Positions 1 to 64,000 of a stretch of DNA of 64,000 nt are shown piece by piece; the stretch's first letter is position 1; each line of letters opens with the position of its first letter. Position numbers and translations under genes: made by a program. Under the pieces are notes generated by a model. It was not told the origin of the DNA and made no database searches. It was given only the letters and a program-made list of their open reading frames with translations. The stretch is from Isoptericola luteus (GTDB lineage: Bacteria; Actinomycetota; Actinomycetes; Actinomycetales; Cellulomonadaceae), in NCBI RefSeq assembly GCF_020297055.1, contig NZ_JAIXCQ010000003.1, positions 62,001 through 126,000 on the forward strand, given 5' to 3'.

Positions 1-989
1 CGCTCGACGTTCGCCACGATGCGGGCGCCGAGATCAGGGTCGTCGACGTCGATCAGCAGGTCCTCGATGCCCACCTCCTGGGCGAAGTAGACCATCTTCG
101 GCGAGTTGTCGATCGGCACCACCAGCGAACCTGCCCCGAACGGGACCATCGCCCCGTGACCGCGCGAGGACACCACGATCGGCACCTGGGAGAAGTGCCG
201 CGGACCCGACAGCACGTCCCGGCCCTGCGTGTTCATCTCGACGAACGTGAAGTCGTCGAACCCGTGCGCGCGCAGGTAGTCGACGACCGGCACGTCGAAC
301 TTCGCGAAGAACGAGGCGAGCTCGATCTCGTAGCCGGCTGCCTTGAGCGTCCGGCAGGCCGACAGGACCTGGTCGGCCATGCGCTCGTAGCCGTCCCACG
401 GCGACCGCGTGAGCTGCAGCGTCACCCGCCGCGCCCGCTCAGGTGCGGCCGCCGGGTCCCCCGCGCCGTCCACGAGGTGCCGGATGAACGTCGTCGGGCA
501 GGGCTGGAACACGATGCGGTCGTGGAACCGCTTGTCCACGATCTCCTTGATCCGCTCGATCGAGCCGTGGTTGCGCATCCCCACGAAGGGCGAGTCCTCG
601 ATGACGGCCTCGAAGTGGTCCTTGAACACCGGGGCGAGGCCCCGGTGGTGGCGGTACACGTTGAAGCCGAGGGCGAAGACGATGGTGCGGCGCATCAGGC
701 GCGCCGTCTCGGTGCTGGACCTGAACGCCCAGCCGGAGAGCTTGGGGTTGCGCGGGATGATGAGGCCACCGCCGGCGATGAGGCCGGCGTCGAACGTGTT
801 GGCCCGCTCCACCAGGCGCGGGCGGATCATGTAGCGGCTGTCCGCGCCGTCCTCGATACGGAAGTAGCGCCGACCCCCGAACGAGTGGAACAGGTAGCGG
901 ATCGCCTCGGCCAGCAGGGCGTCGCCGTAGTTGTTGTGCGTGTAGAGCTGCCAGGAGAACAGCCGCGCCGGTTCCGTGGTGGTTCGCAT
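1..989 (-). CDS. Polysaccharide pyruvyl transferase family protein (C-terminus cut by window edge)
   Basis: This reading frame runs off the left edge without a stop, so about 329 N-terminal residues are visible. Family signs are an early NNYGDALL motif (about residues 19-26), the strand-turn AGLIAGGGLI (about 68-77), and near the end SSRGHGAMVPFG, the conserved small-residue loop of WcaK/CsaB-type enzymes. The family transfers pyruvyl ketal groups or is related to such enzymes, usually acting on surface polysaccharides; the substrate here is unknown. The ATG start has AGAGG six bases upstream; an in-frame GTG eight codons earlier (position 1013) is an alternative. It opens a region rich in surface-glycan genes, which fits the call. 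Family confident, function inferred. Confidence 0.8.
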   Translation of the reverse strand, partial: MRTTTEPARLFSWQLYTHNNYGDALLAEAIRYLFHSFGGRRYFRIEDGADSRYMIRPRLVERANTFDAGLIAGGGLIIPRNPKLSGWAFRSSTETARLMRRTIVFALGFNVYRHHRGLAPVFKDHFEAVIEDSPFVGMRNHGSIERIKEIVDKRFHDRIVFQPCPTTFIRHLVDGAGDPAAAPERARRVTLQLTRSPWDGYERMADQVLSACRTLKAAGYEIELASFFAKFDVPVVDYLRAHGFDDFTFVEMNTQGRDVLSGPRHFSQVPIVVSSRGHGAMVPFGAGSLVVPIDNSPKMVYFAQEVGIEDLLIDVDDPDLGARIVANVE

Positions 990-1196
990 GAGGTTCCTCT
1001 CGTCCCAGGCCACCGTCACGACGCGACCGATCGCCTGCGCCCCCGGGACCTCTTCCGGGAGGTTATCCACGCGCACACGCCGCTTCGGCGCGCCTCCGGC
1101 CCTCTCACGAGAACGTCGACCAGACGTTCCAAGAGTTCATCGCCGGGCCGCTCGACGTTCACCACGAGCCGCGGTGCGCCGGGGAGGTGCGGTCTG

Positions 1197-1556
1197 TCAG
1201 TCGCCCTCGGCGCGCAGCACGCGCAGGTGCCCGCGGCGGGCGGTCTCCGTCACCGACGTCGGCTCGGCGCCCGGCGCAGGCCTCGTGCGGCCGGCCTCGC
1301 GCACGGCCTCGGCGAGCGCGGACAGGTCATCAGGGGTGGGGCCGGCCTCCTCGAAGGCCGGCATGAGCCGCACGACCTCCCACCCGCGCGGGGCGGTCAG
1401 GCGCTCGGCGTGGTCGGCGCAGAGGTCGTAGCTGTGCGGCTCGGCGTGCTGGGCGAGGGGCCCCAGGACGGCAGTCGAGTCCGCGTACACGTACGTGAGG
1501 GTCGCGACGGCGGCATGCGTGCATGCCGTGCGGGAACACTGCCTGACCGATCTCAC
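1197..1556 (-). CDS. DUF3499 family protein
   Basis: A 119-residue protein that begins VRSVRQCSRTAC and contains CADHAERLTAP and GWEVVRL, the hallmark blocks of the actinobacterial DUF3499 family. Three cysteines in the N-terminal half (CSRTAC and LCADH) suggest a small metal-binding fold, but this is inference; the family has no established function. The GTG start was chosen because the family motif begins immediately after it and because a TATCCT -10 hexamer lies six bases upstream, predicting a leaderless transcript. It is divergent from the metallopeptidase-like gene at 1629, its usual genomic neighbour in Actinobacteria. Confidence 0.85.
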   Translation of the reverse strand: MRSVRQCSRTACTHAAVATLTYVYADSTAVLGPLAQHAEPHSYDLCADHAERLTAPRGWEVVRLMPAFEEAGPTPDDLSALAEAVREAGRTRPAPGAEPTSVTETARRGHLRVLRAEGD

Positions 1557-1562
1557 GCTGGG

Positions 1563-1568
1563 AGGATA
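1563..1568 (-). promoter_or_regulatory. -10 element TATCCT of the DUF3499 gene
   Basis: On the minus strand TATCCT is followed by six bases and then the GTG start at 1556. This spacing places the transcription start at or next to the start codon, so the mRNA is probably leaderless. No convincing -35 is visible. Confidence 0.5.
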
Positions 1569-1616
1569 CGCCGATCGTCGACCTCGCCGCGGAGGCTCGC
1601 CGGATCCGCCGCGGCG

Positions 1617-1622
1617 TAGGCT
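1617..1622 (+). promoter_or_regulatory. -10 element TAGGCT of the metallopeptidase-like gene
   Basis: TAGGCT ends six bases before the GTG at 1629, again the leaderless arrangement. With the opposite-strand hexamer at 1563-1568 it forms a compact divergent promoter pair. Confidence 0.5.
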
Positions 1623-1628
1623 CGGCGG

Positions 1629-2057
1629 GTGGAGCAGAACCAGGTACCTGCCGTGCGCCGGCGCGACCGTCGGGGCCGCGGGCTCCGCGGCCCCCTCATG
1701 CCGCCCGGCACCCCTGCGCACCGCACGCGGGCCGAGGTCTTCGACGACCTCGTGCTCGACGTCGTGGAGCTCGTCGAGCGCCGCTGGGCCGCCCAGCTCG
1801 CGGGGACGGAGTTCGCCGTCGAGGAGGTGCCTCCGTCGGACCCCGCGCCCTGGGAGACGGACGGCGTCCCGCTCGGCCGGTGCTTCCCCGCGGAGTCGGG
1901 ACGGCCCGCCCGCGTCGTCGTCTACCGGCGTCCGGTGGAGCTGCGTGCCGTCGACGACGCCGACCGCGTGGACCTGGTGCGCGAGGTCGTCGTCGAACAG
2001 GTGGCCCACCTGCTGGCCCGCACCCCGGAGGAGATCGACCCGCACCTCGGCCGGTAG
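1629..2057 (+). CDS. Metallopeptidase-like family protein with degenerate active site
   Basis: A 142-residue protein of the actinobacterial 'metallopeptidase family' that sits beside DUF3499. The N-terminus is basic (RRRDRRGRGLRGPLMPP), followed by the helix block RAEVFDDLVLDVVELVERRW and the beta segment VVVYRRPVEL. Where zinicin-type relatives have HExxH, this protein reads VVEQVAHLLA, so only the last histidine of the motif seems kept and zinc-dependent catalysis is unlikely. Family membership comes from overall pattern and gene context; the lost motif is directly visible. Translation probably starts at GTG, supported by the -10 hexamer just upstream. Confidence 0.75.
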   Translation: MEQNQVPAVRRRDRRGRGLRGPLMPPGTPAHRTRAEVFDDLVLDVVELVERRWAAQLAGTEFAVEEVPPSDPAPWETDGVPLGRCFPAESGRPARVVVYRRPVELRAVDDADRVDLVREVVVEQVAHLLARTPEEIDPHLGR

Positions 2058-2064
2058 TCCGGGC

Positions 2065-3690
2065 TCAGCCCGCGTCGACCGAGCGCACCTCGACGTCCCC
2101 GGCCGCCGTCACCGCGCCGGTGGGCGCCAGCGCGGAGACCAGGGTGCGGCGCGTCCCGGTGCCGTCGTCGGCCACGAGGACGGCGGACCAGGTGACCCCG
2201 ACGCCGGCGTCCCCCGGCTCCTGCGCGCGGTCCACGCGCACCGCGGCCGGCGCCTTGCCCGGCGACAGGCTCGCCGCCGCGAGCGCCACGCTGGTGCCGG
2301 CGGGGACCTCGACGTCGCGCGCGGCGAGCTCGGCGCCCTCGGCGTCGTAGGTGACGACGCGCACGCGCGCGACGCCCTGCGGGTCGACGTCCGGTCCGCG
2401 GTCCGCGGGCACGCCCGTCAGCACGAGCCCCGCCCGCGCGCCCGACGTCAGCGCGAGCTGGCCCAGCGGGGCCTCGGCCGCCGACGCGGCGACGGCGGGC
2501 ACGCCCTGCGCCCGCGACCATGCCACGTCGTACGGCGTGCCGGAGACCACGGAGTCCTCGGGCTGCGCGCCCGGGCGGTCGAACCGCCCGCCCCCGACGA
2601 CCGGCACGTCGGCGTCGACCACCACCGTGTACGAGCCGGCGGGCAGCCCGCCGAGCGGCACGTCCGTCACGACGCCGGCGCGCAGGTCCACCGCGTCCGC
2701 ACCACGGAGCGTGACCTCGCCCGACGGCCCGTAGACCCGGATCCGCGCCGCCCCGTCGTCCTCGCCCGGCGCGAGCAGCCGCAGCCGCGGGGCGTGGGGG
2801 TCGTCGACGGCCTCGCCGTGGCTCACGACGGCGCCGACCGCCAGGGCCGTCCGGGGTGACGCACCGGCCGTGACGAGATCGACCCCGGCGGGGACGAGTC
2901 CCTCGATCCCCTGGGTCTGCAGGTCGGCCGTCACGCGCGCCCCGGTGGAGGCGACGTGCACGACCAGCCGCTCCTGCTCCGGGGCGACCGCCTCGAGTCG
3001 CGTCGTGACCTGCGCGTGCGCGGCCACCGTGAACGTCCCACCGCCGCCGAGCGCCACCTTTCCGCTGGGCCCGAAGGCGTCGAGCGTGACCGTCGCCGGC
3101 CGCTCGGTCGGGTTCTGCACCCGCAGGGTCGTGGTCGCGCCCACGGTGGTGCGCCCGCCCACGAGCCACTGCGACGTGGACGGCGCCGCGCACTCCCCGG
3201 CGGCCAGGCCGCGCAGGTCGCCCTGCGTGGTGACGGAGGTCAGCGTGCCCGCGAGCCGGAACGCCCGGCCCGTGACGGGGGTGGCGCGCAGCACCCGCAC
3301 GCCGTCGGCCCGTGACTGCCCGAGCCCGCCCGGCTCGCTGCCGTCGAGGGCGGTGCTGCGCGGCGCGGCGTCGTCCGAGCCCTCCGCTCCGCTCAGGACC
3401 ACGGCGCCGAGGTCGTCGTGCGTCGGCACCGGGGCGGCGGCGAACGCCGAGTCCCCGACGTCGGCGCCGTCGGGGAGCGCCACGGGCTCCGGGCACACCC
3501 GCACCTGCTCGGCGGGGGCGACCGCCACGGTGCGGGTCCCCGCCGCGACGGCGCGCTGCTCGGCGCCCGTCCAGCCCTGGGCCCACTGGTCCCCGAGCAG
3601 CGCCACCGCGCCGAGCGCGGCCACGGCGACGACGGCGGTCGATCCCGCCACGGCGGTACGCACCCCGCGGGGCAGGCGGACGCTCATCAT
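2065..3690 (-). CDS. DUF5719 family secreted/anchored protein
   Basis: A 541-residue protein with one N-terminal membrane anchor or signal segment (about residues 9-33, rich in A/V/G, after MMSVRLPRGVR) and a long extracytoplasmic part made of beta-rich Ig-like repeats (for example TTLRVQNPTERPATVTLDAFGPSG and a second similar RIRVYGPSGEVTL block). This is the DUF5719 pattern, found in Actinobacteria next to large GT2 membrane proteins. Its ATG overlaps the stop of the upstream glycosyltransferase gene by four bases (ATGA), so the two are translationally coupled and probably act together at the cell surface. No catalytic motif was seen; a role in surface glycan assembly is inferred from context only. 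Confidence 0.75.
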   Translation of the reverse strand: MMSVRLPRGVRTAVAGSTAVVAVAALGAVALLGDQWAQGWTGAEQRAVAAGTRTVAVAPAEQVRVCPEPVALPDGADVGDSAFAAAPVPTHDDLGAVVLSGAEGSDDAAPRSTALDGSEPGGLGQSRADGVRVLRATPVTGRAFRLAGTLTSVTTQGDLRGLAAGECAAPSTSQWLVGGRTTVGATTTLRVQNPTERPATVTLDAFGPSGKVALGGGGTFTVAAHAQVTTRLEAVAPEQERLVVHVASTGARVTADLQTQGIEGLVPAGVDLVTAGASPRTALAVGAVVSHGEAVDDPHAPRLRLLAPGEDDGAARIRVYGPSGEVTLRGADAVDLRAGVVTDVPLGGLPAGSYTVVVDADVPVVGGGRFDRPGAQPEDSVVSGTPYDVAWSRAQGVPAVAASAAEAPLGQLALTSGARAGLVLTGVPADRGPDVDPQGVARVRVVTYDAEGAELAARDVEVPAGTSVALAAASLSPGKAPAAVRVDRAQEPGDAGVGVTWSAVLVADDGTGTRRTLVSALAPTGAVTAAGDVEVRSVDAG

Positions 3691-6600
3691 GCGGACCCCC
3701 TGCCTCGACGCCGGCCGACGGGCAGGGCGAGCAGCACGTGCACCAGCAGCACGACGGCGGCGAGCGTCAGCCACGCGGTGCGGTGCGGTGCGGTGTAGCC
3801 GACGTCGAGCCGGCCGGCGTCCGCGGGGACCGCGAAGGCCTGCAGCCCGCCGGCGTCGACGGCGACGAGCCGCCGGCCGTCCAGGGTCGCGTGCCAGCCC
3901 CGGTCCGCCGTGGCGGCGACCCGCAGGGCGCGCTCGGCGTCGACGGCCCCCACGTCACCGGAGGCGCCCATGCCGTCGGCGTCCAGGGTGCCCCGGGCGT
4001 CGGGCGGGGCGAACGGCGCGCCCGGCTCCGCGGCCTCGGCCGGTGCCCCGGTGACGACGGTGGCCCACCCGGCCGCGGGGCCGTCCGTGGTGACGCGCCA
4101 CACGACGGGGCCGCCCTCGGTCACCCGGGCCAGGCCCGGCACCAGGTCGAGCGTCGTGACGAGGTCGGGGTCCCCGCCGGCCGGCACCTGCACCGCGCCG
4201 ATCCCCGCGGCAGCGAGCCGCGCGGCGACGTCGGGCGAACGGCCGGAGACGACGTCGGCCACGAGGTCGTCAGCGAGCGCGACGTCCGCCCGCTCCCCGC
4301 CGGGCAGCAGGCCCGCGGCGCGGGCCCGGACCACCGTGGAGGAGTCCTGGAGCCGGGAGCCGTCGGCGTGCAGGATCGTGTAGTCGACCACCGGCCGCGC
4401 GTCGCCGCCCTCCGTGCCGCCCGACGTGCCGCCCGACGTGCCACCGGTCGTGCCGTCGGCGACGCCGGGCTGCACGCGGTCGACCTGCAGCACCCGCGCG
4501 GCACGCGGCGCCGCCTGGAGCTGCTGCCCGACGGCGGGCACGACCGGTCCCGCGTCGGCCCGCAGGGCACCCACCGCGGACCCGCGGTCCACGTCGAGGG
4601 TCCACGAGACGAGCTGCGCGACGGGGAGCGCGAGGCCGAGGACGCCGAGGGCGACCAGCACCCCGCTCCCGGCCCGGCGCAGCACGGAGTCGCCGCGCAG
4701 CGCGGCGAGCGGATCGGTGCCCACGCCGCACGCGGCCGCGGCGCCGAGGCCCAGGAGCAGCACGGACAGCCCGGGTCCCGGCCAGCCGGTCACCGCGGCA
4801 CTCGTCCCGTCGGCGGTCGTGCCGCTGGCCACCGCCGTCGCGACGGCGGCCAGCGCCGTCGCGAGACCGACGACCGCGCCGAACCAGGCGAGCCGCACCC
4901 CGCGGGCCACGACGCGGCGCAGCAGCGCCACGACCGCCAGGCCGAGCACGACGACCCCGAGCAGCGCGGGGCCGTTCCGCCCCAGCGCACCGAGCGCGCC
5001 GTCGGCGTCGCCGAGCCCGAACCAGGAGGTGTCGCCCGGCAGCCCGGTCAGCAGCTCGAGGCCCGTCGGCGTGTCCTCCGCCACGACCGGGGCGCCGGGC
5101 TCGGCGACCAGCAGCCGCCATCCGCCGTCCGACCACTCGCCGAGCACGTGGCCCCAGAACGGCAGCGGGAGCACCACGGACGGCACGAGCACCAGCAGCA
5201 GCGAGCGCCACGAGCGCGGCACCGCCAGGATCGTCGCGCCGATCGCGAGGACCGCGACCGGCAGGAGCACGGGGGCGGCGCAGACCGCGACGGCCAGCAG
5301 GAGCCCGGCCGCGCCGGCGGCACCGAGCGACCCGCGACGGCGCGGCGCCGGAGGTCGCGCCACCGGCAGGTCCACGACGTCACGCGCCTGGGCCCCGACC
5401 GTGCGCACCACCGCCAGCAGCACCCAGGGCAGGGCCAGATGGGCGAGGACGGCGCCGATGCGGCCCGTGGCGAGCGACGCCCCGAGTCCCGGGGCCGCGG
5501 CCCAGACGAGCGCCGCGGCCGCACGGACCGCCACGTTGCGGGTCAGCGCCCCGGCGGCGAACCAGCCTGCCAGGGCGGCGAGCGGAAGGGCGAGCATCAC
5601 CAGCGCGTTGACCGCCGTCTGCACGCCGCCACCCGCCAGCGCCGTGAACGCCGTCAGGGGCAGCAGGAGCGGGTCGGCGCCGGCGGCGGTGCCGAGCCCG
5701 TCACGCACCCAGCCCGACGTCGCCGCGTCCCACACGTCGCCGACGGTGCCCGGTGCGGGGAGCAGCCCACCCCCGACGATCCGGCCGCCGTCGGCGAGGA
5801 TGCCCTGCCACGGCCCGAACAGCGCGACCGCCAACCCCGTCACACAGGCCAGCACGAGGGCGAGGCCGAGGCGGCGGGCCCGGGCGAGGCGCCTGAGCTC
5901 GGCGCGCTCCAGCTCGCTCGGTGCCCACCGGTTGCGGTGCGCCTCCGCGCGGGCGAGCCGCACGTCGCGACGCTCGGCCGAGACCTGGCGGACCGTGCCG
6001 AGCAGGGGTGCGAGCACGCGCCGTGGCAGCCGGCGCGAACTGGTCGCGCGGCGCCGGGCGCGGTACAGGGGCACGAGCCGCAGCGCCGTGACGACCGCCG
6101 CCCGGAGCTCGTCGCGGGCGAGCGCGGGACGCTTCAGGGCGAGACGGTACATGGCCGCGAACGGCGACCACAGGAGCATCGCCAGCCAGAGCACGGGCAC
6201 GGCGGGCAACGGTGCCCACGCGAGCCTCAGGTAGAGCTGGCTGCGGCGGCGCGCGTACCGCGAGGAGTCGTCGTCCGGTGCCGTCCGGGTGCGGCGGCCC
6301 GCCCCGCGCGGCGCGGCGTCCCGCAGCCCGCGCAACGACGCCTGCGCGTGCCGCACCACGGCTCCCGGCACGACGACGACCCGGTGCCCCGCGAGCCGCG
6401 CGCGGCGGCACAGGTCCAGTCCGTCGCCGAACGGGCCCACCTCCGGGTCGGTGCCGCCGAGCTCCGCCCACACCGACCCGCGGACCAGCGCCCCGGCGAG
6501 GCCGACGGCGAGCACGTCCTCGCGCCCGTCGTGCTGCCCCTGGTCGATCTCCGTGTCGTCGATGCCGGTCATGCGCCGGCCCCAGCCGGAGACGGTGCTG

Positions 6601-7148
6601 CCGACCTCGATCAGTGCGCCGGTGTCCTCGGACGACGGGCTGCCGTCCCGGTCGAGGTCCCACCGTCGTTGCTTGCAGCCCGCCACGGCCACCGCGCTCG
6701 AGTGCTCGACGGCGCGCAGGAGCCGCGACAGGGCGTCCGGCTCGGGCAGGGAGTCGTCGTGCAGGATCCACAGCCAGCCGCCGTCCGGCGTCCCGACGGC
6801 CCGTACGGCGCGGTCGACGGCCTCACCGAGGGTGCGTGCGCCGGAGGCCGCCACGAACCGGGTCTGGCCGAGGCGCAGGTCCTCGTGGCGGGACGTCGAC
6901 TCGTGCGCCCCGACGTCGACGACCACCACCTCGTCCGCGCCGCGCTCCTGCCCCGTGAGCGCGTCGAGCGTGGCGGGCAGGAACGGGGTGCGGCCGCGCG
7001 TGACGACGACCGCGGTCACCGCCACGGCGTGCGGGGCGGCCGCGCCGCTCGTGCCCGACGGCACCGTGGAGCCGGCCGCGCCCTGGGGCGCGACCTCACC
7101 GTGGCGGCGGGTTCCGATCGTGTACTGAGCAGTCATCCTGCTCGCCAT
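3687..7148 (-). CDS. Large GT2 glycosyltransferase fused to a polytopic membrane domain
   Basis: A 1,153-residue protein. Residues about 43-290 form a GT2 domain: VTAVVVTRGR at the nucleotide-binding strand, EVVVVDVG, a DxD-like LHDDS, and FGDGLDLCRRARLAGHRV near the acceptor site. The rest carries about a dozen hydrophobic helices in the 420-890 range, then a final extracytoplasmic domain and a last helix (LAAVVLLVHVLLALPVG). A Gly/Thr-rich low-complexity stretch (GGTSGGTSGGTEGG) lies near residue 910. This architecture with a coupled DUF5719 gene is typical of actinobacterial cell-wall or exopolysaccharide loci; donor and acceptor are unknown. Start ambiguous: ATG 7148 or ATG 7136. Confidence 0.8.
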   Translation of the reverse strand: MASRMTAQYTIGTRRHGEVAPQGAAGSTVPSGTSGAAAPHAVAVTAVVVTRGRTPFLPATLDALTGQERGADEVVVVDVGAHESTSRHEDLRLGQTRFVAASGARTLGEAVDRAVRAVGTPDGGWLWILHDDSLPEPDALSRLLRAVEHSSAVAVAGCKQRRWDLDRDGSPSSEDTGALIEVGSTVSGWGRRMTGIDDTEIDQGQHDGREDVLAVGLAGALVRGSVWAELGGTDPEVGPFGDGLDLCRRARLAGHRVVVVPGAVVRHAQASLRGLRDAAPRGAGRRTRTAPDDDSSRYARRRSQLYLRLAWAPLPAVPVLWLAMLLWSPFAAMYRLALKRPALARDELRAAVVTALRLVPLYRARRRATSSRRLPRRVLAPLLGTVRQVSAERRDVRLARAEAHRNRWAPSELERAELRRLARARRLGLALVLACVTGLAVALFGPWQGILADGGRIVGGGLLPAPGTVGDVWDAATSGWVRDGLGTAAGADPLLLPLTAFTALAGGGVQTAVNALVMLALPLAALAGWFAAGALTRNVAVRAAAALVWAAAPGLGASLATGRIGAVLAHLALPWVLLAVVRTVGAQARDVVDLPVARPPAPRRRGSLGAAGAAGLLLAVAVCAAPVLLPVAVLAIGATILAVPRSWRSLLLVLVPSVVLPLPFWGHVLGEWSDGGWRLLVAEPGAPVVAEDTPTGLELLTGLPGDTSWFGLGDADGALGALGRNGPALLGVVVLGLAVVALLRRVVARGVRLAWFGAVVGLATALAAVATAVASGTTADGTSAAVTGWPGPGLSVLLLGLGAAAACGVGTDPLAALRGDSVLRRAGSGVLVALGVLGLALPVAQLVSWTLDVDRGSAVGALRADAGPVVPAVGQQLQAAPRAARVLQVDRVQPGVADGTTGGTSGGTSGGTEGGDARPVVDYTILHADGSRLQDSSTVVRARAAGLLPGGERADVALADDLVADVVSGRSPDVAARLAAAGIGAVQVPAGGDPDLVTTLDLVPGLARVTEGGPVVWRVTTDGPAAGWATVVTGAPAEAAEPGAPFAPPDARGTLDADGMGASGDVGAVDAERALRVAATADRGWHATLDGRRLVAVDAGGLQAFAVPADAGRLDVGYTAPHRTAWLTLAAVVLLVHVLLALPVGRRRGRGSA

Positions 7149-7225
7149 GATGCGGCGCGGTGGCGCACCGGCGTGGGATCTCGGCCCGTGCGTGTCGGGC
7201 CGAGATCACCGCCGCGCGGCGGCCG

Positions 7226-7573
7226 TCAGACGGCGCGGCGCTTGAGCTTGCGCCGCTCCCGCTCCGACAGACCGCCCCAGATGCCGAAGCGCTCGTCGTT
7301 GGCCAGCGCGTAGTCGAGGCACTCGGCCCGCACCTCGCAGGAGGTGCAGACCTTCTTGGCCTCGCGCGTGGACCCGCCCTTCTCCGGGAAGAAGGCTTCC
7401 GGGTCGGTCTGGGCGCACAGGGCTCGCTCCTGCCACCCGAGCAAAGTTTCGTCGTCGGTGACCTCGCCGAACAGCGGCAGCACCGGTGCCACGCGCTCCG
7501 ACTCTCGATCGACCTCAGACGGGAAGACCCCCCGGTCCCCATCAAGCAAGTTCCACATGGCGTGCCCCTCCAT
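7226..7573 (-). CDS. WhiB-family transcription factor, WhiB2/WhmD-like
   Basis: A 115-residue Wbl protein. Four cysteines for the [4Fe-4S] cluster are present in the C-(x)n-CxxC-(x)5-C arrangement (ALCAQTD, VCTSC, AECLDY), followed by the GIWGGLSERER turn and the basic tail KLKRRAV that contacts DNA. The FPEKGGSTREAKKVC block and the extended N-terminus match the WhiB2/WhmD (Streptomyces WhiB) subgroup, a regulator of septation and sporulation-like development that works with the sigma factor. A strong -35/-10 pair lies upstream. In-frame ATG five codons downstream (MWNLL) is an alternative start. Confidence 0.9.
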   Translation of the reverse strand: MEGHAMWNLLDGDRGVFPSEVDRESERVAPVLPLFGEVTDDETLLGWQERALCAQTDPEAFFPEKGGSTREAKKVCTSCEVRAECLDYALANDERFGIWGGLSERERRKLKRRAV

Positions 7574-7602
7574 GCCGTTATTGGGGAAACTGCATACCTG
7601 GA

Positions 7603-7631
7603 ATTACACGCGTGTCCTTCGCGGGCGTCAA
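7603..7631 (-). promoter_or_regulatory. Promoter of the whiB2-like gene with ACACGCGTGT palindrome
   Basis: Reading the minus strand, TTGACG (7631-7626) and TGTAAT (7608-7603) are separated by exactly 17 bases, a good housekeeping-sigma promoter 30 bases ahead of the start codon. A perfect 10-bp palindrome ACACGCGTGT (7606-7615) overlaps the -10 and spacer and contains GACAC on the minus strand, the core reported for WhiA sites in Streptomyces; binding here is speculation. Confidence 0.6.
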
Positions 7632-7704
7632 GTCGAAATGTGCTAGTGAGCCGGATCTCCACCCGGCGTTCACACCATCGGGGACGCGTGCCCACGGGCG
7701 CTCG

Positions 7705-7710
7705 TAGGCT
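7705..7710 (+). promoter_or_regulatory. -10 element TAGGCT of the TIGR03089 gene
   Basis: TAGGCT ends seven bases before the GTG start at 7718, predicting a leaderless mRNA. It defines the start used for that gene. Confidence 0.5.
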
Positions 7711-7717
7711 GGCCTGC

Positions 7718-8473
7718 GTGAATCCTGTCATCCCTGCCCGCGACCTGCCCGCCACGCTGAGCCTGGTCGTCGCCGACCCCGGCCGGCCCCGGCTCACCTG
7801 GTACGGCGACGACGGCGAGCGCGTGGAGCTGTCCGGCGCCGTGCTCCTCAACTGGGTGAGCAAGACGGTGAACCTGCTCGTCGAGGAGCTCGACGCCGCG
7901 CCCGGCACCACGGTCGTCGTCGACCTGCCCGCGCACTGGCGCACCGCGGTGTGGACCCTCGCGGCCTGGCGCTGCGGCGCGACCGTCGTCGTCGGGGCCG
8001 CACCGGGCGAGGGCTCGCCCGACGTGGTGGTCACCTCGCGGCCCGAGGCGTGGGCCGGCGCGCGGGCCGAGCTGGTGGCCGTCGCGCTGCCCGCGCTCAC
8101 GCGGCGGTTCGACGGTGACCTCCCGTCCGGGACGATCGACGCCGCGGGCGCCGTGATGACCTACGGCGACGTCATCGGCTGGGCACCCGACGCCGAGGCG
8201 GAGCAGGAGGCGCTCGTCTCGCCGGGCCCCGAGCCCGTGCCGTTCTCAGCGCTGCTCGACGACGCGGGCCGCACGGACGCCGGCCACGGGGCGCGGGTGC
8301 TGGTCGCAGGCGACGGCCCCCTGGCCGGGGTGCTCCTCGACCTGCTCACGATCTGGTCGCGCGACGGCTCCGTGGTGCTCGTCTCGGCCGCGACGGCGAC
8401 CGAGCTGCGGGCCGACGCCGCACGCCTCGCCCGGCTCCGCGAGTCCGAGCGGGTCACGGCCGGGGGTCTCTGA
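7718..8473 (+). CDS. TIGR03089 family protein (AMP-binding-like fragment)
   Basis: A 251-residue protein of the actinobacterial TIGR03089 family. The N-terminal half resembles the start of acyl-CoA synthetase/AMP-binding enzymes ([17 protein letters not shown], then [12 protein letters not shown] and a strand-helix [16 protein letters not shown]), but the P-loop-like and adenylate-forming core motifs of that superfamily are missing, so it is not expected to activate acyl groups. Function unknown. The GTG start follows a leaderless -10. It sits between whiB2 and the rhamnose genes, its common position in this lineage, and is followed by a GC-rich terminator-like hairpin. Confidence 0.8.
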
Positions 8474-8480
8474 GCGGTTC

Positions 8481-8498
8481 ACCCGCCCCCGGGCGGGT
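8481..8498 (+). terminator. GC-rich hairpin after the TIGR03089 gene
   Basis: ACCCGCCC (8481-8488) and GGGCGGGT (8491-8498) form an 8-bp inverted repeat seven bases after the stop, followed by TTCTC. The very short loop means the inner pairs probably open. No U-tract, as usual for high-GC Actinobacteria. Confidence 0.45.
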
Positions 8499-8538
8499 TC
8501 TCACCCGGTACCGCCGGGCCACGAGAGCCCGGCTGCAC

Positions 8539-8544
8539 CAGAAT
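8539..8544 (+). promoter_or_regulatory. Possible -10 element (CAGAAT) of rmlA
   Basis: CAGAAT ends eight bases before the rmlA ATG at 8553, consistent with a leaderless or near-leaderless transcript. The first base deviates from TANNNT. Confidence 0.35.
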
Positions 8545-8552
8545 GGGCTCCC

Positions 8553-9416
8553 ATGCGCGGCATCATCCTGGCCGGCGGTTCCGGCACCCGGCTGCACCCC
8601 ATCACCCTGGGCGTGAGCAAGCAGCTCGTGCCGGTCTACGACAAGCCGATGGTCTACTACCCGCTGTCGACCCTGATCCTGGCGGGGATCCGCGACATCC
8701 TCGTCATCACCACCCCGCACGACGCCGAGCAGTTCCGCCGGCTGCTGGGCGACGGTTCACAGTTCGGGGTGTCGATCGAGTACACCGTCCAGGCGGTGCC
8801 GAACGGGCTCGCGCAGGCGTTCGTGCTCGGCGAGGAGTTCCTCGGCACCGACTCCGCCGCGCTCGTGCTCGGCGACAACATCTTCTACGGGCCCGGCCTC
8901 GGCACCCAACTCGCGCGCTTCGGCGACGTCACCGGCGGCGCCGTCTTCGCCTACCGCGTGGCCGACCCGACGGCGTACGGCGTGGTCGAGTTCGACGCCG
9001 ACGGCACGGCCGTCTCCCTGGAGGAGAAGCCTGCCGTGCCCAAGTCGAGCTACGCCGTGCCCGGGCTGTACTTCTACGACAACGACGTGGTCGAGATCGC
9101 CAAGTCCCTGACGCCGTCGGCGCGCGGGGAGTACGAGATCACCGACGTCAACACCGCCTACCTGCGCCGCGGAGCCCTGCACGTCGAGGTCCTGCCGCGC
9201 GGCACCGCCTGGCTCGACACCGGCACCTTCGACTCGTTGCTCGAGGCGAGCGACTTCGTCCGGACCGTCGAGCGGCGCCAGGGCCTCAAGATCGGCGCGC
9301 CCGAGGAGGTCGCCTGGCGGCGCGGGTTCCTCTCCGACGACGACCTGCGGGTGCGCGCCGAGAAGCTCGTCAAGTCCGGCTACGGCACCTACCTGCTGGG
9401 TCTGCTGGACGGCTGA
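8553..9416 (+). CDS. rmlA: Glucose-1-phosphate thymidylyltransferase
   Basis: A 287-residue enzyme that makes dTDP-glucose from dTTP and glucose-1-phosphate, the first step of dTDP-L-rhamnose synthesis. It begins [18 protein letters not shown], the nucleotide-binding signature, then [28 protein letters not shown] with the metal-binding Asp, [20 protein letters not shown], and [18 protein letters not shown]. All expected motifs are intact and the length matches the short RmlA class. Cytoplasmic. The other three rhamnose genes lie within 8 kb (rmlD, rmlC, rmlB) but in separate transcription units. The gene ends at a bidirectional hairpin. Confidence 0.95.
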
Positions 9417-9420
9417 GGGC

Positions 9421-9456
9421 GACTGAGCTCGGCCGAGCGCGGCCGAGGGCTCAGTC
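9421..9456. terminator. Bidirectional hairpin between convergent rmlA and methyltransferase genes
   Basis: GACTGAG and TCGGCCG on the left pair with CGGCCGA and CTCAGTC on the right, with small bulges and an AGCG loop. The right arm contains the stop codon of the minus-strand methyltransferase (9451-9453). It can terminate both genes. Confidence 0.6.
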
Positions 9457-10218
9457 GGCGCGTGGCGCGCTGCCCCACGCGACCAGACCCGTGCCCGTGT
9501 CCGGGAACGCCCGCTGGCACCGTCGGAACGGCCACGTCGCCGCGGAGACCAGCCGTCCCTGCGTTGCCGTGGCCGGCTGGAAGAGCCGCCCGCTGCGCGC
9601 CGTGCGCTCGGCGGTGCTGCCCTCCTCCCGGAGCCCTGGACGCCGCGCCGCCAGCTGGTTGCGCACCGCCTCGAGGGCGTAGCCCAGCGGCATGCCGTAC
9701 AGGCGCTGCCCGACGTCGACGAGTCCGGCGTCGCGCAGCAGGCGGTCCAGGGCGGGCGGGTCGTACCGGCGGAAGTGGCCGACGGCGGTGTCCATGGGCC
9801 CGAAGCGGGACTGCCAGGCCGGCGTCGACACCACGACCGTCCCGCCCGGCCGCAGGCGCGCCACCCACTCGGCGAGCGCGGCGGCGTCGTCCTCGATGTG
9901 CTCGATCACCTCGAACGCGCAGACCAGGTCGAAGTGCTCGGCGTCGGGCAGCGAGTCGAGCGGGCCGTGCACGACGGCGCCCGGCACCCCGGCGCTCGCG
10001 AGGCGGGCCTCCGCGGTGCGCGCGCTCTCGACGTCGAGCTCCACGCCCGTGTACGAGGCCGCGCGGGCGGCGAGGCGCACGGCGACGGCACCCTGCCCGC
10101 AGCCCACCTCGAGCACACGGCCGGGAGCGGCGGGCAGCAGTCGTTCGACGACGTCCCAGCGCAGGCTCCCGTACAGGGTGAGCGGCGGGACGAGGGCGGC
10201 ATCGAGGGCGCGGGGCAC
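9451..10218 (-). CDS. Class I SAM-dependent methyltransferase
   Basis: A 255-residue Rossmann-fold methyltransferase: GRVLEVGCGQGAVAVRLA is motif I (SAM binding), GVELD the acidic end of strand 2, FDLVCAFEVIEHI motif post-II, and LRPGGTVVVSTPA motif III. This resembles UbiE/Methyltransf_11/23 proteins found in polysaccharide clusters, where they methylate sugars or lipid carriers; the substrate cannot be read from sequence. GTG 10218 was preferred because it lies four bases after the rmlD stop; an ATG at 10254 would give 12 extra residues and overlap rmlD. It is probably co-transcribed downstream of rmlD. Confidence 0.75.
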   Translation of the reverse strand: MPRALDAALVPPLTLYGSLRWDVVERLLPAAPGRVLEVGCGQGAVAVRLAARAASYTGVELDVESARTAEARLASAGVPGAVVHGPLDSLPDAEHFDLVCAFEVIEHIEDDAAALAEWVARLRPGGTVVVSTPAWQSRFGPMDTAVGHFRRYDPPALDRLLRDAGLVDVGQRLYGMPLGYALEAVRNQLAARRPGLREEGSTAERTARSGRLFQPATATQGRLVSAATWPFRRCQRAFPDTGTGLVAWGSAPRAD

Positions 10219-10222
10219 GGCG

Positions 10223-11122
10223 TCAGCCTGCCAGCACCTGGGCCGCGGCGACATCCCACCGCGCGGACCAGTCGCCGATCGGCGCGACGCCGACCGCCCG
10301 CAGGGCGTCGTGCCCGAGCACGGAGTACGCCGGGCGCGGGGCGGGGCGGACGAACGCCGCGCTGGTCGTCGCCTCCAGCCGCACCTCGGCGCGGGCGGAG
10401 GCCACGACCGCCCGGGTGAACCCGAGCCACGATGTCTGCCCCGACGACGTGCCGTGATAGGTCCCCGACGGCGCCCGGGACTCGACGAGCCGCACCATCA
10501 GCTCCGCCAGGTCACGGGTCCACGTCGGCTGCCCCACCTGGTCGTCCACGACCTGCAGCACGTCACGCTGGGCGGCCAGCCGGGCCATCGTCCTGGGGAA
10601 GCACGCGCCGTGGGCACCGTAGAGCCAGGCGGTGCGCACCACCAGGTGGTCGGGCGACTCCGCGCGCACCGCCCACTCCCCCGCCGCCTTCGTGCGGCCG
10701 TAGGCCGAGACCGGAGCGATCGGGGCGTCCTCCGCGTACGGCTGCGTCGCGCCGCCGTCGAACACGTAGTCGGTCGAGACCTGCACCATCCGTGCGCCCG
10801 CGGCCGCCGCGGCGCGCGCCAGGTGCGCGGCGCCCACGGCGTTGACCCGGAACGCGTCCGGCTCCCGGGTCTCGGCGTCGTCCACCGCGGTCCAGGCCGC
10901 GCAGTTCACGACGACGTCCACGTCGCGCACCGCGGCCGCCACCGCCGCGGGGTCCGTGACGTCGAGGTCGTTGCGCGCCGCCGCGACGACGCCGGCGCCC
11001 GCGGCGTGCAGGACGTCGAGCAGGTCGTGCGCCAGCATCCCGCCCGCGCCCGCGACGAACCAGCGCAGGTCTCCCGCGGCCGGACCGCGCTCGTCGGCCG
11101 GGGTGGCGTCCGTGGTGCTCAC
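10223..11122 (-). CDS. rmlD: dTDP-4-dehydrorhamnose reductase
   Basis: A 299-residue short-chain reductase that performs the last step to dTDP-L-rhamnose with NAD(P)H. Visible motifs are WFVAGAGGMLAHDLLDVL (dinucleotide-binding, slightly divergent from GxxGxxG), VVNCAAWTAVDDAE, VSTDYVFDGG, the catalytic YGRTKAAGE (Tyr-x3-Lys), VVRTAWLYG and the C-terminal RPAYSVL. The GTG start is supported by a -10 hexamer inside the CCTAGGATCCTAGG palindrome just upstream. It is divergent from rmlC, 57 bases apart, and leads the methyltransferase gene. Confidence 0.93.
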   Translation of the reverse strand: MSTTDATPADERGPAAGDLRWFVAGAGGMLAHDLLDVLHAAGAGVVAAARNDLDVTDPAAVAAAVRDVDVVVNCAAWTAVDDAETREPDAFRVNAVGAAHLARAAAAAGARMVQVSTDYVFDGGATQPYAEDAPIAPVSAYGRTKAAGEWAVRAESPDHLVVRTAWLYGAHGACFPRTMARLAAQRDVLQVVDDQVGQPTWTRDLAELMVRLVESRAPSGTYHGTSSGQTSWLGFTRAVVASARAEVRLEATTSAAFVRPAPRPAYSVLGHDALRAVGVAPIGDWSARWDVAAAQVLAG

Positions 11123-11123
11123 G

Positions 11124-11137
11124 CCTAGGATCCTAGG
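11124..11137. promoter_or_regulatory. Palindrome CCTAGGATCCTAGG between rmlD and rmlC
   Basis: A perfect 14-bp palindrome in the rmlD-rmlC divergent region. On the minus strand it supplies TAGGAT seven bases before the rmlD GTG, which fits a leaderless -10. Being palindromic, it could also bind a dimeric regulator over the rmlD start. Confidence 0.5.
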
Positions 11138-11179
11138 GGCCGCCGATCCCGGCCCACCGTCCCGGCCCCTGGAGGACCC

Positions 11180-11794
11180 GTGCAGTTCCGCGAGCTGGCC
11201 GTGCCCGGCGCGTTCGAGATCACCCCGAAGCAGCTCGGCGACCCCCGCGGCGTGTTCCTCGAGTGGTTCAGGGCGGGCCCGTTCGCCGAGGCCGTCGGCC
11301 ACGGGCTCGACCTGCAGCAGGCCAACTGCTCCGTCTCCGCCGCCGGCGTCCTGCGCGGCATCCACTTCGCCGACGTCCCACCCGGCCAGGCCAAGTACGT
11401 CACCTGCCCGAAGGGAGCCGTGCTCGACGTCGTCGTCGACCTCCGTGTCGGCTCCCCCACCTTCGGCCGGTGGGACTCCGTGCTGCTCGACGACACCGAC
11501 CGCCGCGCCGTCTACCTCGGCGAGGGGCTCGGCCACGCCTTCTGCTCGCTCGAGGACGACTCCACCGTGCTCTACCTGTGCTCGACCGGCTACGCGCCCG
11601 AGCGCGAGCACGGCATCCACCCCCTCGACCCGACCGTCGCGATCACGTGGCCCACCACCGCCCGCGACGGCTCCCCCCTGACCCCGCTCCTGTCCGACAA
11701 GGACACCGCCGCCCCCTCGCTCGCGGAGGCGCAGCAGCAGGGCCTGCTGCCCACGGCGAACGCCGTCGAGGAGTACCTGGCGTCCCTGCGTTGA
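11180..11794 (+). CDS. rmlC: dTDP-4-dehydrorhamnose 3,5-epimerase
   Basis: A 204-residue cupin enzyme of the rhamnose pathway. Motifs: DPRGVFLEWFR, QANCSVSAAGVLRGIHFAD (the LRGIH catalytic His), AKYVTCPKGAVLDVVVDLR (active-site Lys), YLGEGLGHAFCSLEDDSTVLYLCS with the conserved Gly-His. Length is normal for RmlC. The GTG start has GGAGG four bases upstream. It converges on the flippase gene and is followed by a 9-bp stem hairpin. Confidence 0.95.
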   Translation: MQFRELAVPGAFEITPKQLGDPRGVFLEWFRAGPFAEAVGHGLDLQQANCSVSAAGVLRGIHFADVPPGQAKYVTCPKGAVLDVVVDLRVGSPTFGRWDSVLLDDTDRRAVYLGEGLGHAFCSLEDDSTVLYLCSTGYAPEREHGIHPLDPTVAITWPTTARDGSPLTPLLSDKDTAAPSLAEAQQQGLLPTANAVEEYLASLR

Positions 11795-11799
11795 GCAGC

Positions 11800-11833
11800 C
11801 CGCCTCGTGGCCGTCGGGTCGACGACGAGGCGG
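11800..11833. terminator. Terminator hairpin between rmlC and flippase gene
   Basis: CCGCCTCGT (11800-11808) pairs perfectly with ACGAGGCGG (11825-11833) around a 16-base loop. It lies between two convergent stop codons, so it can serve both directions. Confidence 0.6.
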
Positions 11834-11835
11834 TC

Positions 11836-12801
11836 TCAGGTCCGGCGGGCCAGGGCGCCCAGGGCCCCGAGCAGCAGGTCGGCCACGGTGACCAGCACGC
11901 GGCTGACCAGCACGACGAGCAGCACGGCGGCGTGCGGCAGGCTGCCGGCCAGCACGGCGAGGAGCACGAGCTCGCGGGCGCCCGCACCGGCGGGCACGAT
12001 CACCACGACGAACCCCACGACCCACGCGAGCGCGTACCCACCGACGGCCAGCGCCACGCCCCGCGGGTCGGCGGGCATGCCGAGCCCGACGGCGAGCACC
12101 CACACCTGGACGCCGGCGCACAGCCAGCCCGCGACGGACCAGAGCGCCGCCGCACCGAGCCCGCGCCAGGACAGCGGCTGCTCCAGGGGCTCGCGCCGCG
12201 CCAGCCGCAGGGCGCGGGCCACGAGCCGGTTGAGCACCGGCGGCAGCAGCACGACGGCGACGGCGGGCAGCACCCACAGCGCCCAGGCCGCCCCGCCCAG
12301 CTCCTCGGTGGCCACGAACGGCAGGGCGACCAGGCCCACGACCGCCCCGGACACCACCCCGACGAGGGTCGCGACCGCCGTCGTCGTCACGGACCGGCGC
12401 CGCGGGATGCCGTGGTCGGCGCCGATCTCGGCGGCGGCCACCACGTTCCAGACCCCGCCGGGCACGTACTTGCCGAGCTGGCTCAGCCCGAAGACGCTCA
12501 GCGCGGGCCGCACCCCGACCGGGGACCCGAGGTCGGCGAGCACCGCCCGCCACGCGCCGAACGTGCACCCGACGAACACGACGGACGCCACGAACGCGAC
12601 GGCGACCCGCCCGGAGCTGAGGGACTCGGCCGCCCGGGCGAGCTCGTCCCCCGCCGCGACCACGGCATAGACCGCCAGACCCACCGCGACGAGGAGGAAC
12701 CCCCAGCGCACCCACGGCGAGCGCAGGACGCGCAGCACCCGGCCCGCACCGGTGCCGGCGCCCGGCGCGCCACGCCCGACCGTGTCGTCCCGGCCGGTCA
12801 C
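11836..12801 (-). CDS. Flippase-like membrane protein (lysylphosphatidylglycerol synthase TM/UPF0104 type)
   Basis: A 321-residue protein with about eight hydrophobic helices. The pattern matches the 'flippase-like domain' seen in MprF and UPF0104 proteins: a first helix WGFLLVAVGLAVYAVV, then VFGLSQLGKYVPGGVWNVVAAAEIGADHG, a diagnostic block, and VVIVPAGAGARELVLLAVL, the second diagnostic block. Such proteins are proposed to flip lipid-linked intermediates. The GTG start overlaps the GT4 stop by four bases (GTGA). As the last gene of the DUF2142-GT2-GT4 operon it may export the lipid-linked glycan product; that role is inferred. Confidence 0.75.
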   Translation of the reverse strand: MTGRDDTVGRGAPGAGTGAGRVLRVLRSPWVRWGFLLVAVGLAVYAVVAAGDELARAAESLSSGRVAVAFVASVVFVGCTFGAWRAVLADLGSPVGVRPALSVFGLSQLGKYVPGGVWNVVAAAEIGADHGIPRRRSVTTTAVATLVGVVSGAVVGLVALPFVATEELGGAAWALWVLPAVAVVLLPPVLNRLVARALRLARREPLEQPLSWRGLGAAALWSVAGWLCAGVQVWVLAVGLGMPADPRGVALAVGGYALAWVVGFVVVIVPAGAGARELVLLAVLAGSLPHAAVLLVVLVSRVLVTVADLLLGALGALARRT

Positions 12802-13973
12802 CCCGTCACGCCCCGGGAGCGCAGCGCGTCCGCGAGCGGGACCACGACGACGTCGGGCCGCACGGCGTCCCGGCCGGCGGCGGCACGCTCGCGCGACCGC
12901 GCCAGCACGGCAGGGTCCGTGAGGGCGACGAGCCGGTCCGCGAGCACGCCCGCGTCGGCGGGCGGGACCATGTCGAGGGCACCACCGAGCAGGCGGCGCT
13001 GGGGCGGCGTGTCCGAGGTGACCACGACGCATCCCGCGGCGAGCCCCTGGAAGACCTTGTTCGGCACGACCCGCAGCCCCTTGGGGGTGTCGGAGAAGAT
13101 GCCGAGGCACACGTCGTGCGCGGCGACCAGCGACGGCAGGGCGGCGGCGTCGACCCAGCCGTGCCACGTCACTCCCGGGACGCCGTCCAGGGCGGCACGT
13201 GCCGCCGACAGGTCCTGGCCGCCGCCCACCATCGTCACGTCGATCGGGCGCCCGGCCGCCGCCGCCCGCGGCAGCGCCTCGGCCAGCGCCTCCGCGAGCA
13301 CCACGGCGCCCTGCAGCGGCGTGAACAGGCCGAAGAACACCACGCGCAGCGCCGGGCGCACGACCGGCCCGTCGCCGTCGGGTCCGGAGGCGACCGGTGG
13401 GTCGTTCTCGGGGACGGTGCGCGGCGCCGCGTCGAGCCACGCCTGCGGCGCCCCGACCGGGACCACCACCCCGCGTCGGCCCGCCGCGGGGGCGACGTCG
13501 CGCAGCATCGCGAGGTGCTCGTCGGTGTCGAGCACGACGACGTCGGCGCACGCCGTCGCCACCCGGTCGAGGCCGCGCAGCAGCCGCACGCGCAAGCCGC
13601 GGGCTCCCCGGTCCGCGGCGGTGTCCCCGGCGAAGACGAGGTGGTCGAGCACGATCGGCGTGCGGCCGAACAGCAGCCGGGCGAGCAGCACGTCGAAGTG
13701 CCCGAGGTACCCCACCAGCACGGCGGACGGGCGTCCGTGCCGGGCGCGGTGCCTCGCGACGTCGCCGACGAGGAGCGCCCAGCAGCGCACCAGCCGCACG
13801 AGCAGCAGGGGCAGCCGCCACGGCTGGCGCAGCATGCGCACGCGTTCGGCGGTGCTGAGGCCGAGCGGGCGGTCGAGCTCGTGCACGGTGTAGCCGTAGG
13901 CGCGCAGGCCGGCCACGAGGACGCCGACGCGCGGGTGCCGGTCGACGTCGTATGTGCCGAAGGCGACGATCAC
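12798..13973 (-). CDS. Glycosyltransferase family 4-like protein
   Basis: A 391-residue GT-B enzyme. N-terminal Rossmann part starts VIVAFGTYDVDRHPRV; the C-terminal donor domain shows VVFFGLFTPLQGAVVLAEAL, VTMVGGGQDL, WHGWVDAAALPSLVAAHDVCLGIFSDTPKGLRVVPNKVFQGLAAGC, where the SDTPKG...PNKVFQ stretch is the E(x)7E-like donor site with a Lys-Val-Phe core. Retaining transfer onto a lipid-linked glycan is likely; the sugar is unknown, though dTDP-rhamnose is made by neighbouring genes. The GTG start overlaps the upstream GT2 stop by four bases. Confidence 0.8.
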   Translation of the reverse strand: MIVAFGTYDVDRHPRVGVLVAGLRAYGYTVHELDRPLGLSTAERVRMLRQPWRLPLLLVRLVRCWALLVGDVARHRARHGRPSAVLVGYLGHFDVLLARLLFGRTPIVLDHLVFAGDTAADRGARGLRVRLLRGLDRVATACADVVVLDTDEHLAMLRDVAPAAGRRGVVVPVGAPQAWLDAAPRTVPENDPPVASGPDGDGPVVRPALRVVFFGLFTPLQGAVVLAEALAEALPRAAAAGRPIDVTMVGGGQDLSAARAALDGVPGVTWHGWVDAAALPSLVAAHDVCLGIFSDTPKGLRVVPNKVFQGLAAGCVVVTSDTPPQRRLLGGALDMVPPADAGVLADRLVALTDPAVLARSRERAAAGRDAVRPDVVVVPLADALRSRGVTG

Positions 13974-15012
13974 GCGCGCGCGTCCTCGGCCCGCGGCCCG
14001 CGCTCGGCGTCCGCGCGCTCCGGGTCCGGGCGCTGGTCCGGGCGCTGGTCCGGGCTTGAGCCGGGGCCGGAGCCCGAACGGCCGTACTGGATCACCTTGA
14101 TCCGCTCGAGCGCCTCCTCGGCGAGCGTGCGGTTGGTGCGCAGCAGGTCGGCGATCACGAGCAGCGCCAGGCACAGCAGCGAGCCGACGAGCATCGACGA
14201 GGCGAAGACGAGGGACTGCACGTGCCCGCCCGCGTCACCCTGGGCCCAGAACACGAGGAACCGCACGGCCGGGACCGCCGCGGCGGCGAAGAACACCGCC
14301 GCGAGGGTGAGGAACACCAGGTGCGGCCGGAACATGATCGACGAGCGCACGATGGCCCGGCCGGAGCGGCCCATGTGCTGCCAGATGTTGGTGAAGAGCC
14401 GCGACTCGCGGGTCTTCGCGTTGGTCGTGATGGGCAGGCTGGCGATCCGTAGGCGCTTGTTCCCCGCCTGGATGATCGTCTCCATCGTGTAGCTGAACTG
14501 CGTCACGACGTTGAGGCGCAGCAGCGAGGCGCGCGAGTACGCGCGGAACCCGCTCGCGGCGTCGGGCAGCGACGTGCCCGCCGCGGCGCTCACCACCCGG
14601 CTGCCGACGCGCTGCATGAGCTTCTTGAACGGCGAGAAGTGCGCGATCGTCGCCGTCTGCCGGTCACCCACGACGATGTCCGCGGTGCCCTGGAGGATCG
14701 GCGCCACGAGGTCGCCGATCCGGTCCGAGGGGTACTGGTTGTCCCCGTCGGTGTTGACGACGACATCGGCGCCGTGCGCCAGCGCGTAGTCCACGCCGTC
14801 CCGGAACGAGCGCGCCAGCCCCATCGTGCTCGGGTGCCGCACCACGTGCTCCACGCCGAGCCGGCGTGCCACCTCGGCCGTCCCGTCGGTCGAGCCGTCG
14901 TCGACGACGACGACCTCGACGCTGTCGAAGCCGGTGACCTCGCGCGGGATGGTCGCCAGCACGAGCGGGAGCGTCTCGGCCTCGTCGAGGCACGGGATCT
15001 GGACGAAGAGCT

Positions 15013-15016
<4 letters not shown>
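13970..15016 (-). CDS. GT2 glycosyltransferase with C-terminal membrane helices
   Basis: A 348-residue enzyme of the dolichol/polyprenol-phosphate sugar transferase type. IPCLDEAETLPLVL, VVVVDDGSTDGT and VVNTDGDNQYP (DxD metal site) mark the GT-A domain; SGFRAYSRASLL and TNAKTRESRLF are typical of this subgroup. Two hydrophobic helices follow at about residues 235-295. The C-terminal tail is hydrophilic with a short tandem repeat (PDQRPDQRPD) encoded by 12-bp direct repeats near 14035-14065. Both ends overlap neighbours by four bases, placing it in the middle of a coupled operon. Confidence 0.85.
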
Positions 15017-17738
<2,722 letters not shown>

Positions 17739-17839
17739 TGCTGGTCAACGCCGTGTCCGTGCCCTGCGGGGCCGCCCACCCACACAGTTCCTCCACCGTC
17801 CGGGTCCGAGGGCCACTCCGGCCTGCGACACGGACCCTT

Positions 17840-17845
17840 TATGCT
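17840..17845 (+). promoter_or_regulatory. -10 element TATGCT of the first LCP gene
   Basis: TATGCT ends eight bases before the GTG at 17854. This supports both the start choice and a leaderless transcript. Confidence 0.5.
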
Positions 17846-17853
17846 CGCTTCCC

Positions 17854-19206
17854 GTGACCCGCAACACCGCCCGCCATGTCGCCGCGCACCCGGAGCCCAC
17901 CACGGGCCCCGCGCACGCGCGCACCCTGCGTGACCACTCCGTCATGCGGATGATCGGCCTGGGGGTGACGGCGGTGCTCGCCTTCGTCTCCGTCGGCGGT
18001 GCCACCGCCGCGCTCCGGCTCACCGGGAACATCGCGGCGGTCGACGCGGACGCGGTCCTCGGCGACGACCGGCCGGAGAAGATCCTGCCCGACGACCCCA
18101 ACGCCGGCGCCCCGCTGAACATCCTGCTGCTCGGCTCCGACAGCCGCGGCGGCGACAACGCGGACATCGTGGGCGACGGCACCGAGGGAGCCCGCTCCGA
18201 CACGACGATGATCATGCACATCTCCTCCGACCGGAAGCGCGTGGAGATGGTGTCCATCCCCCGCGACACCACCGTGGACATCCCGTCCTGCCCCACGACC
18301 AAGGGCACCGAGACGTCCCCCATGTACGGGGTCAAGTTCAACGCCGCCTTCTCGCAGGGCTACTCCGGCGGCGACGACGTCGAGTCCGGCGCGCTGTGCA
18401 CCATGAAGTCTGTCGAGACGCTCACCGACGTCCCGCTCGACGGGTTCCTCGTCATCGACTTCGCCGGGTTCGAGAAGATGATCGACGCCGTCGGTGGGAT
18501 CGAGCTGTGCATCCCGAACGACATCGACGCGCCGAAGGCGGACCACCTCGTGCTGTCTGCCGGCGTGCAGGACCTCGACGGCGAGACGGCGCTCAAGTAC
18601 GCCCGTGCCCGCACCGGCAAGGGCCTCGGGGACGGTTCTGATCTCGGCCGCATCGGCCGCCAGCAGGAGCTGGTCGCCTCCCTCTCCCGTGAGGTGCTCA
18701 GCGCCGGCATGCTCACCGACCCGGCCAAGAGCCTGAAGTTCCTCAACGCGGTCACGAGCTCCATGACCATGAGCAGCAACTTCGCCTCGGTGCAGGGACT
18801 CGCCGGGCTGGCGTACAGCGCCCGCAACGTCCGGCCTGGGACGATCGCCTTCATGACCGCGCCGTACGCGACGGACCCGAACAACTCGGCGAACGTCGTC
18901 TTCGCGCCCGAGGCCGCGGAGGTCTGGCAGAACCTCAAGCACGACCGCCCCGTCAGCGACGTCATCGAGGAGCCTGAAGAGACGAAGGACGAGGAGGGGG
19001 GCGACGAGGCCGACTCGTCCGCCACCCCGGTGTCCGACGACGACACCGACGAGAGCACCGACGAGAGCACCGACGAGAGCACCGACCAGGCGACGGACGA
19101 GACCGAGGACGAGGCCGACGAGAAGTCGGAGCCGGAGCCGACGCACACCCGCGAGGCGGGCAAGGAAGCATTCACCGGCGCCGACGTCACGTCGGTGTGC
19201 GGGTGA
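17854..19206 (+). CDS. LytR-CpsA-Psr (LCP) family glycopolymer ligase with acidic tail
   Basis: A 450-residue LCP protein. One N-terminal membrane anchor (about residues 31-55, MIGLGVTAVLAFVSVGGAT) is followed by the LCP domain: ILLLGSDSRGGD, RSDTTMIMHIS, MVSIPRDTTVDIP with the substrate-binding Arg-Asp, VNAAF-like KFNAAFSQGY, and ALKYARARTGKGLGDGSDLGRIGRQQ. LCP enzymes move glycopolymers from a polyprenyl carrier onto peptidoglycan outside the cell. After the domain comes an acidic Asp/Glu/Ser/Thr tail with three DEST repeats coded by a 12-bp tandem repeat. Two cysteines in the domain and one near the C-terminus may form disulfides (inference). Tandem with a second LCP gene, 14 bases apart. 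Confidence 0.9.
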   Translation: MTRNTARHVAAHPEPTTGPAHARTLRDHSVMRMIGLGVTAVLAFVSVGGATAALRLTGNIAAVDADAVLGDDRPEKILPDDPNAGAPLNILLLGSDSRGGDNADIVGDGTEGARSDTTMIMHISSDRKRVEMVSIPRDTTVDIPSCPTTKGTETSPMYGVKFNAAFSQGYSGGDDVESGALCTMKSVETLTDVPLDGFLVIDFAGFEKMIDAVGGIELCIPNDIDAPKADHLVLSAGVQDLDGETALKYARARTGKGLGDGSDLGRIGRQQELVASLSREVLSAGMLTDPAKSLKFLNAVTSSMTMSSNFASVQGLAGLAYSARNVRPGTIAFMTAPYATDPNNSANVVFAPEAAEVWQNLKHDRPVSDVIEEPEETKDEEGGDEADSSATPVSDDDTDESTDESTDESTDQATDETEDEADEKSEPEPTHTREAGKEAFTGADVTSVCG

Positions 19207-19220
19207 GCGCAGGGGGACCC

Positions 19221-20615
19221 ATGAGTGACGACCAGCACATCCCGCCGAGCTTCACACCCTCGGGCGGCCGGTCCGACCGGCCTGCAGCGCCCGGCGACGC
19301 CATCCCGGTGGGCGGTACCGCCCGCCGCGCCGCTCCGCCCACGGGCGGCCGCGTAGGACGCCGTGACGACGCCGCTCCCCTCGAACCCCGCGTCCGGCGG
19401 CAGTCGTCGCGCGAGATCCCCACGACCCCGCCCGAGCGGCGCGGGTCGGCGCAGCAGCGTCCGCGTTCCTACTCTCCCCGCTCCGCGCCGTCCACCCCGC
19501 CCCGTGCGGCCGCGAACGGCTCCGGCACCCGCGTGATGCCCGCCCAGGGGCGGCCCACGCAGGCGCGCCCCGCGCAGGGGCGCTCCGCGCAGTCCGCGGG
19601 GCGCATGCCCCCGCCCGCCGCCCCGGGCCGCGCCGCGGGCGGCAAGGACGGCCACGGCGGCTTCCGGGTCCGCAAGGGCCGGGTCGCCGGCCTGGTGCTG
19701 GTCCTGGTGCTGGTGCTCCTCCTCGCATGGCCCGTCGGGCTGGTCCTGTGGGCCAACGGCAAGATCCAGCACGTCGAGGCCCTCTCCGGTGCCTCGAACA
19801 CCCCCGGCACGACGTACCTGATCGCCGGGTCGGACGAGCGCGGCACCGGCTCGGTGTCCGACGACGGCACCTCGGGCGCCCGCACCGACACGATCATGGT
19901 GCTGCACAAGCCCACCAGCGGGCCGACCGCGCTCATCTCGATCCCCCGTGACACGTACACGCCGATCCCGGAGCACGACCCGAACAAGATCAACGCCGCC
20001 TTCGCGTGGGGCGGGCCCCCGCTGCTCGTGCAGACCGTGGAGGGCCTGACCGGGCTGACGGTCGACCACTACGCCGAGGTCGGCTTCGGCAGCGTCGAGG
20101 AGCTCGTCGACGCCGTGGGAGGCGTCGAGCTCTGCTACGACGACGACGTGGACGACCCGAAGAGCGAGCTCGTCTGGGAGGCCGGCTGCCACCCGGCCGA
20201 CGGCGAGACGGCGCTCGCGTTCTCCCGCATGCGCTACTCCGACCCCAAGGGCGACATCGGCCGGGCCGAGCGGCAGCAGCAGGTCGTCGCCGCCGTCGCC
20301 GCCAAGGTGGTCAAGCCCGGGGTGCTGCTCAACCCCGCGAACCAGGTGCGGCTCATCGACGCGGGCACCGGCGCGATGGCCGTGGACGAGAACACCGGCA
20401 TCGTGAACCTGGGCCAGCTCGCGCTCGCGTTCAAGGGCGCCACGGGGCCCGAGGGCGTCACCGGCACGCCGCCCATCGCCGACCCCGGGTACAACCCCGG
20501 CAACGGTGTGGGCTCCTCCGTGCTGCTCGACGAGGAGACGGTCGGCCAGTTCTGGGCCGACGTCCGCGACGGGAACCTCGAGCCGGGCTCCACCGTCGGC
20601 GGCATGCCCGGCTGA
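19221..20615 (+). CDS. LytR-CpsA-Psr (LCP) family glycopolymer ligase with long disordered N-terminus
   Basis: A 464-residue LCP protein. The first about 150 residues are cytoplasmic, proline/arginine-rich and repetitive (QGRPTQARPAQGRSAQ), then one membrane helix (GLVLVLVLVLLLAWPVGLVLW). The LCP domain has YLIAGSDERG, RTDTIMVLHKP, LISIPRDTYTPIP, DPNKINAAFAWGG and ALAFSRMRYSDPKGDIGRAERQQQVV. Start ATG 19221 was chosen for its AGGGGGA ribosome site; an upstream GTG (19197) would overlap the previous gene. It probably shares the substrate pathway of the first LCP and the neighbouring glycosyltransferases. Confidence 0.9.
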   Translation: MSDDQHIPPSFTPSGGRSDRPAAPGDAIPVGGTARRAAPPTGGRVGRRDDAAPLEPRVRRQSSREIPTTPPERRGSAQQRPRSYSPRSAPSTPPRAAANGSGTRVMPAQGRPTQARPAQGRSAQSAGRMPPPAAPGRAAGGKDGHGGFRVRKGRVAGLVLVLVLVLLLAWPVGLVLWANGKIQHVEALSGASNTPGTTYLIAGSDERGTGSVSDDGTSGARTDTIMVLHKPTSGPTALISIPRDTYTPIPEHDPNKINAAFAWGGPPLLVQTVEGLTGLTVDHYAEVGFGSVEELVDAVGGVELCYDDDVDDPKSELVWEAGCHPADGETALAFSRMRYSDPKGDIGRAERQQQVVAAVAAKVVKPGVLLNPANQVRLIDAGTGAMAVDENTGIVNLGQLALAFKGATGPEGVTGTPPIADPGYNPGNGVGSSVLLDEETVGQFWADVRDGNLEPGSTVGGMPG

Positions 20616-20620
20616 CCCCG

Positions 20621-20676
20621 CGAGATAGAGAGCACCACCTCGCGAGATAGAGAGCACTACCCGCCGAGATAGAGAG
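20621..20676 (+). repeat. 22-bp tandem repeat, about 2.5 copies, after the LCP stop
   Basis: CGAGATAGAGAG begins at 20621, 20643 and 20665, a period of 22 bases. The array starts six bases after the LCP stop and runs straight into the hairpin at 20672. No coding sense seen. Confidence 0.8.
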
Positions 20677-20699
20677 GTCCCTCGCCGAAGGGACCTCTC
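20672..20699 (+). terminator. Strong terminator hairpin after the LCP pair
   Basis: An 11-bp perfect stem, GAGAGGTCCCT (20672-20682) with AGGGACCTCTC (20689-20699), closes a six-base loop CGCCGA. The left arm overlaps the third copy of the 22-bp repeat. A CTCTCGTCCGTCC pyrimidine run follows. Confidence 0.7.
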
Positions 20700-20818
20700 C
20701 TCTCGTCCGTCCGCCCCCCACCGCGCACCATCGCCGCCTGCGCGGGAGAATCACCTCGCCGCGTGGCACCGTGCCCGGGCTGCCCGGCCGCCCGGGCACG
20801 GACCGGCCCGGAGGCACC

Positions 20819-21877
20819 ATGTCCTCGACCCCGGCGGACGCCCCCACGGGCGGCACCACGTCGCAGCCGCCCGCCCGCTTCCTCGGCCGTCTCGTGCCGT
20901 CCGCGCAGCGCCGCCCGCTCGACGAGCTGTCGGACCGTCTCGACCTCGGCTCCGGCGACGTGCCGGCCAAGCGGTCGGCGTTCTGGGCGATGCTCGTCCT
21001 GTCGGGCGTGATCGCGGTGGCCGGCGTCGTCACGGACTCCACCGCCACCGTCATCGGCGCCATGATCATCGCGCCCCTGTCCACGCCGATCCTCGGCGTG
21101 GGCCTGGGGATCGTCACCGGTCAGGGCCGCCTGGTCGCTCGCTCCGCGCTGTTCGTCGCCGGCGGGACGGCGATCGTCGTCGCGCTGGGGGCGCTCGTCG
21201 CGCTCGTCCTGCCCGAGACGTCGGGCGTCGTCACGAACTCCCAGGTGACCGGGCGCACGTCACCCGGCGTGGGCGACCTCGTCGCCGCGTTCGCGACCGG
21301 CTTCGCGGGCGCCATCGCGCTCGCCCGGCGAGACCTGGGCGACGTCCTGCCGGGCATCGCGATCGCGATCTCCCTGGTCCCGCCACTCGGCGTGGTCGGC
21401 GTGTGCCTCGGGGCGGGCCAGCCGGCGCTCGCAGCCGGCGCGCTCCTGCTGTTCTGCTCCAACGTCGTCGCCCTGGTCATCGCGGCCACCGTCGTCTTCA
21501 CGGGCACGGGGTACGCGGGCGACGCCGCCGACGCGCGCCGCGCCGCGGGCGGGCGAGGACGGCCACGCCGTGCGGTCGTCCTCGGCGCGATCGCCGTCCT
21601 GGTGGTGGCGCTGCCCATGATCGCCAACACGGTCCAGGCCGCGCTCGCCGACCTGTGGGCCGGTCAGACCCGCGCCGCGGCCGAGCAGTGGCTCGCGGGC
21701 ACTCCGGGAGCCGACGTCGAGGGCGTCGCCTGGCAGGGCTCCGACCTCGTCGTCGAGGTCCGCGGCCCGGGCTCCGTGCCGGACGTCGCAGACCTGCGGG
21801 CCGCCGTCGACCGGCTGGTCCCGTGGAACCCGGAGGTCGTCGTCGTGCACACCGTCGGTGAGCGCTACGAGGGCTGA
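20819..21877 (+). CDS. DUF389 family membrane protein
   Basis: A 352-residue membrane protein of the DUF389 family (TIGR00341-like). The diagnostic block is SAFWAMLVLSGVIAVAGVVTDSTATVIGAMIIAPLSTPILGVGLGI with the conserved GAMIIAPLS...PI core, followed by ALARRDLGDVLPGIAIAISLVPPLGVVGV. About six helices are visible. The C-terminal soluble domain (about 235-352) is typical for the actinobacterial branch. Function of the family is not established; some members are linked to stress or small-molecule transport. Start ATG 20819 follows GGAGGC. Confidence 0.85.
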   Translation: MSSTPADAPTGGTTSQPPARFLGRLVPSAQRRPLDELSDRLDLGSGDVPAKRSAFWAMLVLSGVIAVAGVVTDSTATVIGAMIIAPLSTPILGVGLGIVTGQGRLVARSALFVAGGTAIVVALGALVALVLPETSGVVTNSQVTGRTSPGVGDLVAAFATGFAGAIALARRDLGDVLPGIAIAISLVPPLGVVGVCLGAGQPALAAGALLLFCSNVVALVIAATVVFTGTGYAGDAADARRAAGGRGRPRRAVVLGAIAVLVVALPMIANTVQAALADLWAGQTRAAAEQWLAGTPGADVEGVAWQGSDLVVEVRGPGSVPDVADLRAAVDRLVPWNPEVVVVHTVGERYEG

Positions 21878-21902
21878 GACGGGCCCCGGCGACCCAGAGA
21901 CC

Positions 21903-22433
21903 TCAGAAGCCGGTGCGCTGCGCGCGGCTCGCCCGCAGCTTCTCGCCCTTGGCGCGGGCGACGTCGCCCAGCTCGACCTGGAACGCGACCATCCGCTCGC
22001 GCAGGGCGAGCGACCCGGCGTCGGTGCCCGCACCGAGGATGCGCGCGGCAAGTAGCCCGGCGTTGCGCGCCCCGCCGACCGACACGGTCGCCACCGGCAC
22101 GCCGGCGGGCATCTGGACGATCGAGAGCAGCGAGTCCATACCGTCCAGGTAGCGCAGCGGCACGGGCACGCCGATCACCGGGAGCGGCGTCACGGCGGCC
22201 AGCATCCCGGGCAGGTGTGCCGCGCCGCCCGCGCCGGCGATGATCACCCGCAGGCCGCGCCCCGAAGCGCTGGCGCCGTACTCGATCATCTCGGTAGGCA
22301 TGCGGTGCGCCGAGACGACGTCCACCTCGACGCCCACGCCGAGCTCCCCGAGGGCGTCGGCCGCGGCCTCCATGACGGGCCAGTCGGAGTCCGACCCCAT
22401 GACGATCCCGACGACGGGCGACTGCTCGCTCAT
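21903..22433 (-). CDS. purE: N5-carboxyaminoimidazole ribonucleotide mutase
   Basis: A 176-residue PurE that moves the carboxyl group of N5-CAIR to give CAIR in purine synthesis. Motifs: [17 protein letters not shown] at the N-terminus, [28 protein letters not shown], and [33 protein letters not shown]. Complete, normal length. Its ATG overlaps the purK stop by four bases, so the mutase and the synthetase that makes its unstable substrate are translationally coupled. Converges with the DUF389 gene. Confidence 0.95.
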
Positions 22434-23683
22434 GCCTGCTCCTTGATGACGGTGGTCCCGGCGGGTGCGGCGGACTCGGGCGCCTCGCCCCGCAGCAGCG
22501 CGGCGGCGGCGGCGGCGCGTCGGCGGACCTCGGCGAGATCGGTGCCGCTGACGTTCACGTGACCCAGCTTGCGGCCCGGGCGGATGCCCTTGCCGTACAG
22601 GTTGACGCGTGCCTCCGGGAACCGCGCGAGCAGCTCGGGCAGCGCGTCGGTGAGCGCGTCCAGACGCGAGCCCAGCACGTTCGCCATCACCGTCCACCGC
22701 GCCACCGGAGCGGTGTCGCCCAGCGGGAGGTCGAGCACGGCGCGCAGGTGCTGGGAGAACTGGCTCGTCACCGCGCCGTCGATGGTCCAGTGCCCGGAGT
22801 TGTGCGGGCGCATCGCGAGCTCGTTGACCAGCACCTGCGACGTGCCGTCGCCGTCCACCACCTCGAACAGCTCGACGGCGAGGACGCCCGTGACGTCGAG
22901 CCCCGTCGCCACCGTCTCGGCGATCTCGCGGGCCCGCGCCGCCACCTCGGGCGCAAGGTCCGGCGCGGGGGCGACCACCTCGGCGCACACGCCGTCGCGC
23001 TGCACGGACTCGACGACCGGCCAGGTGCGGACCTCGCCCGACGGCCGGCGCGCGACGAGCGCGGCGAGCTCCCGGGCGAACGGCACCTTCTCCTCGACCA
23101 GCAGCGCGGGCCCGCCGGCGGCAACCGCCTCGAACCAGTCCGCGACGTCGTCGGCGGCCGAGACCACGCGCACGCCCTTGCCGTCGTAGCCGCCGCGCGA
23201 CGTCTTGACCACGGCCTCGCCCGACGGCGCCCCGGCGAGGAACTCGGCCAGTGCGGCGCGCCCCTCGGCCGGGTCGGTCGGCAGCGCGGACCAACGGGGG
23301 CACGGGACCCCGAGCTCGGTCAGCCGACGGCGCATGACGATCTTGTCCTGCGCCTGCACGAGCGCGTGCGGGCCGGGGCGCACCGGCGTGCCGTGGTCGA
23401 TGAGGTCGGCCAGCAGCGCGTTGGGCACGTGCTCGTGCTCGAAGGTGAGCACCCTCGCCGCCGGGCGGCCGTCGTCCGGGGCGATGAGGGCGCGGATCGC
23501 CGCCTCGTCCGAGGCCACGCCCACGGGGGCGTCCGTGACGACCTGCGCGGCCGACGAGGCGGCGTCCTCGACGAGCACCCGCAGCCCGACTCCGAGCTCC
23601 GCGGCCGCGGGGGCCATCATCCGGGCGAGCTGCCCGCCACCGACGACGGCGACGACAGGGTGGTCAGCGGTGGGTCCGGTCAC
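22430..23683 (-). CDS. purK: 5-(carboxyamino)imidazole ribonucleotide synthase
   Basis: A 417-residue ATP-grasp enzyme that carboxylates AIR with bicarbonate and [21 protein letters not shown] is the N-terminal PurK signature; [47 protein letters not shown] (ATP-binding loop) and [31 protein letters not shown] (metal site) follow. Full length with a C-terminal PurK-C domain. Start GTG 23683 is supported by a TATCCT -10 eight bases upstream. Confidence 0.95.
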
Positions 23684-23691
23684 GGGGCACG

Positions 23692-23697
23692 AGGATA
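23692..23697 (-). promoter_or_regulatory. -10 element TATCCT of purK-purE
   Basis: Minus-strand TATCCT eight bases before the purK GTG, predicting a leaderless purK-purE message. Confidence 0.45.
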
Positions 23698-23718
23698 CCC
23701 GGCCCCCGTCCGCCCGGT

Positions 23719-25065
23719 TCACTCCCCGTGGTGGTGCAACCAGCCGCGACGGCGCCCGCGCGAGGAGATCGTCGTGCCCGGCGGGAGCACCAGCCGTGGG
23801 TCCAGCGTGCGCGGCACGCCCGCGAGGAAGAGCGCGAACACCGGCGGACGCCGCTGCGCGAGCTCCAGCCGGCCGCCGTCCGCCGCCGCCAGGTCCCGCG
23901 CGAGCGCGAGGCCGAGCCCGGTGCTGCCGCCCGTCGTCGTGCCCCGTTCGAAGATCTTGGCGGCGATGTCGTCCGCGACGCCCGGGCCCTCGTCCGCGAC
24001 CTCGATCGCGAGCGCACCCTTCGGACCCGAGGGGCGCGAACGCACCGTCGTGGTGCCGTCGCCGTACTTGAGCGAGTTCTCCAGCAGCGTCGCGATGATC
24101 TGGGCGAGCGCCCCCGGCGTCGCGAGCACCCGGTGCTCGGCGGGGACGTCGACCACGAGGGGGCGGCCGGCCCGCTCGAACGTCGGCCCCCACTCCTCCT
24201 CCTGCTGGTGCATGACCTCCGCGAGGTTCACCGCCTCCGTGGTGCCGCCCGACGAGCGGCGGGACGCGGCCAGCAGGTCGTCGACCACGGAGACGAGCCG
24301 CTCCACCTGCTCGAGCGAGATCCGTGCCTCCTCGACGACCTCGGGGTCGTCCGAGGCGAGCGTGATCTCCTCGAGCCGCATGGTCAGCGCCGTGAGCGGC
24401 GTGCGGAGCTGGTGCGAGGCGTCCTGCGTGAACTGGCGCTCGGCCGCGAGCCGCCCGGCGAGCCTGTCGGCGCTGCGCACCAGCTCGGCGGCGACGAGGT
24501 CGATCTCCTCGACCCCCGAGGGTTCCAGCCGCGGGCGCACCTGCCCCGAGCCGAGCTGCTCCGCCGACGCCGCGAGGTAGACCAGCGGCGCGGACAGCCG
24601 GTTCGCCTGCCACACCGCCATCGCGATGCCCGCGCCGATCGCCACGATGCCGGCGATCACCACCAGCACCACCGTCTGCGCCGACTTCACGTACGCGCCC
24701 ACGGCGGACACCGTCATCGTGACCGTGGCGCGGCCGTCGGTGAAGGCGGCCTTCTGGATGACGGGCCCGCTGGGCATCGCGCCCGCGACCAGGCTGGTGC
24801 CGTCCGGGAGGGTCACCTCGACGTGGGCGAGCAGGTCGTTCTCGCGCGTGCCCGTGCTGGCGCGCTCCACCGTCGCCTCGCTGACCGGGTCCCCGCGCTC
24901 GATCGCGCCGTCGACGGAGCGCGCGAGCGTGTCCACCCGGTCGGTGACGCGCTGCTCCTCGATGGCCAGCACGTAGCGCGCCCCGAAGATGCCGAGCGGC
25001 ACGCCGAGCAGGATGACGGCGACGGCGACCGCGGAGATGGTCGCCAGCAGGACGCGGCGACGCAC
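23719..25065 (-). CDS. Sensor histidine kinase (HisKA/HATPase_c)
   Basis: A 448-residue membrane kinase. Two transmembrane helices (about residues 8-33 and 131-153) enclose an extracytoplasmic sensor of about 95 residues; a HAMP-like linker follows (ANRLSAPLVYLAASAEQLGSG). The H box reads FTQDASHQLRTPLTALTMRL with the phospho-accepting His; the ATPase part has LLENSLKYGDG (N box), ADEGPGV (G1) and GSTGLGLALARDLAAADGG (G2). Cognate regulator is the OmpR-type gene just upstream (25092). The C-terminal tail is basic and histidine-rich. Signal unknown. Confidence 0.9.
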   Translation of the reverse strand: MRRRVLLATISAVAVAVILLGVPLGIFGARYVLAIEEQRVTDRVDTLARSVDGAIERGDPVSEATVERASTGTRENDLLAHVEVTLPDGTSLVAGAMPSGPVIQKAAFTDGRATVTMTVSAVGAYVKSAQTVVLVVIAGIVAIGAGIAMAVWQANRLSAPLVYLAASAEQLGSGQVRPRLEPSGVEEIDLVAAELVRSADRLAGRLAAERQFTQDASHQLRTPLTALTMRLEEITLASDDPEVVEEARISLEQVERLVSVVDDLLAASRRSSGGTTEAVNLAEVMHQQEEEWGPTFERAGRPLVVDVPAEHRVLATPGALAQIIATLLENSLKYGDGTTTVRSRPSGPKGALAIEVADEGPGVADDIAAKIFERGTTTGGSTGLGLALARDLAAADGGRLELAQRRPPVFALFLAGVPRTLDPRLVLPPGTTISSRGRRRGWLHHHGE

Positions 25066-25091
25066 GGCCGTTGCTCCTGTCTACCCGCGCG

Positions 25092-25775
25092 TCAGCTCGC
25101 GCCGAGCTCGAACCGGAAGCCCAGCCCGCGCACGGTCGAGACGTAGCGCGGTGCGTTGGCGTCGTCGCCGAGCTTGCGGCGCAGCCACGACACGTGCATG
25201 TCGAGCGTCTTGGTCGACCCGACCGGGTCGGTGCCCCACACGTCGCGCATGAGGGTGTCGCGCACCACCACGGAGCCGGCGTTGGCCACCAGCACCTTGA
25301 GGAGGTCGAACTCCTTGGTGGTCAGGTGCAGCTCGCGGTCGCCCTGGAACGCACGGTGCGCGGAGACGTCGACCCGCACGTCCTGGGCGCGCAGCTCCTC
25401 GTCGTCGCCCGTCTCCCCGTGGGTGCGGCGCAGCAGCGCCCGCACCCGGGCCAGGAGCTCGGCGAGCCGGAAGGGCTTCGTGACGTAGTCGTCGGCACCG
25501 GCGTCGAGACCCACCACGAGGTCGACCTCGTCGGCCCGCGCCGTGAGCACCAGGACGGGGACGGTCAGGCCGGCGCCGCGGATCTCGCGCGCGACGTCGA
25601 GCCCGTCCATGTCCGGCAGGCCGAGGTCGAGGACGACGATGTCCGCACCCCCGGCGTGGTCCACGGCTCCTTGACCAGTTCCTTGCACGATGACGTCGTA
25701 ACCCTCACGCGCAAGAGCCCTCGCCAAAGGCTCCGCAATAGCCGGGTCGTCTTCGGCCAGCAGTACGTGGGTCAT
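25092..25775 (-). CDS. OmpR/PhoB-family response regulator
   Basis: A 227-residue two-domain regulator. Receiver: LLAEDDPAIAEPL (acidic pocket), VVLDLGLPDMDG with the phosphorylated Asp, LTARADEVD, and YVTKPFRLAEL with the conserved Lys. The winged-helix DNA-binding domain shows LTTKEFDLLKVLVANAGSVV, LDMHVSWLRRKLG and VRGLGFRFE. It lies 26 bases before the kinase gene in the same direction, so the two form one operon. A leaderless -10 (TAGCAT) precedes it. Targets unknown. Confidence 0.93.
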   Translation of the reverse strand: MTHVLLAEDDPAIAEPLARALAREGYDVIVQGTGQGAVDHAGGADIVVLDLGLPDMDGLDVAREIRGAGLTVPVLVLTARADEVDLVVGLDAGADDYVTKPFRLAELLARVRALLRRTHGETGDDEELRAQDVRVDVSAHRAFQGDRELHLTTKEFDLLKVLVANAGSVVVRDTLMRDVWGTDPVGSTKTLDMHVSWLRRKLGDDANAPRYVSTVRGLGFRFELGAS

Positions 25776-25781
25776 TCCCTC

Positions 25782-25787
25782 ATGCTA
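25782..25787 (-). promoter_or_regulatory. -10 element TAGCAT of the OmpR-type regulator
   Basis: Minus-strand TAGCAT six bases before the ATG at 25775. GAGGGA between them could also serve as a ribosome site if transcription starts further upstream. Confidence 0.45.
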
Positions 25788-25939
25788 GCGGCATCCCCCC
25801 TGGTCCTGGGTGCCCGCCCACGCCGACGCCGTGTGACATGGGCGGCAGGGGCGCGACCGCGCTCGTCCTCCCGCCACGGGATGACGCCGCCGCGGGCGGC
25901 GTCCGCCCCCGGGCGGACGCAGCAAGCCCGGGTGCCGCC

Positions 25940-25945
25940 TACGCT
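25940..25945 (+). promoter_or_regulatory. -10 element TACGCT of the NarL-type kinase gene
   Basis: TACGCT ends seven bases before the ATG at 25953, a leaderless configuration. Confidence 0.45.
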
Positions 25946-25952
25946 TTCGCCC

Positions 25953-27326
25953 ATGGGCTGGTACGAGCGGACGGGACGCTGGTTCGAGGCGCACCGGTTC
26001 GGTGTCGACCTGACCGTGACGCTGCTCGTCGCGCTGCCCTTGATCGCCCCGGCCGGCGACCCCTACGCGACGGCCCCGTACAGCAACGAGGACGTGTACT
26101 GGTGGACCGTCGCCGTGCTCGCGCCGCTCCCCTGGCGCCGCACCCGCCCGGTCGCGTCGGCCGCCGTCGTCTTCCTCGTCACGCTCGCCCACATGTTCGC
26201 CGGCCTTCCCGTGGTGCTGCCGGGCGACCTCGTCGTGCTCGTCGCGCTGTACTCCGTCACCGTGTACGGGCCGTCCTGGGCGCACGTCGGGGCGATGTCT
26301 CTCACGGCGGTGGGGACCCTGGTCGCGCTGCCGCTGGCGGTCGGCGGACGGGACGGCGGCCTCGACGTCGTCGTCAGGACGATCCCCATCGGGGTCTTCT
26401 GCCTCGTCACGGGCCTCGCGGTCTGGGCGATCGCGCTCGCACGCCGCTCACGGCGCGTCACCCTGGAAGCCCTGCGTGACCGCGCGCACCGGCTCGAGGT
26501 CGAGCGTGACCAGCAGATCCAGATCGGCGCCGCGGCCGAGCGCGCCCGGATCGCCCGCGAGATGCACGACATCGTCGCGCACTCGCTGTCCATCGTCGTC
26601 GCCCAGGCCGACGGCGGTCGGTACGCCGCCGCGTCGGACCCCGCGGCCGCGGTGCACGCCCTCGCGACCATCAGCGAGACGGGACGCACCGCCCTGACCG
26701 ACATGCGCCGGCTGCTCGGCGTGCTGCGCGAACAGCCCGACGGCGACGAGGCCGGCAGCACGCCGCCAGGCGGCGCGCGCGATCTCGCGACCCTGCGGCC
26801 CGCGCCCCAGCCCGACGCCGACCAGATCGAGGACCTCGTCGCCCAGGCCCGCGCCGGCGGCCTGCGGGTGGCGCTGGTCCGCGTGGGCGACCCGCGCCCG
26901 CTGCCCGCCGGGATGGGCCTCACCGTGTTCCGCGTGTGCCAGGAGTCCCTCACGAACGTGCGCAAGCACGCTGGGCCCGACCCGGCCGTCACGGTCACCC
27001 TGCGCTGGAGCGACGAGATCGTGCGGCTGGAGGTGCTCGACGACGGGCGCGGCGCGGCGGCGTCCGCCCGGACCGACCCCGGCTTCGGGCTGCGCGGCAT
27101 GCGCGAGCGCGCCAACCTGTACGGCGGCACCCTCGAGACCGGGCCGCGCCGCGGCGGCGGGTTCCGCGTGTGCCTGGAGCTGCCGCTGCCCGGTGCACCG
27201 CTGGGCGCGCCCGCCGGTCACACGGCGGAGCAGGCGTCCGAGCAGGCGCCCGAGCTGACTTCCCGCGAGAATGCCGACCACACCCTCGGCACCACGCCCG
27301 ACCCCACCACGGAGGCCCCCGCATGA
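25953..27326 (+). CDS. Sensor histidine kinase of the NarX/DesK type (HisKA_3)
   Basis: A 457-residue kinase with about five hydrophobic helices in residues 18-165 and no large extracytoplasmic domain. The dimerisation/phosphoacceptor block is ERARIAREMHDIVAHSLSIVVAQADGG with the conserved His; the ATPase part has VFRVCQESLTNVRKHAG (N box), LDDGRG and FGLRGMRERANLYGGTL. The C-terminal about 45 residues are disordered and rich in E, T and P. It overlaps its response regulator by four bases (ATGA), a normal arrangement for this pair type. Confidence 0.92.
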   Translation: MGWYERTGRWFEAHRFGVDLTVTLLVALPLIAPAGDPYATAPYSNEDVYWWTVAVLAPLPWRRTRPVASAAVVFLVTLAHMFAGLPVVLPGDLVVLVALYSVTVYGPSWAHVGAMSLTAVGTLVALPLAVGGRDGGLDVVVRTIPIGVFCLVTGLAVWAIALARRSRRVTLEALRDRAHRLEVERDQQIQIGAAAERARIAREMHDIVAHSLSIVVAQADGGRYAAASDPAAAVHALATISETGRTALTDMRRLLGVLREQPDGDEAGSTPPGGARDLATLRPAPQPDADQIEDLVAQARAGGLRVALVRVGDPRPLPAGMGLTVFRVCQESLTNVRKHAGPDPAVTVTLRWSDEIVRLEVLDDGRGAAASARTDPGFGLRGMRERANLYGGTLETGPRRGGGFRVCLELPLPGAPLGAPAGHTAEQASEQAPELTSRENADHTLGTTPDPTTEAPA

Positions 27327-28033
27327 CCCTGCCCGACGGCGCCGCGACGGGCGGGCCCGGGCCCGGCGCTCCCGTGCGCGTCGCCCTGGTGGACGACCAG
27401 CAGCTGGTGCGGGCCGGGTTCCGCATGGTGATCGACTCTCAGCCGGACCTGGAGGTGGCGGTCGAGGCGGGCGACGGCGCCCAGGCCCTGCGGCTCCTCG
27501 GCGACCACCGTGTCGACGTCGTCCTCATGGACGTGCGGATGCCGAACCTCGACGGGCTCACCGCCACCGCGCGGCTCACCGCGAGGGCCGACGCCCCGCG
27601 CGTCATCGTGCTCACCACCTTCGACCTGGACGAGTACGTGCTGGAGGCGATCCGCAGCGGCGCGTCGGGGTTTCTGCTCAAGGACGCCCCGCCCGAGGAG
27701 ATGCTCGCGGCCATCCGCACGGTGCACCGCGGCGACGCCGTCATCGCGCCGTCGTCGACCCGCCGGCTGCTGGAGCACCTGGTGGTGGCGCTGCCCGCCG
27801 AGGAGTCCGCGCCCCAGGTCGACGCCCTGGGCGGCCTCACGGACCGCGAGCGCGAGGTGCTCGTGCTCATGGCGCGCGGGCGGTCCAACACCGAGATCGC
27901 CGGCGACCTGTTCGTCGCCGAGGCGACGGTCAAGACCCACGTCGGCCGCATCCTCGCCAAGCTCGGCGCCCGCGATCGCGTCCAGGCCGTGGTGACGGCC
28001 TACGAGACCGGGCTCGTCCGGCCGGGCGCCTGA
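27323..28033 (+). CDS. NarL/LuxR-family response regulator
   Basis: A 236-residue regulator. Receiver motifs are VALVDDQQLVRAGFRMV, VVLMDVRMPNLDG (phospho-Asp), TTFDLDEYV and GFLLKDAPPEEML. The C-terminal LuxR-type helix-turn-helix is LTDREREVLVLMARGRSNTEIAGDLFVAEATVKTHVGRILAKLGARDRVQAV. Start ATG 27323 overlaps the kinase stop. The gene is followed within about 20 bases by the first 50-bp palindromic repeat. Confidence 0.95.
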   Translation: MTLPDGAATGGPGPGAPVRVALVDDQQLVRAGFRMVIDSQPDLEVAVEAGDGAQALRLLGDHRVDVVLMDVRMPNLDGLTATARLTARADAPRVIVLTTFDLDEYVLEAIRSGASGFLLKDAPPEEMLAAIRTVHRGDAVIAPSSTRRLLEHLVVALPAEESAPQVDALGGLTDREREVLVLMARGRSNTEIAGDLFVAEATVKTHVGRILAKLGARDRVQAVVTAYETGLVRPGA

Positions 28034-28054
28034 TCTCGGCCGGCCCGGCCCGGC

Positions 28055-28104
28055 GAATTGTCAGGTCGACGTGCACGTTCCGGTGCACCTGGCCCTGACA
28101 ACTC
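28055..28104 (-). repeat. 50-bp palindromic repeat, copy A
   Basis: On the minus strand this unit reads GAGTTGTCAGG, 28 bases, then CCTGACAATTC; the arms are an 11-bp inverted repeat with one mismatch. The interior holds two GTGCAC hexamers separated by CGGAAC. It matches copies B, C and D in length, arms and interior layout. A and B are oriented oppositely to C and D. Confidence 0.9.
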
Positions 28105-28110
28105 GCAGTG

Positions 28111-28170
28111 CCACTGAGTTGTCAGGCGCTCGTGCACGTTCCTGTGCACCTCGTCCTGACAACTCAGTGG
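28111..28170 (-). repeat. 50-bp palindromic repeat, copy B, with extended arms
   Basis: The 50-bp core is 28116-28165 with perfect GAGTTGTCAGG / CCTGACAACTC arms; flanking bases extend the inverted repeat to 16 bp (CCACTGAGTTGTCAGG and its complement). Interior: two GTGCAC separated by AGGAAC on the minus strand. The stop codon of the endonuclease gene (28164-28166) lies inside the right arm. Confidence 0.92.
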
Positions 28171-29096
28171 CGGAGGTGACGACGCACGACGGCGAGCACG
28201 CGCTCGGGCTCGTAGCGCGCTGCCATGGCGGGCAGCCGCACCCTCACCGTCGCGGCGTCGGCGCCGATCTCGGCGTCCCGGAGCAGGTCGTCGTACCAGC
28301 GCTCGCGCTCCATGTGCCCGACGCCGTCGATCTCGACGACGAACTTCCGGCCGCCCGGGAGCCGCCACTCGACGTCGAGGAACCGGCGGCGGCCCGCAGC
28401 GTCGGTGCGCACGGCCTGCCGTGACGGCTCCGGCAGGCCGGCATCACGGCAGAGGCGGGCGAAGTCGATCTCCGCGAGCGAGTCGGCGCCGCCCACGACG
28501 TCCGCGAGCGCCAGCCGCATGACCTTGCGGTGGCGTACGCGGCCCACCGAGTCGAGCACGGCGAAGAGCTCGTCGGTGGTCGCGAGGCGCTGCTGCACGA
28601 CGGCGGCCATCAGCCCCGCCGCGGTGCGCCACGAGCGCTGCCACGCCGCGGCGTCGACGGCGGCCCGTGCGGCCCGGTGCACCGCCAGGCCGTCGACGGA
28701 GGCGACGTCCTCGTCGCACAGCCGGCGCGACTCGTGCACGACGAGCCAGGGGTGCCGGACGGGGGTGGACCCGCGGGCGACCACGAGATGGATCGGCGCG
28801 CGGTCCCAGCCCCGGAGCCCGTGCAGCTCGAGCGCGCTCCAGGCCCCGATCACGCTCCCGGCGGGAGCGCCGAGCAGCGCGACCCATCGTTGCCCGGCGC
28901 GGGTGAGCGGCCCCCGGTGCGCGACGACGACCGGCCCACCCAGCACCCGCCACCGCAGCGCAGCCTGGTGGTTCGCCACCTGCGCCGGCCCGATCCCCAG
29001 CACGGACAGCTGTGCCCGCGTCACGACGCCGTGCTGCCGGCGCAGCAGCGCGCGCAGCCCGCCGACCGTCGAGTAGACGCTCCGTGACCCCGTCAT
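28164..29096 (-). CDS. Putative endonuclease: AbiEi-like N-terminus, DUF559/PD-(D/E)xK-like C-terminus
   Basis: A 310-residue protein. The N-terminal about 50 residues (LRALLRRQHGVVTRAQLSVLG then QVANHQAALRWRVL) look like the winged-helix AbiEi_4 domain of type IV antitoxin-like proteins. The C-terminal about 110 residues carry a Vsr/DUF559-type nuclease core: an acidic helix (SLAEIDFARLCRDAGLPEP), RRFLDVEWRLPG, FVVEIDGVGHMERERWYDDLLRD, with Asp and ExD spaced as in PD-(D/E)xK enzymes. Single-strand or double-strand DNA cleavage is inferred, target unknown. It is bracketed by two pairs of the 50-bp palindrome, and its stop codon lies in copy B. Start ATG 29096 precedes the family pattern; no strong ribosome site seen. 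No cognate toxin gene adjoins it. Confidence 0.7.
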   Translation of the reverse strand: MTGSRSVYSTVGGLRALLRRQHGVVTRAQLSVLGIGPAQVANHQAALRWRVLGGPVVVAHRGPLTRAGQRWVALLGAPAGSVIGAWSALELHGLRGWDRAPIHLVVARGSTPVRHPWLVVHESRRLCDEDVASVDGLAVHRAARAAVDAAAWQRSWRTAAGLMAAVVQQRLATTDELFAVLDSVGRVRHRKVMRLALADVVGGADSLAEIDFARLCRDAGLPEPSRQAVRTDAAGRRRFLDVEWRLPGGRKFVVEIDGVGHMERERWYDDLLRDAEIGADAATVRVRLPAMAARYEPERVLAVVRRHLRH

Positions 29097-29196
29097 GACG
29101 ACCGAGCGTGCTCCCTCCGGCGGCGTAGACGCCGTCGGGTGGTGCACGTGTGGACGACGCCCCCGCACCGTCCCCTGGGGACGGGCTCCGCCCCGT

Positions 29197-29246
29197 GAGC
29201 TGTCAGGACCACGACCACCAGGACATGCACGTGATCCTGACAACTC
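29197..29246 (+). repeat. 50-bp palindromic repeat, copy C
   Basis: GAGCTGTCAGG (29197-29207), 28 bases, CCTGACAACTC (29236-29246). Interior GACCAC, CAGGAC, ATGCAC aligns position by position with the GTGCAC-GGAAC-GTGCAC core of A and B. It lies about 100 bases upstream of the endonuclease start. Between 29096 and this copy there is also a short palindrome CCGTCCCC-T-GGGGACGG (29168-29184). Confidence 0.88.
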
Positions 29247-29257
29247 ACACCCCCGTC

Positions 29258-29307
29258 GAGCTGTCAGGACCACGATCACCGGAACGTGCACGTCATCCTG
29301 ACAACTC
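29258..29307 (+). repeat. 50-bp palindromic repeat, copy D
   Basis: GAGCTGTCAGG (29258-29268), interior GATCAC, CGGAAC, GTGCAC, then CCTGACAACTC (29297-29307). Same orientation as C, 11 bases apart; A and B are also 11 bases apart. The following 200 bases up to the ABC gene hold several TCAGGG motifs but no gene that I can support. Confidence 0.88.
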
Positions 29308-29514
29308 GGTATGGGCGCTGGTCAGGGAGCGATCAGGGGCGGCGTCGGGGTCCGGTCAGGGGCGCGTCATACCTGGGGATGACCTGGGAGCCCGTCAGGA
29401 CCCGCCCGAAGACCGATGTCGGCGCCTCCGGCGCTCCGTAGCGTCAGGGATGTCCTGGCCCGCCTGCTCCCCGCCGAGCGCGGTGCCACCCCTCGACCAC
29501 ACCGGAGAGCTCCC

Positions 29515-30315
29515 GTGGACACGACCGTGTTCGTCCCGATCCCCGACGACGCCCCCGCGCCCGGCGCAGGTGCCGCCGTCACGCCCGCCGTGCGCGCCCG
29601 CGCCCTGACCAAGACCTACGGTCACGGCGAGGCCGAGGTGCGAGCCCTCGACGGCGTCGACGTCGACTTCGCCGCGGGCCGGTTCACCGCGATCATGGGG
29701 CCGTCGGGCTCCGGCAAGTCCACGCTCATGCACCTGCTGGCCGGCCTCGACTCGGCGACGAGCGGGCAGGCGTTCGTGGGCTCCACCGAGGTCACGGGCA
29801 TGAACGACAAGGCCCTGACGGCTCTGCGCCGCAGCCGCGTCGGCTTCGTGTTCCAGCAGTTCAACCTGCTGCCCATGTTCACGGCGGAGCAGAACATCAC
29901 CCTGCCCGTGGAGCTCGCCGGCGGCACGGTCGACCGCGAGTGGCTCGGCACCCTGGTGGACACGCTCAGCCTCGGCAAGCGCCTCACCCACCGCCCGAGC
30001 GAGCTGTCCGGCGGGCAGCAGCAGCGCGTCGCCATCGCGCGCGCCCTGGTCGCCCAGCCCGACGTCGTCTTCGCCGACGAGCCCACCGGCAACCTCGACT
30101 CCCGCTCCGGCGCGGAGGTGCTGAGCTTCCTGCGCCGCTCGGTCCGCGAGCTGGGCCGCACCATCATCATGGTGACCCACGACCCCGCGGCGGCCGCGTA
30201 CGCCGACCGCGTCGTCCTCATCGCCGACGGCAGGATCGCCGGCGACATCACCGACCCCACCCCGGAGTCGGCGCTCGCGGGCCTCGACGCGCTGCGGACG
30301 GTGGGCGCGCGATGA
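29515..30315 (+). CDS. ABC transporter ATP-binding protein (LolD/MacB type)
   Basis: A 266-residue ATPase. Walker A is IMGPSGSGKSTLMHLLAGLD, the Q loop is FVFQQFNLLPMFTAEQNI, the signature LSGGQQQRVAIARAL, Walker B VVFADEPTGNLDS and the H loop MVTHDP. These fit the MacB/LolD subclass that drives mechanotransmission rather than import. GTG 29515 has GGAGAG five bases upstream; an ATG at 29416 would add 33 residues of low-complexity sequence. It overlaps the permease gene by four bases. Substrate unknown; such actinobacterial systems often export peptides or lipids. Confidence 0.9.
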   Translation: MDTTVFVPIPDDAPAPGAGAAVTPAVRARALTKTYGHGEAEVRALDGVDVDFAAGRFTAIMGPSGSGKSTLMHLLAGLDSATSGQAFVGSTEVTGMNDKALTALRRSRVGFVFQQFNLLPMFTAEQNITLPVELAGGTVDREWLGTLVDTLSLGKRLTHRPSELSGGQQQRVAIARALVAQPDVVFADEPTGNLDSRSGAEVLSFLRRSVRELGRTIIMVTHDPAAAAYADRVVLIADGRIAGDITDPTPESALAGLDALRTVGAR

Positions 30316-32924
30316 TCCGGATCACCCTCGCCCAGATGCGGCGCAGCGTGGGTCGGCTCGCCGCCGCCGGCATCGCCATCGTCATCGGGACGGCGTTCGT
30401 GGCCGTCACCCTGCTGGCGGGCAACGTCATCACCAGCACCACCTACGACTCGATCGCCGCGCAGTACCGGGGCTCCGACCTGGTCGCCGGTGGCGTGCCC
30501 GTGGACGACGCCGGGCTCGACGCGGTCCGGCAGGTGGCGGGCGTGTCCAGCGCGGACGAGCAGCTCCTGTCCTTCCAGCAGCTCGAGCACGGCAACCGCA
30601 CCATCTTCCAGGGCGTGCTCGCCACGCCGTCGGACCCCGCGATGCTGCCGCTCGACCTCGCCGACGGCGCGCTGCCGGCCGGCGCCGGGCAGATCGCGCT
30701 GCCGCCCGACGTCGCCGAGCGGTTCGGCGTCGAGGTCGGCGAGGACATCACGTTGGTCCGCAACACTCTCGTCGACGCCGACGCCGACGTGTGGGAGTGG
30801 GAGGAGGCCCGCGAGCAGCTCACCGTGACCGGCATCGTGGACGACCCCTACGGCGCGTACTCGATGTTCGGCGGCGCCGCCGTCGCACCTGCGACCGAGG
30901 TCCAGGCCTGGGAGGCGGACCTCCTCGCGCCCGGCGAGGTGTCGACCGAGCCGTCGACGGTGCTCGTCGGCCTGGACGACGGCGCGGACGTGGAGCAGAC
31001 CCGCGCCGCGATCGACACCGCGCTGAGCAGCGCCGTGACTGCGGCCGGCGGGGACGCGTCCGACCTGGAGGTCGTGACGCCCACCGAGCACGCCGAGTCC
31101 GTCGCTGCCCAGATGACCGGTGGCGACAACATCATCTTCACCACGTTCGTGCTCGTCTTCGCGGCCGTGGCGCTGCTCGTCGCCGCGCTGGTCATCGCGA
31201 ACACGTTCCAGGTGCTGGTGGCGCAGCGGACCCGCACTCTGGCACTCCTGCGCTGCGTCGGTGCGGACAAGGGCCAGCTGCGTCGGTCGGTGCTCTTCGA
31301 GGCCTCGGTCCTGGGGCTCGCGTCCTCCGCGCTCGGGATCCTGCTAGGCACGGGCATCGCCCAGGCGGCGCTCACGATCGGCAGCGGCATGGACCTCGGC
31401 ATCCCCCTGCCCACGAGCATCGACATCACTCCCGCCGTGGTGATCGCACCGCTGGTCGTGGGCACGCTCGTGACCCTCGTGGCCGCGCTCGCCCCGGCCC
31501 GCGCCGCCACCCGGGTGGCACCCCTGGCGGCGCTGCGGCCCGCCGACGCGCCCTCGTCGGCACGCGGCGCCGGACGTTTCCGCCTGATCGCGTCGCTCGT
31601 CGCGACCGTGATCGGCTTCGTCGTCCTGGGCGGTGGGGTCGCGATCAGCACCGTGGGCGACGCCCCCAGCGACGGCATCCTGGTCGCCCTGCTCGGCGGC
31701 TCGATGTCGTTCGTCGGCGTGCTGGTCGGGTCCGTCTTCTGGCTGCCGCGCGTGGTGGCGCTCGCGGGCCGCCTCGTGGGCGCGTCCGGCCCGACGGCGC
31801 GGCTCGCCGCGGCGAACACGCTGCGCAACCCGCGTCGCACCGCGGCGACGTCGACGGCCCTGCTCATCGGCGTGACGCTCGTGGGCATGATGTCGACCGC
31901 CGCGGCCAGCGCCCGGCTCACCATGGACTCGGAGCTCGACGCCCGCTACCCCGTGGACGTCACGGTCTCGTCGGACCTGTCCGGCGACGGGTCGGACGCC
32001 GCGGCGATGCCCGTCGGGCTCGCAGGTGCCATCGGGGACGTCGACGGCGTCGCCACGGTCGTCGAGGTGCCCGCGACGCTGTCCGGGCTCACCGGCCCGG
32101 GGGTCGACCCCGGGGCCGAGGTCATGGTGCGCGGTGTGACCCCCGACGACGCCACGTCCGTGCTGCGCAGCCCCGAGATGGTCGCTCCGCTCGCCGCCGG
32201 GACCGTCGTGGTGCCCGAAGGGATCGCCGAGGTCTGGAGCATCACCGACGGTCAGACCCTGACCTTCGACCGGCCCGACGGTGAGCTCGAGGTCACCGCC
32301 GCGGTCACAGAGCTGCAGGACGACGCCGTCGTCGTCGTCCCCGCCGACCTCGCGACGCTCGACGCCGCCGCACCGACGACGGCCCTGTACGTGGGCCTGG
32401 AGCACCCCGGCGACGCCGCATCCGTGGTGCCGGACATCCAGGACGTCGTCGCCGACACGGAGGCCCCGGTCAACGTCATGGGCGCGGCCGTCGAGCGGGC
32501 AGGCTTCGAGCAGGTCATCGACACGGCGCTCGCGATCGTCGTCGGCCTCCTGGGCGTGGCCGTCGTCATCGCCCTGATCGGCGTCGCGAACACCCTGTCG
32601 CTGTCGGTCATCGAGCGGCGTCGCGAGTCGGCCACGCTGCGGGCCATCGGGCTGTCGAAGGGGCAGCTGCGCGGGATGCTGGCGGTCGAGGGCGTGCTCA
32701 TCGCGCTGGTCGGCGCAGTGCTGGGCGTGCTGCTCGGGCTCGTGTACGGATGGACGGGCGCGGCTGCCGCGCTGGGCTGGGCCGGGGAGCCGGCGATCGT
32801 GGTCCCGTGGGCCGACGTGTCGCTGATGATCGGAGTCGCGCTCGTGGCCGGGCTCGTCGCGTCCGTCGTGCCGGCGCGCTCCGCCGTGAAGACGTCGCCG
32901 GTGGAGGCGCTCGCCACGGAGTGA
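30312..32924 (+). CDS. FtsX/MacB-type ABC transporter permease
   Basis: An 870-residue permease with two FtsX domains: an N-terminal helix (AAAGIAIVIGTAFVAVTLLAG), a large extracytoplasmic domain, three helices around residues 270-400 (FTTFVLVFAAVALLVAALVIANTFQVLVAQRTRTLALLRCVGADKGQL), more helices near 430-480, a second extracytoplasmic domain, then the last three helices including VIALIGVANTLSLSVIERRRESATLRAIGLSKGQLRGML. The two ALLRCVGA/ATLRAIGL coupling-helix blocks are the FtsX hallmark. It starts inside the ATPase stop (ATGA) and forms one transporter with it. Confidence 0.92.
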   Translation: MIRITLAQMRRSVGRLAAAGIAIVIGTAFVAVTLLAGNVITSTTYDSIAAQYRGSDLVAGGVPVDDAGLDAVRQVAGVSSADEQLLSFQQLEHGNRTIFQGVLATPSDPAMLPLDLADGALPAGAGQIALPPDVAERFGVEVGEDITLVRNTLVDADADVWEWEEAREQLTVTGIVDDPYGAYSMFGGAAVAPATEVQAWEADLLAPGEVSTEPSTVLVGLDDGADVEQTRAAIDTALSSAVTAAGGDASDLEVVTPTEHAESVAAQMTGGDNIIFTTFVLVFAAVALLVAALVIANTFQVLVAQRTRTLALLRCVGADKGQLRRSVLFEASVLGLASSALGILLGTGIAQAALTIGSGMDLGIPLPTSIDITPAVVIAPLVVGTLVTLVAALAPARAATRVAPLAALRPADAPSSARGAGRFRLIASLVATVIGFVVLGGGVAISTVGDAPSDGILVALLGGSMSFVGVLVGSVFWLPRVVALAGRLVGASGPTARLAAANTLRNPRRTAATSTALLIGVTLVGMMSTAAASARLTMDSELDARYPVDVTVSSDLSGDGSDAAAMPVGLAGAIGDVDGVATVVEVPATLSGLTGPGVDPGAEVMVRGVTPDDATSVLRSPEMVAPLAAGTVVVPEGIAEVWSITDGQTLTFDRPDGELEVTAAVTELQDDAVVVVPADLATLDAAAPTTALYVGLEHPGDAASVVPDIQDVVADTEAPVNVMGAAVERAGFEQVIDTALAIVVGLLGVAVVIALIGVANTLSLSVIERRRESATLRAIGLSKGQLRGMLAVEGVLIALVGAVLGVLLGLVYGWTGAAAALGWAGEPAIVVPWADVSLMIGVALVAGLVASVVPARSAVKTSPVEALATE

Positions 32925-32941
32925 CGCACGAGTTGTCCACA

Positions 32942-32958
32942 GGCCGTCCCTGACGGCC
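32942..32958 (+). terminator. Terminator hairpin after the permease gene
   Basis: GGCCGTC and GACGGCC form a perfect 7-bp stem with a CCT loop, 18 bases after the stop and 26 bases before the next start codon. It may only partly separate the two units. Confidence 0.5.
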
Positions 32959-32983
32959 GCTCCGGGCGGGCACCCTGGAGGTC

Positions 32984-35900
32984 ATGTCCCTGACCTCCGC
33001 GGTGCCCGCCCTCGCGCGTCCCGCCGCAGTCCCTGCCGCAGGCCACGGCGCCGGTACCGGCACCGTCCGGGTGACGGTCCTTCCCGGCGAGGAGGTGCTG
33101 CTGCCCGCCGGGACGCCGCTCGGGCGGGTGCGGTCCGGCCTTGCGGAGCTCCTGCGGCGACCGGAGCTGCGGCATGCCTCGCTCACCGCCGACGGCGTCC
33201 CGGTGGCGGACGGTGACCTCGTCGGCGCACGCCCGCTCCTGCCCGGGGCCACGCTCCGGGTGGCCGGCGAGAGCGTGGCCCCCGAGGCCGATGGCCTGGG
33301 CAGCCGCGGCGAGCGAGACGCCGTGCTGCGTCATCCGTGGCTGGTGGCCCGCGCGGACGGGCCGCGGGCGGGCACCGTCCGCGGCCTCGTCCCGGGCACG
33401 ACGACGCTGGCGAGCGCGCGGGTCCACGTCGCGGCGCGGCGCACGGGCCGCGTGCACGTGCGAGGTCCGCTCGGCGGCCCGGTGCCCGGCCGGGCCTACC
33501 TGCGACGCAGGTCCCGCCGTTCGCGGGTCGGACCGGTGCCGCGGCGGTGGCGTCCGGACGCGGTGCTCGAGGCCGGCGGAGAGCGGTTCACGCTGCATCC
33601 CTCGGGGGACGCCGACCGGTGGCTGGCCCCAGCCGATCCGTCCCGCACCGGGTCGTCCGGCACCGGGTCGTCCGCACCGGATGTCCCCGCCTCCGGCGGG
33701 CTCGGCCTGGCGGCCACCGCAGTGGTCCCGGTCGTCGGTTCGCTCGCCCTCGCCGCGGTGCTGCGCCAACCCGTGTACGCGCTGTTCGCCCTGGTCGGGG
33801 TGCTGGCCCTGGTGCCGCAGCTGCTCGCCGCACGCCGACGTCGTGGCGCCCGTGCCGGGCACGGCCCTGCGGCGCCCGCCCCCGCCCCGCCCGCTGAGCA
33901 CCCCGGCGGGGCACCCGGCCTGCTGCTGGCACGGGTCGTCGCGACGTCCGAGGCCTCCGACGAGACGTGGCGGCGGGCAGTGGCCCAGGCCCGGTCCGCC
34001 GCCCGGGCGGCTGCGTCGACCTCCGAGGACCCCGTGCGTTCGCTCGTGCCCGACGGCGCCCTGGCGGTCGTCGGGCCGCTCGGCCCCGCGCGGGCTGTGG
34101 CGCGTGCCGTCGTGACGGACCTCGCCTCGCGGGGCGCGGCCGTGGACGTGACGGGCGCCGGCCGCGACGTCTGGTCGTGGTGCCGCTGGCTCCCCGGCGG
34201 CGGACCACGGGTCGTCGTCGTCGACGAGGCCGACGGCGCGTTGCGGGCGGACCGTCCCCCAGGCGCCGTCGTCGTCCTGCTGTGCCTCTCCCCCGACGCG
34301 GCGGTGCCCGCATGGTGCCGCTCCGTATGGCGCGTCCGCGCCGACGGCAGCGTGCACCGGGCCGGACCCGACGGCACGGACGAGACCGGCCCGCTCGTCG
34401 GGGTCGCTGCCGACTGGTGCGAGCACGTCGCACGGCTCCTGGCCGCTGCGGCCGGTCTGGGACGCGCCGTCGATGGCCTCTACCCGGCCGCCCACCAGCG
34501 GCTCGATGCGCTCGGCGGCGTGCTCGGCAGCGGGCTCGACGTGGTTGGGGCGGCCGGACCCGTCGTCTGCGACCCCACGGACCCGCGGCTCCCGGGCCAG
34601 GTGTCGCTCGCCGGGTTGCTCGGCGGATCGACCGACGGATCGGCCGGGGGCCCGTCGTCCCAGGACGCCGGCGGGCTCTGGGACCGCACCGAGCGCAGGC
34701 CCGGCTGGTCGGTCCCCCTCGGCGTGGACGCGCGCGGCACGACCGTGACCCTGGACCTCACCACCGACGGCCCGCACCTGCTGGTCGCGGGGACCACGGG
34801 AGCGGGCAAGTCCGAGCTGCTGCAGTCCCTGCTGCTCGGCCTCGCCGCGCGCCGCTCCCCCGCGGACCTGGCCCTGGTGCTCGTCGACTTCAAGGGCGGG
34901 GCGTCGTTCGGCGCCTGCGGCCGGCTGCCGCACGTGGTGGGCCAGGTCACCGACCTCGATGCGGGCCTGGCGGGTCGCGCGCTCGCGGGCCTCCGGGCCG
35001 AGCTGCACCGGCGCGAACGACTCCTGGCTCGCCTCGGCGCCCCCGACGTGGCCGCCGTGGCCGGGCACCCGGACGCTCCGCCCAGGCTCGTCGTGGTGAT
35101 CGACGAGTTCCGGGCGCTCGCCGACGACCTCCCCGAGTTCCTCCCCGGCCTGTTGCGCGTCGCGGCCCAGGGCCGGTCGCTCGGTGTCCACCTGGTGCTC
35201 GCGACGCAGCGGCCGGCGGGCGCCGTCAGCGCCGACGTCCGGGCCAACGTGTCCGCACGGATCGCCCTGCGCGTGGTCGACGCCGCGGACTCCCTCGACG
35301 TCGTCGAGACACGGGACGCGGCCCGCATCCCGGCCGGCGTCCCGGGACGGGCGGTGCTGAGGCTGGCGTCGGGCCCGCCGATGGCGTTCCAGGGCGCACA
35401 CGCCGGCACGGCGCCCGGCGACGGACCACGGGTGTGCCGCGCGCCGGCCTGGCGGGCCGCCCCGCACCGCCTCACCGACCTCGCCCGGAGCGGGTCGGCG
35501 CTCCGAGCCGTCGCGCCGCCGGTCGACACCGCGGCTCTCCTTGTCGCGGACCTCCGTACCGCGGCGGCCCGACGCGGGCTCACCGCCGGCCGGCCGCCGT
35601 GGCAGCCGCCGCTCCCGGACCGCGTGACGACCGCCGAGGCCGTGCGCGCGTGCGGCGCGATCCCGGCGCCCGGCGCGCTCCCGCTCGCGCTCGGGGACGA
35701 CGTCGCGCACCAGCGCCGCACGCTGGTCACCTGGGCGACCGACGACGGGCCGCTCGCCGTGCTCGGCGGTGCACGGTCGGGCCGCACCACGGCGCTGGTC
35801 ACCCTCGCCCGCGAGGCGCTCGCCCGCGGCTGGCACGTGCACGCCCTCGGCCCACGGTCCCTCGTCGAGGCGCTCGGGACGCTCGTCGAGCACCCGGGTT

Positions 35901-36994
35901 TCGGCACCTGCGCGGGTCCGGACGACCCGCGGCGTGCGGCGCGGCTGCTGCGGGTGCTGGCCGACCCGGTGGCCCCGCCCGGCGGCGCACCGGTCCTGCT
36001 CGTCGTCGACGGGGCGGAGCAGCTGCGGGCGGCGTTGACCGGGCCGTCGTCCTGGGACCCGCTGGCGGGCGTGCTGACGACACCGGGGGTGGCGGTCGCC
36101 CTGACGGCCGCCTCGGCGAGCGTCGGAGGGCTCGCCCCGCGCGTCGGTCCGCGGCTGGTCCTGCTGAGCAGCGACGCGCACGCCGACCTCGTGCTGGGTG
36201 CGCCGTCGCCGCTGGCGGGCACGGGCCGGACGCCCGGGCGAGCGGCGTGGCTCGGCGCCGACCCGCTCGCCTGTCAGGTGTGCTGCGGCGGCCCGGACGG
36301 CAGCGCCCCCGCGCACCGCACGGGTCCACCGCCCGTCACGATCCGGGCGCTGCCCCGCGTCGTGAGCGCCGCCGGTCTGCCCGAGCCCGCCCTGCCGGAC
36401 GAGGTCCTGCTCGGTGTCGGCGGTGACGGGGCCGGACCGAGCACGCTGGACGTCGGCGCCGGTGCCCTGGTCTGTGGGCCGCGGGGTTCGGGCCGCACGG
36501 GCGTCCTGCGCCGGGTCGCGCGCCGCCTCGCCGCCACGGGACGGCTCGCCGCCGTCGTCGGCAGCGACCCCGCACTCCGTGCGGAGGCACCCGACGTCCG
36601 CTGTGCCGGGCACTCCGGCGCCCTGCGCGCGCTGCTCGACCACCTCGCAGACGGCGTCACCGGGGTCGTCCTGGTCGACGACCTCGACGCGCTGGCCCAG
36701 GCGTCCCCGCTGGAGGTGGAGCGGCTCGGGGCCCTGCTCGACGCCGGCCGAGGTACCGGCGTCGGCCTGGTCGCGTCGGCGACCGTCACCGGGGCCTTGC
36801 TCGCCCACCGCGGGCCGCTCGCCGAGCTGCGCGCACGGCGCACCGGGGTGGTGCTCCACCCGGGCGAGCGCGGTGCGGACGAGGTGTTCGGCACCCCGCT
36901 CGACGGGGTCACGGATCCCGGGCAGCCGCCGCCGGGACGCGGTGCGCTCGTGGTCGCCGGGCGGGCGTGGCCGCTCCAGGCGGCCGTGCCGTGA
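32984..36994 (+). CDS. EccC/FtsK-SpoIIIE-type ATPase (orphan type VII secretion-like)
   Basis: A 1,336-residue protein. The N-terminus (about 25-95) resembles a small ubiquitin-like or FHA-like fold; two close membrane helices follow at about 238-290. Three P-loop domains come next: the first is intact with GTTGAGKSELLQSLL (about 603), VLVDFKGG, RLVVVIDEFRALADDLPEFL (about 701) and LVLATQRPAG; the second (GGARSGRTTAL, about 927, LLVVDGAEQL) and the third (CGPRGSGRTGVLRRV, about 1165, VLVDDLDALA) lack the Walker A lysine, having Arg instead. This is the EccC/EssC layout in which domains 2 and 3 are usually degenerate. No WXG100, EccB/D/E or mycosin gene is nearby, so its substrate is unknown. 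ATG preceded by GGAGG. Confidence 0.85.
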   Translation: MSLTSAVPALARPAAVPAAGHGAGTGTVRVTVLPGEEVLLPAGTPLGRVRSGLAELLRRPELRHASLTADGVPVADGDLVGARPLLPGATLRVAGESVAPEADGLGSRGERDAVLRHPWLVARADGPRAGTVRGLVPGTTTLASARVHVAARRTGRVHVRGPLGGPVPGRAYLRRRSRRSRVGPVPRRWRPDAVLEAGGERFTLHPSGDADRWLAPADPSRTGSSGTGSSAPDVPASGGLGLAATAVVPVVGSLALAAVLRQPVYALFALVGVLALVPQLLAARRRRGARAGHGPAAPAPAPPAEHPGGAPGLLLARVVATSEASDETWRRAVAQARSAARAAASTSEDPVRSLVPDGALAVVGPLGPARAVARAVVTDLASRGAAVDVTGAGRDVWSWCRWLPGGGPRVVVVDEADGALRADRPPGAVVVLLCLSPDAAVPAWCRSVWRVRADGSVHRAGPDGTDETGPLVGVAADWCEHVARLLAAAAGLGRAVDGLYPAAHQRLDALGGVLGSGLDVVGAAGPVVCDPTDPRLPGQVSLAGLLGGSTDGSAGGPSSQDAGGLWDRTERRPGWSVPLGVDARGTTVTLDLTTDGPHLLVAGTTGAGKSELLQSLLLGLAARRSPADLALVLVDFKGGASFGACGRLPHVVGQVTDLDAGLAGRALAGLRAELHRRERLLARLGAPDVAAVAGHPDAPPRLVVVIDEFRALADDLPEFLPGLLRVAAQGRSLGVHLVLATQRPAGAVSADVRANVSARIALRVVDAADSLDVVETRDAARIPAGVPGRAVLRLASGPPMAFQGAHAGTAPGDGPRVCRAPAWRAAPHRLTDLARSGSALRAVAPPVDTAALLVADLRTAAARRGLTAGRPPWQPPLPDRVTTAEAVRACGAIPAPGALPLALGDDVAHQRRTLVTWATDDGPLAVLGGARSGRTTALVTLAREALARGWHVHALGPRSLVEALGTLVEHPGFGTCAGPDDPRRAARLLRVLADPVAPPGGAPVLLVVDGAEQLRAALTGPSSWDPLAGVLTTPGVAVALTAASASVGGLAPRVGPRLVLLSSDAHADLVLGAPSPLAGTGRTPGRAAWLGADPLACQVCCGGPDGSAPAHRTGPPPVTIRALPRVVSAAGLPEPALPDEVLLGVGGDGAGPSTLDVGAGALVCGPRGSGRTGVLRRVARRLAATGRLAAVVGSDPALRAEAPDVRCAGHSGALRALLDHLADGVTGVVLVDDLDALAQASPLEVERLGALLDAGRGTGVGLVASATVTGALLAHRGPLAELRARRTGVVLHPGERGADEVFGTPLDGVTDPGQPPPGRGALVVAGRAWPLQAAVP

Positions 36995-37001
36995 CGGCCG
37001 A

Positions 37002-37487
37002 TCAGCTCGAGGTGGCCTCGACGACGCGACGGCTCACGAGCGACACCAGCACGACCAGCGCCACGAGCAGGAGGCCCGCCGCTGCGGCGAGCACCCACGG
37101 AGTCGCCCCTTGGGTCAGCAGGCTGACGCTCACGAGGCCCTGCATGATCTGCCAGACCACGAGGGGAGCCCGCCCTCCGCGCCGTCCCGACCACAGGGAG
37201 CGCGTGGCGGTCACCAGGACCCAGGCCACGCCCACGAAGAACGCCACGAGGAAGATGCTCACGCCGGTGCTGTTCGACCCGCCCCGGACCAGCTCGATCG
37301 TCACCAGGAGCGCGATGGCGCAGAGCACGACGGCCTCGATGCCCACGCCCACCGCGACGAGGCGCAGACCGAGGGGACGCCCGGCACCGTCAGGGCTGTC
37401 GCCCGGCCCGGTGCCGACCCCGCCACCGCCGCTGCCGGGGTCGGCACCGGGATCCGGATCGGAAGAAGGGGTGACAAAGACGCCCAT
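37002..37487 (-). CDS. Small polytopic membrane protein, unknown function
   Basis: A 161-residue protein with a proline/glycine-rich cytoplasmic N-terminus (about 45 residues) and four predicted helices: LVAVGVGIEAVVLCAIALLVTI, VSIFLVAFFVGVAWVLVTAT, VVWQIMQGLVSVSLLTQG and VLAAAAGLLLVALVVLVSLV. A conserved-looking WSGRRGGRAPLVVWQ loop links helices two and three. I do not recognise a named family, though similar four-helix proteins are common in Actinobacteria. Start ATG 37487 was chosen over a longer reading frame beginning in the divergent promoter region. Its stop converges on the EccC-type gene, seven bases apart. Confidence 0.6.
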   Translation of the reverse strand: MGVFVTPSSDPDPGADPGSGGGGVGTGPGDSPDGAGRPLGLRLVAVGVGIEAVVLCAIALLVTIELVRGGSNSTGVSIFLVAFFVGVAWVLVTATRSLWSGRRGGRAPLVVWQIMQGLVSVSLLTQGATPWVLAAAAGLLLVALVVLVSLVSRRVVEATSS

Positions 37488-37720
37488 GGCACGCCAGAAT
37501 ACGTGCGACCTGCGGTCGCACCAAAGTGTGAGCAAGCACTCAGCCTTCATGCGCCAGAAACTTTTGCGCAACCTCTTGTGCGGCGGTTCACGAGGTGTGA
37601 CCCTGGATAGCAGTTCGCTGAACTCCCCGACCACCGGACCCGGAAGGGCGCGCTACGTCGCGCCCTCAGTACTGCGTCGCAGGACTGCCCCCGGGGTCCC
37701 CTCCCGTAGGAGATGACACC

Positions 37721-37969
37721 ATGGACTGGCGCCACAAGGCTGCCTGCCTCGATGAGGACCCTGAGCTCTTCTTCCCCATCGGCAACACCGGACCTGCCCT
37801 CCTTCAGATCGAGGAGGCGAAGGCCGTCTGCCGTCGCTGCGACGTCGTCGACACGTGCCTCAAGTGGGCGATCGAGTCGGGTCAGGACGCCGGCGTCTGG
37901 GGCGGCATGAGCGAGGACGAGCGTCGCGCGCTCAAGCGCCGGACCGCCCGCGCACGCCGCGCCGGCTGA
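37721..37969 (+). CDS. whiB1: WhiB-family transcription factor, WhiB1-like
   Basis: An 82-residue Wbl protein. MDWRHKAACLDEDPELFFPIG is the WhiB1-type N-terminus, followed by the four cluster cysteines (AACLDE, VCRRC, TCLKWA), the GVWGGMSEDERRALKRR turn and a basic tail. WhiB1 is an essential, NO-sensitive [4Fe-4S] regulator that binds the sigma factor in mycobacteria. A GGAG ribosome site precedes the ATG. The 233-base gap to the divergent membrane-protein gene contains its promoter, which I could not define. Its 3' side is the unusual G/C-only hairpin. Confidence 0.93.
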   Translation: MDWRHKAACLDEDPELFFPIGNTGPALLQIEEAKAVCRRCDVVDTCLKWAIESGQDAGVWGGMSEDERRALKRRTARARRAG

Positions 37970-37981
37970 GTCCCACCGGCT

Positions 37982-38162
37982 CGACAAAGCGTCTCGACGA
38001 ACGAGGGGCGGGGCCCCCCGCGGGGGGGGCGGGCCCCGGGGGGGGGGCGGCGGGGGGGGGGGGGCCGGGCTGCCCCCCCCCGCCCCCCCACCCGGGCCCC
38101 CCCACGGGGGGGCGCCCCCCCCGGGGGGGGCCCCGCCCCTCGTTCGTCGAGACGCTTCGTCG
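37982..38162. repeat. 34-bp inverted repeat enclosing a nearly pure G/C tract
   Basis: The left arm (37982-38015) and right arm (38129-38162) are complementary over 34 bases with one mismatch; both carry GCGTCTCGACGAACGAGGGGCGGGG or its complement in part. The 113-base centre is almost only runs of G and C, with very few A or T. It lies between convergent whiB1 and the PdtaS-like gene, so it may be a bidirectional terminator. The homopolymer centre is also the place where assembly or base-calling errors are most likely. Confidence 0.75.
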
Positions 38163-38178
38163 TGCGAGCAGGCGGTCC

Positions 38179-39669
38179 CTACCTCGGCGCGGGCGAGCCG
38201 TCGCGCAGCTCGAGCTGCAGGACCACCTGCGTGCCGCCGCCCTCGCGCGCCTTCCAGTCGATGGTGCCGCCCAGCTCGTTCGTCACGAGCGTCTGGACGA
38301 TCTGCGACCCAAGCCCGCTGCGCGAGGCGCGGCCGAGCGCCGCGATCCCCTCGGGCATGCCGACGCCGTCGTCGGACACGACCACGCGCATGACGGACCC
38401 GGTCCGCTGCGCGTCGATCTCGACCGTCCCCGACTCGCGGCCGGGGAACCCGTGCTCGACGGCGTTCGTCACCAGCTCGGTCAGGATGAGCGCGAGCGGC
38501 GTGGCGTCCTGCGCCGGCACCAGGCCGAACGACCCGGTCTGCCGCGTGCTCACGTGTGTCCGTGTCGAGGCGACGTCCGCGGCGAGCCGCAGGGCGCGCG
38601 ACAGCATGTCGTCGAGCTCGACGTTCTCGTCGAGCGTCTGGGACAGCGACTCGTGCACCATCGAGATGGTCGCGACCCGCCGCATGGCCTCCTCGAGCGC
38701 GGCCCGCGCCTCCGGGATGTCCATCCGCCGCGCCTGGAGCCGCAGCAGCGCGGCCACGGTGGCGAGGTTGTTCTTCACCCGGTGGTGGATCTCGCGGATC
38801 GTCGCGTCCTTGGTCATGAGCTCGCGCTCGCGCCGGCGCAGCTCGGTGACGTCGCGGCACAGCAGGACGGCGCCGATGCGCTGACCGTGGTCGGTGAGCG
38901 GCAGGGCTCGCAGGGAGAGCGCCACGCCGTTGGCGTCGATGTCGGTGCGCCACGGCGCCCGGCCCATGACGACGAGCGGGAGTGACTCGTCGACCGTGTT
39001 CTGGTGCTGCGCGATGTCGGCCGTGACCTCCACGAGTGACTGTCCGACGAGCGGTCCGATGACGCCGAGCCGGTGGAAGCAGGACAGCGCGTTCGGGCTG
39101 GCGTACAGGACCTCGCCCTCGGAGTTGAGCCGGATGAGGCCGTCACCGACGCGGGGCGCACCGCGGCGCGGCCCGGTCGCGGCGTTCGGGCTGGGGTACT
39201 CGCCCCGCGCGACCATCGCGAGGATGTCGTCCGCGGACTCGACGTAGTTGAGCTCCAGCCGGCTCGGCGTCCGCCCGGAGCCGAGGTTGGTCTGGCGCGC
39301 GACGACGGCGATCGGCCGTCCCTTGTGGACGACGGGGACGGCCTCCTCGCGCACGGCGTAAGCACCGAACCAGCGCGGCTCGCGCGAGCGCTGCGGCCGG
39401 ACCTCGGACATGGCCGCGGTGAGCTGGGGCCGCTGCCCCTCGGGGGCGAACGAGCCGACGATGTCGTCGTAGTGCACGGTGGCGCCGGTCGACGGGCGGC
39501 ACTGCGCGATCGCGACGAAACCGCCGTCGCTGGTCGGCAACCACAGCACGAGGTCGGCGAACGCCAGGTCGGAGACCATCTGCCAGTCACCGACGAGCAG
39601 GTGCAGCCACTCGACGTCGCCGTCGGCGATGTCGGCGTGCTGGAGGATGAGGTCACTCATGGCGGACAC
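38179..39669 (-). CDS. PdtaS-like sensor histidine kinase (GAF-PAS-HisKA_2)
   Basis: A 496-residue soluble kinase. The N-terminal about 150 residues match the PdtaS GAF-type domain (VEWLHLLVGDWQMVSDLAFADLVLWLP, PRWFGAYAVREEAVPVVHKGRPIAV), a PAS domain follows (VGDGLIRLNSEGEVLYASPNALSCFHRLG), then REIHHRVKNNLATVAALLRLQARR, the HisKA_2 phosphoacceptor, and an ATPase with LTELVTNAVEHGF and DDGVGMP. In mycobacteria PdtaS works with PdtaR, an RNA-binding regulator, not encoded here. The start GTG 39669 (VSAMSDL) is preferred because a TAGTCT -10 lies seven bases upstream; ATG 39660 is the alternative. Confidence 0.88.
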   Translation of the reverse strand: MSAMSDLILQHADIADGDVEWLHLLVGDWQMVSDLAFADLVLWLPTSDGGFVAIAQCRPSTGATVHYDDIVGSFAPEGQRPQLTAAMSEVRPQRSREPRWFGAYAVREEAVPVVHKGRPIAVVARQTNLGSGRTPSRLELNYVESADDILAMVARGEYPSPNAATGPRRGAPRVGDGLIRLNSEGEVLYASPNALSCFHRLGVIGPLVGQSLVEVTADIAQHQNTVDESLPLVVMGRAPWRTDIDANGVALSLRALPLTDHGQRIGAVLLCRDVTELRRRERELMTKDATIREIHHRVKNNLATVAALLRLQARRMDIPEARAALEEAMRRVATISMVHESLSQTLDENVELDDMLSRALRLAADVASTRTHVSTRQTGSFGLVPAQDATPLALILTELVTNAVEHGFPGRESGTVEIDAQRTGSVMRVVVSDDGVGMPEGIAALGRASRSGLGSQIVQTLVTNELGGTIDWKAREGGGTQVVLQLELRDGSPAPR

Positions 39670-39676
39670 GCCCACC

Positions 39677-39717
39677 AGACTACGGGCGTGGGCGCGCCGC
39701 CCGAGCCTCGGTAGGGT
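39677..39717. promoter_or_regulatory. Divergent leaderless promoter pair (pdtaS-like / DUF2505)
   Basis: TAGTCT on the minus strand (39682-39677) ends seven bases before GTG 39669; TAGGGT on the plus strand (39712-39717) ends six bases before GTG 39724. Both fit leaderless initiation and share about 30 bases of upstream DNA. Confidence 0.5.
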
Positions 39718-39723
39718 GATCCC

Positions 39724-40245
39724 GTGCACCTGACCGTGGAGCTCACCTACCCGGCGGACGCCGACGCGGTCGCCGCGATGCTCGCCGACGAGTCGTTCGT
39801 GCGCTGGCGTGCGGAGCGCGCCGGCCCGGGACGCGTGGAGCAGGTCGACGTCGCCGGGGACCCGGCCGGCGGTTTCACGGTCTCCGTGCGCCGGACGCTG
39901 CCCACCGACCTCATCCCCGCCCAGGCCCGCCCGCTGGTGGGCGACCACCTGGAGGTGCGCCAGGCCGAGGCCTGGGAAGGGGCCGCGAGCGGGCCGCGTG
40001 TGGGCACGGTCGCGGTGGAGATCGCCGGGACGCCGGTACGGGTCACGGGCCGCGTGGTCCTCGAGCAGCTGCCCGACGGCGACACGCGCCAGGTCTACGA
40101 GGTCGAGGTCCGCGCGTCGATACCGCTGTTCGGGGCAACCGTGGCGGACGCCGCTGCGCGTGCGGTACGCACCACCCTCGAGGCAGAGGGTGCAGCGGGG
40201 CGCGAGTGGCTCGAGCGGCACCTCGGACCGACCGACGAACGGTAA
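39724..40245 (+). CDS. DUF2505 family protein
   Basis: A 173-residue protein of the actinobacterial DUF2505 family, a START/SRPBCC-like fold. It begins MHLTVELTYPADADAVAAMLADESFVRWR, the standard opening, with TVSVRRTLPTDLIPAQARPLVG and EVEVRASIPLFGATVADAAARAV, the block near the C-terminal helix. SRPBCC proteins bind hydrophobic ligands in a deep pocket; the ligand here is unknown. It is followed by a 9-bp stem hairpin and then the cellobiose operon. Confidence 0.85.
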   Translation: MHLTVELTYPADADAVAAMLADESFVRWRAERAGPGRVEQVDVAGDPAGGFTVSVRRTLPTDLIPAQARPLVGDHLEVRQAEAWEGAASGPRVGTVAVEIAGTPVRVTGRVVLEQLPDGDTRQVYEVEVRASIPLFGATVADAAARAVRTTLEAEGAAGREWLERHLGPTDER

Positions 40246-40260
40246 CGATCGGATCACACC

Positions 40261-40302
40261 CGCAGGAGCAGCAACTCTCTGACCTGCACTAACGCTCCTG
40301 CG
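40261..40302 (+). terminator. Hairpin after DUF2505
   Basis: CGCAGGAGC (40261-40269) and GCTCCTGCG (40294-40302) form a perfect 9-bp stem around 24 bases, 15 bases after the stop. The large loop makes this a weak terminator; a regulatory role upstream of the ceb operon is also possible. Confidence 0.4.
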
Positions 40303-40337
40303 CGCATCACAATGCCGCATCGCTGCCCCGCCTGGGC

Positions 40338-40367
40338 TTGACGCCGTCACCAGGATCGGACGACGAT
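40338..40367 (+). promoter_or_regulatory. Possible promoter of the cellobiose operon
   Basis: TTGACG (40338-40343) is a good -35; the best -10 at 18-base spacing is GACGAT (40362-40367), which is poor. A start near 40374 would place the first operator right at +5, consistent with repression by blocking initiation. Confidence 0.35.
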
Positions 40368-40378
40368 CATCGTGGTCA

Positions 40379-40415
40379 TGGGAGCGCTACCACCACGGCG
40401 GTGGCAACGCTCCCA
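40379..40415. promoter_or_regulatory. Twin CebR/CelR-type operators
   Basis: TGGGAGCGCTACCA (40379-40392) and TGGCAACGCTCCCA (40402-40415) each match 12 of 14 positions of TGGGAGCGCTCCCA, the site bound by CebR in Streptomyces and CelR in Thermobifida and released by cello-oligosaccharides. The two boxes are inverted relative to each other, nine bases between, about 45-80 bases upstream of the binding-protein start. The LacI-type protein encoded at 45668 is the obvious candidate repressor. Confidence 0.8.
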
Positions 40416-40457
40416 TCATGTCCGCCTCGCAAGCCCGACCCAGACAAGGGAGTCACC

Positions 40458-41789
40458 GTGCTCAACAGCACCCGACCCGTCAACAGGACCCGCCGCGTCG
40501 TCGCGGCCACTGCTGGCATCACGACCCTGGCGCTCGCACTCACCGCGTGCGGTGGGGACTCCGACGCCGGCGACGGCGGCGACGCCGACAGTGACGAGAA
40601 GATCACTCTCACCGTCGCCACGTTCAACAACTTCGGGTACACCGACGAGATCCTCGCCAAGTACACCGAGGAGCACCCGAACGTCACCGTCGAGCACGTC
40701 ACGGCGGCCAAGTCGGAGGACGCTCGCACCAACCTCACGACCAAGCTCGCCGCCGGCGGCTCGGGCCTGGCCGACATCGAGGCCATCGAGGTCGACTGGC
40801 TGCCCGAGCTCATGACGTACCCCGACCTGTTCACCGACCTGTCGGACAGCTCGCTGGACGGCCGCTGGGTGGACTGGAAGGTCCAGCAGGCCACCACGCC
40901 GGACGGCAAGCTCATCGGCTACGGCACCGACATCGGCCCGGAGGCCATCTGCTACCGCTCCGACCTGTTCGAGAAGGCCGGCCTGCCCACCGACCGCGAG
41001 AAGGTCGCCGAGCTCCTCGGTGGCGCGGACGCCACGTGGGAGGACTACTTCGAGGCGGGCAAGAAGTTCGTCGCCGAGTCGGACTCCGCGTGGTTCGACG
41101 GCGCCGTGCCGACCTACCAGGGCATGGTGAACCAGCTCGAGGGCGCCTACGAGGACCCCGCGACGGGCGAGCCGAAGGACCTCGCGACCAACACCGCCGT
41201 CAAGGACCTGTACGACCAGGTGCTCGCCGCGTCGGTCGACGACGAGCTCTCCGCCGGCCTCGAGCAGTGGGGCGACGACTGGCAGGCGGGCTTCCAGAAC
41301 AACGCCTTCGCCACGATGCTCTGCCCGCCGTGGATGACCGGCTCGATCGAACAGTACGCGGGTGGCGTCGAGGGCTGGGACGTCGCTGACGTCTTCCCCG
41401 GTGGCGGCGGCAACTGGGGCGGCTCGTTCCTGACGGTCCCCGCGTCGGGCCCGAACACCGAGGCCGCGAAGGAGCTGGCCGCGTGGCTGACCGCTCCGGA
41501 GCAGCAGACGACGTTCTTCGAGCAGGCCGGTACCTTCCCGTCGCAGGTCGACGCCCAGGCTTCCGAGCAGGTGCAGGCGTTCACCAACCCGTTCTTCAAC
41601 GACGCACCGGTCGGCCAGATCTTCGTGGCCCGCGCCCAGGCGATCGAGAGCGCCCCGTTCAAGGGCAAGAACTACTTCTCGATCCACACCGCCGTGCAGA
41701 ACGCGCTGAACCGCGTCGACCTGAACGGTGAGGACCGCGACAAGAGCTGGGACGGCGCCATCGACGAGTTCACCTCGCTCGGGCTCTGA
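40458..41789 (+). CDS. cebE: Sugar ABC transporter substrate-binding lipoprotein (cellobiose/cellotriose type)
   Basis: A 443-residue lipoprotein. The signal peptide (about residues 12-30) ends in the lipobox LALTACGG, so the Cys is lipidated and the protein is anchored outside the membrane. The mature part is a family-1 solute-binding protein (TVATFNNFGYTDEILAKYTEEHPNVTVE, DIEAIEVDWLPELM, GTDIGPEAICYRSDLFEKAGLPTD, PPWMTGSIEQYAGGVEGWDVADVFPGGGGNWGGSFLTVP). Cello-oligosaccharides are the likely ligand from the operators and the downstream GH1 enzyme. GTG 40458 has AGGGAG five bases upstream. Confidence 0.85.
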   Translation: MLNSTRPVNRTRRVVAATAGITTLALALTACGGDSDAGDGGDADSDEKITLTVATFNNFGYTDEILAKYTEEHPNVTVEHVTAAKSEDARTNLTTKLAAGGSGLADIEAIEVDWLPELMTYPDLFTDLSDSSLDGRWVDWKVQQATTPDGKLIGYGTDIGPEAICYRSDLFEKAGLPTDREKVAELLGGADATWEDYFEAGKKFVAESDSAWFDGAVPTYQGMVNQLEGAYEDPATGEPKDLATNTAVKDLYDQVLAASVDDELSAGLEQWGDDWQAGFQNNAFATMLCPPWMTGSIEQYAGGVEGWDVADVFPGGGGNWGGSFLTVPASGPNTEAAKELAAWLTAPEQQTTFFEQAGTFPSQVDAQASEQVQAFTNPFFNDAPVGQIFVARAQAIESAPFKGKNYFSIHTAVQNALNRVDLNGEDRDKSWDGAIDEFTSLGL

Positions 41790-41796
41790 CCCCCTC

Positions 41797-41824
41797 CCGG
41801 GCCGTGCCCCACGGCACGGCCCGG
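41797..41824 (+). terminator. Intra-operon hairpin after cebE
   Basis: CCGGGCCGTGCC and GGCACGGCCCGG form a perfect 12-bp stem with a CCAC loop, eight bases after the stop. Such hairpins between binding-protein and permease genes commonly give more binding protein than permease. Confidence 0.65.
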
Positions 41825-41911
41825 ACCCTGCCCCGCCGCGCGCGCCGGGACCCTGACGTGGTCGGGGCCCGGCGCGCGCACCCCCGATCGGCGACGTACA
41901 GGAAGCAGCAG

Positions 41912-43072
41912 ATGGCCGTCTTGTCCCCCACCCAGCCTGCGCACGGGCGCAGCGGTCCCCCGCCCCGCCCCCCGCGGCGCGTCGGATTCTCCCAGCGACT
42001 CGGGCGTTGGGACGTGAAGCTCTCCCCGTACCTGTACATCTCCCCGTTCTTCATCCTCTTCGCCATCACGGGCGCGTTCCCGCTCATCTACACCGCGTTC
42101 GTCTCGGTGCACGAGTGGAACCTGCTCGGCGGGCAGGGGGACTTCGTCGGCGTGCAGAACTACGTCGACGTGCTGGCCCAGCCGATCTTCTGGAAGTCGC
42201 TGGTCAACACCTTCTCGATCTTCGTCCTCTCGAGCATCCCGCAGGTGCTCCTCGCGATCACCCTGGCGGCGCTGCTCGACCAGAACATCCGTTCCGCGAC
42301 CTTCTGGCGCATGGGCGTCCTCGTGCCGTACGTGGTCGCACCCGTCGCCGTGTCGATGATCTTCGGCCGCATGTTCGCCGACCAGTACGGCCTCATCAAC
42401 GAGCTCCTCGGCCTCGTCGGGATCGACCCGGTCGGCTGGCACAGCGACCGCTTCGCGAGCCACCTGGCCATCGCGTCGATCGTCAACTATCGCTGGACGG
42501 GCTACAACGCCCTCATCTTCCTCGCCGCGATGCAGGCCGTGCCGCGCGAGCTGTACGAGGCGGCCGTGATCGACGGTGCCGGCCGCGTCCGCCAGTTCTT
42601 CTCCATCACCGTGCCGCAGATCCGCGCCACCATCATCTTCGTCGTCATCACCTCGACCATCGGTGGCCTGCAGATCTTCGACGAGGTCCGCATGTACGAC
42701 CCCACGGGGCTCGGCGGGCCCAGCCGTGACTGGATGACCACGGTGCTCTACCTGTACGACACCGCCTGGGGCAACCAGAAGAACTTCGGGCGCGCCGCCG
42801 CCGTCGCCTGGATCCTCTTCGTCCTCATCATCGCGATCGGCATGGTCAACTTCCTCATCACCCGCCGGATCTCCGCGTCCGAGGGGCGCAAGACGAAGGT
42901 GAGCGGCAAGGAGCGCCGAGCCATGATCGCCCGGGCGCGCACCGCCGGGTCGGTCGCACCCGCCAGCCCGTCCGCTGCCGCACTCACCGCACCGCCCACG
43001 ACCCCGCCGCCGGGGCCACCCGGCCCGCCGGACGGCCCGTGGCACCGCACCACCTCCGGGGAGGACCGATGA
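41912..43072 (+). CDS. cebF: Sugar ABC transporter permease, MalF/CebF type
   Basis: A 386-residue permease with six core helices: LYISPFFILFAITGAFPLIYTAFVS first, then VNTFSIFVLSSIPQVLLAITLAALL and a last IAWILFVLIIAIGMVNFLIT-like helix. The EAA coupling loop is ELYEAAVIDGAGRVRQFFSITVPQIRATI. The C-terminal about 60 residues are an Ala/Pro/Thr-rich tail unusual for the family. AGGAAG lies about 7 bases upstream of the ATG. Its stop overlaps the next permease start. Confidence 0.9.
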   Translation: MAVLSPTQPAHGRSGPPPRPPRRVGFSQRLGRWDVKLSPYLYISPFFILFAITGAFPLIYTAFVSVHEWNLLGGQGDFVGVQNYVDVLAQPIFWKSLVNTFSIFVLSSIPQVLLAITLAALLDQNIRSATFWRMGVLVPYVVAPVAVSMIFGRMFADQYGLINELLGLVGIDPVGWHSDRFASHLAIASIVNYRWTGYNALIFLAAMQAVPRELYEAAVIDGAGRVRQFFSITVPQIRATIIFVVITSTIGGLQIFDEVRMYDPTGLGGPSRDWMTTVLYLYDTAWGNQKNFGRAAAVAWILFVLIIAIGMVNFLITRRISASEGRKTKVSGKERRAMIARARTAGSVAPASPSAAALTAPPTTPPPGPPGPPDGPWHRTTSGEDR

Positions 43073-43992
43073 GCTCCGTCGCCGTCACCGCACAGACCGC
43101 CGGCCCGCGCGCCGCCCGGGCGGCAGCCCAGCGTCGCGACCGACGCCACCGCGCCTCGCGCTCGGCCAGCCGCCGACCGGGCTGGGTCAGCTACACCCTG
43201 CTCGGGGTCGCGCTGCTGATCTCCGCGTTCCCGCTGTACTTCACGCTGCTGCTGGGGTCGTCCGACCCCCAGTCGATCGCGCAGAACGCGGTGCCGCAGT
43301 GGCTGCCCGACCTGAGCATCTTCGAGAAGTTCGCGACGGTCATCGAGTCGTCGCAGATCAACTTCTACCTGGCGCTGCTCAACTCGGTCGTCATCGCCGT
43401 CGTGGTCTCCGCGTCCGTGGTGCTGTTCTCCACGCTCGCGGGCTACTCGTTCGCGAAGCTGCAGTTCCGCGGGCGCGGGCCGCTGCTGGTGTTCGTCATC
43501 GCGACGATGGCCGTGCCGACCCAGCTCGGCGTCATCCCGCTGTACATCCTCATGACCGACATCGGCTGGATCGGCAAGATCCAGGCGGTGATCGTGCCGG
43601 CCCTGGTCGCCGCGTTCGGGGTGTTCTGGATGACCCAGTACCTGTCCGAGGCGCTGCCGTACGAGCTCATCGAGGCCGCCCGCGTGGACGGTGCGTCGAT
43701 GATCCGCACGTTCTGGTCCATCGCGCTGCCCGCAGCGCGGCCTGCTGCCGCCATGCTCGGCCTGTTCACGTTCGTCCAGCAGTGGACCAACTTCTTCTGG
43801 CCGTCCATCGTGCTGAACCAGAGCAACCCGACGCTACCGCTGGTCATCCAGTCGCTGCAGGCCACGTACTTCGTGGACTACTCGCTGGTCATGGCCGGCA
43901 TCTTCCTCGCGACGCTCCCGCTGCTGGTCATCTTCGCCTTCGTCGGCCGCCAGCTCGTGGCCGGCATCATGGCCGGCGCCGTCAAGGGCTGA
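43069..43992 (+). CDS. cebG: Sugar ABC transporter permease, MalG/CebG type
   Basis: A 307-residue permease with six helices (YTLLGVALLISAFPLYFTLLLGSS first) and the EAA loop ELIEAARVDGASMIRTFWSIALPAARPA. Arginine-rich cytoplasmic N-terminus of about 40 residues. It partners with the CebF-type permease. No ATPase gene is present in the operon; in Streptomyces the shared MsiK ATPase energises such importers, so an MsiK-like protein elsewhere is predicted. Confidence 0.9.
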   Translation: MSSVAVTAQTAGPRAARAAAQRRDRRHRASRSASRRPGWVSYTLLGVALLISAFPLYFTLLLGSSDPQSIAQNAVPQWLPDLSIFEKFATVIESSQINFYLALLNSVVIAVVVSASVVLFSTLAGYSFAKLQFRGRGPLLVFVIATMAVPTQLGVIPLYILMTDIGWIGKIQAVIVPALVAAFGVFWMTQYLSEALPYELIEAARVDGASMIRTFWSIALPAARPAAAMLGLFTFVQQWTNFFWPSIVLNQSNPTLPLVIQSLQATYFVDYSLVMAGIFLATLPLLVIFAFVGRQLVAGIMAGAVKG

Positions 43993-44010
43993 CCGGAGGC
44001 TCCACGCACC

Positions 44011-44036
44011 GGGCCGCCGCGCACGCGCGGCGGCCC
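44011..44036 (+). terminator. GC-rich hairpin between cebG and the GH1 gene
   Basis: GGGCCGCCGCGC pairs with GCGCGGCGGCCC with only two bases between, so the inner pairs must open to a small loop. It sits about 50 bases before the beta-glucosidase start and may reduce read-through. Confidence 0.45.
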
Positions 44037-44088
44037 ACGCCAGACAAGGCCCTGCCCGGGCCCCGTACCGATGGAAAGATCCGTTCCT

Positions 44089-45660
44089 ATGACTCTCGTC
44101 ATCCCCAGCACCGGCGCCCGCGTCCTGGCACCCGGCACCACGGTGCCGTTCGTGCCGACGACTCCGCTCGCCGTCCCGACCGCCAACGCCACGGGACCCG
44201 TCGCCTTCCCGGACGGCTTCCTGTGGGGCGCGGCCACGGCCTCGTACCAGGTCGAGGGCGCCGGTGCCGAGGGTGGACGACAGGACTCGATCTGGGACGT
44301 GTTCGCCCGCATCCCCGGCGCGGTGAAGAACGGTGACGACGGCATGGTCGCGTGCGACCAGTACCACCGGTACCCCGAGGACGTCGCCCTCATGCAGCGG
44401 CTGAACCTCGACACGTACCGCTTCTCGACGTCGTGGGCCCGGGTGATGCCGGACGGCAAGACCCTCAACCCCGAGGGCGTGGACTACTACTCCCGCCTGG
44501 TCGACGAGCTGCTCGGCGCAGGTATCCTGCCGTGGCTCACGCTGTACCACTGGGACCTGCCCCAGGCGCTCGAGGAGCAGGGCGGCTGGCCGGTGCGCGA
44601 CACCGCGCTGCGGTTCGTGGACTACGCGGTCGCGATGCACGAGGCGCTCGGCGACCGGGTCAAGGTCTGGACGACGCTCAACGAGCCGTGGTGCTCGGCG
44701 TTCCTCGGCTACACCTCCGGCGCGCACGCGCCGGGCCGCAAGTCCCCCGCGGACGGGCTCGCCGCCGCGCACCACCTCATGCTCGCCCACGGCTCCGCCG
44801 TCCAGGCGTTGCGCGAGCGCGACCCGGAGGCCTCGCTCGGGCTCACGCTCAACTTCACGGTGTCCGACCCGGTCGACCCGGACGACCCCGCGGACGTCGA
44901 CGCCGCCCGTCGTGACGACGGCATGTTCAACCGGCTCTTCCTCGACCCGATCCTGCGTGGTGCCTACCCGCAGGACCTGCTCGACGACGTCGCCCACCTC
45001 GGGCTCACGGACCACGTCCGGCCGGGCGACCTCGAGATCATCTCGACACCGATCGACGTGCTCGGCGTGAACTACTACAACGGCGGCGCGGTGTCGGCCC
45101 GGCCGCAGGTGGCGCGCGACGTGGAGCCCGACGGCACCGCCGGACCCGATGGCGCCCGCGAGACCACCGAGGGTGCGCCGGTCTGGGAGGTCCGCTCCCC
45201 CAACCCGGTGCCGGACGGCATCTACCACCACAGCCGCGGCCTGCCCACCACCGACATGGGCTGGGAGGTGCAGCCGGAGGGTCTCACCCGCCTGCTGCTC
45301 CGCCTCCAGGAGGACTACACCGGCCCCCGCGGCACCGCCCTGTTCATCACGGAGAACGGTGCGGCCTACCCGGACGTCGTGCAGGCCGACGGCACCGTCG
45401 ACGACCAGGACCGTCTCGACTTCATCGACCAGCACCTGCGGGCCACGAAGGACGCGATCGACGCCGGCGTGGACGTGCGCGGCTACTTCGCCTGGTCCCT
45501 CATGGACAACTTCGAGTGGGCCCTCGGCTACTCCAAGCGGTTCGGGGTCGTGCACGTCGACTACGAGACCCAGGAGCGCACCGTCAAGGCGTCCGGCCGT
45601 TGGTACGGCCAGGTCGCGGCGGACAACGTCGTGCCCGAGCGGCACCCGGCCGAAGGGTAG
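44089..45660 (+). CDS. bglC: GH1 beta-glucosidase (cellobiose/cello-oligosaccharide hydrolase)
   Basis: A 523-residue family-1 glycoside hydrolase. The N-terminal signature FPDGFLWGAATASYQVEGA is present, TLNEPW carries the acid/base Glu and FITENGAAYPD the nucleophile Glu; FSTSWARVMPDGKTLN and FAWSLMDNFEWALGYSKRFG complete the barrel. No signal peptide, so it acts on imported sugar in the cytoplasm. About 40 N-terminal residues precede the catalytic barrel. ATG 44089 (GGAAAG ten bases upstream) was preferred to ATG 44071. Last enzyme of the ceb-like operon. Confidence 0.92.
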   Translation: MTLVIPSTGARVLAPGTTVPFVPTTPLAVPTANATGPVAFPDGFLWGAATASYQVEGAGAEGGRQDSIWDVFARIPGAVKNGDDGMVACDQYHRYPEDVALMQRLNLDTYRFSTSWARVMPDGKTLNPEGVDYYSRLVDELLGAGILPWLTLYHWDLPQALEEQGGWPVRDTALRFVDYAVAMHEALGDRVKVWTTLNEPWCSAFLGYTSGAHAPGRKSPADGLAAAHHLMLAHGSAVQALRERDPEASLGLTLNFTVSDPVDPDDPADVDAARRDDGMFNRLFLDPILRGAYPQDLLDDVAHLGLTDHVRPGDLEIISTPIDVLGVNYYNGGAVSARPQVARDVEPDGTAGPDGARETTEGAPVWEVRSPNPVPDGIYHHSRGLPTTDMGWEVQPEGLTRLLLRLQEDYTGPRGTALFITENGAAYPDVVQADGTVDDQDRLDFIDQHLRATKDAIDAGVDVRGYFAWSLMDNFEWALGYSKRFGVVHVDYETQERTVKASGRWYGQVAADNVVPERHPAEG

Positions 45661-45667
45661 TCTGCGC

Positions 45668-46681
45668 GTGGTGAGCATCGAGCACGCGAGCCCTACCCTC
45701 GACGACGTGGCCCGCACGGCCGGGGTGTCGCGGTCCACGGCGTCGCGCGCGATCAACGGCGGCGACCGGGTGTCCCCCGAGGCGCAGGCCGCCGTGGACG
45801 ACGCGGTCGCTCGGCTCGGGTACGCCCCGAACCGGGCGGCCCGCTCGCTGGTCACCCGTCGGACCGACTCGATCGCGCTCGTCGTGCCCGAGCCGGACGC
45901 CCGCATCCTCACCGACCCGTTCCTCGCGGGTGTGCTGCGGGGGGTCAGCGAGGGGCTCACGGGCACCGACCTGCAGCTCGTGCTCCTGCTCGCCCGCCCC
46001 GGGGAGCACCCCGGGCACATCGCCCGCTACCTGCACAGCGGTCACGTCGACGGCGTCATCGTGGCGTCCCACCACAAGGAGGACCAGCTCGAGTCCGAGC
46101 TGTCCCGCTCCCAGCTCCCGGCAGTCTTCGTCGGTCGCCCGTTCGCGACGGAGATGGTGCACTTCGTCGACGTCGACAACGCCGCGGGCGGTCGCACCGC
46201 CACGCAGCGGCTCGTGGACCGCGGCTGCCGGCGCATCGCGACCATCACCGGCCCGCTGGACATGACGGCGGCCCTCGACCGGTACGACGCGTGGCAGCGC
46301 ACGCTGGACGACGCCGGGCTCGAGCCGGTCGCCGTCGCGCACGGCGACTTCACGATCGAGGGCGGCGCCGTCGCCATGGCACAGATCCTGGCCGAGCACC
46401 CGGAGGTCGACGGCGTGTTCGCCGCGTCCGACCTCATGGCCAGCGGCGCCCTGACCACGCTGCGCGACAGCGGCCGCCGGATCCCCGAGGACGTCGCCCT
46501 GGTGGGCTTCGACGCGCTCGGTGCCGAGCGCACCACTCCCCGTCTGACGACGGTGCTGCAGCCCGTGGTCGAGATGGCGTCCGCCGCGACCTCCACGCTC
46601 CTCGACGTCGTCAGCGGCCAGGACGTGGGCTACGAGCCGCAGATCTTCGTGCCCCGTCTGATCGAGGGTGACTCCGCCTGA
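45668..46681 (+). CDS. cebR: LacI-family transcriptional regulator, CebR/CelR-like
   Basis: A 337-residue repressor. The helix-turn-helix and hinge are TLDDVARTAGVSRSTASRAINGGDRVSPEAQAAVDDAVARLGYAPNRAARSL; the effector domain has IALVVPEPDARILTDPF, GVIVASHHKEDQ, VDVDNAAGGRTATQRLVDRG and VALVGFDALG. Effector is probably cellobiose, by analogy with CebR/CelR. It begins eight bases after the beta-glucosidase stop, so it may be part of the operon it controls. Two adjacent GTG codons (45668, 45671) are possible starts; AAGGG ten bases upstream favours the first. The stop lies inside the first copy of the 89-bp repeat. Confidence 0.9.
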   Translation: MVSIEHASPTLDDVARTAGVSRSTASRAINGGDRVSPEAQAAVDDAVARLGYAPNRAARSLVTRRTDSIALVVPEPDARILTDPFLAGVLRGVSEGLTGTDLQLVLLLARPGEHPGHIARYLHSGHVDGVIVASHHKEDQLESELSRSQLPAVFVGRPFATEMVHFVDVDNAAGGRTATQRLVDRGCRRIATITGPLDMTAALDRYDAWQRTLDDAGLEPVAVAHGDFTIEGGAVAMAQILAEHPEVDGVFAASDLMASGALTTLRDSGRRIPEDVALVGFDALGAERTTPRLTTVLQPVVEMASAATSTLLDVVSGQDVGYEPQIFVPRLIEGDSA

Positions 46682-46996
46682 GGCGGAGGTGCAGCGCAGG
46701 GTGGGGGCCGAGGCACGAGGCACCCGCCCGTAGCGGAACCGCAGCCTCGGTCGGCAACAACATCGCCTGAGGCGGAGGTGCAGCGCAGGGTGGGGGCCGA
46801 GGCACGAGGCACCCGCCCGTAGCGGAACCGCAGCCTCGGTCGGCAACAACATCGCCTGAGGCGGAGGTGCAGCGCAGGGTGGGGGGCCGAGGCACGAGGC
46901 ACCCGCCCGTAGCGGAACCGCAGCCTCGGTCGGCAACAACATCGCCTGAGGCGGAGGTGCAGCGCAGGGTGGGGGCCGAGGCACGAGGCACCCGCC
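46676..46996. repeat. 89-bp tandem repeat, about 3.6 copies
   Basis: Units start (at GCCTGAGGCGGAGG) at 46676, 46765, 46854 and 46944, periods 89, 89 and 90; the third has one extra G in its G-run. The copies are otherwise nearly identical. The last copy breaks off at 46996, just before the stop of the convergent acyltransferase gene at 47000. Each unit contains CCGAGGC and GCCTCGG as an inverted repeat about 35 bases apart. The array fills the whole 318-base gap between the two convergent genes. Confidence 0.92.
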
Positions 46997-46999
46997 GGC

Positions 47000-48049
47000 T
47001 CAGGTGCTCGCACGCCCTCCGACGGCGTCGGGGGTACGCCGCGCGATCCAGCCGTCGACGCGTTCCCACTGCTCGAAGAGCCACAGCTCGCGCCCGTCGC
47101 GGTCGGCGGGCAGGTCGGCGAGGCGCGTGACCCAGCCACCGAGGGCGATGGTCTTGTCCATCGGTAGCTCGCGCCAGATGTCCCGCACGGTGACGAGCCG
47201 CTCCAGCCCGGTGTGCGCGACGACGAGCACCGCGGCGTCGGGGTCCACGTTGTCGAGCACGGCGAGGTAGCCGCCCACGTGCGGGGCCATGACGTGCGGC
47301 AGTTGTTCGGCGCGGGCGGCGAGCGCGTCGTGGCCTGTGGCGCGCAACTTCTCGATGCGCGCCGTCCGGCGCCTCGGGGTGACGTTGCCGCCCTCAGGGA
47401 ACAGGACGAGGGCGCCGCGTGCACCGAGCTCACGGGCGATGTGCGCGACGGACTCCGTCGCGCCGGGCTGGCCGGGCCGCCGCCGGGAGCGCGGGGTGAC
47501 GAAGGCCGCGGGGAGCCGGTGCAGCAGGACGTCGACGGCGGGGTCCCACTGCAGGGTGTCCTTGAGGACGACCGCGGGGGTGCGACGGGCCAGTCCCAGC
47601 AGCGCGTCCAGCAGGATGAACGAGTCGCCGGGTCCGGCGTGCCGGCTCAGGACGACGAGCGGCACCTGCGGCAGCTCCGCGTCGGACGGGGCCTCGACGA
47701 GGACCATCAGCCGCAAGGTCCAGCGCACCTGCCAGAACAGGACCGCGAGCATGATGCGGGCGAGGGTGACGTGCGCCCGCTGCATCAACGGGCGGTCGAG
47801 CGCCAGGCCGAAGCCGGACGCCACCCAGAGCAGGAACAGGGCGACGAGCGCAGCGGCGTCCCACACCACGTAGAAGCCGAGCATCCACAGCATGCGCAGC
47901 ACCCGGAGCCGCCCGGGCAGGATCCACGTGAGCGCCGCGCCGACGACGAGCGCGAGCATCAGCGTCGTCGGGACGAGGACCACGGCGAGCAGCACCACGA
48001 GCGGTGCCACGACGATCCGGCGCACCCAGCGAGGCGGCGGGGCGATCAC
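47000..48049 (-). CDS. PlsC-type lysophospholipid acyltransferase-like protein
   Basis: A 349-residue membrane-bound acyltransferase. Two or three N-terminal helices (IVVAPLVVLLAVVLVPTTLMLALVVGAAL, MLGFYVVWDAAALVALFLLWVASGF). The catalytic HX4D box is LSRHAGPGDSF, and the acceptor-site block is LVLFPEGGNVTPRRR. It probably acylates a lysophospholipid or related lipid at the membrane. The GTG start overlaps the patatin stop by four bases, linking a lipid-cleaving and a lipid-acylating enzyme in one operon, suggestive of acyl-chain remodelling. Confidence 0.82.
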   Translation of the reverse strand: MIAPPPRWVRRIVVAPLVVLLAVVLVPTTLMLALVVGAALTWILPGRLRVLRMLWMLGFYVVWDAAALVALFLLWVASGFGLALDRPLMQRAHVTLARIMLAVLFWQVRWTLRLMVLVEAPSDAELPQVPLVVLSRHAGPGDSFILLDALLGLARRTPAVVLKDTLQWDPAVDVLLHRLPAAFVTPRSRRRPGQPGATESVAHIARELGARGALVLFPEGGNVTPRRRTARIEKLRATGHDALAARAEQLPHVMAPHVGGYLAVLDNVDPDAAVLVVAHTGLERLVTVRDIWRELPMDKTIALGGWVTRLADLPADRDGRELWLFEQWERVDGWIARRTPDAVGGRAST

Positions 48050-48876
48050 GGTCGGTCCCCCAGCCCGGCGAGGTACGCGCTGCCCGCCGCGTAGGACTGC
48101 TCGATGCGACGGCGGGTGGCCTCCAGCCGCCGGAACGCACCGATCTTGTCGTCGCCAGGCAGCGAGCCGCCGCTGGGCAGCACGTGCACCGTCGCGACCC
48201 CCCGGGCGTCCTCCAGCTCGCGGAAGTAGCGGTGGCGGCGGGCGATCTCGAAGCTGACGCGCGCGACGTCGGACGGCTTGGTCGGGACGGTGAGCGGCTC
48301 CTCGACGCGCCCGACCTGCAGCACGTAGACCGTCGTGGCGCCGCGCCGGACCGCCTCCCCGAGCGGGATGGAGTTCACCATGCCGCCGTCGACGAAGTGC
48401 TCTCCGGCGATCTCGGTGGGCGGCAGCGCGCCCGGCACGGACGCCGAGGCCAGGACCGCCTCCACCAGGGGGCCGGAGTCGAACCAGTGCTCGGAGGCGT
48501 GCTCGATGCTCGCGGCGGCGACGACGAGCGGCACCTGCAGGTCCTCGAACGTCGTGCGCTCGCCGAGGGTGCCGACGATGAGGCGGCGCAGGGCCTGCGG
48601 GTCGTAGAGGTGGGTGCGGGAGCGCGCGAGCCGGCCGAGCTGGCGGTACCAGGCTTCGCCGTAGACCTCGTTCGCCGTCGTGGACGACCATGCCTCGGTG
48701 AGCCGGTCGACGACGGCGAGGCTCGGGTCCGCCGCCACCGCCGCCCCGTTGATGGCACCGATGGACGTTCCCACGACGAGGTCGGGCCGCACCTGCGCCT
48801 CGAACAGTGCCTGGAGCATCCCCACGTGCACGGCGCCGCGCACGCCGCCCCCGCCGAGCACGAACGCGACCGTCAT
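48046..48876 (-). CDS. Patatin-like phospholipase
   Basis: A 276-residue serine esterase of the RssA/patatin class. The oxyanion glycine-rich loop is VLGGGGVRGAVHVGML, the nucleophile elbow is VGTSIGAINGA (GxSxG), and the catalytic Asp is in EHFVDGGMVNSIPL (DGG). The expected Ser-Asp dyad is complete. No signal peptide. It likely hydrolyses acyl ester bonds of membrane lipids on the cytoplasmic side. It leads the two-gene lipid operon with the PlsC-like gene. The ATG at 48876 has no strong ribosome site that I can see. Confidence 0.9.
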   Translation of the reverse strand: MTVAFVLGGGGVRGAVHVGMLQALFEAQVRPDLVVGTSIGAINGAAVAADPSLAVVDRLTEAWSSTTANEVYGEAWYRQLGRLARSRTHLYDPQALRRLIVGTLGERTTFEDLQVPLVVAAASIEHASEHWFDSGPLVEAVLASASVPGALPPTEIAGEHFVDGGMVNSIPLGEAVRRGATTVYVLQVGRVEEPLTVPTKPSDVARVSFEIARRHRYFRELEDARGVATVHVLPSGGSLPGDDKIGAFRRLEATRRRIEQSYAAGSAYLAGLGDRP

Positions 48877-48911
48877 GCGCCGATGCTTCCACGCGGGCCC
48901 CCGTCGTGCCC

Positions 48912-48990
48912 CCGCGAGATGGTGAACCCCCGAGCGCGAGACCGGAGTGCCTGCCTTCTCTCTCGCGCTCGGGGGTTCTCGCTCTCGCGG
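48912..48990. repeat. 79-bp long palindrome ending at the putA stop codon
   Basis: Inner arms GAACCCCCGAGCGCGAGA (48924-48941) and its exact complement (48961-48978) form an 18-bp stem with a 19-base loop; outer arms CCGCGAGA (48912-48919) and TCTCGCGG (48983-48990) add 8 bp after a 4x4 internal loop. The right end directly abuts the stop codon of putA (48991). It is likely the putA terminator, but is longer and more regular than required. Confidence 0.88.
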
Positions 48991-51900
48991 TCAGGCGTGC
49001 ACGTGGCCGTAGCGGTGCCGCGTGCGGCTCACTGCCTGCTCGCGCACGAACCCGAGCAGCTCACGCCGCCCGCTGGCGACGACGGGGGCGTCGAGGACGG
49101 TCACCGAGCCCAGGCGGGTGGCAGCCGCCTCCGCCAGCCCCGGAGCGTCACCGATCACGCGGACACGCCCGCTGACCTGCCCGCTCGCGACGGCGGCCGC
49201 AAAGTCCTCGTGGGACACGGGGGTCTCGTGCGGCACGCCCCAGCCGGCGTCCGAGGCCGGGACGACGACGGCGGGCACGCCCGCACGGCGCGCGGCGGCC
49301 AGCACGCGGCGCAGCTCGACCGGCAGCGCGCCGTCGCCGACGCGGACGGTGATCCGCTCGAGCGGCCGGTAGCGGAACGTGTTCTCCTCCACGGTCAGCC
49401 CAGACCGGTCGTGCCCGACGCCGATCTCGGCGTCCCAGGCCGCTTCGTCGGAGCGCTGGGCCCACGCGAGCCAGCCCTCGGGGTCGTTCCCGCGCGACGG
49501 CACGACGGCGGCGTCGTCCGCCCACGCGCCGAGCTGCGCGACGTAGTTCGGCCCGCCCGCCTTGGCACCCGGGCCGACGGCCGAGGCCTTCCATCCTCCG
49601 AACGACTGCCGCTGCACGATCGCCCCGGTGATGTGCCGGTTGACGTACACGTTGCCGGCCTCGACGCGGTCGAGCCAGGTAGCGATCTCGTCGTCGTCGA
49701 GGGAGTGGATGCCGGCGGTGAGGCCGAACGCCACCTGGTTCTGCAGGCGCAGCGCCTCGTCCAGGTCCGTGGCCCGCATGATGCCGAGCACCGGGCCGAA
49801 CACCTCGGTGAGGTGGAAGAACGACCCTGGCGCGACGCCGTCGCGCAGCCCCGGCGACCACAGTCGCTCGGGCGCGATGCCGGCCGCCTTCGCGGCGTCG
49901 TCCAGGCGGCGCGGCTTGACCAGCCACGACTCCCCCGGCTCGAGGGTCGTCAGCGCGCGCTCGAGCTTGCCCGTGGCGGGCTCGGTGAGCGGCCCCATCA
50001 CGTGCGACAGGTCGGTGGGGACGCCGACGTCGAGCGAGCGCACGGCGTCGACGAGCTGGCGCCGGAACCGCTTGCCGGTCTCGGTGGTCGCGTCGCCCAC
50101 GGAGCCGACGAGGATGACCAGCGACGCGGCGGAGCACTTCTGCCCCGCGTGCCCGAAGGCCGACTTCATGAGGTCGGAGACGGCGAGGTCGAGGTCCGCC
50201 GACGGCGTGACGACGAGCGCGTTCTTGCCGGACGTCTCGGCGAGCACCGGGCGCTCGGGGCGCCAGCCGGCGAACATCTCGGCCGTCTCGATCGAGCCGG
50301 TGAGGACGACGCGGGCCACGTCGGCGTGCGTCACCAGGTGCTGCCCCAGGTCGCCGTCCGGCACGCGGACGAACTGCACGACGTCGCGGGCGGTCTGCGG
50401 GTCGAGCCCGATCTGGTCGGCGACCTCCGCGATCCCGGCGACGGTGGCCTCGACCGCGAGCTCGTAGCAGCGCGGCGTGGGCGGTGCGGGCTTGGCCAGC
50501 ACCGCGGAGCCCGCGGCGAGCGCCGCCACGACGCCGCCCGTCGGGATGGCGACGGGGAAGTTCCAGGGCGGGGTCACCAGGGTGACGCCGTCGGGGGTGA
50601 AGACCGCGCCGTCCACCTGCTCCAGTGCCTCCGCGGAGGCGGCGTAGTAGTTCGCGAAGTCGACGGCCTCGCTGACCTCCGGGTCGGCCTCGGCCACGGT
50701 CTTGCCGGGCTCGTGCACCATCGCCGCGACGAGGTCTGTGCGCCGCGTCTCGAGCTGGCGCGCCACGGCACGCAGCGCCGTGGCGCGGTCGGCGGGGGCG
50801 ACCGCGGCCCAGGCACGCTGCGCAGCGACGGCACGCGCGACGGCGTCGTCGATCTGGGCGGTCCTGGTCGCCTCGGGCGCCTGCACAGACACATAGCCCG
50901 AGCCCGGTCCGACGACGGCCTTCGCCCACTCGCGGTGTGCAGCGACGGCGGGGTCGGTGTCGACGGCGTTGCGGAACTCCGTGCCGGCGCCTGCCGTGCC
51001 GGCGCCTGCCGTGCCGGCGCCTGCCGTGCCGGCGCCTGCCGTGCCGGAACCGGCGTCGGCCGCCGGTGCCGCGAACCTGTCGGCCCGGCGCGGGGCGACG
51101 TCGGACGGCGCGTAGTCGACGCCGTCCGCGACGGACGCCCGGAACGCGAGCTCCTGGCGGCCCATGGCCGAAGTCTCGACCCCGGCGCTGGCCGCCTGTG
51201 GCGCGAACGCGGCGTGCAGGAAGTTCTGCTCGGCGGCGTTCTCCTCGAGCCGTCGCACCAGGTAGGAGATCGCGACGTCGAAGTCCTCGTCGCGCACCAC
51301 CGGCGTGTACAGGACGACGTGGCCGCCGTCCTTGGCGACCTCGTCGCGCACGAGCCGCGCCTCGATGGGCGCCATGCCCTGCAGCATCTCGACGTCGAGG
51401 CCGTCGGTGACGCCGCGGGTGCGGGCCAGCAGGACGGCGAGCGCCACGTGGAACAGGTTGTGCGAGGCCGCACCGAGGCGCACGGCGGAGGTCCGCTCGG
51501 GGCGCAGGTGGTGGTCGAGGATGCGCGCGTAGTTGGCGTCGACGTCCGGCTTCGTGGGGTACGGGGCCTGCGCCCAGTCGTGCAGCTCGGACTCGACGTG
51601 CTCCATCGCGAGGTTCGCGCCCTTGACGAGGCGCACCTTGATGCGGGCTCCGCCGGCCGCGACCCGCTCCTGCGCCCACGCGGTGAGGTGGTCGAGCGCG
51701 CCCATGGCGTCGGGCAGGTAGGCCTGCAGGACGATGCCGGCCTCGAGCCCCGCGAACTCGTCGCGCCCCAGGATCTCGGTGAACACCGCGGTGGTCAGCG
51801 CGAGGTCCTTGTACTCCTCCATGTCCAGGTTGAGGAACACGCCGTGGTCACGCGCCGCGCGGTACAGCGGCAGCAGCCGCTCGACGACACGGTCCCGGGA

Positions 51901-52557
51901 TCCCTCGAGGTCCCACGTGACGAGCTGCGCCGCGACGGAGGACACCTTGACCGACACGTAGTCGACGTCGGGCCGCTCGACGAGCGCGATGGTGCGCGCG
52001 AGGCGCGCCTTGGCCTCGTCCTCGCCCAGCACCGCCTCGCCGAGCAGGTTGACGTTGAGGGTGTAGCCCTCGGCGCGCGTGCGCGCGAGATGGCCGGCGA
52101 GGCCCTTGCCCGCGTCCGCGACGAGGTGGCCGACGAGCTGGCGCAGGCGGATGCGCGCCGCGGGCACGACGACGGAGGGCAGCACGGGTGCCACGAGGGC
52201 GCCCACCTTGAACAGCGTCCGGTCGACGGGGCCGAGGAACGTCGCCGCGCCGGCGTCCCGGCCCAGCCGGGCCAGGGCCGTGGCGGCCACGCCCACGTCG
52301 TGGGGGCGGGCGACGTCGTCCACGAAGCCGACGGCCAGCTCGAGCCCGGCGGGGTCCGAGACGAGCGACCCGAGGCGCTCGGCGGTGGCCCGCGTCCGGC
52401 GGTCGGCGCGCGTCGTCGAACCGCCGGCGCCCTGCGGTGACGAGCCCGAGGCGACGGCGATCCAGTGGTGGGCGAGGGCGACGGCGTCCTCGACGAGGGC
52501 GTCGGCGCCCTGGTGCTCTGCGGGCGCGCCATCGCGCGCGGGAACAGTGGTGCTCAT
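48991..52557 (-). CDS. putA: Bifunctional proline dehydrogenase / L-glutamate gamma-semialdehyde dehydrogenase
   Basis: A 1,188-residue fused enzyme that oxidises proline to glutamate. The PRODH barrel (about 100-470) shows EGYTLNVNLLGEAVLG, DYVSVKVSSVAAQLVTWD, FLNLDMEEYKDLALT, GIVLQAYLPDA, RIKVRLVKGAN and EMLQGMAPIEARLVRD. A flexible linker with five near-identical AGTAG/AGAGT units (about residues 502-522, coded by a 15-bp tandem repeat) joins it to the aldehyde dehydrogenase domain, where LVTPPWNFPVAIPTGG binds NAD, LAETSGKN holds the general base Glu and GHAGQKCSA the catalytic Cys. A C-terminal extra domain follows after about residue 1080. Divergent from an AraC-type gene. No ribbon-helix-helix repressor domain. 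Confidence 0.93.
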   Translation of the reverse strand: MSTTVPARDGAPAEHQGADALVEDAVALAHHWIAVASGSSPQGAGGSTTRADRRTRATAERLGSLVSDPAGLELAVGFVDDVARPHDVGVAATALARLGRDAGAATFLGPVDRTLFKVGALVAPVLPSVVVPAARIRLRQLVGHLVADAGKGLAGHLARTRAEGYTLNVNLLGEAVLGEDEAKARLARTIALVERPDVDYVSVKVSSVAAQLVTWDLEGSRDRVVERLLPLYRAARDHGVFLNLDMEEYKDLALTTAVFTEILGRDEFAGLEAGIVLQAYLPDAMGALDHLTAWAQERVAAGGARIKVRLVKGANLAMEHVESELHDWAQAPYPTKPDVDANYARILDHHLRPERTSAVRLGAASHNLFHVALAVLLARTRGVTDGLDVEMLQGMAPIEARLVRDEVAKDGGHVVLYTPVVRDEDFDVAISYLVRRLEENAAEQNFLHAAFAPQAASAGVETSAMGRQELAFRASVADGVDYAPSDVAPRRADRFAAPAADAGSGTAGAGTAGAGTAGAGTAGAGTEFRNAVDTDPAVAAHREWAKAVVGPGSGYVSVQAPEATRTAQIDDAVARAVAAQRAWAAVAPADRATALRAVARQLETRRTDLVAAMVHEPGKTVAEADPEVSEAVDFANYYAASAEALEQVDGAVFTPDGVTLVTPPWNFPVAIPTGGVVAALAAGSAVLAKPAPPTPRCYELAVEATVAGIAEVADQIGLDPQTARDVVQFVRVPDGDLGQHLVTHADVARVVLTGSIETAEMFAGWRPERPVLAETSGKNALVVTPSADLDLAVSDLMKSAFGHAGQKCSAASLVILVGSVGDATTETGKRFRRQLVDAVRSLDVGVPTDLSHVMGPLTEPATGKLERALTTLEPGESWLVKPRRLDDAAKAAGIAPERLWSPGLRDGVAPGSFFHLTEVFGPVLGIMRATDLDEALRLQNQVAFGLTAGIHSLDDDEIATWLDRVEAGNVYVNRHITGAIVQRQSFGGWKASAVGPGAKAGGPNYVAQLGAWADDAAVVPSRGNDPEGWLAWAQRSDEAAWDAEIGVGHDRSGLTVEENTFRYRPLERITVRVGDGALPVELRRVLAAARRAGVPAVVVPASDAGWGVPHETPVSHEDFAAAVASGQVSGRVRVIGDAPGLAEAAATRLGSVTVLDAPVVASGRRELLGFVREQAVSRTRHRYGHVHA

Positions 52558-52594
52558 CGCACCAGGCTGCACCCTGTCGCGCGCACTCGTCTTG

Positions 52595-52600
52595 TACGAT
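52595..52600 (+). promoter_or_regulatory. -10-like TACGAT of the AraC-type gene
   Basis: TACGAT ends ten bases before the ATG at 52611, giving a very short or no leader. It lies in the 53-base divergent region with putA, so binding of the regulator here could affect both genes. Confidence 0.35.
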
Positions 52601-52610
52601 CGCACCCGCG

Positions 52611-53396
52611 ATGAGCGCAGAATTCGACAACACCTCCGACGACGGCGGGTGGACGCAGGACGCGGGTCTGCTGTCCGCGCTGTCCCCCGTGATGGTGGCG
52701 CTCATGGACGAGCTGTCCGACGTGATGTTCTGCGCCAAGGACGCGTCCGGGCGCTACATCGCGGTGAACCAGGTCTTCGTGCGGCGCACCAACGAACGCT
52801 CGCGTCGCCAGGTGCTCGGCCGGCGCGCGTCCGACCTCTTCGTCCCCGAGCTCGCCGAGCGCTACGAGGCGCAGGACGCGGAGGTGCTGCGCACGGGCCG
52901 CCCGCTGCGGAACGAGCTCGAGCTCATCCGCCGCGTGGGCGGCACCCCCGGCTGGTTCCTCACGTCCAAGCTGCCGCTGCACGACGGCGCGGGCCGGGTG
53001 ACCGGGCTCGTGTCGGTCTCGCAGGACCTGCGCTCCGGGGACGCCGACGACGCGACGATGGACGCGATGGCCCGGCTGGTGACCGCCGTGGACGCCCACC
53101 TGGACGCCACGCCGGAGGTGGCGCTGTCCGTCGCCGACCTCGCCAGGCTGGCGGGGAGCACCCCGGCGGTGCTCGACCGTCGCGTGCGCAAGGTCTTCGG
53201 GCTGTCACCGCGCCAGCTCGTGCTGCGGGCCCGCGTGGACCGTGCCGCGCACCTGCTCACGTCGACGACGGCGCCGCTGGCGCAGGTCGCCACCGTCGCC
53301 GGCTTCTACGACCAGCCATCGTTCACGCGTACGTTCGCCCGGCTCACCGGCGAGACACCGTCGTCGTTCCGGCGGCGGGCGCGCGCCGGAGGCTGA
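52611..53396 (+). CDS. AraC-family regulator with N-terminal PAS domain, divergent from putA
   Basis: A 261-residue protein. Residues about 28-135 form a PAS domain (LSDVMFCAKDASGRYIAVNQVFVRRTN, VLGRRASDLFVPELAERYEAQD, GLVSVSQDL). Residues about 165-258 form an AraC double helix-turn-helix (LSVADLARLAGSTPAVLDRRVRKVFGLSPRQLVLRARVDRAAHLL and IATVAGFYDQPSFTRTFARLTGETP-like). The PAS-AraC layout next to putA suggests proline- or redox-responsive control of proline use; this is inferred from position. Only 53 bases separate the two start codons. Confidence 0.85.
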   Translation: MSAEFDNTSDDGGWTQDAGLLSALSPVMVALMDELSDVMFCAKDASGRYIAVNQVFVRRTNERSRRQVLGRRASDLFVPELAERYEAQDAEVLRTGRPLRNELELIRRVGGTPGWFLTSKLPLHDGAGRVTGLVSVSQDLRSGDADDATMDAMARLVTAVDAHLDATPEVALSVADLARLAGSTPAVLDRRVRKVFGLSPRQLVLRARVDRAAHLLTSTTAPLAQVATVAGFYDQPSFTRTFARLTGETPSSFRRRARAGG

Positions 53397-53630
53397 GCCG
53401 GCCTGGCCCCGGGTCCACGCCGTCCGCCGCGCAGCGCGATCAGGGACGCCTACCCGCTGAAGACCGGCGCGATCGGCTTGTCGAGCAGGGGTGGAGCGCC
53501 ATGCAGCCCGCGCCAGGCGTCGGTCCGTCGGCGTTCGCGCTACCGTGGCCCCCGAGGCCCAGACCCGGGCCGCGCCACCTCCGCCGGCCCCACCCGGACG
53601 GCGGCACCGTGTCCAGGAGGACCCGTGACA

Positions 53631-54923
53631 ATGACGTCGATCACCGACGACACCTCCCTGCCCGACGCCCCCGCGCCGACCCAGGGTTCCCCGCTCGCCA
53701 CCGCGCACACCCAGCTCGCGTCGGCCGTGGAGATCCTGGGCTACGACGCCGGCCAGCACCAGATGCTGGCCACTCCCCGCCGCGAGATCCACGTGGCCGT
53801 GCCGCTGCGACGCGACTCCGGCGAGACCGTGCTGTTCCACGGCTTCCGCGTGCAGCACAACATCTCGCGCGGGCCCGGCAAGGGCGGGCTGCGCTACGCC
53901 CCCGGCGTCGACATCGACGAGGTGCGCGCCCTGGCGATGTGGATGACGTGGAAGTGCGGCATCGTCGACCTGCCGTACGGCGGCGCCAAGGGCGGCGTCG
54001 CCATCGACCCGCGCGACTACTCGACCGCGGAGCTGGAGCGTGTCACCCGCCGGTACACGTCGGAGATCATGCCGATGATCGGCCCCGACACCGACATCAT
54101 GGCCCCCGACATGGGCACCGACGAGCAGACCATGGCCTGGGTCATGGACACCTACTCCGTCAACCGCGGGTACACGATCCCTGCGGTGGTGACGGGCAAG
54201 CCGCTCGCCGTCGGCGGGTCGCGCGGGCGCGGTACCGCCACGAGCGCGGGCATCGTGCACGTCACCGCCGCGGCCCTGGAGGAGGCGGGCGTCCCGCTGA
54301 CCGACGTGACCGTGGCCGTGCAGGGCTTCGGCAAGGTGGGCTCGCACGCCGCAGCGATCTTCGCCGCCCGCGGGGCGCGCGTCGTCGCCGTGAGCGACCA
54401 GTACGGCGGCCTGCGCAACGACGCGGGCATCGACGTCGACCGGCTCTTCGCGCACGTCGGCGCCACGGGCTCTGTGGTCGGTTTCGACGGCGCGGACGCC
54501 CTGTCGAACAACGACCTGATGGGGCTCGAGGTCGACGTCCTCGTCCCGGCCGCCGTGGAGGGCGTGCTCGACGAGGACTCCGCCGCCCGCGTGCGCGCCC
54601 GCTGGGTCGTCGAGGGCGCGAACGGCCCGACCACGACCGGTGGCGACGCCGTCCTGGCGAGGAACGGCGTCACCGTCGTGCCCGACGTGCTCGCCAACGC
54701 CGGCGGCGTCGTCGTGTCGTACTTCGAGTGGGTGCAGGCCAACCAGACGTACTGGTGGTCCGAGGAGGAGATCGCGGACCGGCTCGAGCAGCGCATGAAG
54801 TCCGCGTTCGCCGACGTGTCCGCGCTCGCGCGCCGCGAGAGCATCTCGCTGCGCGACGCAGCACTGGTCATCGGCATCAAGCGCACGGCCGAGGCCCACA
54901 CCACGCGCGGGCTGTACCCCTGA
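53631..54923 (+). CDS. Glu/Leu/Phe/Val dehydrogenase family protein
   Basis: A 430-residue amino-acid dehydrogenase, probably NAD(P)-dependent glutamate dehydrogenase. The catalytic region reads SRGPGKGGLRYAPGVDIDEVRALAMWMTWKCGIVDLPYGGAKGGV with the substrate and catalytic lysines; the coenzyme fold begins VAVQGFGKVGSHAAAIFAARGARVVAVSD; EGANGPTTTGGD is the closing loop. Length is in the 410-450 range of hexameric family members. It could act on glutamate made by PutA. ATG 53631 is ten bases after AGGAGG; GTG 53625 (four bases) is possible. The preceding 234 bases hold no recognised feature. Confidence 0.9.
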   Translation: MTSITDDTSLPDAPAPTQGSPLATAHTQLASAVEILGYDAGQHQMLATPRREIHVAVPLRRDSGETVLFHGFRVQHNISRGPGKGGLRYAPGVDIDEVRALAMWMTWKCGIVDLPYGGAKGGVAIDPRDYSTAELERVTRRYTSEIMPMIGPDTDIMAPDMGTDEQTMAWVMDTYSVNRGYTIPAVVTGKPLAVGGSRGRGTATSAGIVHVTAAALEEAGVPLTDVTVAVQGFGKVGSHAAAIFAARGARVVAVSDQYGGLRNDAGIDVDRLFAHVGATGSVVGFDGADALSNNDLMGLEVDVLVPAAVEGVLDEDSAARVRARWVVEGANGPTTTGGDAVLARNGVTVVPDVLANAGGVVVSYFEWVQANQTYWWSEEEIADRLEQRMKSAFADVSALARRESISLRDAALVIGIKRTAEAHTTRGLYP

Positions 54924-54933
54924 TCGGCACCTC

Positions 54934-55838
54934 GTGACAACGCCCCTGGCCAGGGAGCCTGACGCCTCGGACGGGCACCCTCGCCAGGGACGGTCCGGGG
55001 CCGCTAGGGCCCGCGCGTCGCTGCCGGGCGACGACCTGGTCGGCCGGCTGCGCGCGGCGGGCTGCGTCTTCGCCGAGGAGGAGGCGGAGTTGCTGCTCGA
55101 GGCGGCCGCGACCTCGGACGCCGATCAGGTCGGGATCGGCTCCGGGACATGGCGGAGCGACGAGTGGCGGGCGAGCCCCTGGAGCACGTGCTCGGCTGGG
55201 TGTCCTTCGCCGGCCGGCGCTGGTCCGTGGGCCCCGGCGTGTTCGTCCCCCGACGGCGCACGGAGCTCATGGTGCGCACGGCGCTGACGCTCGCCGCCGC
55301 ACGCCGGCCGGGCGTCGTCGTCGACCTGTGCTGCGGGTGCGGCGCCGTGGGCGGGGCGGTGCTCCAGGCCCTCGGCCCGGCGCCCGCGGTGCGCCTGGTC
55401 GCGTCGGACGTCGAGCCCGCCGCGACCCGGCACGCGCGCCCCAACCTCGAGCCGCTCGGGGCGGTCGTCGTCGACGGGGACCTGTTTGCCGGGATACCGC
55501 ACGAGCTGCGCGGGCGCGTCGACCTGCTGCTGTGCAACGCGCCCTACGTGCCCACCGACGCGATCTCGACGATGCCGCCGGAGGCCCGCGACCACGAGCC
55601 CACGGTGGCGCTCGACGGCGGCGGCGACGGGCTGGACGTGCTGCGACGGGTGGTCGGCTCCGCCCCGAGCTGGCTCGCGACCGGTGGATCGTTGCTCTTC
55701 GAGGTCGGCACCGGTCAGACGGCCGCGGCGACGGCCCTCGTCGAGCACGCCGGGCTCGTGCCGCGAGTCGTCACCGACGAGGACCCGGAGGCCGACGACG
55801 CGACGGGCGGGACGGTCGTGGTCGCCACCGCCGGCTGA
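54934..55838 (+). pseudogene. PrmC/HemK-like protein N5-glutamine methyltransferase paralogue, frameshifted
   Basis: The family normally is one open reading frame of about 280 residues. Here the N-terminal helical domain (DDLVGRLRAAGCVFAEEEAELLLEAAATSDADQ) is in the frame starting at GTG 54934, while the rest (RDRLRDMAERRVAGEPLEHVLGW, then the Rossmann domain VVDLCCGCGAVGGAVL and LLLCNAPYVPTDAI) is in another frame, open from before ATG 55149. A one-base slip near 55125-55135, around a GGTCGGGAT run, would join them into a continuous family-like protein. NAPY replaces the usual NPPY. Either the gene is broken, the sequence has an indel error, or a 229-residue protein starts at 55149. Substrate unknown. 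Confidence 0.7.
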
Positions 55839-55862
55839 GCGCTCGCGCGGCGCCCGCCGAGG

Positions 55863-56705
55863 TCACGACGCCGTGGACCGGGCGCGCAGGACGGCCACGG
55901 TCGGGCCGACCACCGCCACGGCGGCGGCGACGCCCGCCGCGAGGGCGACCGTCTGGTCCACCAGCGGGCCCTGGCTGCGCGCCACCGCGATCCAGGCGAG
56001 CCCCCAACAGGCGGCCAGCCCGACGGCGAGCGCGATCATCGGCCTGCGTGCTGCACGGACGCCGACCCCGACGACGATCAGGGCGGCCACCACCGCGAGG
56101 ACCGTGCCCCAACCAGTGGCACCGAGGCCCAGCCCGCCGACCTCGGAGGCGGTGAGCGCGGCAGCGACGTTCGCCAGGGTCGCGACGCACACCCAGCCGA
56201 GGTAGAGCCCGACGGTGACCTCGGACGCGACGGCGTCCAGCACGCGCGCCGAGGGCAGCCGGAGCAGGCGCAGCAGCACCACGCACAGCACCACCACGAG
56301 GCAGGCGATCACCACCACGCTCCCCCACAGCCAGCCCGCCTGGACCACGCCGATCCACACGGCGTTGAGCAGCATCGAGGCGAGGACCCACCAGCCGACG
56401 GCGCGCATCCGGGGGTCCGCCGCGCGCCCGGGCAGCGCCTGCACGACGGCGAACAGCACCAGGCCGACGTAGATCACGGACCAGATCGAGAAGGCGGGGC
56501 TGCCGGGCGCGACGACGGTGGCCTCGGCGGACAGCGCGCCGTCCGCCGCCTGGGCGATCGGCTGGCCGCCCGCGGCTCCGGAGCCGATCGCGGCGCCCGC
56601 CACCGCGAGCACGGCCCCGACGGCCACGACGACCTGGCGGACGCGGTCGGCGCGGGTCGGATCGGTGGTGCGGCCAGGGTCGGTGGTGCGCGTCGGATCG
56701 CTCAT
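55863..56705 (-). CDS. TspO/MBR-related tryptophan-rich membrane protein (long form)
   Basis: A 280-residue protein with about seven hydrophobic helices. The block SPAFSIWSVIYVGLVLFAVVQAL and the Trp pattern AVGWWVLASMLLNAVWIGVVQAGW are typical of the TspO/MBR-like family in its longer actinobacterial version (classical TspO is about 160 residues). LYLGWVCVATLANVAAAL is the central helix block. A disordered Thr/Arg-rich N-terminus precedes helix one. Classical members bind porphyrins; the hemQ-hemH genes just upstream are suggestive, but binding here is inference. Converges with the methyltransferase gene. Confidence 0.75.
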   Translation of the reverse strand: MSDPTRTTDPGRTTDPTRADRVRQVVVAVGAVLAVAGAAIGSGAAGGQPIAQAADGALSAEATVVAPGSPAFSIWSVIYVGLVLFAVVQALPGRAADPRMRAVGWWVLASMLLNAVWIGVVQAGWLWGSVVVIACLVVVLCVVLLRLLRLPSARVLDAVASEVTVGLYLGWVCVATLANVAAALTASEVGGLGLGATGWGTVLAVVAALIVVGVGVRAARRPMIALAVGLAACWGLAWIAVARSQGPLVDQTVALAAGVAAAVAVVGPTVAVLRARSTAS

Positions 56706-56817
56706 CGGTCCAGCATGACAAGTCTCCGTGAACCCGCAGGTCGGGGGCGCCACCGGTCGAGCCCGCCGGGACCCGTCCTGCCTGGGCCTTGGTTCCCCAT
56801 GACCCGGCAGGCCGCCG

Positions 56818-57579
56818 TCAGGCGCGGGGCTGGGCGTCCGCCCAGTCGGCCAGCGTGGTGCGGGGCCCCGTGTAGAACGGGACCTCCTCGCGCACGTGGC
56901 GACGGGCCTCGGTGGCCCGCAGGTCACGCATGAGGTCCACGATCCGGTGCAGCTCGTCGGCCTCGAAGGCGAGGAGCCACTCGTAGTCCCCCAGGGCGAA
57001 GGCGGACACCGTGTTGGCGCGCACGTCCTTGTACCCCGCGGCGGCCATGCCGTGGTCGCGCAGCATGGTGCGGCGCTCGTCATCGGGGAGCAGGTACCAG
57101 TCGTAGGCGCGCACGAACGGGTACACGCACAGGTAGTCGCGCGGCGCCTCCCCGGCGAGGAACGCCGGGATGTGCCCGCGGTTGAACTCGGCCGGGCGGT
57201 GCAGTGCCGCCACGGACCACACCGGCTCCAGTCCGCGGCCCAGCGCCGTGGTGCGCAGCCGCCGGTAGGCACCCTGCACGGCCTCGATGCTGTCGCCGTG
57301 CGTCCACAGCATGAGGTCGGCGTCGGCCCGCAGGCCGCCCACGTCGTACCAGCCCCGCACGACGACGTCGCCGTCGGTCGCGGCAGGGTCCCGGCCGGCG
57401 TCCGTGGTCGAGCCCCAGGCAGCGTCCTCGGCCTGGGCGACGAGCTCGGCCCGCTCGGCGTCGTCCTGCGGGAGCGTCTCCGTCAGCGCGAAGACCGACC
57501 ACATGGTGTAGCGGATCTGCTCGTTGACGCCGGCGGTCTCCATCGGCTGGCCGGTGTCGCCGTGCGTGTGCTGGGTCAT
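56818..57579 (-). CDS. hemQ: Coproheme decarboxylase (chlorite dismutase family)
   Basis: A 253-residue HemQ/ChdC. It catalyses the last step of the coproporphyrin-dependent haem pathway, decarboxylating coprohaem with peroxide. Motifs: [12 protein letters not shown] at the start, [76 protein letters not shown] with the proximal His (RDHG) and catalytic Tyr region ([10 protein letters not shown]). Its ATG overlaps the hemH stop by four bases. The pathway choice fits Gram-positive Actinobacteria. Confidence 0.93.
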
Positions 57580-58721
57580 CGGTGCATGTCCTTCGAGCAG
57601 AGGGCCGGGATACCGCTGGGCTCGCCGTCGCGGCGCAGGCAGCAGTCGGGCGGCGTGACGGACGGGAACGCGGGCAGCGTCCCCACGACGGCCTCGGTGA
57701 CCTGCTCCCCGCGGGCCAGCGCGGCCCGCTCCAGGATCAGGTCCACCAGGCCGGAGACGAATGCCGGTCGGGTACCGACGGTGGCCGCACGGACAGCCGT
57801 CATGCCCAGCTCGGCCGCGGTGGCCAGGGCCTCCGTGTCGAGGTCGTAGACGACCTCCATGTGGTCGGAGACGAAGCCGATCGGGGACAGCACGACGTCC
57901 GTCAGACCTTGCCCGGCACGCTCGGTCAGCAGGTCGTTGACGTCGGGCTCGAGCCACGGCTGCGAGGGCGGGCCGGAGCGCGAGCAGTAGGCCAGCTCCC
58001 AGGTGACGGCGTGGCCGCGCGCCTCGGCGACGGCGTCGGCGACCAGGGTCGCGACGTCCATGTGCTGGTCCGAGTACGTCGCGTGCCCGACCCCGGACGC
58101 GGCCTCCATCGTGTCGGGGATGGAGTGCGTGACGAAGACGAGCTTCGCCACGGCGGGGTTGCCGCCCTGGCGTTCGAGCTCTTCGAAGGCCTCGAGGACG
58201 GCCTCGACGTTGGCCTGCACGAAGCCCGGGTGGTTGAAGTACGAGCGCACCTTGTCGAACTGCACGCCCGTGGAGCCGTCGGGGCCGAGCTGGCCCCGCT
58301 CGTCCAGGGTGAGGGCGAGGTCCTCGCGGTACTGGCGGCAGCCGGAGTACGAGGAGTACGCGGACGTCACCAGGGCGACGGCACGGCGCGCACCGAGGCG
58401 CTCCAGCTCGTCGATCGCGTCGGTGGTGTACGGCGCCCAGTTGCGGTTGCCCCACACGACAGGCAGGTCCAGGCCGCGCTTCGCGATCTCCGCCTCGAGG
58501 GCCGCCTTGAGCGCGAGGTTCTGCTCGTTGATCGGGCTCTTGCCGCCGAACCCGTAGTAGTGCTCTCCGACCTCCTCGAGCCGGGCGTCGGGGATGCCCT
58601 TGCCGGCGGTCACGTTCCGCAGGAAGGGGACCACGTCCTCCGGGGCGTTCGGGCCACCGAAGGAGTACAGGAGCAGGGCGTCGTACGGGCCGGCTACGGC
58701 CGACTCGGGAGTCATCGGCAT
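57576..58721 (-). CDS. hemH: Coproporphyrin ferrochelatase with C-terminal iron-sulfur cysteines
   Basis: A 381-residue ferrochelatase (CpfC) inserting iron into coproporphyrin [27 protein letters not shown] opens the fold; [14 protein letters not shown] holds the catalytic His and [21 protein letters not shown] is the conserved metal-side block. Near the C-terminus PDCCLRRDG and ALCSKD provide, with an upstream Cys, the ligands of the [2Fe-2S] cluster seen in actinobacterial ferrochelatases. ATG 58721 is nine bases after GGGAGG; ATG 58730 abuts it and is less likely. Coupled to hemQ downstream. Confidence 0.92.
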
Positions 58722-58803
58722 GGTCGTCATCCTCCCACTCGCCGGGGGCCGGACCTGCGGGGAACCGGACGGATCCGACGTGACGTTGATGGCTACAGGT
58801 TGT

Positions 58804-58836
58804 CATCTCGGTGGCATCTCGGTGGCATCTCGGTGG
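58804..58836. repeat. Three 11-bp direct repeats upstream of hemH
   Basis: CATCTCGGTGG occurs three times without spacing (58804, 58815, 58826). The 11-base period is one helical turn, so a protein could bind all copies on one face. The array lies 83-115 bases upstream of the hemH start and 26 bases from the stop of the MarR gene, in the promoter region of hemH-hemQ. Confidence 0.85.
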
Positions 58837-58861
58837 CGTAGCGCCCCGGGCACGACCCGCC

Positions 58862-59383
58862 TCACCGCGGCCGGTCCGCGATCCGCGCCTGGGCGGCACG
58901 GAGCCGGTCGAGCAGGGCGGTGAGCTCTTCCAGCTCGGCGGGTTCGAGCCCCAGCCCCACGTACTCGGCGATGGTGCGCACGTGCGCCAGGCCGGTCTCG
59001 CGCTGCAGCCGCGCCCCCTCCTCCGTGAGCCGGACCAGGGTGCCGCGCGCGTCGTCGGACGGCACCGCGCGCGTCACCAGCCGGCGCACCTCCAGGCGGT
59101 CCACGAGCCGCGACAACGACGACTGCGCCATGAGCATGCCCTCGTTGAGGTCGCGCAGGCGCAGCTCACGCCCCGGTGCGCGCGACAGCGTGAACAGCAC
59201 GTCGTACTCACGCATCGACACCTCGTGCCAGATGTCGTCGGCCTGGAGGCGCCGCATGATCGTCACCTGGGTACGGAACAGCGACTCCCACGCGGCGGCG
59301 GCCAGCCGCGGGCTGGTCGTCGGCGCTGCGGGCGACGGGGTCGGCGCGGGCGACGGCGCGGGCGACGCTGGAGGTCCGGTCAC
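58862..59383 (-). CDS. MarR-family transcriptional regulator
   Basis: A 173-residue regulator. The winged helix region is [72 protein letters not shown]; the recognition helix is [11 protein letters not shown] and the wing carries the DARG turn. The first about 25 residues are Ala/Pro/Ser-rich and may not be translated if an internal start is used. Ligand unknown. It precedes hemH on the same strand with the 11-bp repeats between, so it may control haem synthesis; inferred only. Confidence 0.88.
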
Positions 59384-59419
59384 CGTCGCAGTGTGCCGCA
59401 GCCCGCCGACAGCCGCAGG

Positions 59420-60220
59420 TCAGCGGCCGAGGCGACGCTCGCGCCGGGAGAAGTCACGCAGCGCACGCAGGAAGTCGACACGGCGGAAGTCCGGCCAGTA
59501 GGCCTCGCAGAAGTAGAGCTCGGAGTGCGCGCTCTGCCACATGAGAAAGCCGCCCACCCGCAGCTCGCCGGACGTGCGGATGACGAGCTCCGGGTCGGGC
59601 TGCCCCTTGGTGTAGAGGTGGGCGGCGATGTCCTCGACGTCGATGCGCTTGGCCAGGTCCTCGAGCGTCGCGCCCTGCGCGGACTCCTGCTTGAGGTAGG
59701 AGCGCACGGCGTCCGCGATCTCGTACCGGCCGCCGTAGCCGATCGCCACGTTGACCTGAAGCCCCTCGACGTCGTCGGTGGCCGCGGCGGCGTCGCGGAT
59801 CGCGGCGGCGACCTCTTCGGGGAGCAGGTCGAGCCGGCCCATCACCCGCAGGCGCCAGCGGCGCGAGGACGCCAGGTCCTGCACCGCGTCCCGGATGATG
59901 TCGAGGAGATCGGCGAGCTCCTCGCGGGGCCGGGCGAGGTTGTCCGTGGACAGCATCCACAGGGTGACGACCTCGACACCCAGCTCCTCGGCCCAGCCGA
60001 GGAACTCCGCGATCTTGTCCGCGCCCCGGCGGTGTCCCGTCGCCGCGGTCTCGCCGAAGGAGCGCGCCCACCGCCGGTTGCCGTCGAGGATCACTCCGAC
60101 GTGCCGGGGGATCTGCTGGGCCGGCAGCGCAGCGGACAGACGCCGCTCGTACAGGCCGTAGAGCAGGTGGGGCATGCGCACGCGAGGACCTCGGTGGATC
60201 AGGCCGCGTCGGGCCGGCAT
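59420..60220 (-). CDS. uppS: Cis-prenyltransferase (isoprenyl diphosphate synthase, short-chain Z type)
   Basis: A 266-residue UppS-fold enzyme. HVGVILDGNRRWAR carries the catalytic Asp, GHRRGADKIAEFLGWAEELGVEVVTLWMLSTDN follows, and QPDPELVIRTSGELRVGGFLMWQSAHSELYF is the C-terminal signature. The sequence pattern (IAEFLGWAEE, LLSTENLxR-like, ALRDFSRRERRLGR) and the neighbour hemolysin III gene resemble M. tuberculosis Rv1086, which makes short-chain Z,E-farnesyl diphosphate; chain length here is inferred. The product feeds polyprenyl carrier synthesis needed by the glycan genes. Met 16 (60175) is an alternative start. Confidence 0.88.
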   Translation of the reverse strand: MPARRGLIHRGPRVRMPHLLYGLYERRLSAALPAQQIPRHVGVILDGNRRWARSFGETAATGHRRGADKIAEFLGWAEELGVEVVTLWMLSTDNLARPREELADLLDIIRDAVQDLASSRRWRLRVMGRLDLLPEEVAAAIRDAAAATDDVEGLQVNVAIGYGGRYEIADAVRSYLKQESAQGATLEDLAKRIDVEDIAAHLYTKGQPDPELVIRTSGELRVGGFLMWQSAHSELYFCEAYWPDFRRVDFLRALRDFSRRERRLGR

Positions 60221-60346
60221 CGCAGGACGCAGGCACGCGGCGGACGGGACGGACGAACCGGGACAACGTTACCGCTCCGGATGCGACCCCCCGGCAACCT
60301 GACCATGATCTTCACGGCCGCGGTTCGACCCGCGCGTCACGCGTGA

Positions 60347-60379
60347 CCTACGCTTGCGTAACCTACGGATGCGTAGGTT
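60347..60379. promoter_or_regulatory. Twin TACG-NNN-CGTA dyads before the hemolysin III gene
   Basis: ACCTACGCTTGCGTAA and ACCTACGGATGCGTAGGT follow each other; each is an inverted repeat around a three-base centre, the second one 7 bp perfect. TetR-type repressors often bind such TACGNNNNCGTA-like sites. They end 24 bases before the GTG start at 60404, where they could cover a promoter. Confidence 0.55.
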
Positions 60380-60403
60380 AGTTCCAGGAGCAAGGAGTCC
60401 CCC

Positions 60404-61156
60404 GTGGCAGGAGCCGCACCGAAGGATGGCCGGCAGGCTTCCGTCGACACCCCCGTCGACGCCGCTCGCGACCCGCACGTCGACACCACCGCGGATCCGC
60501 ACGGCGACGCCGACGGGGTGGTGCCCACCCTGCTCAAGCCCTTCCTGCGCGGCTGGATCCACGCCGTCACCGCCCCGTTCGCGCTGGCCGCGGCGATCGT
60601 GCTCGTGGTCCTCGCAGACTCCACGGCGGACAAGGTCGCCTGCGCCGTCTTCGGGGTCACCGCCGTCATGCTCTTCGGCACCAGCGCGGTCTACCACCGC
60701 GGCACCTGGTCGCCCCGGACGGCGGCCCTCCTGCGCCGGCTCGACCACGCCAACATCTTCCTCATCATCGCGGGGACCTACACACCCCTCGCGGTGATGC
60801 TGCTGCCGCCTTCGACGGCGACGTTCCTGCTCTGGGTCGTCTGGAGCGGCGCGCTGCTCGGCCTCGTCGCGCGCGTGCTGTGGATGGGAGCGCCGCGCTG
60901 GCTGTACGTGCCCGTCTACGTCGCGCTCGGCTGCGTGGCCGTCGGCTACATCGGCCAGTTCTCCTCCGCCGGCGGGGCCGCCGTCGGCTGGCTGGTCGCT
61001 GCGGGCGGCGTCGCGTACATCCTCGGCGCCGTCATCTACGGCACGAAGTTCCCGAACCCCTCGCCGCGCTGGTTCGGGTTCCACGAGATCTTCCACGCGC
61101 TGACCGTGGTCGGGTTCTCGTGCCACACGGTCGCGATCTTCCTGGCCGCGACCTAG
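60404..61156 (+). CDS. trhA: Hemolysin III / TrhA family membrane protein
   Basis: A 250-residue seven-helix protein of the PAQR/hemolysin III family. A disordered N-terminus (about 40 residues with several Asp and His) is followed by LRGWIHAVTAPFALAAAIVLVV, VMLFGTSAVYHRGTW (conserved Ser-x3-His of the metal site), LDHANIFLIIAGTYTPLAV (Asp-His) and the final FHEIFHALTVVGFSCH (His pair). The zinc-type site of the family is complete. Role in membrane homeostasis is family-level knowledge. GTG start with GGAG six bases upstream. Confidence 0.9.
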   Translation: MAGAAPKDGRQASVDTPVDAARDPHVDTTADPHGDADGVVPTLLKPFLRGWIHAVTAPFALAAAIVLVVLADSTADKVACAVFGVTAVMLFGTSAVYHRGTWSPRTAALLRRLDHANIFLIIAGTYTPLAVMLLPPSTATFLLWVVWSGALLGLVARVLWMGAPRWLYVPVYVALGCVAVGYIGQFSSAGGAAVGWLVAAGGVAYILGAVIYGTKFPNPSPRWFGFHEIFHALTVVGFSCHTVAIFLAAT

Positions 61157-61190
61157 AGGTCGTCTCGCCGCGGCCGCGGCGCGCCACGCC

Positions 61191-61232
61191 GACACTCAGG
61201 GCACCACGACACTCAGGGCACCACGACGCTCA
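61191..61232. repeat. 17-bp tandem repeat, about 2.5 copies, at the nitrilase 3' end
   Basis: GACACTCAGGGCACCAC occurs at 61191 and 61208, and a partial, slightly altered copy begins at 61225, running into the nitrilase stop (61230-61232). On the minus strand each copy contains CCCTGA, which resembles the coding end of that gene, so it looks like duplication of the gene's own 3' terminus. Confidence 0.75.
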
Positions 61233-62162
61233 GGGGCGTGGCACGACGACGTAGCGGCGGTTGGCCAGCGACGGGTTGTGCGCCCGCACCTGGGCCAGCG
61301 GCTCCGGGTCCAGGTCGACGGTGGCCACCTGCGGCGCGTCGTCGAGCTCCAGGCCGACGACGCCGTCCGGGCCCGCGAGCAGCGACCGCCCCACCAGGCC
61401 CTCGCCCGCCATCCCGACGCCCACGACGACGGCGGTGTTCTCGATGGCCCGCGCGCGCAGCAGGGTGCGCCAGTGGTCGTCCTTGAGCGGACCGGCCACC
61501 CAGGCCGCGGGCACCACGATGACGTCGGCCCCGGCGTCGACCACCCGGCGCGCCGACTCCGGGAAGCGCAGGTCGTAGCAGGTGACGACGCCGAACCGCA
61601 GGTCCCCGACGCGCACCACCAGCGGCGGCGTGTCCGCCGGGCCGGCCTCGAGCCGGTCGGACTCGCGCGTCCCGAACGCGTCGTACAGGTGCACCTTGCG
61701 GTACACGCCGACGAGGGCACCCGTGTCGTCCACCGCGACGACGGCGTTCGACACCCGTCCCTCGCCCGCCCCTGCGCCCGACGTCCCGCGCGGCACGGCA
61801 CGCGTCGATCCGGTCAGGGCTCGCAGCGACCCGGTGATCGCGGGGATCTGCCCGGTGAGCGCCGCCTGGCCGGGCACGGGCGGCGCCTCGCCGGTGGCCG
61901 GGATCGTCGTGCCGGCGATCACGGCGATGCGGTAGCGCGCCGCGTTCTCCCGCAGGGCGCTGACGAACGGCCCGTCGAGGGGCTCGGCGTGCTCGGTCCC
62001 GACGCCCCGGGCGTCGTAGCCCGAGGCGTACTCGGGCAGGGCCAGCAGGTCCGCGCCGACGCGCGCGGCGGACACGAACGCGTCCGCCACCGCCTCCCGG
62101 TTCGCGGCGTGGTCGCCCGAGGCGGCGAGCTGCGCCACCGTGAGGCGCACCGGGGTCGTCAC
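61230..62162 (-). CDS. Carbon-nitrogen hydrolase (nitrilase/omega-amidase superfamily)
   Basis: A 310-residue amidase. The Glu-Lys-Cys triad is complete: LLALPEYASG, VYRKVHLYDAFG and VTCYDLRFPESARR. VIVVPAAWVAGPLKDDHWRTLLRARAIEN closes the active site. An insertion of about 45 residues (about 95-140), low in complexity with repeated LTG and ITG units, separates the Glu from the Lys region; ordinary relatives are about 265 residues. Substrate unknown; amide or nitrile of small acids is usual. Its start overlaps the next gene's stop by four bases. Confidence 0.88.
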   Translation of the reverse strand: MTTPVRLTVAQLAASGDHAANREAVADAFVSAARVGADLLALPEYASGYDARGVGTEHAEPLDGPFVSALRENAARYRIAVIAGTTIPATGEAPPVPGQAALTGQIPAITGSLRALTGSTRAVPRGTSGAGAGEGRVSNAVVAVDDTGALVGVYRKVHLYDAFGTRESDRLEAGPADTPPLVVRVGDLRFGVVTCYDLRFPESARRVVDAGADVIVVPAAWVAGPLKDDHWRTLLRARAIENTAVVVGVGMAGEGLVGRSLLAGPDGVVGLELDDAPQVATVDLDPEPLAQVRAHNPSLANRRYVVVPRP

Positions 62163-62536
62163 CGGCGGTCCCCGTCGTCAGGCTCCCCGGGACCCGACCC
62201 GTCGCCGTCCCGGCCGTCGGCGTCCGGCCCGCCCGGCACGGCCGGCCCGCCCGGCGCCTGCGAACTGTCCGAGCGACGACCGGAGCCGACCCGACGCGGC
62301 TCGGTGACCGGCAACCCCAGGTCCTCCGCGTTGCGCGTGGCGCGGCGCAGGTGCCGGGTCAGGGACAGGAAGAGCAGCACGCAGGCGACCGCCACGGCGA
62401 ACGTGGCCACGAACCCCTCGAGGCCCGGGGTGACCTCCAGCTCGCTCGGCCCCTGACTGGGGCTCGGGCTCGGGGTGGTCCCGGCAGCGAGGACGGCCCA
62501 GGCGGGCAGCGACCCCACGACCGACGCGAGGCTCAT
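62159..62536 (-). CDS. Small single-span membrane protein, unknown (mca-linked)
   Basis: A 125-residue protein. A hydrophobic N-terminal stretch ([16 protein letters not shown]) may be a signal or first helix; a clear second helix is [24 protein letters not shown]; the C-terminus is Gly/Asp/Pro-rich and disordered with many prolines. It is translationally coupled on both sides (four-base overlaps with mca and with the nitrilase). Position immediately downstream of mca recalls the small protein Rv1083 of M. tuberculosis. No function can be assigned. Confidence 0.65.
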
Positions 62537-63441
62537 CGGACCGCCTCCCGCACGCCGGCGAACAGGTCGTCCTCGGGCAGCGTCGTGGGCACCCGCGAGT
62601 CCGCGAGCTCGTACTCCTCCGTGGGCCACACGTCGATCTCCACGTCGCGCGGCACGGCGAAGAAGAATCCCTGCGGGTCGATCTGCGAGGCGTGCGCCAC
62701 CAGGGCGTCGTCCCGCTGGGAGAAGTGCTCGGCCGCCTGGATCCTCGTCGTGACCTCACGCTCGGGGATCTCGCGGGCGGTGCGGGACTCGATCCAGTCG
62801 CCGAACGGCGACTCCAGGCCCGCCCCGAGCATCGCCTCGTGCACGGCACGCATGCGCTCCATCGAGAAGCCGTGGTTGTAGTAGAGCTTGCTGGGCTCCC
62901 AGGCCGCGGCCCCGCCGTCGACCACGTACCGGTCGGGGTTGCCCGCCGCGTGGTAGGCCTCGACGGCGACCTCGTGGCACTTGATGTGGTCAGGGTGCGG
63001 GTAACCGCCCGTGGGGTCGTACGTCGTCATGACGTGCGGCCGGAACTCGCGGACCAGCTCGACCAGGGGCGCCGCCGCCTCCTCGAGCGGGGCCAGGGCG
63101 AAGCACCCCTCGGGCAGCGGGGGCAGCGGGTCGCCCTCGGGCAGGCCCGAGTCGACGAAGCCGAGCCACGTCTGCCGCACGCCGAGCGCCCGGGCGGCGG
63201 CGGCCATCTCCAGCCGGCGCACCGCGCGGCGCCCGTCGATCGAGGTGAACTCGTGCCCTTCCGGCACCTCGAAGCTCGGGTTGAGGACGTCGCCGCGCTC
63301 GCCGCCGGTGCAGGTCACGACGAGCACCTCGACCCCTTCGGCGGCGTATCTGGCGGTGGTCGCGGCACCCTTGCTCGACTCGTCGTCAGGGTGCGCGTGC
63401 ACCGCCATGAGACGCAGCGGCTCGTGCGAGGCGGAGGACAC
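62533..63441 (-). CDS. mca: Mycothiol S-conjugate amidase
   Basis: A 302-residue metal-dependent amidase of the MshB/Mca family that cleaves mycothiol conjugates to release mercapturic acids, detoxifying electrophiles. The zinc site is [16 protein letters not shown] (His and Asp) and [18 protein letters not shown] (second His). [15 protein letters not shown] and the long C-terminal part ([38 protein letters not shown]) favour Mca over MshB. It proves mycothiol use by the host. GTG start with GGGAGG four bases upstream. Divergent from DUF4307. Confidence 0.92.
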
Positions 63442-63476
63442 AGTCCCTCCCGGGTCGGTCGGCAGCAGGGTTCAGG

Positions 63477-63482
63477 GACAAT
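63477..63482 (+). promoter_or_regulatory. -10-like GACAAT of the DUF4307 gene
   Basis: GACAAT ends eight bases before the ATG at 63491. Weak match at the first base; again consistent with a leaderless message. Confidence 0.35.
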
Positions 63483-63490
63483 GGTGCACC

Positions 63491-63904
63491 ATGAGCGCCC
63501 CCACCGAGTCCACCCCACCGGCCGACCGGTACGGCACGCGACCAGCCCGGCGGCCCTCCGGACGGCTGGGAAAGGTGGCGGTCGTCGTGGCGCTGGCCGC
63601 CGCCGTGGGCCTCGTGGCGTGGTTCACGATCGCCGACCAGCGGTCCAACCCGGTGACCGGCGAGATGGTCGCCTTCGACGTGCCGGGTCCCGAGCAGGCG
63701 CAGGCCACCTTCCAGGTGCACATGCCGGCGGGCACGACGGCGGTGTGCGCGCTGGAGGCGCAGTCCACCAGCCACGCGCAGGTGGGCACGCTCGAGGTGC
63801 CGGTGGGCCCGAGCGAGGCGACCACCTCGACCTACACCGTGACGGTGCAGACCTCCGAGGAGGCCACGACGGTGGTCATCGACGGCTGCACCCCCACGGA
63901 CTGA
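63491..63904 (+). CDS. DUF4307 family membrane-anchored protein
   Basis: A 137-residue protein with one N-terminal anchor (GKVAVVVALAAAVGLVAWFTIAD) and an extracytoplasmic beta-rich domain containing two cysteines (VCALEAQ and DGCTP) that could pair. This matches DUF4307, which is encoded between mca and greA in many Actinobacteria. The window ends about 100 bases later, where greA would be expected. Function unknown. Confidence 0.85.
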   Translation: MSAPTESTPPADRYGTRPARRPSGRLGKVAVVVALAAAVGLVAWFTIADQRSNPVTGEMVAFDVPGPEQAQATFQVHMPAGTTAVCALEAQSTSHAQVGTLEVPVGPSEATTSTYTVTVQTSEEATTVVIDGCTPTD

Positions 63905-63942
63905 GCACGGACCGAGCGTTCGCCCTGGGCAGATTTCGCGCA

Positions 63943-63967
63943 GAAACCCGCCGTTTTCTCGGGTTTC
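63943..63967 (+). terminator. Hairpin after DUF4307
   Basis: GAAACCCG (63943-63950) and CGGGTTTC (63960-63967) form a perfect 8-bp stem with a CCGTTTTCT loop. It ends the DUF4307 unit or forms a leader for the gene beyond the edge; TATCCT at 63982-63987 could be a -10 of that gene. Confidence 0.55.
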
Positions 63968-64000
63968 ACGCGGTGGCAGGCTATCCTGAGGGATTCACAC

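Follow-up and report, generated by a model that had tools for sequence, protein, structure and literature searches.

The closest described systems are the REP sequences with their RAYT (TnpA-REP) proteins and the AbiE modules with their AbiEi antitoxins. In one account, the TnpA-REP gene is usually single-copy, with no evidence of mobility of its own, its cognate palindromes are found genome-wide, and the RAYT protein belongs to the Y1/HUH tyrosine enzymes and works on REPs folded as single strands (PMC8266576). A second describes REPs, or inverted repeats of other kinds, on the flanks of RAYT genes, and repeats that carry a GTAG or CGTC tag at their end (PMC3733652). For AbiEi, one study gives an operator in which a perfect 11-bp inverted repeat with a 27-bp spacer is present twice; the two are bound independently, and can be extended to 23-bp arms with four mismatches (PMC3985639). 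How short palindromes spread in bacterial genomes is an open question even for REP.

The window (the whole stretch of Isoptericola luteus DNA analysed, 64 kb) has points of likeness to both. An AbiEi-like/DUF559-like gene encoding 310 aa lies on the reverse strand at 28164..29096 (ATG at 29096-29094, stop codon at 28166-28164), flanked by a histidine kinase/LuxR-type response regulator pair and by an ABC transporter with an FtsX-like permease. Beyond its stop codon are two 50-bp palindromic units on the forward strand, A (28055..28104), with the core TGTCAG-N30-CTGACA, and B (28116..28165), which follows A after 11 bp and has its last two bases inside the stop codon; both are located between convergent genes. 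On the other side are two more 50-bp units on the reverse strand, C (29197..29246) and, 11 bp after it, D (29258..29307), both inverted relative to A and B. All four are at most about 210 bp from the gene. The pattern GAGYTGTCAGG-N28-CCTGACARCTC, with up to three mismatches allowed, has exactly four matches in the window, namely these units, and the same 11 bp-N28-11 bp pattern has none in 100 dinucleotide shuffles of it. Between the A+B block (28054-28166) and the C+D block (29196-29308) complementarity is 76%, which makes the two pairs inverted to each other. The layout first read from the sequence, four 50-bp units with 11 bp within each pair and the pairs in opposite orientation, is thereby confirmed. 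No target-site duplication was seen by eye at the block.

The protein is likely a DNA-binding one with a nuclease fold. The PADLOC AbiEi model matches residues 12-183 (E 3.8e-15) and, together with the secondary structure, delimits an N-terminal winged-helix part of the AbiEi-like region at about residues 1-60 (28917..29096, reverse strand; boundary approximate). Pfam AbiEi_4 scores 20.6 bits on the window protein, under its 25-bit cut-off, and no Pfam DUF559 match is reported for this protein by itself; among 46 aligned homologs, at E 0.01, DUF559 matches seven and AbiEi_4 15. An AlphaFold2 model (mean pLDDT 90.3, pTM 0.84) has as its best PDB fold match the AbiEi antitoxin 6y8q (E 1.1e-5), followed by the protein Rv2827c (PDB 1zel, E 4.8e-3), with weaker PDB matches to R2 retrotransposon proteins, TnsA, and the endonuclease-like 3hrl (E 0.29). 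The last of these is also the sole sequence-profile match (E 0.0067, profile positions 224-303). One viral fold match bears the name homing endonuclease (E 7.6e-3); the DUF559/Vsr-like fold is akin to homing endonucleases. Conserved acidic residues and the domain and profile matches place the DUF559-like nuclease-fold part at the C-terminus, at about residues 205-310 (28167..28484, reverse strand; boundary approximate). Here E209, D241, E255, D257, and D270, which by the nature of the fold would form the active site, are each kept in at least 90% of the 46 homologs, and these retained residues suggest nuclease activity. Values of dN/dS in six homolog pairs range from 0.08 to 0.40, so the protein is kept by purifying selection. 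The proposed combination of an AbiEi-like winged helix with a PD-(D/E)xK-like domain is in keeping with the PADLOC match, the 6y8q fold, the 3hrl profile, and the acidic residues.

Homolog loci were taken from named genomes (31) and from 297 genomes of the order (30). From these 61, eight duplicates were removed and three loci excluded (L042 and L045, with flanks of less than 250 bp, and L063, on a cut contig where a palindrome was paired with itself), so that 50 were evaluated; they include the window gene, and several are closely related to one another (e.g., L031/L033 and L073/L076). A matched pair of palindromes surrounds the gene at 40 of the 50 non-duplicate loci. By a test devised after the data had been seen, the TGTCAG core is present on both sides at 21; a matched pair or the core is found at 44, and six loci fail both tests (L027, L037, L048, L053, L079, and L082). 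Matched pairs were found around none of 199 predicted genes in the named contigs, and around 17 of 4012 random intervals at 0.70 and none of 4012 at 0.75; the core was found around none of 3986 random intervals. The original prediction was that copies of the repeat would cluster near genes of this type, and would not simply be spread through the genome. They are scattered genome-wide, yet they flank homologs far more often (40/50) than control genes (0/199), and repeat and nuclease-fold gene do recur as a unit. At 39 matched-pair loci, one palindrome is upstream of the gene (66-279 bp from the start of the match, median 111 bp) and the other downstream (median 53 bp); left and right units are in direct orientation at 20, inverted at 11, and undecided at eight.

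More distant homologs across the phylum were found at 29 loci, four of which, on cut contigs, were dropped (L243, L247, L250, and L251; self-matches had arisen at L243 and L251). Ten of the remaining 25 have a matched pair; one of the ten (L229) is from the same order, and beyond the order the count is nine of 24 intact loci, so that the association of gene and palindrome weakens with distance. This same L229 (also L014; G051:C1:2241261-2242139) is a homolog with an in-frame TGA in the match and with its flanking palindromes retained, possibly a decaying copy.

Copies of the unit are also dispersed well away from the gene. The genome of I. luteus itself (3.97 Mb, 26 contigs) has 73 within three mismatches, against none for a reversed-pattern control, with at least 15 blocks in which the start-to-start spacing is 60-61 bp, both window pairs among them. 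It has one close homolog of the gene; at E 1e-10 the profile finds a total of three matches. Gene context was assigned with a home-made GC-frame caller, by whose rough predictions 12 of 31 blocks are in ORFs and seven of 31 between convergent genes. Two blocks, at G000:C1:33834-33943 and G000:C3:61278-61387, are identical unit pairs whose nearby response-regulator matches agree too, and could reflect either duplication of a segment or redundancy in the assembly. The 42-bp core TGTCAG-N30-CTGACA of the close group is present in 67, 48, 87, and 60 copies in G000, G013, G022, and G298, respectively, and its reversed control at most once per genome over the 297 genomes. At least one core copy is found in 28 of the 297, mostly one or two and thus near the control level, and at least five in eight genomes. 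Seven of these eight have a homolog of the gene at E <= 4e-67; in the other, G131, which has seven copies, none of the candidates scored is a homolog at E <= 1e-10, and it is possible that these copies are an orphan family left after gene loss. Copies without a close homolog are also found in G003 (5), G005 (16), and G014 (15). Overall, copies are found in each of the eight genomes that contain a close homolog (E <= 2e-77), vs. six of 50 without one (Fisher 1.6e-6, uncorrected for relatedness). One array in G298 (G298:C49:321-549), near a contig start, has four units at a spacing of ~62 bp.

Distant homologs adjoin palindromes of other sequence, each clade having its own. Over 40 loci, namely the 39 matched-pair loci and the window, with the duplicate pair L039/L040 included, the more identical the proteins, the more similar the palindromes (Mantel rho 0.48, 0 of 2000 permutations). 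Genome relatedness contributes to this correlation, yet paralogs within one genome differ: G001 has two with different palindromes, and G320 has five with five palindromes, although two of the palindrome families, 2 and 4, are akin (similarity 0.70). The paralogs of G039 have two palindromes with a common motif, and L012 of G022 has no palindrome. Within a 400-kb sample of G320, picked so as to contain all five genes, there are three dispersed and two flanking copies of family 1 and two dispersed copies of family 3; families 2, 4, and 5 have no dispersed copy of their own in the 400 kb. The same sample contains a palindrome cluster, TCTCACCTCGC..., with six copies in 400 kb (G320:C2, loci L207-L226, e.g., at 400492, 821845, and 1018306). 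It is similar to none of the five flanking families, and is perhaps the family of an unsampled paralog or an orphan. A second further cluster there has three copies.

Within the genus, the position of the gene is more stable than that of the units. An ortholog of the response regulator is present across the genus, and the gene adjoins it in five genomes (G000, G001, G004, G007, and G013); the ABC gene on the far side is inside the fetched piece for G004 and the window. In G004 (G004:C10:342660-343340, query residues 82-308) and G007 (G007:C6:214771-215340, residues 1-190) the matches at the window gene's place are partial, and these copies are possibly shortened. Six other loci (L029, L031, L033, L034, L036, and L041) seem to occupy a common second old locus, apart from the response-regulator/ABC site, with blast matches of several kb. 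The window's own site was compared in nine relatives that lack the gene and have a short gap to the ABC gene, and three of them have a unit-like 42-bp palindrome there. That of G005 has two arm mismatches (TGTCGG/CCGACA) and 13 of 21 pairs, that of G010 two mismatches and 20 of 21 pairs, and that of G006 three mismatches and 18 of 21; the latter two could be ordinary hairpins. In the remaining six, the best candidates have four or five mismatches and four to nine pairs.

Turnover of the units can be followed between two Oerskovia genomes, G298 and G258, with ~92% identity at the gene locus. Among the stretches listed, 32 are from G298; five of these have no ortholog among the G258 loci and three are weakly aligned, leaving 24 that can be evaluated. 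With a core-like unit defined as one with at most one mismatch per arm, the unit is absent in the sister at 15 sites, present at seven, and ambiguous at two (L160, with masked bases, and L163, decayed). As a difference between species this is unpolarised in direction, and some cases may be losses. Sister alleles at the unit-absent sites have from -24 to 71 bp of unaligned sequence, with 483 at a three-unit site; neither a target duplication, judged by eye, nor a clean junction was found at them. The net length is a multiple of three at eight of the 15, comprising seven of eight sites in predicted ORFs and one of seven outside (Fisher 0.01, with a rough gene caller); the exception among the former is L157 (110 bases). 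Frame-preserving lengths in ORFs are what selection on the reading frame would produce if units come and go within coding regions. A CGGAYSA-like motif, picked after looking, is found in five of 14 sister alleles (seven matches vs. 0.6 expected), and a target preference of this kind is a lead only.

Presence/absence variation across strains or species, a corollary of the original prediction, is therefore seen at 15 of 24 Oerskovia sites and, as solo palindromes, in three of nine gene-less relatives. The larger claim that the whole 1.25-kb block is a unit holds in that the linkage of gene and repeat recurs, but a mobile block fits less well than a resident gene with roaming palindromes. The latter is preferred because the gene is at an old place in five genomes and the palindromes vary.

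On whether the units act as double-stranded DNA or as folded strands, the arms themselves point both ways, with no covariation in 54 own-genome copies and covariation at six of 25 positions (z 2.3 to 4.1) in 42 copies from G298. The simplest reading of their symmetry is that it serves two protein half-sites on double-stranded DNA. As candidate terminators they were rejected, with no T-tract match. No Rfam family was found at gathering score; two miRNA models scored 27.5 and 25.6 bits where their gathering scores are 56 and 80, and were taken as chance hairpin-like matches.

It seems fairly probable, if well short of assured, that the locus represents a system of enzyme plus palindromes that resembles REP/RAYT but is based on a protein of no relation to RAYT. 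In it, an AbiEi-type module joined to a nuclease would recognise an operator of its own, copies of which are dispersed through the genome. Behind this stand the observed linkage of gene and palindrome, the dispersal of the copies, their presence or absence at orthologous sites, the pairing of palindrome with protein clade, and purifying selection on the gene. The product of the resident gene would join an AbiEi-like module for DNA binding to a PD-(D/E)xK nuclease fold of Vsr/DUF559-like type. By analogy with AbiEi, it is likely that the protein binds the palindrome; much as AbiEi contacts its operator, the binding module would recognise the 42-50 bp sequence, most likely in double-stranded form, through two 11-bp half-sites separated by ~28 bp. 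Expression of the gene would probably also be under the control of the copies that flank it. Other copies, whether solitary or in tandem at a 60-61 bp spacing, would have dispersed as non-autonomous elements, with the nuclease nicking or cutting at or near palindromes and so promoting their copying or insertion in trans. That this particular protein mobilises its palindromes is a plausible, unproven reading of the pairing, dispersal, and turnover.

Several other explanations overlap with this one and with each other, so that their probabilities need not sum to one. The match of the unit to AbiEi operator geometry, and the upstream palindrome at the 39 matched-pair loci, would suit an autorepressor of AbiEi type whose operator adjoins its own gene, with the dispersed palindromes forming a regulon and the nuclease fold serving another purpose. 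Such a pure regulator does not readily explain why the same 39 loci have another palindrome downstream, why so many own-genome blocks are placed by the rough caller in ORFs or between convergent genes, or why units form tandem arrays and are missing from 15 of 24 sister sites; we regard it as unlikely, though worth keeping in mind. Mobility of the whole block, with the dispersed copies as solo ends or internally deleted derivatives arising by a homing-like or cut-and-repair route, is a doubtful proposition. In its favour are the matched units to either side of the gene, which in the window are inverted, and the lone unit-like palindromes that G005, G010, and G006, lacking the gene, have at the window's site, but the gene stands beside the response-regulator ortholog in five genus genomes and so moves rarely, the own genome has one close gene copy to 73 repeats, and over the 39 loci direct orientation of the units is commoner than inverted.

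An unrelated host or mobile enzyme might instead move the palindromes, the gene merely being located between copies or having domesticated them, and the copies without a close homolog in G131, G005, and G014 point that way. We think this improbable, because the palindrome tracks the protein clade and differs between paralogs of the same genome, and because there is no Y1/RAYT protein in the own genome, a search limited to that transposase family. Selection of the units as folded strands, whether as structural RNA, terminators, or single-strand hairpins, would be consistent with their palindromic form, the covariation in G298, and the location of A and B between convergent genes. It is nevertheless very unlikely in view of the missing T-tract, the Rfam result, the lack of covariation in the own-genome copies, and the specificity of the matched pair to the gene family. 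The original prediction also raised defence, as would apply to a solitary nuclease whose palindromes mark self DNA or regulate expression, and the AbiEi-like domain is what speaks for it; no nucleotidyltransferase-type AbiEii is found among six neighbours, positional turnover of the units is not predicted, and this role too has very little probability.

Returning to the known systems, the early comparison with REP and RAYT proves an apt one as regards dispersal, flanking, and presence/absence variation. In both cases dispersed palindromes flank a gene as well. For TnpA-REP, PMC8266576 describes palindromes that spread around a gene fixed in place, which the resident gene and its variably placed palindromes here resemble. 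The protein differs, being AbiEi-like plus DUF559-like and not Y1/HUH, and the unit is 42-50 bp long. Actual membership was rejected: the Y1/HUH transposase model (PF01797), which finds matches in five of 14 control genomes, has none in the own genome, and neither a GTAG nor a CGTC tag is evident at the unit ends, by eye on a consensus of 55 own-genome copies. With AbiE the locus shares an AbiEi-type module and a unit of 11 bp-N28-11 bp, compared with 11 bp-N27-11 bp in the published operator; it differs in its C-terminal nuclease fold and in having units on both sides of the gene and genome-wide. A nucleotidyltransferase-type AbiEii was found in none of six neighbouring proteins (two-component, ABC/FtsX, and FtsK types), two downstream same-strand genes not being separately covered, and membership in the AbiE type IV toxin-antitoxin systems was rejected as far as these neighbours go. 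The neighbouring ABC ATPase does match Pfam AAA_21, a family with a putative AbiEii toxin in its description, at E 5.3e-7, but ABC_tran is far stronger (3.8e-31).

Other likenesses are more partial. DUF559/Vsr-like endonucleases, including Vsr-like homing endonucleases, have the C-terminal fold and conserved acidic residues in common with the window protein, which differs in its fusion to an AbiEi-like module and its pairing with palindromes; Rv2827c (PDB 1zel) resembles it by fold. For comparison with classical insertion sequences, the gene is at one place in five genomes of the genus and no target duplication is seen by eye at the window block or the sister sites. Among the literature matches listed, most subscription papers being outside their scope, none describes dispersed palindromes together with a DUF559 or AbiEi gene, and in the literature searched no paper mentions both DUF559 and AbiEi. 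The two in which DUF559 and the word palindromic both occur are, by title, an Aliivibrio quorum-sensing study and a review of NAD metabolism in cancer. The link between gene and palindrome is strong, holds generally within the order, and is undescribed as far as searched. If the preferred reading of a resident nuclease with its own dispersed operator is true, there would be a second, unrelated enzyme class with the REP/RAYT layout, which would mean that the arrangement evolved more than once and would open it to study by simple assays of binding and nuclease activity; a function would also be suggested for a set of proteins whose sole annotation is DUF559 or AbiEi. The co-diversified pairs of protein and site are a natural set for decoding DNA specificity. 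There is, in our estimate, about an even chance that they belong to an undescribed class found throughout the Actinomycetota, in which nucleases took the operator of an AbiEi-type repressor as substrate and spread copies of it, each paralog with a private palindrome family: a non-HUH, double-strand-recognising, and independently arisen counterpart of REP and RAYT.
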